Shown here piece after piece: positions 1 through 23,450 of a stretch of DNA of 23,450 nt. This stretch comes from a virus, in the IMG/VR virus record IMGVR_UViG_3300008450_007734, positions 1-23,450 of that record; one strand, 5' to 3'. Under the pieces are notes generated by a model. That model was not told where the DNA came from. It worked only from the letters and a program-made list of their open reading frames with translations, and searched no databases. Position numbers and translations under genes: made by a program. Position 1 is the stretch's first letter. Every line of letters begins with the position of its first letter.

Positions 1-1917
1 TCCCGCGATGCTGTCGATGACGCACGCGGGGCAGACGACCACCAGCGGGTCAAGGATGACCAGTTGCACGTCGACCCGGCCATCGTCGTAGCGGGGACGC
101 CGCGCGACGACGCGGGCCCGCACGCCTTCCAGCGTGCCGCCCTGCATGTCGGGCAGGGTGGAGAATGCCTCAGGCATCACCGTAAGGGTGACGGCGTCGC
201 CGATGCGCAGGTCGAGGTGACGCAGGGTCAGCGACAGGCGGATCAGCCGTCGCGCCAGCCCCCCGTCGCCGCGCTGGACGTTGGCCAGCAGCGTCGGCAG
301 CATGGCCAGCGGGACCGTCGATGGATGGGTGAATGGCGGGGCATCCAGGTTCGTCGCAGGCGCGTCCGAAACGCCGATGGAACGGAGCTCAAGGTCGAGC
401 GTCTGCGGGGCCCGCGCGTATCGGCGGATCGCCACCGTGTCGACCAGCGATGTCTGCACAGCGAATTCGCGCGTCAGCGGCGAATATCCGGCCTGCACCT
501 CGGCCAGTGGGAAGATGCTGCCCTCGTCGGCGAATACCTCGACGCGGCTGTCGGGGACGACGCTGGACGCATCCAGCGTGGTCGTCGACGTGAAGCGCGG
601 CGTGGAGATGGAGAACACCGACAACCGGCCCTGCGAGTCGACACGGGTCGCCGTGTCGGACAACAGGCACCACTCCCGCAGCAGGTCCGCGACGGACATC
701 TGGTCGTCAATGATCAGCGTCAGGTCCGGCGTCTCGATGGCCTCCCATGACGTGACATCAACGTCCGCCGCCGGGAAGCCTGCACCGAGACGCCAGCCCG
801 GATTCGTCAGCGATACCGCCGCCCGGCCGGGCAGCGCGTCATACCCGCCAGCCTGCCCCTCGCTTGACCGCAGCGCGTAAAGCGGCGCCCGCCGGCTTGG
901 CAAAATGGCGAGGGGGCGAAAGTTTGCGATGAACGGGAAAAGACGGGTCCCGAAGAACGATTCCGAAATGGACCCAAAGACGACAATCCGATCGGTGGCG
1001 GTGTTGACCGACGACAATTCGAAGATGCACGCCCTTTCGCCGTCTTCCGACGACGCGACGACGTAGGTGGGATAACTAGATCCCATCCGGAAAGCAGACG
1101 CGCCGCCGCTGTGCAGTTGGAATTCAATCGTGCCGCGCCCGCCCGACGTGCCGAAAAGCGGATAGCCCGACGTCGGCTTGACCGTCTCCGTGCGCAAGCC
1201 GAAGCCCACCGTGCGCTCGTAGTATTCTTGCGCGACGCTGGCCATCGTCAGCGACCAGGTGTCGTCGCCCTTGTGCCGCGGCGGCTCGTCGATAATCCAT
1301 GTTCCTAGAAGTTGCTCAAACCCGCCACCGGCAGCGTCTAGCGTGTACCCGTACAGGTACGCCCTGCGTCCCGTCCAATTGGGCGGCACGACGTAAAACG
1401 GCTCACCGTCGGCGGCGGACCCCGCCGTGTCGCCATATATGGCGACGGCTGTTGACCCGAATGCTCCGCGCGTGCATCCCGTCGCCTGTGCTGGCGATGA
1501 CGTCACGGTGCCGAGCGTGATCGTTTCTCGGTCAGAGTAGATGACCTGCCCCGTTGACAACGCGGCGACCCCGGTCGGATCGAAGGTGATCGTGGTGTCT
1601 GCCGTGGTCCTGTCGGTGCGGGCATACGCGACTGCACGTCGGTTGACCGCGAAAAGCGCGGCCAGCGTGCGGGTGCTGTCGTCGAGCAGCTCGACCGCCA
1701 GCGTGGCGGCCATTTCCCGTCGCTCCTGCATGTCGAGGACCGCTTCCCCCTCGTCGACGCGGGTGAGCCCCGCGAATTGCGTGTAGCCCGTCAGGGCCGT
1801 CGCCACGGCGGACGGGACGGTGCGCTCCACGAACGCCACGGGGATGCCCTCGACACGCAGGGCGAGGACAAGATCGACGTGGCGGTCAGGGCTGGCGATC
1901 GTCGAGTAGAACGTCAC
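1..1917 (-). CDS. Tail hub / tip protein, partial (3' end beyond left edge)
   Basis: A frame open for 639 codons from a GTG at 1917 to the left edge, with no stop in the window. The start lies three bases after the stop of the preceding tail gene (TGATTCGTG), which fixes it. The product is a beta-rich protein without signal peptide or membrane segment; sections such as YLYGYTLDAAGGG, SVADLLREWC and LRHLDLRIGDAVTLTV alternate short strands with an occasional helix, as in phage tail hub proteins. Its place immediately after tape measure and distal-tail genes is where siphoviruses encode the hub or tail-associated protein that closes the tail tube and carries fibres. That role is inferred from position and size; I recognise no catalytic motif. 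A Cys pair (VCPACV) falls in the last residues visible. The C-terminal part is missing, so a fused fibre or lysozyme domain cannot be excluded. Confidence 0.75.
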   Translation of the reverse strand, partial: MTFYSTIASPDRHVDLVLALRVEGIPVAFVERTVPSAVATALTGYTQFAGLTRVDEGEAVLDMQERREMAATLAVELLDDSTRTLAALFAVNRRAVAYARTDRTTADTTITFDPTGVAALSTGQVIYSDRETITLGTVTSSPAQATGCTRGAFGSTAVAIYGDTAGSAADGEPFYVVPPNWTGRRAYLYGYTLDAAGGGFEQLLGTWIIDEPPRHKGDDTWSLTMASVAQEYYERTVGFGLRTETVKPTSGYPLFGTSGGRGTIEFQLHSGGASAFRMGSSYPTYVVASSEDGERACIFELSSVNTATDRIVVFGSISESFFGTRLFPFIANFRPLAILPSRRAPLYALRSSEGQAGGYDALPGRAAVSLTNPGWRLGAGFPAADVDVTSWEAIETPDLTLIIDDQMSVADLLREWCLLSDTATRVDSQGRLSVFSISTPRFTSTTTLDASSVVPDSRVEVFADEGSIFPLAEVQAGYSPLTREFAVQTSLVDTVAIRRYARAPQTLDLELRSIGVSDAPATNLDAPPFTHPSTVPLAMLPTLLANVQRGDGGLARRLIRLSLTLRHLDLRIGDAVTLTVMPEAFSTLPDMQGGTLEGVRARVVARRPRYDDGRVDVQLVILDPLVVVCPACVIDSIAG

Positions 1918-1920
1918 GAA

Positions 1921-3279
1921 TCACACCTTAGCGTGCAAGCGCATATCCAGCGAGTAGAGCGGCACACCAGGGCCGAGGCGCGTTGGCGCGAAGCCCGACA
2001 GGGTGTCCTCGGCGAAGTGCATGGCGTCGACGCGCGTGGCGAGCGACAGGGGCGCCAGCGTGGTGCCGCTGGCGATGTCGGCAAGGTGCAAATCAAACGC
2101 GGCGCCAGCACCGAATCGCTCAAGGAACCCCTCTAACGTGTCCCATGGGCCAGTGAGGCCACGCTCAACCAGCATCCGCCGCTCGTCGACGAAGGCGAGG
2201 CCCATGCGCCACGACTGCATCCGCGCCGAGCGCGACACGCCTTGCACGCGCCCCGAGGCTGCGCGGGGGACGGAAACGACGCGCTCGCTGACGGGCTCGA
2301 TTTCGCGCGGGATGTCGTTGCTAACCCACGATGCCGCACACGCCTGCGTCGACGTCTTGAGCGCGCCGCCGGGCGGGAAGTCGCTGCTGCTGTTTGCGCT
2401 GAATCCGATAAGACGTTCGTCAAACGTCGTCAGTGCGTTGGGCCACTGAATCCCGAAAGCATCCGATCCGAATCCTGCGTTTCGGGTGATGGTCAGTATC
2501 GTGTGCGGCGCAGAGGGGGAAATGCTGCGCGTGACGTCGATGTCATAGATGTTCGTCGACGCCGTGGCCGACTCCATGGCCTGTTTTAGCGCAAGGCAAA
2601 AGTCATCGGATGGGCCGACGGCGGACGCCGTCGTCGTCCTGACGTAGTCGCGCGCGGCTGCGCCGGTTTCGACCTGCACGCCCCACGCCTCGACGCTGCC
2701 CTCGGCTGGTCCGGTGCTGGCGGGGTAAAGGAACAGCGAATTGCTGTTGCCCGTCACAATGCCCGTCACGCTAAACGCGATCCGCCACCAGCCGTTCCCG
2801 CAAATCTGCGGCGGGAACAGCGTCCCGCTCCCCGACACCGTCGACAGCGTCGGGACACCGGTGGACGACCACGCGATTCGCACGAGATGCCGATCGACGT
2901 TGGCCGTCACGTCGTACAAATTGAGGTCGGTGAGGTTCGCTGTCGCCTTGCGGACGAACGCCGACACTGTGGACGTGGCGGAAATCGACGTAATTGCCCG
3001 CGTGATGAATTGCGACGTCGCGGCAGTGATCTTGTAGATCATGAACGACGACGCGCCATTTGGCGCGACGCCGTATCCAGGCACCGCGCCCACCGTGGCA
3101 GCCGTCGTCCATACGGAAAAATCCTCCGATGGCCAAATAAGGTTGCTCGTGTAGTTGCCGCGCAAGTAGTAGGTCCCGGCCGGGATGACCGCTGTCGCCG
3201 TCGTGACACCTTCGCTGAATCGGATCGAATTGTTCGCGCTCGTCAGGACGATCGCGGGCAGGAGGACAGGATAGGTCAT
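1921..3279 (-). CDS. Distal tail-like protein with inserted jelly-roll (spike/carbohydrate-binding type) domain
   Basis: A 452-aa protein starting at ATG 3279, overlapping the end of the tape measure gene (ATGA type). Three parts can be seen. Residues 1-41 (ending GTYYLRG) and about 220-320 (SDDFCLALKQAM ... TILTITRNAG ... FDERLIGFSAN) look like two halves of one beta-rich module. Residues about 42-219 look like a separate jelly-roll of the phage head-spike/carbohydrate-binding kind: it opens NLIWPSEDFSVW, contains GNGWWRIAFSV and closes GVQVETGAAARDYVRT. Residues about 335-452 (WRMGLAFVDERRM ... LEGFLERFGAGAAFDLHLAD) look like a tail-tip structural domain. Position after the tape measure supports a distal tail role; the inserted domain would face outward and could bind the host surface. 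Family names are from motif memory, not a search. A separate minor tail protein is the alternative. Confidence 0.7.
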   Translation of the reverse strand: MTYPVLLPAIVLTSANNSIRFSEGVTTATAVIPAGTYYLRGNYTSNLIWPSEDFSVWTTAATVGAVPGYGVAPNGASSFMIYKITAATSQFITRAITSISATSTVSAFVRKATANLTDLNLYDVTANVDRHLVRIAWSSTGVPTLSTVSGSGTLFPPQICGNGWWRIAFSVTGIVTGNSNSLFLYPASTGPAEGSVEAWGVQVETGAAARDYVRTTTASAVGPSDDFCLALKQAMESATASTNIYDIDVTRSISPSAPHTILTITRNAGFGSDAFGIQWPNALTTFDERLIGFSANSSSDFPPGGALKTSTQACAASWVSNDIPREIEPVSERVVSVPRAASGRVQGVSRSARMQSWRMGLAFVDERRMLVERGLTGPWDTLEGFLERFGAGAAFDLHLADIASGTTLAPLSLATRVDAMHFAEDTLSGFAPTRLGPGVPLYSLDMRLHAKV

Positions 3280-5156
3280 GCTCCGGACCTCCGATTACCC
3301 GTGCGCTGGACGCGGGCGATTTCGCGTGCGGTGTCCTCGGGCAGCGGCCCGCCGACACCATAGCTGATATTAATCACGAGGGGCCCACCGTCTCCGCCGC
3401 CGCGGGACGAGCGTGGGGACGCGCCTCGGTCGGTGGCGGACTTGTCTGGCAGCGGCCTGCCGATCTGGCCGCCGGCCGCCATGTGCTCGATGCCCGTCGC
3501 CGTGCCGCCCAGCGCGACACCAGACGCAATCAGGCCCGCCGCTGCTGCGCCCTGCGCCGCTGCCAGTGGTTGCAGACCAGTGAAAGCAGACACCACAGCG
3601 CGGCCGCCGAGGTCGATGCCGCTGCCGATCAAGGCTTGCCCAGCGGTGCGCATAAGCATCGTCGCAAGCGCCGCCTCAGCGTTTTCCTGTCCGGTGATCA
3701 CGTCGTCGAGGTATTGCTGCGTCCCTGCCGTCAGCGTGGACAGCGTGCCGGTCGCCACCGATTGCAGGTCGCCGAACGAATCGGCGACATCGCGGCCAGC
3801 CTTGATCCACGCCAACGACCAATCCTCGGCCATAGCGGCATTCTTGGCCGCCTCGACGGCCATCGCTTGCATCTCGGTAGTCGCGGCCGCACCCTGCGTG
3901 CCTGCGCCAGCGCCGCGGATTTCGTTGTTGACGAAACCGCCGGACAGGGACAGGGACATGCGCTCCAATTCCAGCTTCTCTCGCTCCGCGGCCGCCTCGC
4001 GGCGCATCTTGGCTACTTCCTTTAGCTGCCGCTCCTCCTCCTCCATGCTGGAGACGAAGATGGCAAACTTGGCGTCCGCCTCCTTCTTGGCGTTGTCGAT
4101 CCGCTGCTTGCTTCCCTTGGCCTCGGCCTCGGTGATGGCGTTCGCAGCGTCGACAGCTTGATCGATCCTCTTTTGATCTTCCTTCTCCTGCTCGATGCGG
4201 GCCATCGCAGCCATCTTGGCCATTTCAAGATCGAGCTTTTCGCGGGCGTCGATCGCTTGCTTCAGCATCTCAGGCGAGACGAATGGATTTCGCGTCCGGT
4301 ACACGATGTCCCGGGCCATGTATTCAGCGCGTGATTGCAGATTCTCCATCTGCGCCCCGCCCTTCGTCGCTGCTTCCAGCACGCCAAGGCGCGCCCGCCC
4401 GCCGACGGCGTCGATCATCGCCTGCGCTTCCTTGGCCGCGATCTCGATGCGCTTGCCCTGCTCCTCCATCGCAACGCGCGTCGCGGTGCCTTGTAAGTCC
4501 GTCAGTTCTTTCGACAGGTCGGAAATCTCTTTGCGCAGATCGTCGACGTATGACCCGGCAGTTTCCGTCCCTGTCTTGGCGGCATCGCCGACGTCGATGA
4601 AGCGGTCATAGACCTGAAAAAGCGCGGTGGCGGCGATGCTGATGCCGCCAGCGAGGCCCATGCCGCCGCCGAACGCCTGCACGACTTGCGGGATGTTGTT
4701 CAACATGCCGCGAAGCCCATACTGCGCATCGTCTGCCGCTTGCGACAGGGTCATTAATTTCAGCGCAGCTTGATTGCCCGAGCTTTCTACCTTCCGCATT
4801 TCGGTCGCAACCGAAGCGATGGAAGGTTTCAGCGTGCGTGTCTTGCCGTTCAGCCGATCAAGCTCGGCGTTTAGTTGCCGCATTTCGGCTTCGTAGGCCT
4901 TGGTGTTGCCCGTGCCGGAAGCCATGGCAGTCGCCAGCGCCACGATGTCGCGCTGATATTTCTCGACCCGCGTGTCGATCGCAGTGACTGCGGCGACGGC
5001 TTCGCGCTGCGTCTTCTCAAACGCCTTTGTCGCAGCGTCAGCGTCGCGCAGGGCCTTTTCGGCCGCCTTTGTCTCATGATCGAATTTGGCAAGCTCGGCG
5101 ATTGCTTGGTTCGCGTCGACGGTGATGACTGTCTCGATCGTCTGGCCCGCCATCAT
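3276..5156 (-). CDS. Tail tape measure protein
   Basis: A 626-aa protein, the longest complete gene in the window. It starts MMAGQTIETVITVDANQ: the first ATG (5156) overlaps the stop of the frameshifted chaperone frame, and a second ATG follows at once. Long charged, Ala-rich helical stretches (roughly residues 15-75 and 300-400) predict coiled coil. A Gly/Ala hydrophobic segment lies near residue 165-185 (GMGLAGGISIAATAL) and a longer one at about 495-565 (ALIGSGIDLGGRAVV, AAAAGLIASGVALGG). This layout and the place directly downstream of the G/GT chaperones are typical of siphovirus tape measure proteins, which set tail length and leave with the DNA at infection. By the usual 0.15 nm per residue, the tail would be of the order of 90 nm; this is a rule-of-thumb estimate. 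No lysozyme or peptidase motif was seen. Confidence 0.88.
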   Translation of the reverse strand: MMAGQTIETVITVDANQAIAELAKFDHETKAAEKALRDADAATKAFEKTQREAVAAVTAIDTRVEKYQRDIVALATAMASGTGNTKAYEAEMRQLNAELDRLNGKTRTLKPSIASVATEMRKVESSGNQAALKLMTLSQAADDAQYGLRGMLNNIPQVVQAFGGGMGLAGGISIAATALFQVYDRFIDVGDAAKTGTETAGSYVDDLRKEISDLSKELTDLQGTATRVAMEEQGKRIEIAAKEAQAMIDAVGGRARLGVLEAATKGGAQMENLQSRAEYMARDIVYRTRNPFVSPEMLKQAIDAREKLDLEMAKMAAMARIEQEKEDQKRIDQAVDAANAITEAEAKGSKQRIDNAKKEADAKFAIFVSSMEEEERQLKEVAKMRREAAAEREKLELERMSLSLSGGFVNNEIRGAGAGTQGAAATTEMQAMAVEAAKNAAMAEDWSLAWIKAGRDVADSFGDLQSVATGTLSTLTAGTQQYLDDVITGQENAEAALATMLMRTAGQALIGSGIDLGGRAVVSAFTGLQPLAAAQGAAAAGLIASGVALGGTATGIEHMAAGGQIGRPLPDKSATDRGASPRSSRGGGDGGPLVINISYGVGGPLPEDTAREIARVQRTGNRRSGA

Positions 5157-5524
5157 CGCCTCCGCGGTGGGGCCGCCGTGGCGCTGCTTCGCGCCGCCTC
5201 GGCCTGCCGTGCGTCGTCGGCCATCTTAGCACTTCGCCCGCGGTCGATGACGGCAAAAGCATCGACAGCGTGCGTCGACAGCACGCGCAGGGCCTCGATC
5301 CCCGGCCTGCCTTCGCAGGCCCGCCACAGGGACAGCGGCCCCGTCACGTCGGGGTGATTGAGCAGATGGCGCCGTGGACAGGTCCGCGTCTCGTGCTCGG
5401 TGGCGGCGAAGAAGGACATGGACGCCCCACCGTGGCACCCGAACGCCTGCCGCCGCGCCCCAGGGCAGCGCGAGCAGTCAAATTCGCTCAGGTCGACGGC
5501 GGTTGCTGCCCACAGCGCAGTGCT
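5153..5524 (-). CDS. Tail assembly chaperone T frame, made as a GT fusion by -1 frameshift
   Basis: This is the second tail chaperone frame, lying between gene G and the tape measure as in lambda. It has no good start of its own: the frame is open upstream of the internal ATG at 5419 and runs back into the end of gene G. If ribosomes slip back one base on the GGGAAAA at 5530-5524, the 205 residues of G are joined to 123 residues read from 5524 to the stop at 5153, a fusion of 328 aa. The extension begins STALWAATAVDLSEFDCSRC and carries four Cys (C-x2-C, FGCHGG, TCPRR), which may bind metal. The upstream part, before ATG 5419, reads as ordinary protein, which argues that it is translated. In lambda-like phages GT bridges the tape measure and tail tube subunits. 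An 88-aa product from 5419 is the alternative. Confidence 0.8.
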   Translation of the reverse strand, partial: STALWAATAVDLSEFDCSRCPGARRQAFGCHGGASMSFFAATEHETRTCPRRHLLNHPDVTGPLSLWRACEGRPGIEALRVLSTHAVDAFAVIDRGRSAKMADDARQAEAARSSATAAPPRRR

Positions 5525-6138
5525 TTTCCCGGGGGAAGCTCGAGGAAATGTCGAGCGGCGACGTGTAGCGGCACCAGAAGCCCAGCGAGGCGCAGGGCGG
5601 GCATGGACTCGGCCACGGTAGCCTTCATGCCCTCCAGCCCGTCTAGCTTCGCCACGACGCCTACGATGACCGTTTCATACACGGCCTCGAGACGGGAGTA
5701 GGCGTCGCGGCGGGCCACGACGTCGTCCGACTTGATGCTGTTGCGGATCGCAATCCACGCCGCTTGCGTCTGCGCGGACCACAGGCGACGGGTGGCGTCG
5801 TCGACGATCCGCATCGTCACCACGATCCCGTCGAGGTCGGGGTCGGGCTGGTACTCGCCCAGCGGCTCCAGCGCGTTGCCGTCGGTGTGCGCCAGCAGGT
5901 CACGCGCAGCCGCAGCGACCTTGCCGCTGTCACGTTCGCCGTGGGCGAGGCTGGCACGGGCCACCGCCTCGGCGACCTCCTGCCAGTTGGTCGCGTCGTC
6001 GAGGGGGACGCGGGCCTTGCGGCGTGCGTCGATCTCGGTCTGGCGTGCGGCACGCGCGGCCTCATGGGCCTCGCGCAAAACGGACAGCAGGGCGACTGGG
6101 TCGCCCTGCTGTCCGGGATAGATGAGGATGGCTGGCAT
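5488..6138 (-). CDS. Tail assembly chaperone (gpG-like)
   Basis: A 216-aa soluble, largely helical protein starting MPAILIYPGQQGDPVALL at ATG 6138, nine bases after the tail tube gene. It is rich in Ala, Arg and Glu and has no membrane segment. The order tail tube, this gene, a second overlapping frame, tape measure is the conserved tail chaperone arrangement of siphoviruses, in which G coats the tape measure during assembly and is absent from the virion. Near its end the codons CCG GGA AAA (K205) contain the slippery heptamer G GGA AAA in the phase required for -1 slippage; without slippage the protein ends 11 residues later at a TGA. Sequence similarity to known G proteins is not obvious, so the call rests on gene order plus the frameshift site. 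Confidence 0.82.
   Translation of the reverse strand: MPAILIYPGQQGDPVALLSVLREAHEAARAARQTEIDARRKARVPLDDATNWQEVAEAVARASLAHGERDSGKVAAAARDLLAHTDGNALEPLGEYQPDPDLDGIVVTMRIVDDATRRLWSAQTQAAWIAIRNSIKSDDVVARRDAYSRLEAVYETVIVGVVAKLDGLEGMKATVAESMPALRLAGLLVPLHVAARHFLELPPGKALRCGQQPPST
5524..5530 (-). promoter_or_regulatory. Programmed -1 ribosomal frameshift site, GGGAAAA
   Basis: The heptamer G GGA AAA matches the X XXY YYZ rule, and the zero-frame codons GGA AAA of gene G are in the required phase. It lies 12 codons before the G stop, and the -1 frame stays open for 123 codons afterwards. A short stem (CTGC/GCAG) can form just downstream, but I see no strong pseudoknot. The heptamer in lambda is GGGAAAG. 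Confidence 0.85.
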
Positions 6139-6147
6139 CCGCCGACG

Positions 6148-7398
6148 CTACCCGACGGCCAGCACCGCAGGCAACGCCCCCGTGCCCATCGCCTGAAAAC
6201 GCACGACGGGGAACGCGCCGCCGGCCTGTACCGACGCGCGAAAATCCGCGGTGGGCAGCAGCGCATACACGCAAGCCCCGGCCTCGGTGCCGACCTGCAA
6301 CGCCACTTCGCGCACCGTCGACACGTCACCCGCGCTGTCGCTGTCGCCGAGGAGCTGATTGATCGACGGCGTGCCGCTGCTGTCGACGAGTTCGGCCAGC
6401 GCCGTCGCGCCCGCCGAGGCGCCAAGGTAGAGCTCGCCTTCGACCATGAACGATTTTCCGTCGCCGGTGCCGCAGACACCGCCCAGGCGGCCGTTCGCGC
6501 GGCTCGCCGTCTCGCGCACAGCCGTCGCGCAGTTGTAGGTGATCGAGCAATTGCGCAGCAGGAATTCGGCTCCGTCGAGGCGGAAGATCCCACCGTCGGA
6601 CACGATCGGGCTGCCCGCCGTCGGGTCGGCGTAGGCCGGGTTCGCCTCGGCCACGTCGGCAAAGGACGTCGGCGAGAACACCGACGACATGCCGAGGATC
6701 CCCGTGTTGGGGATCGCAAGGTCCATCGACATGGGGGCACAGCCGAAGTAATCGCGGCGCCAGTTGTCGCCCTCGGCCGAGAAGAACCCGTGGACGTGCT
6801 GCGTCACGCTGTCGCTGACCGAATAGACAGCGAACCGGAACACCGTCGCGGCATTCGTCGGCGTGCCGCTGTAGGGGTGGTCCAGCGTGACAGTCGTCGT
6901 CGACGCGCCGCCGCCCGAAGCCACGCGCCCAACCTGAAAGCCCGAGGAGGTGGCGAATCCAATTACGGCGCCGTTCTGCACGTTCGCGGCGGAGGTGAAC
7001 GCCAGGAGCCCCGACGCGGGCGTGTGACCAGCAGCGGCGATGGTCGGGGCCGCGCCCGTCGTCGCGGGCGCCACCGCGCCGAACAGCGAGGCGAGCAGGT
7101 AGCCCTGCTCCATCTTCGCTTCCCAATCGGTGACAGCCGCGCCCGTGTTTGAATTCACGCCCTTGAATTCGGTCGCCACCGTGATGTCAGCGACGTCCTG
7201 CGCACCGCGGACGTGCGGGAATCGGCGGCCCGACAGCGACCGCAGGTTGCGATCAATGGGCGTCCGATTGCGCGGGAGGAACGACGCGCCGTCGTCGGTA
7301 AGCTGAAGCGGGACCAGCGTGCCAGGCGTGCCGGCAAAGGTGATCGCGTCAGCGTGCAGCGCATAGCGCAGGGTCTGCAGTCGGAGGATGTCGGTCAT
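6148..7398 (-). CDS. Major tail tube protein
   Basis: A 416-aa beta-rich protein starting MTDILRLQTLRYALHAD at ATG 7398; its start overlaps the stop of the preceding gene. It lacks membrane segments and is rich in Thr, Ser, Ala and Gly. The segments PIDRNLRSLSGRRFPHVRGAQ and TEFKGVNSNTGAA near the N-terminus and a Gly/Thr-rich middle resemble tail tube subunits that form the stacked hexameric rings around the tape measure. It is longer than the common 150-250 aa tube proteins, so extra surface domains are likely (for instance around residues 110-170, TTGAAPTIAAAGHTP onwards). Location between a terminator-like gene and the chaperone pair is the strongest support. Another beta-structured tail protein cannot be excluded from sequence alone. 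Confidence 0.75.
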   Translation of the reverse strand: MTDILRLQTLRYALHADAITFAGTPGTLVPLQLTDDGASFLPRNRTPIDRNLRSLSGRRFPHVRGAQDVADITVATEFKGVNSNTGAAVTDWEAKMEQGYLLASLFGAVAPATTGAAPTIAAAGHTPASGLLAFTSAANVQNGAVIGFATSSGFQVGRVASGGGASTTTVTLDHPYSGTPTNAATVFRFAVYSVSDSVTQHVHGFFSAEGDNWRRDYFGCAPMSMDLAIPNTGILGMSSVFSPTSFADVAEANPAYADPTAGSPIVSDGGIFRLDGAEFLLRNCSITYNCATAVRETASRANGRLGGVCGTGDGKSFMVEGELYLGASAGATALAELVDSSGTPSINQLLGDSDSAGDVSTVREVALQVGTEAGACVYALLPTADFRASVQAGGAFPVVRFQAMGTGALPAVLAVG

Positions 7399-7844
7399 CG
7401 CGTGAACTCCACGTCAAGGGTGATGCGCAGCCGCTTGCCCCCGTCGACGTCCTCGACGACGAAGGGCCCAAGGCTGTCCCCGGCCGGCGAGACAGCGACG
7501 ATCGTTGATGCGGGTCGACCCCAATTCGTCGACGTGGCGAGCGCCCGGATGATCTCCACCGCGTCCTCGACGATTGCGGTGTCCATCGTCGCGCTGTCGG
7601 CGTCCATCACATACTCGACGACGACGTCGACGGAGGTGCGGTAGCGCGTCGCCGTCGGCTGGACGTGGCCGATCGCGTTGCCCGACTTCGCCGACAGCCA
7701 GAAGCGCCGGCTGTCGCCGATGGGCTCGCCCTCGCTGCCGTTGTCGTCGTGCTTGAATTTCGACGGCAGCCCTTGCTTGCGCACGATGGGCGCGACACCG
7801 GCGACGATGCCGACGAGGATAGGGCGCACGGCGGCCCAGCTCAT
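7395..7844 (-). CDS. Tail terminator / tail completion-like protein
   Basis: A 149-aa protein starting MSWAAVRPILVGIVAGVAPIVRKQG at ATG 7844 and overlapping its neighbours at both ends. An N-terminal helix is followed by alternating strands (TRYRTSVDVVVEYVMD ... RLRITLDVEFTR) and a helix containing MDTAIVEDAVEIIRALA. This helix-strand pattern ending in a long strand resembles the alpha/beta fold of tail terminator proteins (lambda U type), which cap the finished tail tube. The gene stands directly before the tail tube gene, where terminators are usually encoded. The assignment is by size, predicted secondary structure and position; I see no diagnostic motif. Confidence 0.6.
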   Translation of the reverse strand: MSWAAVRPILVGIVAGVAPIVRKQGLPSKFKHDDNGSEGEPIGDSRRFWLSAKSGNAIGHVQPTATRYRTSVDVVVEYVMDADSATMDTAIVEDAVEIIRALATSTNWGRPASTIVAVSPAGDSLGPFVVEDVDGGKRLRITLDVEFTR

Positions 7845-8752
7845 CGCGTGATCCCGACGTAGCGCGGGCCCTGCGATCCAGGCATGGGCGCGTCAGGCGT
7901 GACGTCGTTTTGCGACGCCGTCAGGAAATCGATCCGGTCCCACGTCGTCGCCTTGATCTGCTCGTAGGTCTGTTCAAGACGCGCAACGTACTCGGACGAT
8001 GCCTGCGGCCACTGCCGCGCGAGGTGCAGCACGCACGCCGCGGCGTGCATCGGCTCCACCACGTCGTCGGTCATGATGTCCTCGTCGAGCACGCCACGCG
8101 CGGCGAGCGCAGGCGTGACGAGATGGTGCCAAGCTGCGTTGATCGCTTCTTCGAGCGTCGTATCGGTCGCCGACGCCAGCTTGCGCACGACGGGATAGGC
8201 CTGCGTCAAATGCGTGGGCGTGAGCGCGACCGAGGTGATGCGCCGGACGACGCGGAAGGGCTCCTCCCACTCTCGCGTGACGCCGTCGATCGTGGAGCGG
8301 AAAAGGACATAGCCAGCACCCGCCAGCGACGTCTGCTGCGCCGTGAGCGCCACTGACACGGCAATCCCGCGCACGGTGCTGTTGTTCCCGACGTCGCTGA
8401 CCAGAGGCTCGGCCAGCCACAGCTCAGTGGATAGGCCAGACTTCGACGCGACGACGACGATCTCCCGTCCGGCGGTGGCGTCCGTGATCAGGTACCGCCG
8501 GCCTGCTACCCACGTCTGCGCGGCCTGCATGGTGATCGAATCGTCGCCCTCTTGATGGGCGCCCTGCGTCGTCGCCGACAGCGGGTCGATGGTCGCCGCG
8601 ACGTAGGCGTCTGCCGCGTCGCTGGACCCCGTGCCGATACGTCGCGCCGTCGCCGACGTAGCGACGTGCGACGTCAGCACGCCATCGGCCGCGAGGCGCG
8701 GATAGGTCGTGATCGTCTCGGTCGACCCAAGGAGGACGCGCAGCATAGCCAC
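7841..8752 (-). CDS. Head-tail connector / neck-like protein
   Basis: A 303-aa protein. A GTG at 8752 directly follows the stop of the preceding gene (TAAGTG) and an ATG lies two codons later at 8746; either may be the start. The first 180 residues are beta-rich (SITMQAAQTWVAGRRYLITDA ...), the last 120 helical (TTLEEAINAAWHHLV ... MHAAACVLHLARQW ... YEQIKATTWDRIDFL). The helical part resembles head-tail adaptor proteins of the gp6/gp15 kind that dock onto the portal. It lies immediately before the tail terminator-like gene, as expected for a neck component. The beta-rich N-terminal half is unusual for an adaptor and may decorate the neck. Function is inferred. Confidence 0.6.
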   Translation of the reverse strand: MAMLRVLLGSTETITTYPRLAADGVLTSHVATSATARRIGTGSSDAADAYVAATIDPLSATTQGAHQEGDDSITMQAAQTWVAGRRYLITDATAGREIVVVASKSGLSTELWLAEPLVSDVGNNSTVRGIAVSVALTAQQTSLAGAGYVLFRSTIDGVTREWEEPFRVVRRITSVALTPTHLTQAYPVVRKLASATDTTLEEAINAAWHHLVTPALAARGVLDEDIMTDDVVEPMHAAACVLHLARQWPQASSEYVARLEQTYEQIKATTWDRIDFLTASQNDVTPDAPMPGSQGPRYVGITR

Positions 8753-9004
8753 TTAAATAACACGCACGGCGGCCGATGTCGACGGACCCCCCTGCCCGCG
8801 GCTGGCCTTGCCTCGTCGTCGTCGCTTGGTCTTTTCTTCTTCTTCCTCGGCTTCTTCCTCGGCCTCGTCCTCGGCATCATGCGCCACCGCGGACGAATTC
8901 AGCAGGCGAACGGCAAGCGATTTTGCGACGAACGCGCCGACCTCCATCCCGAATCCGATGGCGACGCATTCGACAATGATCACGATCAGGTCCAGCAGGT
9001 CCAT
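8753..9004 (-). CDS. Small membrane protein with Glu-rich then Arg-rich tail
   Basis: An 83-aa protein from ATG 9004, overlapping the stop of the metallophosphoesterase gene and preceded by a strong GGGAGG ribosome binding site five bases upstream. The N-terminus (MDLLDLIVIIVECVAIGFGM, continuing to about residue 28) is one hydrophobic span. After a short linker come about 17 mostly acidic residues (EDEAEEEAEEEEE, about 45-57), then a basic block (KTKRRRRGK) and a Gly/Ser-rich end. I do not recognise the family. Closeness to the lysis genes suggests a membrane-acting accessory protein, for example an antiholin or membrane anchor, but this is a guess from position. Confidence 0.7.
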   Translation of the reverse strand: MDLLDLIVIIVECVAIGFGMEVGAFVAKSLAVRLLNSSAVAHDAEDEAEEEAEEEEEKTKRRRRGKASRGQGGPSTSAAVRVI

Positions 9005-9783
9005 CACGCCCTCCCGTCGTAGCACTTGCCGTCCCGCCAGAAGCGTTGCCCGGTGTAGATGACGACGTCGGCGGTAAAACGCCCAGACTCGCGCTCGACC
9101 CAGAATTCTCCATGCCCCTGCGTCCATCCGGTCGGGCCTTTCAGATAGGGCGCCTCGTCGACGGGGGCGAGGCAAGGAATCCCGAAGCCTCCGCGGACGT
9201 GCTGCGAGCCATCGGCGCCAGCGACGGGCATCGTGTGGATCTGTGCGCGGTGGCAGTGCCCGATAACGAGGGACATCCCGTACCGCAGGAGGTGCTGCTT
9301 CGCGTAGGCGTCGCCCGCGTACACCCCGTGGGTGAATCCAAGATGTCCGATTTTGTGGACCTTGCCGTATGACGTCGACGTGATGCCGAGGTCGACGAGG
9401 CCGAGGGCCGATTGCCACGTCTCGCGCCCGCGCAGCACTGGCGCCCTTTTGGCGACGTACCTGACGTATCGGTGCTCGTGGTTGCCCTCGACGTAGTGGA
9501 TGGGGCGCTGTCCCATCGACGCCCGCAGCCGCGCGAGTTCGTTTTTCACGGCCTCGACCTCGGCAGCGAATTCGGGCGCTGGCTGTCCGTCCTCGTGCAG
9601 CGAGACGGAAAGGAAGTCAGCGAAATCGCCATTGATGACCAGCCGATCGGGCCGCACGTCGTCGAGGCGTGCGAGGAACGCACGCCAGGCGAACGGGTCA
9701 TGGTAGGGGACGTGGACGTCCGAGCACACTAGGATGTGCTCGACGTCCTCGCGCGTCTTGTGCTTCTTCTTTGGCTTGGTCAC
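9004..9783 (-). CDS. Calcineurin-like metallophosphoesterase
   Basis: A 259-aa protein starting at GTG 9783, 13 bases after the C39 peptidase gene and preceded by a GGGGGC stretch. It contains the full metallophosphoesterase signature in order: SDVH (D22, H24), NGDFAD (D53), EGNHEHR (N101, H102), FTHG (H152) and IGHCHR (H176, H178). These residues bind two metal ions and hydrolyse phosphate esters or phosphodiester bonds. The domain spans about residues 15-235, the usual length for stand-alone enzymes. Phage versions are known, with substrates ranging from DNA ends to nucleotides; none can be assigned here. The very basic N-terminus (TKPKKKHKTR) could bind nucleic acid. Its position between the peptidase and tail genes is unusual for a nucleic acid enzyme. 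Catalytic class is certain, biological role is not. Confidence 0.92.
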   Translation of the reverse strand: MTKPKKKHKTREDVEHILVCSDVHVPYHDPFAWRAFLARLDDVRPDRLVINGDFADFLSVSLHEDGQPAPEFAAEVEAVKNELARLRASMGQRPIHYVEGNHEHRYVRYVAKRAPVLRGRETWQSALGLVDLGITSTSYGKVHKIGHLGFTHGVYAGDAYAKQHLLRYGMSLVIGHCHRAQIHTMPVAGADGSQHVRGGFGIPCLAPVDEAPYLKGPTGWTQGHGEFWVERESGRFTADVVIYTGQRFWRDGKCYDGRA

Positions 9784-9796
9784 GTCGCCCCCGTCG

Positions 9797-10336
9797 TCAG
9801 GTAGCGGCTGTCACCGTGCGCACGCTGATGACGCGGTACTGCTTTGGGCGCGTGCCCCAGACGGTGATGCCGCACAGGTTGACCGCGTCTAGCTCGGCCT
9901 CGCGCCCCGTCGCCGGGTCTGCGTAGGTGATTCGCTTGTTGCCGCTGGCGTCATGGCCCTCGCCCAGCAGCAGCACGAAATGGTCGCCGAACACGTCGCC
10001 AGTGTGGTCAACGTGCGCGATGGTCAAGCCGCCCCCGCGGAACGCCTCGCCGATCGCGCCGCGAAGTTGCGAGGCATCGCCCGTGATCTTCTCGCTGACG
10101 ACGAGGCCAGCGAGGCCGCCGAGTTGCGCGGTGATCGCCATGCTGTGCAAAAACGCTTTGCGGTCGATGCCTGCCGAGTTGAGCAGCGGCGGCGGCATCT
10201 CCACGCCGCGCAGCACGCGGGCCGCCTCGCAGAGACAGACCAGCAGGCAGCCCGATCGGCCGATCGTCGACGGGCCAAAGCCCAACGTCGCCTGCGACCA
10301 CCGCTGGTCGGCTTGCTTGTAGCGCGGGGTGCTCAC
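9797..10336 (-). CDS. C39-type cysteine peptidase, possible endolysin
   Basis: I choose GTG 10336 because it forms a GTGA overlap with the stop of the holin-like gene; the frame continues upstream but there it reads as antisense-like Arg-rich sequence. The 179-aa product shows the papain-fold C39-like pattern: YKQADQRWS at the N-terminus, SGCLLVCLCEAARVL with the likely nucleophile C30, GDHFVLLLGEG with the likely H118, and YADPATG with D139. Such proteins cut peptides, and phages use related folds for peptidoglycan bridge cleavage or for protein processing. Three lines favour lysis: two small membrane-protein genes lie directly upstream, all three overlap, and no other lysozyme, amidase or CHAP gene is seen in the window. 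No cell wall-binding domain or signal peptide is visible, so endolysin remains an inference. Confidence 0.75.
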   Translation of the reverse strand: MSTPRYKQADQRWSQATLGFGPSTIGRSGCLLVCLCEAARVLRGVEMPPPLLNSAGIDRKAFLHSMAITAQLGGLAGLVVSEKITGDASQLRGAIGEAFRGGGLTIAHVDHTGDVFGDHFVLLLGEGHDASGNKRITYADPATGREAELDAVNLCGITVWGTRPKQYRVISVRTVTAAT

Positions 10337-10554
10337 TTGCGGCCCGGGACGCGCACCTTCTCGACGGCGCCGACGATCACCAGGGCAGCGTCCGCAATCC
10401 AATCGTTGGACGAGTCGCGGTCCTCTTTCACGCGCTTTGCGATGGCTCGCAGTGCGCCGACGACGATGTCACGCGCGAACAGTGCCAGCAGCACGGCAAC
10501 GATGTTAACGAGCGCGTTGGGCGTGGCGACGTCCTCAATCATCTTCTCGATCAT
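10333..10554 (-). CDS. Holin-like small membrane protein
   Basis: A 73-aa protein from ATG 10554, overlapping the coiled-coil gene (ATGA) and itself overlapping the C39 peptidase gene. Residues about 13-35 form a hydrophobic span (NALVNIVAVLLALFARDIVVG, interrupted by R28-D29) and residues 52-67 (WIADAALVIVGAVEKV) a weaker second one, with charged linker and a basic C-terminus (RVPGRK). Size, membrane character and position before a putative endolysin fit a holin, which would release the enzyme by making holes in the inner membrane. Holins are too diverse for a sequence-only decision, and the charged pair inside the span is atypical. Confidence 0.6.
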   Translation of the reverse strand: MIEKMIEDVATPNALVNIVAVLLALFARDIVVGALRAIAKRVKEDRDSSNDWIADAALVIVGAVEKVRVPGRK

Positions 10555-10787
10555 GGCTTCCCCTTGATGTTCCGGATGGCGTCCTCGAGACGGTCGAACC
10601 GCTTGTCGAGGTCCTCCCGCAAGCGGTCGACAGCGGTGCGCACAGCGTCGAGGGATTCCTTACTTGCCTTGTCGGCCTTCAATTCGGCAGAGACTTCTTC
10701 CAGCCGCTTGATCCTGCTTTGCGTCGTCGCCCACGCGGCGGCAGCGCCAGCGACAGCGGACAGCACAGCGGCGGCGATCTGCTCCAT
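10551..10787 (-). CDS. Membrane-anchored coiled-coil protein, lysis-associated (spanin-like?)
   Basis: I choose ATG 10787 rather than the longer frame to 10868: it follows a GGGGGC stretch at suitable spacing and the protein then begins with a clean hydrophobic anchor (EQIAAAVLSAVAGAAAAWA, residues 2-20). The rest (about 24-75) is charged heptad-like coiled coil (RIKRLEEVSAELK ... LREDLDKRFDRLEDAIRNI). A short N-terminal anchor followed by a periplasm-spanning coiled coil is the design of inner-membrane spanins, although the similar xhlA-type haemolysin/holin accessory proteins have the opposite order. It leads the overlapping lysis cluster, after a 107-bp gap that holds a GTAAGCGC motif and a possible promoter. 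No outer-membrane spanin was recognised. Confidence 0.65.
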   Translation of the reverse strand: MEQIAAAVLSAVAGAAAAWATTQSRIKRLEEVSAELKADKASKESLDAVRTAVDRLREDLDKRFDRLEDAIRNIKGKP

Positions 10788-10810
10788 TTGCGAGCCCCCG
10801 AAACGGTCTG

Positions 10811-10820
10811 CGTAAGCGCC
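10811..10820 (-). promoter_or_regulatory. GCGCTTAC motif upstream of the lysis cluster
   Basis: On the coding strand this reads GGCGCTTACG, 25 bp before ATG 10787. The plus-strand 8-mer GTAAGCGC (10812-10819) occurs only here and before scaffold and portal. A small hairpin (CCTTGG/CCAAGG, 10820-10837) stands directly upstream. Confidence 0.45.
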
Positions 10821-10859
10821 TTGGTGGATGCCAAGGGAGACGCCGCCGAAGCGGGATGC

Positions 10860-10891
10860 GCACAGCATAGCACGCCCGGATGCGCTGTGCA
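10860..10891 (-). promoter_or_regulatory. Candidate promoter with inverted repeat before the lysis cluster
   Basis: On the minus strand TGCACA (10891-10886), a 16-bp spacer and TATGCT (10869-10864) preceded by TGC make a sigma70-like site with an extended -10. The arms GCACAGC and GCTGTGC overlap both boxes as a dyad with a 17-nt loop, so a repressor site or a hairpin is also possible. It lies just after the stop of the repeat protein, in a 107-bp gap. Confidence 0.35.
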
Positions 10892-10894
10892 GCC

Positions 10895-12100
10895 CTATCG
10901 GTAGCGGTTGGCGACCGTCACCAAGAGAGACTTGGTGCGCCGGTATTTCTGCTCGCGCACTACCTCGACGGCGCCATCGCTGACGACGCCACCAAGGACA
11001 ATCGACGCCGTGCCGAGCGTGCGCACGGTGCCCGTCGCTGCGGCCAGTGCATCGGCGAGGGCGATGGTGGCGGCGCCCACCGGGTAGATCGTCTGACCCG
11101 CGCCGAGCGCCACCGTGTCGTCGAGGACGACGGCGCCCGACGCTGCCTCAACCGCGCTGCCGATGCCCTGCGGGATGACGTCCGCCAACGTGGGCGCCCC
11201 GCTGGCGTAGGTGGCGACGATACCCGAGGCGGCGACCGTGACCGACGCCAGCGTGGGCGCGGCGGCGCCCGTGATCTTCTGCCCGCCCGCCGCGGCGATG
11301 GCGACCGTGTCGAGGGTGCGGACCAGCGTGCCGCTGACGACAGGTGTGCCCGCTGCCGAGGACGTGGCATCACCCAGCGTCGCGGCCACGCTGCCGACCA
11401 CGATCGGCGTGCCGACGGCTGCGGCGACGACGTCGGCGAGGACGATCGCGGCGGTGCCCGTGGGGGCTGCGGCGCCCACGTTGCCGTCGGCCGCCACCAC
11501 CACGGATGCCAGGGTGACGGCACCCGAGGACGTGACGCGCGGGCTACCCGTCGCCGATGACGTGACCGTGGCCAGCGTGATCGCCGCGGTGCTGACGATC
11601 CTCGGGCTGCCGGCGGCCGCGCTCGTGACCGTGGCCAGCGTGGGCGCGGCAGTGCCGACGATGCGCGGCGACCCTGCGGCGGCGCTGACCACGGTGGCCA
11701 GCGTGGGGACGCCGCTGCCATTGACCCGTGGCGAGCCAGAAGCCGCCGAGACGACCGTGGCGAGGGTGACCGCCGCGGTGCCCGTGATGGCCGCCAGCGG
11801 CCCGCCTGCGCCCGCTACGGTGACGCTGTCGAGGGTGGGCGAGCCCGAGGATGTGACCTTTGGCGAACCTGCGCCAGCCGATACGACGGTGGCCAGCGTG
11901 GGCGCACCCGAGGACGTGACGACCGGCGAGCCAGAAGCCGCCGAGACGACCGTGGCGAGGGTGATCGCCGCGGTGCCTGTGGCACCGAGCGGATCTTCCA
12001 GCGTGATCGGCGGGTCGGGATCGTGCGCAGTGAGCGTGGGCGCCCACTGCGTCTGCGCCCACGATTGGACGACGAGGCCGTTGCCGGAAATTTTATGCAC
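10895..12100 (-). CDS. Tandem-repeat protein, probable fibre or decoration protein
   Basis: A 401-aa protein from GTG 12100, with an AGGGGG stretch upstream. After a 40-residue head (MHKISGNGLVVQSWAQTQW...) come about 16 copies of a 21-22 residue unit, best described by TAAPTLATVTSAAAGSPRIVG, followed by a basic 25-residue end (REQKYRRTKSLLV). Each unit has two short beta strands (TLATV and SPRIV) separated by a small-residue turn, which suggests a beta-solenoid or repeated beta-sandwich rod. It is almost free of Cys, His and aromatic residues within the repeats. Copies 1-7 are close to identical while 8-16 have drifted. The gene follows capsid accessory genes and precedes lysis genes; a head fibre, head decoration or tail fibre shaft is likely. 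I do not recognise a named family. Confidence 0.8.
   Translation of the reverse strand: MHKISGNGLVVQSWAQTQWAPTLTAHDPDPPITLEDPLGATGTAAITLATVVSAASGSPVVTSSGAPTLATVVSAGAGSPKVTSSGSPTLDSVTVAGAGGPLAAITGTAAVTLATVVSAASGSPRVNGSGVPTLATVVSAAAGSPRIVGTAAPTLATVTSAAAGSPRIVSTAAITLATVTSSATGSPRVTSSGAVTLASVVVAADGNVGAAAPTGTAAIVLADVVAAAVGTPIVVGSVAATLGDATSSAAGTPVVSGTLVRTLDTVAIAAAGGQKITGAAAPTLASVTVAASGIVATYASGAPTLADVIPQGIGSAVEAASGAVVLDDTVALGAGQTIYPVGAATIALADALAAATGTVRTLGTASIVLGGVVSDGAVEVVREQKYRRTKSLLVTVANRYR
10973..11980 (-). repeat. About 16 tandem coding repeats of 63-66 bp
   Basis: Unit boundaries follow the protein repeat. The DNA itself is repetitive: a block of about 45-55 bp starting GCGAGCCAGAAGCC at 11731 recurs almost unchanged at 11926, 195 bp (about three units) away. 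This shows recent unequal duplication. Copies in the 3' half of the gene (left in the window) are much less alike at DNA level. Confidence 0.85.
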
Positions 12101-12123
12101 GGCAGCGACCCCCTATCGTCTAT

Positions 12124-13248
12124 TCAGCCCGACGCCGTGGCGAACATCCCGTTGAACGTGGGCGCGGTCGTCGCCGCGCAGTTGACGTCGAGGAACGAAA
12201 GCGCAGCGTCGTCGAAGATGCGCGTCAGATTGAAAGCCGTGTTGATGCCGTCGACGATCGTGATCATGTTCGCCACGACGCACGGCAGCCACGCGATCGG
12301 GTGCCCGATGAAGAACGCGACCGTTCCCGTCACCGATGCCGAACACTGCATCTGCGTCAACGTGCGAATCCCGTTGTCACCCGTCGCCAGCGGGCAGAAC
12401 CATTGATTGAGCGGGTGATCGAGGCGGTTGACGATGCCGCTCGCGTTGCCCGTCACCGACGGCAGCGTTGCCGCGTTGCCGTTGTGATCGGTGTAGGTGC
12501 AGACGGTCCAGTTGTGCGCCGTAGCTCCGAGCGCCGCTTGAATCTCGATGCCAAGGAAGTTGCCATCGGCGGAATCGGGCTGGTCGTCGGCGGTGTTCTG
12601 GTAGCGCGTCGGCGTGCCGCTAACGGCCTCCGTCGTCGTCGACGACATCGTCTTGTTCACCTCGAAAATGCGATCGTACAGCAGCAGATTTCGCGGCGCG
12701 ACCGATGACATCACGTCGGCGCGGACGAAATGCTGCGTGTCCGGCGAGGTCGGATTGACGAAGAAGAACGCGCCCTGCGTCGCGTCGGTGGGCACGTTGC
12801 CGCCGGGCGCGTTGCTCGCCGCGTTCGCCGCTGCCGGATAGGCGCCGACGCGCCACAGCGAATTGGTTCCGCCAACGACGGCAGTCGTGCCTGCTTTGTT
12901 GAACGTGAAGTCCCTGCGCTTGCCGAAGTTCGACACCTCGTTGATGAGGTCCGACAGCGACGAGAACCCGTGCATCCGATGACGCCCGGCGATCTTGGCG
13001 ACGGCGTGATCGACGCGCTCGACGCAGCGTTCAGCGAGGCCGACGAAGTCGCCGCCATCGATCTTGCCCACGAAGTCGCCGCCGCGGCCGCACCACACGC
13101 CGCCCGCGCCGGGCACGCCGCCGATAAGGATCGGACGCTTCCCGTACCATCCGCGCATCGACGACGAAATGCCCTCGACTTGCTCTTTGCCCAGCCAGCG
13201 TTCCAGCTTGCTTGCGTTCGTGCTGCGGGTCTTGACGATGTTCGCCAT
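12124..13248 (-). CDS. Probable structural protein, unknown family
   Basis: The start is ATG 13248, preceded by GAGGAACCA, a good ribosome binding site; the frame stays open upstream but overlaps the 74-aa gene there. The product is 374 aa, starts ANIVKTRSTNASKLERWLGK, and has no membrane segment. Its N-terminal 130 residues include a Gly-rich region (GGVPGAGGVWCGRGGDFVG) and FSSLSDLINEVSNFGKRRD; the rest is beta-rich with many Thr, Ser, Asn and Ala residues. Position among capsid accessory genes and composition suggest a virion protein present in several copies. I do not recognise the family; the Cys residues (WCG, RCV, VCTY, FCPL, MQCS, CVV, NCA) are unusually many for a virion protein. Confidence 0.7.
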   Translation of the reverse strand: MANIVKTRSTNASKLERWLGKEQVEGISSSMRGWYGKRPILIGGVPGAGGVWCGRGGDFVGKIDGGDFVGLAERCVERVDHAVAKIAGRHRMHGFSSLSDLINEVSNFGKRRDFTFNKAGTTAVVGGTNSLWRVGAYPAAANAASNAPGGNVPTDATQGAFFFVNPTSPDTQHFVRADVMSSVAPRNLLLYDRIFEVNKTMSSTTTEAVSGTPTRYQNTADDQPDSADGNFLGIEIQAALGATAHNWTVCTYTDHNGNAATLPSVTGNASGIVNRLDHPLNQWFCPLATGDNGIRTLTQMQCSASVTGTVAFFIGHPIAWLPCVVANMITIVDGINTAFNLTRIFDDAALSFLDVNCAATTAPTFNGMFATASG

Positions 13249-13255
13249 TGGTTCC

Positions 13256-13480
13256 TCAGGTTCCGCAGACTCGGCCAGCATACGCCCCGACATCGGTTGG
13301 CGGTTCGTCCTCGGTGGATGTGGGCTCGCTCCCGTGACCGGGGCGCCAGAAGCCCACGATGGCCCCGCAGGCGTCGCACGCCCAAAAGACGTGCGTGGCC
13401 CCATCCTCGCCCGCAGGGGCCGCCACAGGCGACCACGCTGCGTGCCCGAGGTTTTGCGACGGATCGACAGCCTGCGACAT
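13256..13480 (-). CDS. Small protein with CxxC motif
   Basis: A 74-aa protein from ATG 13480, which overlaps the stop of the preceding gene (ATGA) and ends seven bases before the 374-aa gene. It contains HVFWACDACGAIVGFWRPGH in the middle: a C-x2-C knuckle followed by Trp and His, with one more Cys near the end (RVCGT). This resembles half of a zinc ribbon, but a full four-ligand set in standard spacing is not present. The remainder is polar and probably flexible (EPTSTEDEPPTD). I cannot name a function; a small structural or nucleic acid-binding protein are both possible. Confidence 0.6.
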   Translation of the reverse strand: MSQAVDPSQNLGHAAWSPVAAPAGEDGATHVFWACDACGAIVGFWRPGHGSEPTSTEDEPPTDVGAYAGRVCGT

Positions 13481-13884
13481 CAATTGTTGCCGTCGGTGAT
13501 CGTGAACGAGGTAATCTCAACAGGCTGGCCCGCCGTGATCGACGTCGTCGTCAGGTTGAGGTCGCTGCCCGACGTGGCGATGTCGCCATCGCAGACGAAC
13601 GCGCCAGTGCTGTCGACGAGATAGAAGAACGCCGCGGTTCCGGTGTTGTTCGCGCTCGCGTCGGTGCGCGGCATCGACGAGAACGTCAAAACGCCGGTCG
13701 TCGACGTGCCGCACGGGTCGGCGAGGGTGATTTCGGCGAGCAGCGAGCCCGAGGGCACGCCACCCTTGGCCGGCTTGCTGCCGCTGTAGATGCGGACCAG
13801 GCCAGCGCCGGCACCGGCGTCGATGGCGGCGCGGATCTGGTCAACGCGGTTGGTGCGGACGCTGTCAGCGATGCGAATAGCCAC
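13480..13884 (-). CDS. Conserved-type small phage structural protein
   Basis: A 134-aa protein from GTG 13884; AGGAG stands about nine bases upstream inside the preceding gene's end. An N-terminal helix with a Gly/Ala hinge (VDQIRAAIDAGAGAGLVRIYSGSKPA) is followed by strands (GSLLAEITLADPCG ... AAFFYLVDSTGAFVCDGDI ... PVEITSFTITDGNN). I recall the DAGAGAG + IYSG/IYTG pattern from uncharacterised phage proteins encoded near capsid or tail genes, probably virion components. It lies in a run of tightly spaced genes after the major capsid protein. Exact role unknown. Confidence 0.75.
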   Translation of the reverse strand: MAIRIADSVRTNRVDQIRAAIDAGAGAGLVRIYSGSKPAKGGVPSGSLLAEITLADPCGTSTTGVLTFSSMPRTDASANNTGTAAFFYLVDSTGAFVCDGDIATSGSDLNLTTTSITAGQPVEITSFTITDGNN

Positions 13885-13887
13885 GGG

Positions 13888-14034
13888 TCACTTCTCCTGC
13901 GAGCGCCGCTCGCGGTTGATCTTTTCGGCGCCCTCGCGGGCAATCTTGTGCGCCTTCTCCGACGACATCGAAGGATTGGACTTCTTCAACTGCTCGGCCG
14001 CCTTCTCGACGGTGGATCGCTTGACGTCAGACAT
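13888..14034 (-). CDS. Small charged helical protein
   Basis: I choose ATG 14034 (48 aa) because GGGAGG stands seven bases upstream and the start overlaps the end of the 157-aa gene; the longer frame back to 14244 is Arg/Ser-rich antisense-like sequence. The protein (SDVKRSTVEKAAEQLKKS ... KAHKIAREGAEKINRERRS) is about half charged residues and predicted to be one or two helices. It is rich in Lys and Arg and may bind nucleic acid or another virion protein. No family recognised. Confidence 0.6.
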   Translation of the reverse strand: MSDVKRSTVEKAAEQLKKSNPSMSSEKAHKIAREGAEKINRERRSQEK

Positions 14035-14500
14035 TCGGGCCTCCCTTCCGCATGGCCGGCGCCGCAGTCTGCGTCGAGATGGTGCGGACCATCTGGGAAA
14101 TGACCTTCGCCACGTCCTGCGACTGCGCCTGCTCGGCCTGCTGTTCAGCATACCGCCGCCGCTCGGACGAGGCAGAGAGGAATTGTGCGCGGGCCTTCTC
14201 CCAAACGGAAAGCAGCCGCTCGGGATGCTCGCGCCGGACGACATCTTGGTCGTAGGCGATGAATTCGTCGCCCATCGGCAGACGCTCGTTATGCGCCAGG
14301 CGCCACTCGCCCACGTCGACGACGAGGAACACCGGAAGGACGTGCTCCTTCCCGTCGACCGTTGCGGTCACGCGCTTTCCCAGTACGCGCGTCAATGCCT
14401 GACGCTGCGATGTGGGCTCGCCCTCGCGGTCGATGCCGCCGTCGACGAAGTCGACGAGGTGGGTGTCCTTGATGCTTTTCAGTCGGATCGTTCGCTTCAT
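14027..14500 (-). CDS. Hypothetical protein in head region
   Basis: A 157-aa soluble protein from ATG 14500 (MKRTIRLKSIKDTHLVDFVDGG). The first 75 residues look beta-rich (RVTATVDGKEHVLPVFLVVDVGEWRLA), the remainder helical and Gln/Glu/Arg-rich (LLSVWEKARAQFLSASSERRRYAEQQAEQAQS). It is the first gene after the terminator that follows the capsid gene and is reduced in expression if that hairpin works. I do not recognise it. The place between capsid and connector genes suggests an assembly or minor virion protein. Confidence 0.65.
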   Translation of the reverse strand: MKRTIRLKSIKDTHLVDFVDGGIDREGEPTSQRQALTRVLGKRVTATVDGKEHVLPVFLVVDVGEWRLAHNERLPMGDEFIAYDQDVVRREHPERLLSVWEKARAQFLSASSERRRYAEQQAEQAQSQDVAKVISQMVRTISTQTAAPAMRKGGPNV

Positions 14501-14526
14501 CGGTCGTGCGCCTCGTAGGAGGGAAA

Positions 14527-14556
14527 GAGGAAGGGGGCCGGGTGGCCCCCTTCCTC
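14527..14556 (-). terminator. Rho-independent terminator after the major capsid gene
   Basis: A perfect 13-bp stem (GAGGAAGGGGGCC / GGCCCCCTTCCTC) with a four-base loop begins 11 bases after the capsid stop. On the minus strand it is followed by TTTCCCTCCT, a weak U-tract. A very stable stem and this position suggest a terminator or attenuator that separates abundant capsid mRNA from the genes downstream; it may also protect the mRNA 3' end. Confidence 0.75.
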
Positions 14557-14566
14557 GTCGTCAATC

Positions 14567-15580
14567 TCAGGTCTTATCGTAGATGATCTTGACCCCGTGC
14601 TCGTCGGTGTGCTCGGCAACAGCCCAGCACCAACGACCCACGGCGAGGAGCGAATCCTTGCCCAGATCGTATTCGAAGCCGAGCGAGGGCTCGTACCGCT
14701 CGGTCAGCTCGGCGAAGCCGCGCACGCTGCCCGGAGCGCCAGTCTCGCCGCGGCCAGCGACAATCAGGGCACCGACGCGGTCGGCGGCGCCGGTGTTCGC
14801 CGTGGCCATGATCGCCTTGTTCGCCGCGTAGATCGGAATCCCGGCGAACGAACCGCGGAACCCGTTGCGCGACACGTCGGGGCGGTGGTTGAAGAACGCG
14901 AGGTCACCCGCGCCGCCGCCAGTGAAGATCGACGACAGGGCCGCGCCAGCACCAGAGGCCGCCAGCGTGCGCAGGTCGGCGACGCCAACCTCGTCGAGGA
15001 CGAAGACCAGGTCCTCGCTCGCCGGGTTGTTGTCGAGCAGCTTGAGCATCGCTTCAAGCAGCGTGGCGAAACTCAGCGGCGCGGCGGTGGGGTTGGCACC
15101 GCTGGACGACGCCGACTCCGACAGGCCCGAGAACAGCGCCAGGGCGTCCGTCTCGGCGCGGAGGTAGTGCGCCTCGAGGATTTCCGTCATCGCGTCGCGC
15201 ACGAGCGGCAGGGCCGCGGGGCTGCCGGACTGGATGGCGGCGACGACCTGCGAACGCGCAACGCCCGGCAGGGCGAGCTCGATCGCATCGGTGGTCAACT
15301 CGACGCCCTGCACCTTGGTGGTGGGCGTGATCGTGACGTTGCTGGCGACACCGAGCGCGACAGCGGACGCGGTGAAGTCGACGCCCTCGCTGTCGTCGAC
15401 AGCGGCGGCGATCGCATTCTTCTTACGGATCTTGCGGTTCTTCGTCGCGCGGCCCGAGATGTCGGCCATGTTCAAGAAGGGCAGCAGCGCGTACTTGCCG
15501 CGGAGGGGGTCAAGCGCAATCTGCGACATGACCTCGGTAAGCAGCCAATTGGCGACGGTGGTGGAAGTGGTCTGTGCCAT
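14567..15580 (-). CDS. Major capsid protein
   Basis: A 337-aa protein from ATG 15580, with GAGAGGAC upstream. It begins AQTTSTTVANWLLTEVMSQIA, and contains segments typical of HK97-fold capsid proteins: an early helix with a basic loop (GRATKNRKIRKKNAI), a long central helix (PLVRDAMTEILEAHYLRAETDALALF), a Gly/Ala-rich loop (TGGGAGDLAFFNHRPD), FAGIPIYAANKAI and a C-terminal beta section (YEPSLGFEYDLGKDSLLAVGRWCW). Size fits a capsid subunit without a fused protease. It comes directly after the scaffold gene and is followed by a strong terminator, consistent with high expression. No separate maturation protease was found in the window. The fold is an inference; the role is well supported by context. 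Confidence 0.88.
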   Translation of the reverse strand: MAQTTSTTVANWLLTEVMSQIALDPLRGKYALLPFLNMADISGRATKNRKIRKKNAIAAAVDDSEGVDFTASAVALGVASNVTITPTTKVQGVELTTDAIELALPGVARSQVVAAIQSGSPAALPLVRDAMTEILEAHYLRAETDALALFSGLSESASSSGANPTAAPLSFATLLEAMLKLLDNNPASEDLVFVLDEVGVADLRTLAASGAGAALSSIFTGGGAGDLAFFNHRPDVSRNGFRGSFAGIPIYAANKAIMATANTGAADRVGALIVAGRGETGAPGSVRGFAELTERYEPSLGFEYDLGKDSLLAVGRWCWAVAEHTDEHGVKIIYDKT

Positions 15581-15604
15581 GGTGTGGTCCTCTCAGGCGC
15601 TCGT

Positions 15605-15614
15605 GGCGCTTATG
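15605..15614 (-). promoter_or_regulatory. CATAAGCGCC motif upstream of the major capsid gene
   Basis: The coding strand reads CATAAGCGCC, identical to ten bases of the palindrome before the portal gene. It lies 25 bp before ATG 15580 and contains the TAA stop of the scaffold gene, so only one half of the dyad is kept here. Confidence 0.35.
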
Positions 15615-16284
15615 CGTTGGGCGCCTTGGTCGGGCGGGCAGAGAACCGCCCGACGCCAAGGGAATTGCTGCCAGCACGCTTGCCGAGCAGCGAAGAAAAG
15701 AATTGAGCGACGGCGCCGGGGTCGCGGGCCTTGATCTCGGCGAGCTTCTTGCCCGTCGGATCGGCAAGGGCCGCCTCGACGTCAACGGCGGTCACGGATG
15801 GCGGCGCACCGATCGCAGGAGCAGTGCCCACAGTCTTTGTCGCCGCGGGTGGCGCACCCGCGGCGCGAAAAGCGGCAAGGACCTTCGATTTCGCGTCGAT
15901 CCCTTGCGCGTCGGCGTACAGCGCACGCACGGCCTCGGGCAGCGCGGCGGCCTCGGCGTCCAGGCGCTTGGCCTCGCTCTCCTCGTGCGCACGCCACCGC
16001 TGCGCCAGGGGCTCGACGGCCTCGAGCTCGGCGAGGCGAGACTTCGCCGCGTCGAGGGCCTTGGCGAGCTCGCCGGCCTTCTCTGCCTCCTCCTGCGCAC
16101 GCTTGCGCGCGTCCCTATCGGCCTTGCGCGCGGCGGCGCCCTCGGCCTTCAGCGCGGCCAATTCGGCGGCAGCGGCGCGGAGTGCGGCAAGGTCCTCGAC
16201 GGCGTCGGCCGGCGCGGCGTTGGTGCCGGCATCGGCCGGCGCGGGTGCGGAAGGCGCGCCCTCGGGGGCGGTGGTGGTCGTCAT
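15610..16284 (-). CDS. Capsid scaffold protein
   Basis: I take ATG 16284 (AGGATCG upstream) rather than the TTG at 16320, giving 224 aa. The sequence is low-complexity Ala/Glu/Lys: a disordered N-terminus (TTTTAPEGAPSAPAPADAG), a coiled coil at about residues 30-100 (LAALRAAAAELAALKAEGAAARKADRDARKRAQ...), a Pro/Ala linker and a basic C-terminal end (SLLGKRAGSNSLGVGRFSARPTK). This is the usual composition of scaffolds, whose basic tail binds the capsid shell during procapsid assembly and which leave before DNA enters. It stands immediately before the major capsid gene. No protease motif is visible, so release is probably without self-cleavage or needs another protease. Confidence 0.85.
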   Translation of the reverse strand: MTTTTAPEGAPSAPAPADAGTNAAPADAVEDLAALRAAAAELAALKAEGAAARKADRDARKRAQEEAEKAGELAKALDAAKSRLAELEAVEPLAQRWRAHEESEAKRLDAEAAALPEAVRALYADAQGIDAKSKVLAAFRAAGAPPAATKTVGTAPAIGAPPSVTAVDVEAALADPTGKKLAEIKARDPGAVAQFFSSLLGKRAGSNSLGVGRFSARPTKAPNA

Positions 16285-16306
16285 GTCATCGATCCTACTT
16301 GACTGG

Positions 16307-16319
16307 TTATGTAAGCGCA
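16307..16319 (-). promoter_or_regulatory. TGCGCTTACATAA motif upstream of the scaffold gene
   Basis: Thirteen bases (plus strand TTATGTAAGCGCA) are identical to the site before the portal gene. The motif lies 23 bp before ATG 16284 in a 45-bp gap. CATAAC could serve as a -10 box with GTGACG about 16-17 bp upstream, but this match is poor. Confidence 0.5.
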
Positions 16320-16329
16320 ACGCACGACG

Positions 16330-16920
16330 TCACTTCCACATCACCTTGGCGATTGCCGCCCGCAGTGTGCGCCACTGCTCGTCGGTGAGCCCCATAAACG
16401 GCCGCGCCTTCATCGTCGGCGTGCCGTGGTGCAGCCAGTACCCGACGACGTTGTGCGGCGGCGATTGCTTGCCCGTGCGCTGCATCCGGTAGGCGCGTGA
16501 CATCTGCCGCCCGGCGACGTGTGTGGAGTAATCGCCCGCGTCAGACAGCCGCTTGAATTTGCGCTCGGCTCGCGCATACCGCTTTTCCCCGCCGGCTTTC
16601 GGCGCCCACACCGGCGACGTGCCGGCATCGGGAGCCACGACGACACGCACGGATTCCTTTAGGATCTCAATGCTGCGTGCCTTGATCGAATTCATAAGCC
16701 CGCCCGACAGGCGAAGGTCAACCTTCGTATCCTCGCCGCCGCGCCGCAGGAATTGCAGGTGTCGCTTGCTGTAAGGCGCGAATTGCTGCCCGTTGGCATC
16801 AATGCCCTTGTTCGTCCGCTCCAGAATCATGCCGGGCACAAGGCCGGCGATTGTCTTTGCGATGCGCTCACCGCTGAAGGTGAGTTGCTGCCCGCGGCGG
16901 GTGACTTTGATGCCCATCAT
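16330..16920 (-). CDS. Virion morphogenesis protein (Mu G / neck-like)
   Basis: A 196-aa protein from the double ATG at 16920, overlapping the Mu F-like gene. Characteristic features are RTNKGIDANGQQFAPYSKRH (residues about 34-53), VDLRLSGGLMNSIKA, and HHGTPTMKARPFMGLTDEQW near the C-terminus. These match the pattern of the phage virion morphogenesis family (Mu gpG and related tail completion proteins), which join head and tail. The family members are usually about 150-180 aa; this one has an extra basic insert (GEKRYARAERKFKRLSD). It lies directly after the minor head protein, the same order as in Mu-like head clusters. Family call from motifs, without database confirmation. Confidence 0.8.
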   Translation of the reverse strand: MMGIKVTRRGQQLTFSGERIAKTIAGLVPGMILERTNKGIDANGQQFAPYSKRHLQFLRRGGEDTKVDLRLSGGLMNSIKARSIEILKESVRVVVAPDAGTSPVWAPKAGGEKRYARAERKFKRLSDAGDYSTHVAGRQMSRAYRMQRTGKQSPPHNVVGYWLHHGTPTMKARPFMGLTDEQWRTLRAAIAKVMWK

Positions 16921-17741
16921 TCCACCTCGGCTTGTTGGCGCAGGCTTTCAGTGACGTCGACACCGTCGCCGCCTGCGGACGTATCGTAGATGCGATAGCC
17001 CTCGCGCAAGGCTTCCTCGACGAGCGTGGGCGCCCATGAATGCCTGCAATTGTAGCCTCCGCAGAAGTCGTCGACGGGTAGGCCCTGCTCGTTGTCCAGG
17101 CGCGCGGGCTCCGTTGCCGCCTTGCCTACCCACTTCGCGCAGAAGGGCCGATTCTTCCCATCCTTGGGTCCGACATAGACATAGACCAGATCGAATTCAT
17201 GACCGATCTCAGCGGCGGCCGCCATGACCGCGCGACGGCCCGCGGCCATCACCGCGGCGTCAACGGCAGCCTGCGCGCGCCGCCACGTCGTATCCAGCAG
17301 ATCCGCCACGTCGGCGACGACGTCGCCAAGGCTGCCGCCCGAGGCGATGCCGCGCGCGATCCCTTGGCGGATGACGCCCGCAGCCTCGTTGAAAATCGCG
17401 GCGACGTCGTCGGTTTGCCCGTTGACGATCATGTCGAGTTCTTCGCGCACACTTAGCGGCAGCGACGCAGGGGGCACACCCGCCACCGCGGCGACGGCCT
17501 CGACAGCGCGTGCGCCTGCACGTTGCGCCACGTCATCGCCTGCGAGACGCAACCTGTCCTCGACCTGCCGATAGACCGCAACGGCCGTCTGCCCCTGCCG
17601 GCGCACAAGACTGTCCTCGCCCGATTCGGTGTTGAGCCGCAGCATGGCGCGCAGCATGTCGCGCTCAAGCGCGTCGGCGAGTGCGCGCAAGTCGCCGATC
17701 GCGGCATCGGCGATGGGCCCGGCCGCGTCGGCGCCGCTCAT
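16917..17741 (-). CDS. Minor head protein (Mu F-like)
   Basis: A 274-aa protein from ATG 17741 overlapping the portal stop. The first two thirds are helical and Ala-rich. The C-terminal section from about residue 191 (GPKDGKNRPFCAKWVGKA ... DDFCGGYNCRHSWAP) carries the Mu F-like signature: DxxxRPFC, then CxxYNCRHSW with conserved Cys and His. Such proteins attach to the portal, enter the capsid and may be ejected with the DNA. The Cys/His set suggests metal binding. The gene sits between portal and morphogenesis genes as in many siphoviruses. No toxin domain is fused to its C-terminus, in contrast to polymorphic MuF effectors. Confidence 0.85.
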   Translation of the reverse strand: MSGADAAGPIADAAIGDLRALADALERDMLRAMLRLNTESGEDSLVRRQGQTAVAVYRQVEDRLRLAGDDVAQRAGARAVEAVAAVAGVPPASLPLSVREELDMIVNGQTDDVAAIFNEAAGVIRQGIARGIASGGSLGDVVADVADLLDTTWRRAQAAVDAAVMAAGRRAVMAAAAEIGHEFDLVYVYVGPKDGKNRPFCAKWVGKAATEPARLDNEQGLPVDDFCGGYNCRHSWAPTLVEEALREGYRIYDTSAGGDGVDVTESLRQQAEVE

Positions 17742-19285
17742 TCCTCGTCCTCAGTGACCGCCGCGCCCGCGCTGGTTTCGCGCGTCGACGTAAAAGGCGA
17801 GCCGCTGACGCCCACGCCAGCGAGACGCACGGCGGGCGGGGCCTCGGCGACACGCTGCCCGAGGTAGGCAACGGCCTCGTCTCGCGTCGCCGACAGGCCC
17901 AACATCACCCGCGCATCGGCCTCGTCGATGACCTTGGCCGCCAGCAGGTCAAGCGTGCGCTGCGTTCGCGCCGCGTCGTCCTCAAACACCTTGGCCGTGC
18001 CCAACGTCACCGACGGATAGACGCCATCGAATGACGCGGGCGCATCGGGATCGAACCGCGCGAGCACGTCGAGAACGATCGGCAAGAGTTGCTGTTCCTC
18101 GAATCGCTGGAAGATCGGACGCATCTCGGCGATGCGCTGGTCGTGCGGCGCGTTCGCGATCAATCTCGACACGCCCGACTGCGGGGCGCCAGGCTCGACA
18201 GCGTAGGCGTCGGGGCTATTGCCGCGGCTGACGCCAAGCTCCGACAGGTCGCGCGAGGCGCTTGCCTCGATCGCGGCATGGTCTGCCGACGGCGTGAGGT
18301 ATTGCAGCGACTCGCCCGAGGCGATGTGCAGCACGGCGTCGGGGCCGCCGACAAGCTCGCTCGTCTCGCGCATGGTGCCCGAATAGACGGCCTGTGCGTG
18401 CGCTTGCAGATTGACGACGTGCTGCCGATTGGAACGCGCCACGTTCAGCGTGTCGACGTTGACCGAGGCATCGCGATCGGGGTCGGGCCAGAATCCGCCC
18501 TGCGGCGCCTCGGTGCGCAGGAAGGCGACGGGCAGGCGCCCCTCGTATGCCTCCGACGCCGTCGCCTTGTGCCCGTCCTCGCTGACGCGCCGATGCGACC
18601 ACGCGCCGAACGAGACGAGGTTGCCCATCTCGTCCTCGACGAATTCGCGCGACCACACCCACCACTGCTCCGACGCGCCCGTCTCCGTCGCCTGTCGAAG
18701 CGCGACGAACCAAAGTGCGTTGACGTCGTCGGGGGCAGACGAGTGCGTGATGGTCACGACGTCGTGGGGCCAATAGACGTGGGCGACCATCCGCCCGTCG
18801 TCCTCGCCTGCGATCTGTCGATACCCGACGACGATCGCAGCAGCCCGCGCACCCGTCGCGGCGCGGCGCTCGACCTCAGGCAGCATGACGTCGATGCCCA
18901 TTTCGTCGAGGGCGTCGGCGAATTCCTCGGCCCGAGGGTCGTCCGCCGGCAGTGGTGCTCCATCATCGTCGACGAGGGACCGCTGCGCCGGGGTGGTGTA
19001 GACCCCGCTGTCCTGCCTTGCGAAGAAGCGCAGCCAATTGACCGGATCGATCGGCATCCGCTCGCCCGTGCGCGGATACGCACGGCGCAGGGCTTGCCTG
19101 ACCACACTCTGCTGGTCGCCGCTGTACCGGATGGCGAGGCCCTTGATGACGCTGTCGTAGTCCGACGGCCGCTGACGTCGTCCGACGGTCAGCAGGTCGC
19201 GCAGCTGGTCGGGCGACCACACCCCCGCGTCCTTGCGGATCTGTGCGATGACGGCGTCGCTAGCGGCGGAAGTCAAGGGAATCAT
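17738..19285 (-). CDS. Portal protein
   Basis: A 515-aa protein from ATG 19285, 76 bp after the large terminase gene. It begins IPLTSAASDAVIAQIRKDAG; its middle contains AYEGRLPVAFLRTEAPQGGFWPDPD and a long helix region (VDTLNVARSNRQHVVNLQAHAQAVYSG), then a helical stem (DQRIAEMRPIFQRFEEQQLLPIVLDVLARF) and a disordered acidic end. Length and alternating alpha/beta layout fit a portal, the dodecameric channel through which DNA is packed and released. Position between TerL and the Mu F-like protein is decisive. The motif shared with the scaffold and lysis genes lies just upstream, suggesting an own transcript start. Confidence 0.87.
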   Translation of the reverse strand: MIPLTSAASDAVIAQIRKDAGVWSPDQLRDLLTVGRRQRPSDYDSVIKGLAIRYSGDQQSVVRQALRRAYPRTGERMPIDPVNWLRFFARQDSGVYTTPAQRSLVDDDGAPLPADDPRAEEFADALDEMGIDVMLPEVERRAATGARAAAIVVGYRQIAGEDDGRMVAHVYWPHDVVTITHSSAPDDVNALWFVALRQATETGASEQWWVWSREFVEDEMGNLVSFGAWSHRRVSEDGHKATASEAYEGRLPVAFLRTEAPQGGFWPDPDRDASVNVDTLNVARSNRQHVVNLQAHAQAVYSGTMRETSELVGGPDAVLHIASGESLQYLTPSADHAAIEASASRDLSELGVSRGNSPDAYAVEPGAPQSGVSRLIANAPHDQRIAEMRPIFQRFEEQQLLPIVLDVLARFDPDAPASFDGVYPSVTLGTAKVFEDDAARTQRTLDLLAAKVIDEADARVMLGLSATRDEAVAYLGQRVAEAPPAVRLAGVGVSGSPFTSTRETSAGAAVTEDEE

Positions 19286-19306
19286 GCGCCCACACTACCA
19301 CGCCGG

Positions 19307-19323
19307 GGCGCTTATGTAAGCGC
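19307..19323 (-). promoter_or_regulatory. 16-bp dyad GCGCTTATGTAAGCGC upstream of the portal gene
   Basis: Two perfect 7-bp arms flank a central TG. It lies in the TerL-portal gap, 22 bp before ATG 19285. It is the fullest version of the motif: scaffold and lysis sites keep one arm, the capsid site the other. It could be an operator, an RNA hairpin in the leader, or hold an atypical -10 (CATAAG). Confidence 0.55.
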
Positions 19324-19361
19324 AGCCCGTAAGCATGGAATTTCCAAACTTACCGTCCACC

Positions 19362-20696
19362 TCAGCCGACGGCGCCCCACTCGTCGAGCGCGGTCGACGC
19401 ACGCACCGTCGACGACGCGCCCGGCCGGTCGACGGGCCACTGCCAGTGCGCCAGGTACCCGAGCGCGTCGACGATGTGCGACACGTCGGCCGCGCCGGTC
19501 TTCTTCTCCGGCTCGCCACTGCGGTCGTAGGCCTGCGTTTCAAGCGCCTTGACCAAGGTCGGGCAGGTGTCGCCGTCGACGGTGATCCGCCGGTCACGAA
19601 AGAGCACGTTCAGGGTGTTGACGCGGTCGCGCACGGGCGGGTTGCGGCTGCCATGCACAGGGCGGAATCCCGCCTGTAGCAGCAGGTGGACATCGGACAG
19701 CGACGACGTCGACTTGAGCGCGGTGCCTGATGCGTCGACGTAGGCGCTGATCTTCATCTTGGCGATTTCGTCGCGCGAGTACCGCCGCCCGCGCGTGCGC
19801 TCCATGTAGCGCCCGATCCACGCGGCCACGCGCTCGGCGTGCTCGTCTGTCGTCGTCCCGCCGTCTTTGATCACTTCACCCACGACGTGGGCAACGCGGC
19901 GCTCGTCGTCGATCTCGGCGATGATCCACTGCATCGCGCGCACGTTGAAGTCACAGCCGACGGCGAGGCGCCCGCGTCCAGGCTTGACCACCGCGGGCGC
20001 GACGGCGTGCGTCTGCCGGGCGAACCGGGCATAGACCCGCCCACCACGCGCGGTGCGCTGGCCTTCCAGTTTTTCGGCGATGGCCTCGTCGGTGCCCAAG
20101 CGCGCGCGGCTGTCGTCGATGTACGACGGCGGCAGGAACGGGTTGTCGCGCGTGCGGATGATGTACGCCCGCGTCGTCGGCGCCGGCTTCGCCAGCACGA
20201 GCTCGTACGCCGGGCCGTAGCCCTCGGGCGTGCCGGTGAGCAGCGTCTCCAGTGCGCCACCTACGCGCACGCGCTGCATGGCGGGTACAAGCGCCTCGAC
20301 GTCGCAAAGCTCCCATTCGTCGATCCACGCCCCGACGGCGTTGATCCCTTCCGTCGAGCGCGGCCTGTCGAGGCTGCGGCACCACACCTCAAACTTGCGC
20401 GCCCTGCCCACCTCGAAAATGTGGGCCTGCTTCCAGTGCCGATAGGGAACGCCCCAGCGGTCAAGGTTCTCCGCGATCGACCGTTCCATCACGTCGCGGA
20501 CCATCGGATAGGTCGGCTCACACCCGAGGATCGGGCCCGCGTGGCCCTCGCGCAACCCCAAGTCAAGCAAAAACGCCACGCCCAGGCTGGTCTTGCCCGA
20601 TCCATACCCGCCCGACACCACGCGGATGCCCGGCCCTCGGTCGGCCAGCACCTCGAGGTGCCGCTGACCGAATTGCGCGACGCCACGGGCAGTCAC
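19362..20696 (-). CDS. terL: Terminase large subunit
   Basis: A 444-aa protein from GTG 20696, overlapping the small upstream gene (GTGA). The ATPase half has Walker A GGYGSGKT (residues 29-36), Walker B VGAWIDEWE with D126-E127, and the coupling motif LLTGTPEG (152-159). The nuclease half has GCDFN (D249), YVDASG at about 323 and DVSHIVDALGYLAH near 405, the three acidic positions of the RNase H-like fold. The enzyme pumps DNA into the procapsid through the portal and cuts concatemers. Length is normal for the family. All catalytic positions are present, so it should be active. The subgroup (cos or pac cutting) cannot be told from motifs. Confidence 0.95.
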   Translation of the reverse strand: MTARGVAQFGQRHLEVLADRGPGIRVVSGGYGSGKTSLGVAFLLDLGLREGHAGPILGCEPTYPMVRDVMERSIAENLDRWGVPYRHWKQAHIFEVGRARKFEVWCRSLDRPRSTEGINAVGAWIDEWELCDVEALVPAMQRVRVGGALETLLTGTPEGYGPAYELVLAKPAPTTRAYIIRTRDNPFLPPSYIDDSRARLGTDEAIAEKLEGQRTARGGRVYARFARQTHAVAPAVVKPGRGRLAVGCDFNVRAMQWIIAEIDDERRVAHVVGEVIKDGGTTTDEHAERVAAWIGRYMERTRGRRYSRDEIAKMKISAYVDASGTALKSTSSLSDVHLLLQAGFRPVHGSRNPPVRDRVNTLNVLFRDRRITVDGDTCPTLVKALETQAYDRSGEPEKKTGAADVSHIVDALGYLAHWQWPVDRPGASSTVRASTALDEWGAVG

Positions 20697-20902
20697 GCAT
20701 CGCCTCGGTCGTAGGTCGTCGGCTCGTCTGCGTCGACCTCGCTGGCCTCGTGCCCCTCGGCGAGGTCCGCGCTCGTCAGCAGCAGCGTCGCCACCGCGCG
20801 CGCGGCATCGGCGCTCATCTCGGTGCGCGTCGACCCGAGCACGAGCACGACCACGTCGCCGCGCACGATGGTCCCGATCCCGTCTTCGACAGGCTGCCTC
20901 AT
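20693..20902 (-). CDS. Small protein between terS and terL
   Basis: A 69-aa protein from ATG 20902 that overlaps both neighbours by ATGA/GTGA, which supports translation coupling. It starts RQPVEDGIGTIVRGDVVVLVLGSTRTEM (strand-rich), followed by a helix (SADAARAVATLLLTSADLAEG) and an acidic end (EASEVDADEPTTYD). No family recognised. Position suggests a packaging accessory protein. Confidence 0.65.
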   Translation of the reverse strand: MRQPVEDGIGTIVRGDVVVLVLGSTRTEMSADAARAVATLLLTSADLAEGHEASEVDADEPTTYDRGDA

Positions 20903-21195
20903 TCCGCCGCCGTCGTCGTCACGACCGCCGGCACAAAATCAACCGTGTCGACCTTGCCCGCGTCATCCTGCACCGGCTGCGCCTCGGCGACCTTGCCCAA
21001 GTGACGCTCAAGGACAAGCTCGGCGGCCCGAAGGCGCACCTTCTCGTCGTCGCTTTTCAGGCACCCCCGCAGCGCCTCGAACGCGTCGGGCACAAGCGAG
21101 GCGAACGCCGCGAGGGCTTCGGCGCGCGTCATCACGCCAGCCGGAAGCTTCGGCCGACCGCCGGGATTGCCGGATTTGCCTTTGACGAAAGCCAC
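20899..21195 (-). CDS. terS: Terminase small subunit-like protein
   Basis: A 98-aa protein from GTG 21195, with AAGGA ten bases upstream. It begins AFVKGKSGNPGGRPKLPAGV: the GNPGGRPK box (residues 9-16) is typical of a family of phage proteins encoded just before large terminases and usually named small terminase (DUF5681-like). A helical part follows (TRAEALAAFASLVPDAFEALRGCL, VRLRAAELVLERHLG) and then an Asp/Val/Thr-rich end. In such phages TerS binds the packaging site, often located in or just upstream of its own gene; the structured gap at 21196-21960 would fit. It is short for a TerS, so it may be only the DNA-binding and oligomerisation part. Confidence 0.8.
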   Translation of the reverse strand: MAFVKGKSGNPGGRPKLPAGVMTRAEALAAFASLVPDAFEALRGCLKSDDEKVRLRAAELVLERHLGKVAEAQPVQDDAGKVDTVDFVPAVVTTTAAE

Positions 21196-21251
21196 GCTGG
21201 CACGTTCCTTGTTTTTCGTTGACCTGAAAACCAGCCTACCACAAACGACGA

Positions 21252-21270
21252 CGGGGGCACCATGCCCCCG
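21252..21270 (-). terminator. Hairpin before terS, terminator-like
   Basis: An 8-bp perfect stem (CGGGGGCA/TGCCCCCG) with a three-base loop. On the minus strand it is followed by TCGTCGTTTGT, a poor U-tract. It would end transcripts coming from the helicase side about 57 bases before terS. A binding site for TerS is an alternative. Confidence 0.4.
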
Positions 21271-21330
21271 CCGCCATCCGTGAACCGCGCTTGCCGTCGA
21301 GGTGTAGCGCGGCGCTGCGTAGCGCGCAAG

Positions 21331-21459
21331 TCAGACCCTTGTGAGCCTGCGAACTTCAAGTGCCGCAGCGCGCAGCTCGTTTTCGCTCGTCAAGCTTGCT
21401 TCGTGCGCTGCTTCCGCTTCCGCTCGCACCTTCGCTGCGGCGTTGAGCACCAGAGCCAT
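21331..21459 (-). CDS. Possible 42-aa helical protein
   Basis: ATG 21459 to TGA 21331 encodes a short Ala/Glu-rich protein (ALVLNAAAKVRAEAEAAHEA, then SLTSENELRAAALEVRRL) that reads as a clean amphipathic helix. Upstream is GGAAGCAGG, a passable ribosome binding site. The frame is closed by an in-frame TAG 27 bases upstream of the ATG, so it is not a remnant of a longer frame. It would lie between the helicase and terS. Short length makes chance likely; no family recognised. Confidence 0.35.
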   Translation of the reverse strand: MALVLNAAAKVRAEAEAAHEASLTSENELRAAALEVRRLTRV

Positions 21460-21523
21460 GGTGCCTGCTTCCAGTGCGCCGCGCGTCTATGCAAAGCCAC
21501 GAAAGAGCAGATCAGGCGCTAAA

Positions 21524-21556
21524 GCAAAACGTTTTGCCTTGCAGATCACGCAAGGC
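21524..21556. repeat. Perfect 14-bp palindrome joined to an 8-bp-stem hairpin
   Basis: GCAAAACGTTTTGC (21524-21537) is a perfect palindrome. It overlaps by three bases a second dyad, TGCCTTGC - 7 nt - GCAAGGCA (21535-21557). Two overlapping dyads in non-coding DNA suggest a protein-binding site. Confidence 0.6.
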
Positions 21557-21590
21557 ACGCGGGCGTGACCAGGGATCACCGGGAGGGCGC

Positions 21591-21632
21591 GCCAGCCGCC
21601 CCGCAGGCCCCGCCAGCCGCCCACCTGCCCGC
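21591..21632. repeat. 21-bp spaced direct repeats (GCCAGCCGCCC)
   Basis: GCCAGCCGCCC occurs at 21591 and 21612, exactly 21 bp apart. A second element, CCGCAGGCC, occurs at 21601 and 21642, with shorter CGCAGGCC copies at 21712 and 21970. Spacing near two helix turns is typical of iterons or terminase-binding sites, but the region is of low complexity. Confidence 0.4.
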
Positions 21633-21772
21633 TTGCCCGTCCCGCAGGCCAGCGCACGCCAGAATGCGCCACGGGCTGCACAGCGTGGCCGGCAAGCTGC
21701 GCCCGAGGGCGCGCAGGCCGGGCAAGAGGGCGTCTTTTCTACTTGATCTCAGGTTGAAAAAAAGACCTACCC

Positions 21773-21790
21773 TCTCGGATATATCCAAGA
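21773..21790. repeat. 18-bp near-palindrome centred on GGATATATCC
   Basis: TCTCGGATATATCCAAGA pairs at eight of nine positions; the central ten bases are perfect. It lies in the AT-rich part of the gap, next to the long inverted repeat. On the plus strand TTGAAA stands 18 bp before GATATA, so a promoter on that strand is possible but unsupported by a gene. Confidence 0.45.
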
Positions 21791-21798
21791 AGAAAATT

Positions 21799-21861
21799 CT
21801 TCATATTCATAGTGGGGGTTATACCCCGCCACCAACATGTACCCCCCATATGAAGATGAAG
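21799..21861. repeat. Long inverted repeat, 17 of 20 positions paired
   Basis: The arms 21799-21818 (CTTCATATTCATAGTGGGGG) and 21842-21861 (CCCCCCATATGAAGATGAAG) pair at 17 of 20 positions around a 23-base loop. A smaller GGGG-TTATA-CCCC dyad lies inside. Directly to the right, GGCGGT (21861) and ACCGCC (21896) enclose a CACCCC/GGGGTG hairpin (21876-21892). Confidence 0.6.
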
Positions 21862-21960
21862 GCGGTTTTTTGCCGCACCCCCTACTGGGGTGAGGACCGC
21901 CGACAATCTTCGCCCTTGACAACAGTCTTAGGCATGAGGAGGGGACACATGGCGAGCATT

Positions 21961-23220
21961 CTACCACGCCCGCAGGCCGCGCACAAGGCGCAGACAAGCC
22001 TGCGCCCGCGTCGCTGCGGTGTAGAGCCACCGTCGCTGCTCCTCGTCGGTCTTGCCGATAATGCGGTCATGGTCGACGAGCACCCGCCGGGCCTGTGATC
22101 CCTGCGACTTGTGGCACGTCAGCGCCCACCCGTAGGTCATGATCAGGTCGTCGCGCTTCTTGCAGTCATCCCATCCAGGCGGCGTGCCCGCCGCGCGTAG
22201 CCGCATGGCCATGCGGTCGTCTTCGATGATCTGATCTCTGTAGTTGTCGAGCACCGCTTTGTCGGTTTCGTCGACGAGCGCCAGCGGTGTTCGTGCATAG
22301 CTAACCACGCAAACGTGACCAGGATCGAAGTCGCGAAACCGATCCACGCGCACAAGCTCGCCGTTGACCACGCCATGCTTCGGGCTGTTCATCAAAACCA
22401 TCATCACGTCGCCCGCTTCGGGCATGACGTCATCGCGCCCGCTGGCCCGCAATACGCGCCGCGCAAGCCGGTTGATGTGCACGCGCTGCCGATTCGTCCC
22501 GACTATGATCATCCCGTCGCCGTCGCCGTAGGTCCAGCGCACGGCCGCTTCGGACCCTTTGGCATGCATCTGCCCGCCGCGAAGGCAAACCAGCGGCGCC
22601 GAGCTTTCTGGTTCGCCACCGAGACTCATGGCGTAGGACAGCGCCGCGCCGATTGAGTCGGTGCGGACAAGCGACGCAAAGCGCAGGATCGGGCTTTCTT
22701 CTTCTTGACGGTGAATTGTCTCAAGCTTCCACGTCGGATGCGCCATGACGCCCGCGCTTCTGCCGATTGCGGGAAGCTGGAAATGGTCCCCAACGTAAAG
22801 AAACTTTGCGCCGGCCGCGCGCGCCTTGACGAGCAACCAGACGTCTTCTGTGAGCATCGACGCCTCGTCGACGACGACGACATCGGGCACATCCGCGTCA
22901 ACCTTTTGCCTCCATCGCAACTTGCCTTCATCGTCCTTGACCGGATGAAGAAATGCCCGATGGATCGTCGACACTTCGGCGTCGACGCCGTAGCGCGCCA
23001 GCGTGTCGCGTAGCACGAGCGCCGCCTTTCCGGTCGGTGCCACCCACGCCACGCGCACGCCGCGTCGCCGCCACTCCTGCGCCACTTGCGCAAGCGTGAA
23101 CGTCTTTCCACACCCGGCATAGCCCGCAAGCGTGGCGTCTTCGTCGCTGCCCTTGTCGATCGACCACGCCAAGATCCCATCGTATGCCCGCCGTTGATCG
23201 GGCGACATCGTGGCGCTCAT
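21961..23220 (-). CDS. RecD/Dda-like SF1 DNA helicase
   Basis: A 419-aa protein from ATG 23220, which overlaps the stop of the upstream gene (ATGA). All SF1B helicase motifs are visible: motif I GYAGCGKT (33-40), Ia APTGKAA (61-67), STIHRAF (84-90), motif II VVVDEASML (115-123), motif III GDHFQLPAIG (144-153), and the C-terminal UvrD_C_2-type LTCHKSQGSQ (367-376) with LYTAATRAQ (399-407). The length matches stand-alone phage helicases such as Dda rather than bacterial RecD, which has additional domains. It probably unwinds DNA during phage replication or recombination. It is the last gene of the replication region before the packaging block. No nuclease domain is fused. Confidence 0.93.
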   Translation of the reverse strand: MSATMSPDQRRAYDGILAWSIDKGSDEDATLAGYAGCGKTFTLAQVAQEWRRRGVRVAWVAPTGKAALVLRDTLARYGVDAEVSTIHRAFLHPVKDDEGKLRWRQKVDADVPDVVVVDEASMLTEDVWLLVKARAAGAKFLYVGDHFQLPAIGRSAGVMAHPTWKLETIHRQEEESPILRFASLVRTDSIGAALSYAMSLGGEPESSAPLVCLRGGQMHAKGSEAAVRWTYGDGDGMIIVGTNRQRVHINRLARRVLRASGRDDVMPEAGDVMMVLMNSPKHGVVNGELVRVDRFRDFDPGHVCVVSYARTPLALVDETDKAVLDNYRDQIIEDDRMAMRLRAAGTPPGWDDCKKRDDLIMTYGWALTCHKSQGSQARRVLVDHDRIIGKTDEEQRRWLYTAATRAQACLRLVRGLRAW

Positions 23221-23450
23221 CCCTCACCGTCCCTCGCCCCGGCCGGCGCCTTCGTCTTCACCTTGAGCAAGCCAGCCGTGCCGTACCGCTCCTCTTGCCC
23301 GCTCTCCTTCCAGAAGATCAGCACGTCTTGCACGCCGTCGGCGCCGAGGTTGGCCGACCGCATGAGGTTTGACCGCGTCAACGCCTCGCCGCGGTCGCTC
23401 AGGCGCGCCACCGCGCGGCGCACCTTCGCTACCTTGCGTTCCCACGGGTC
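23217..23450 (-). CDS. Unidentified protein, C-terminal part (cut by right edge)
   Basis: The frame is open from the right edge to TGA 23217, giving the last 77 residues. The fragment contains AKVRRAVARLSDRGEALTRS, then NLMRSANLGADGVQDVLIFW and a basic, Lys-rich end. The helix-turn pattern resembles a winged-helix DNA-binding tail such as occurs at the end of phage primase/helicase proteins. Coupling to a helicase supports a replication role, but the family cannot be named from this fragment. Confidence 0.6.
   Translation of the reverse strand, partial: DPWERKVAKVRRAVARLSDRGEALTRSNLMRSANLGADGVQDVLIFWKESGQEERYGTAGLLKVKTKAPAGARDGEG

Follow-up and report, generated by a model that had tools for sequence, protein, structure and literature searches.

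The window analysed here (23,450 bp) is part of a 37,131-bp record, G001, to which it is 99.98-100% identical; the two ends of this record share 120 bp, so that it closes into a circle of 37,011 bp. The phage belongs to an uncultured family. As stated in the preliminary description, a gap of 765 bp (21196-21960) separates two genes, both read, like the gap features described below, on the minus strand: the gene for a Dda-like SF1 helicase (21961-23220; PHROG phrog_325, E 1e-67; Pfam AAA_30 and UvrD_C_2) and terS (20899-21195), which codes for a DUF5681-like small terminase of 98 aa (PF18932) and lies directly upstream of terL. PF18932 was matched by eight of the eight aligned terS members (best E 1.6e-9), and the window's own copy scored 26.7, slightly below the cut-off of 27.5. 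At least three unrelated kinds of N-terminal part occur among the family's small terminases (L102, L105, L110, L118, L120 and window 20899-21195), which have a C-terminal VDxVDFxPxI-like motif in common, as though DNA-binding parts had been exchanged while a docking tail was retained. No supported gene was found in the gap of the window phage; tblastx matches to relatives were spread over all frames, and small genes are therefore not claimed there.

DNA searches against isolated phages gave no match to the gap region. By TerL, the nearest isolates were Guernseyvirinae (Jerseyvirus, Kagunavirus) and similar phages, at ~33% identity; members of this subfamily are described as headful packagers in genome announcements. 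Unlike the window phage, Escherichia phage Ivi has a terS gene of 585 nt with only ~90 bp upstream of it. A host search via TerL in genome contigs returned one remote match, which did not identify the host. TerL scans yielded two overlapping sets of ~40 and 59 loci, among which eight genomes had overlapping contig ends and map as circles. Because many relatives, motifs and segments were inspected and related sequences are not independent, the p values given below serve as guides. The results least dependent on such choices are the AT rank, the spacing of the promoter motif P0 and the replacement in relative L020, all described below.

The gap had been described as highly structured, with at least seven dyads. 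Short dyads are indeed enriched: 24 perfect dyads with arms of at least 6 bp were found, compared with 8.8 ± 3.2 in 200 dinucleotide shuffles, none of which reached 24, and six with arms of at least 7 bp, compared with 2.4 (p = 0.025). The structure does not extend to unusually long perfect dyads, as arms of at least 8 bp showed no enrichment (two compared with 0.7 in the shuffles, p = 0.13); other windows of 765-bp length contain zero to five dyads with arms of this size. The reported short direct repeats are present, mostly inside a GC-rich stretch peculiar to the window phage, and the AT-richer block turned out to be more pronounced than claimed, since it is the AT-richest 100 bp of the 37-kb genome (39% GC, the next lowest being 48%). 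Rfam scans of the window and its relatives gave no covariance-model match.

Comparison with 13 relatives showed the gap to have conserved segments at either end and a variable middle. In G008, the two ends are ~1.5 kb apart, the AT-rich end lying beside the primase gene and the hairpin end beside terS. The gap therefore consists of two separable elements and not one, each staying with its own neighbour genes: module A on the helicase side (~21753-21986) and module B on the terS side (~21233-21329). The dyads behave differently along the gap. The one nearest to terS has a conserved sequence in every relative with the same terS that covers the site, except for the divergent L026; those nearest to the helicase gene are kept in plan with changed sequence, and a palindrome in the middle is missing in several relatives. 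This palindrome, AAGGCAAAACGTTTTGCTTT (21521-21540, with flanking GATCTGC at 21477-21579), is present in eight genomes (G001, G006, G008, G010, G013, G015, L013 and L020) and was not found in G007, G009, G012 and L022; the region is dispensable. As it lies upstream of a small-gene cassette in G008, G015 and L020, the palindrome is probably a leftover or an operator. GATCTGC was rejected as an iteron because it occurs at background frequency across the genome. On the helicase side of the palindrome, the GC-rich stretch with its short imperfect repeats (21586-21731) has no counterpart at this place in the aligned relatives. The space between the modules is a site for added genes. Small unrelated reading frames lie there in G008, G009, G013, G015 and L022, and in G008 and G015 they have a strong promoter of their own.

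Module A combines a sigma70-type promoter motif over the helicase stop codon, a series of stem-loops and the AT-richest 100 bp. The promoter-like sequence, P0 (TTGTGC-N17-TAGAAT, 21958-21986), holds the helicase stop codon inside its -10 box. In 13 relatives, the motif recurs over the replicase stop, again with a 17-bp spacer, and the pattern TTGN3-N17-TAN3T lies over the replicase end in all main-group genomes examined as well as in L020 and L141; genome-wide, each strand has only zero to three occurrences of it. Because the -35 box is in part coding, that portion may be kept for another reason. The first stem-loop, H0 (21861-21901), pairs GGCGGT...ACCGCC around CACCCC/GGGGGTG (folding z of -3.5 on one strand and -4.6 on the other) and is kept in G010, where the inner stem is changed yet still paired. 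It is followed by a long stem-loop, H1 (21799-21861), with 21-nt arms that are 86% complementary and a plan that recurs in relatives with other sequences. The third, H2 (21774-21789), is a short palindromic hairpin whose arms were placed by hand; it is fully paired (100%) in each of the 13 relatives, whereas arms swapped between relatives pair to 39%. Most relatives have H2 ~107-120 nt from the stop codon, and it lies further away in G001, G010 and L142-L145. Behind it come a G-rich tract and a T-run (AGGGTAGGTCTTTTTTTCAAC, 21753-21773), which are part of the AT-richest region. The same succession is seen in most main-group members, the AGGGTAGGTCTTTTTTTCAAC tract itself being kept in G006, G009 and G015 and similar in G014, L022 and L145. 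Canonical terminators lie beyond module A in G006, G009, G013 and G015.

The sequences of module A differ strongly between groups of relatives, and relatives whose replicases differ have the same plan at the 3' end of a primase or helicase gene. The mean folding z was -3.8 on one strand and -3.7 on the other (random windows, -0.7), and across the relatives neither strand was preferred overall; single values on the sense strand range from -0.6 (L144) to -8.3. Among the eight genomes arranged in this way, module A has the highest AT content in five and comes second or third in the remainder. A possible frameshift site preceding H2 on the opposite strand (A AAA AAG) was rejected, as it is lost in G010 and has no supporting ORF. 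We also rejected a large RNA in a conserved ~200-nt stretch of L142-L145, because inspection by eye of three of them showed that it can be read as a 43-codon ORF. In these relatives, the ORF can be read in a very conserved ~130 bp downstream of the helicase gene and ahead of module A; it starts directly behind a -10-like box and is possibly leaderless.

Module B begins, in the direction of transcription, with a second promoter-like sequence, P1 (TTGCGC-N17-TACACC, 21301-21329), and continues with a predicted RNA hairpin, hairpin B (21247-21275), which has a 13-bp stem and a TGG loop. The sequence between P1 and the loop varies among relatives, and the distance of 61-65 nt holds in the 13 relatives measured (G008 was left out, as the script took another copy of the loop sequence). 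Over 13 relatives, 96.6% of the stem cells are paired; on the transcribed strand, the departures, drawn from nine distinct sequences, comprise 17 G-U, no A-C and one other (binomial p = 1.5e-5 for the G-U bias, relatedness ignored). The oriented strand folds at -44.3 kcal/mol (z -5.1) and the opposite strand at -23.6, and the transcribed strand was the more stable one in every relative compared. Since the departures are nearly all G-U and the transcribed strand folds better, hairpin B probably acts as RNA. Just behind it, GTTTGTGGTAGGCT (21233-21246) comprises the U-rich tail of the hairpin and a possible extended -10 element (TGnTAnnnT), P2, whose TGnTA is kept in 13 of 13 aligned relatives at a spacing from the hairpin that varies by 0-3 nt. 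This variation and the G-U-only departures also disfavour hairpin B as an activator-bound DNA dyad.

The stem of hairpin B is GC-rich, as in an intrinsic terminator. The T-run behind it is weak in the window phage (GTTTGTGG), where a terminator scan did not report the hairpin, and strong at the corresponding site in L102, L105, L108 and L120. In more distant relatives, whose small terminases are of other types, this site is occupied by ordinary intrinsic terminators, followed by a promoter-like sequence and terS; in L105 and L107, a terminator and a promoter fill the ~60 bp that separate terS from a small preceding frame. As a terminator, hairpin B is unusual in its weak T tail and in lying very near the expected start of P1. 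Module B most likely controls late transcription, perhaps by terminating it, attenuating it or protecting the 5' end. The P1 transcript would form hairpin B, serving as terminator, attenuator or leader hairpin, with P2 as a possible second promoter immediately ahead of terS. A late-transcription unit with a promoter and then a terminator ahead of the late genes is known from lambda (pR'-tR'). Module B is like it in having a promoter followed by a terminator-like hairpin at this position, and unlike it in that the hairpin is much nearer to the promoter, the T tail is weak and no Q-like antiterminator was identified.

The preliminary description had proposed a replication origin downstream of the helicase gene, for which we find fair circumstantial support, and in our analysis module A is most likely the replication origin of the phage. 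This reading draws on its position 3' of the replicase, at the AT-richest site, on stem-loops conserved in plan and on the replacement of the element by iterons in L020. The latter has terL, terS and hairpin B of the same kind as the window phage and a replicase that is only 28% identical. On the 3' side of this foreign replicase (L020:3312-3614), eight copies of AAGTGTCC lie on two strands within 300 bp, together with a tract of 30% GC. Repeat copies and an AT-rich tract are the usual appearance of an iteron origin, and the L020 element is a candidate for an origin of this type. The window phage shares with it the genome place and an AT-rich tract, and differs from it in having no iterons.

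Cumulative GC skew, which had been put forward as a check, did not support the proposal: the curve shows no turn at the gap, and a skew-defined origin was rejected there. It turns ~7 kb upstream, at a divergent promoter pair. This back-to-back pair (TTGACN-N17-TAN3T; ~7.05 kb upstream of terL in G001, outside the window, and near 5234 in L049) has CAGATC in both spacers, is kept in G008-G013 and on one side only in G006, and probably represents early divergent promoters with an operator. Two further promoter-like sequences were seen on the minus strand. One, TTGCGCTTACATAACCAGTCAAGTAGGAT (window ~16292-16320), lies between structural genes and is kept in G006 and G013, and in G008 with 18-bp spacing. 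The other, TTGC...GCTAGCCT (TAGGCT in G013), is found ~3.3-4.9 kb upstream of terL in G006, G008, G009, G010, G012 and G013, reads against the replication genes and, in G006, lies close to where the primase gene starts.

The arrangement of module A is comparable to that of the crenarchaeal plasmid pRN1. Replication of this plasmid requires, in cis, a ~100-nt stem-loop on the 3' side of its Prim-Pol/helicase gene; the structure of this element is conserved, its sequence is not. Bordetella phage BIP-1 was noted to have a similar stem-loop, and according to the authors origin function had not been directly proven (PMC4234260). Like these, module A has its stem-loops directly 3' of a primase/helicase replication gene; as in pRN1, structure is kept without sequence, most members have no iterons and a separate terminator may adjoin the element. 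The window phage departs from pRN1 in that no Prim-Pol domain was detected in its replicase and that a Dda-like helicase gene lies between replicase and module A; the module itself is AT-rich, contains two or three hairpins and has a promoter-like motif over the stop codon. The replicase of G006 is of the Prim-Pol/DUF3987 type (PF09250, E 2e-36); the 853-aa replicase of the window phage gave no Prim-Pol match, and the two share only DUF3987 (below cut-off) and primase PHROGs. Module A would thus be an AT-rich stem-loop origin of the pRN1 kind, preceded by P0 across the helicase end, at which the primase/helicase of the phage would open the duplex and prime DNA synthesis, possibly assisted by transcription from P0. 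We infer that the gap lies where the block of early genes (replication) meets that of late genes (packaging, structure), two blocks of the same orientation, and that it would be a composite junction in which module A serves as origin and module B as transcription control. To this combination we assign a probability of about one half.

Several observations count against the origin. All five departures from Watson-Crick pairing in H2 are U-G on the sense strand, so that module A could work as RNA, single folds are as weak as the z of -0.6 given above, the phage's own 853-aa replicase gave no Prim-Pol match, and GC skew does not turn at the gap. Module A might instead encode a small regulatory RNA, or be a structured 3' UTR of the early operon, and not be an origin, with P0 directly upstream and canonical terminators next in four relatives in agreement with this. 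Such an RNA is at odds, however, with folding that has no overall strand preference, with sequence conservation that is very low for a regulatory RNA, with the highest AT content of the genome, with the iterons at the same place in L020 and with the lack of an Rfam match, and we regard it as unlikely. The motifs P0, P1 and P2, hairpin B and the terminators of the relatives would equally suit a gap that is a transcription boundary only, with early terminators on the helicase side, a late promoter and terminator on the terS side, and neither origin nor packaging site. Yet the ~10 G-rich bases between H2 and its T-run are unlike an intrinsic terminator, several relatives have a separate canonical terminator further on, and the iterons of L020 again speak for more than a boundary, which makes this reading very doubtful. 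We give little credence to a transcription-driven origin, in which RNA started at P0 would adopt the stem-loop folds and be kept on the DNA as a primer by the G-rich tract and T-run that follow H2; if true, one element in an uncultured family would join a pRN1-like stem-loop with RNA priming.

A cos or pac site upstream of terS, which had also been proposed, is not supported. Hairpin B and its flank would in that case be read by the downstream DUF5681-type small terminase. The gap is at the usual place for such sites, each genome has one strongly conserved hairpin B sequence, a pattern scan matched only this family, the hairpin was found only upstream of terS where examined, and L020 kept it despite its exchanged replication side. 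A packaging site is nevertheless hard to reconcile with stem departures that are G-U and never A-C on the transcribed strand, with strand-asymmetric folding and with the terminators at the same site in more distant relatives. Nor, as far as the sequences tell, does hairpin B follow the type of terS: L102 carries the same hairpin loop with an unrelated terS, and in L026 a DUF5681-type terS lies within ~20 bp of the preceding reading frame without the hairpin, so that the co-occurrence of site and terS expected of cos or pac was not found in these two. The eight circular assemblies open at scattered positions, none of them in the gap, and contig ends, tried as a proxy for genome ends, did not cluster at hairpin B. 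The headful packaging announced for the nearest TerL isolates, at ~33% identity, argues against a cos site only. Overall, we consider a packaging site at hairpin B quite improbable.

We know of few origins mapped for phages with Prim-Pol-type replication modules, and in PMC4234260 the extension of the pRN1 stem-loop to phages rests on one phage group. About 20 sequences of the uncultured family show the same 3' plan, and in one relative, L020, replicase and element have been exchanged together for the iteron type. Module A is a compact origin candidate of ~250 bp, and the example shows that structure in a gap ahead of terS does not by itself indicate a packaging site.
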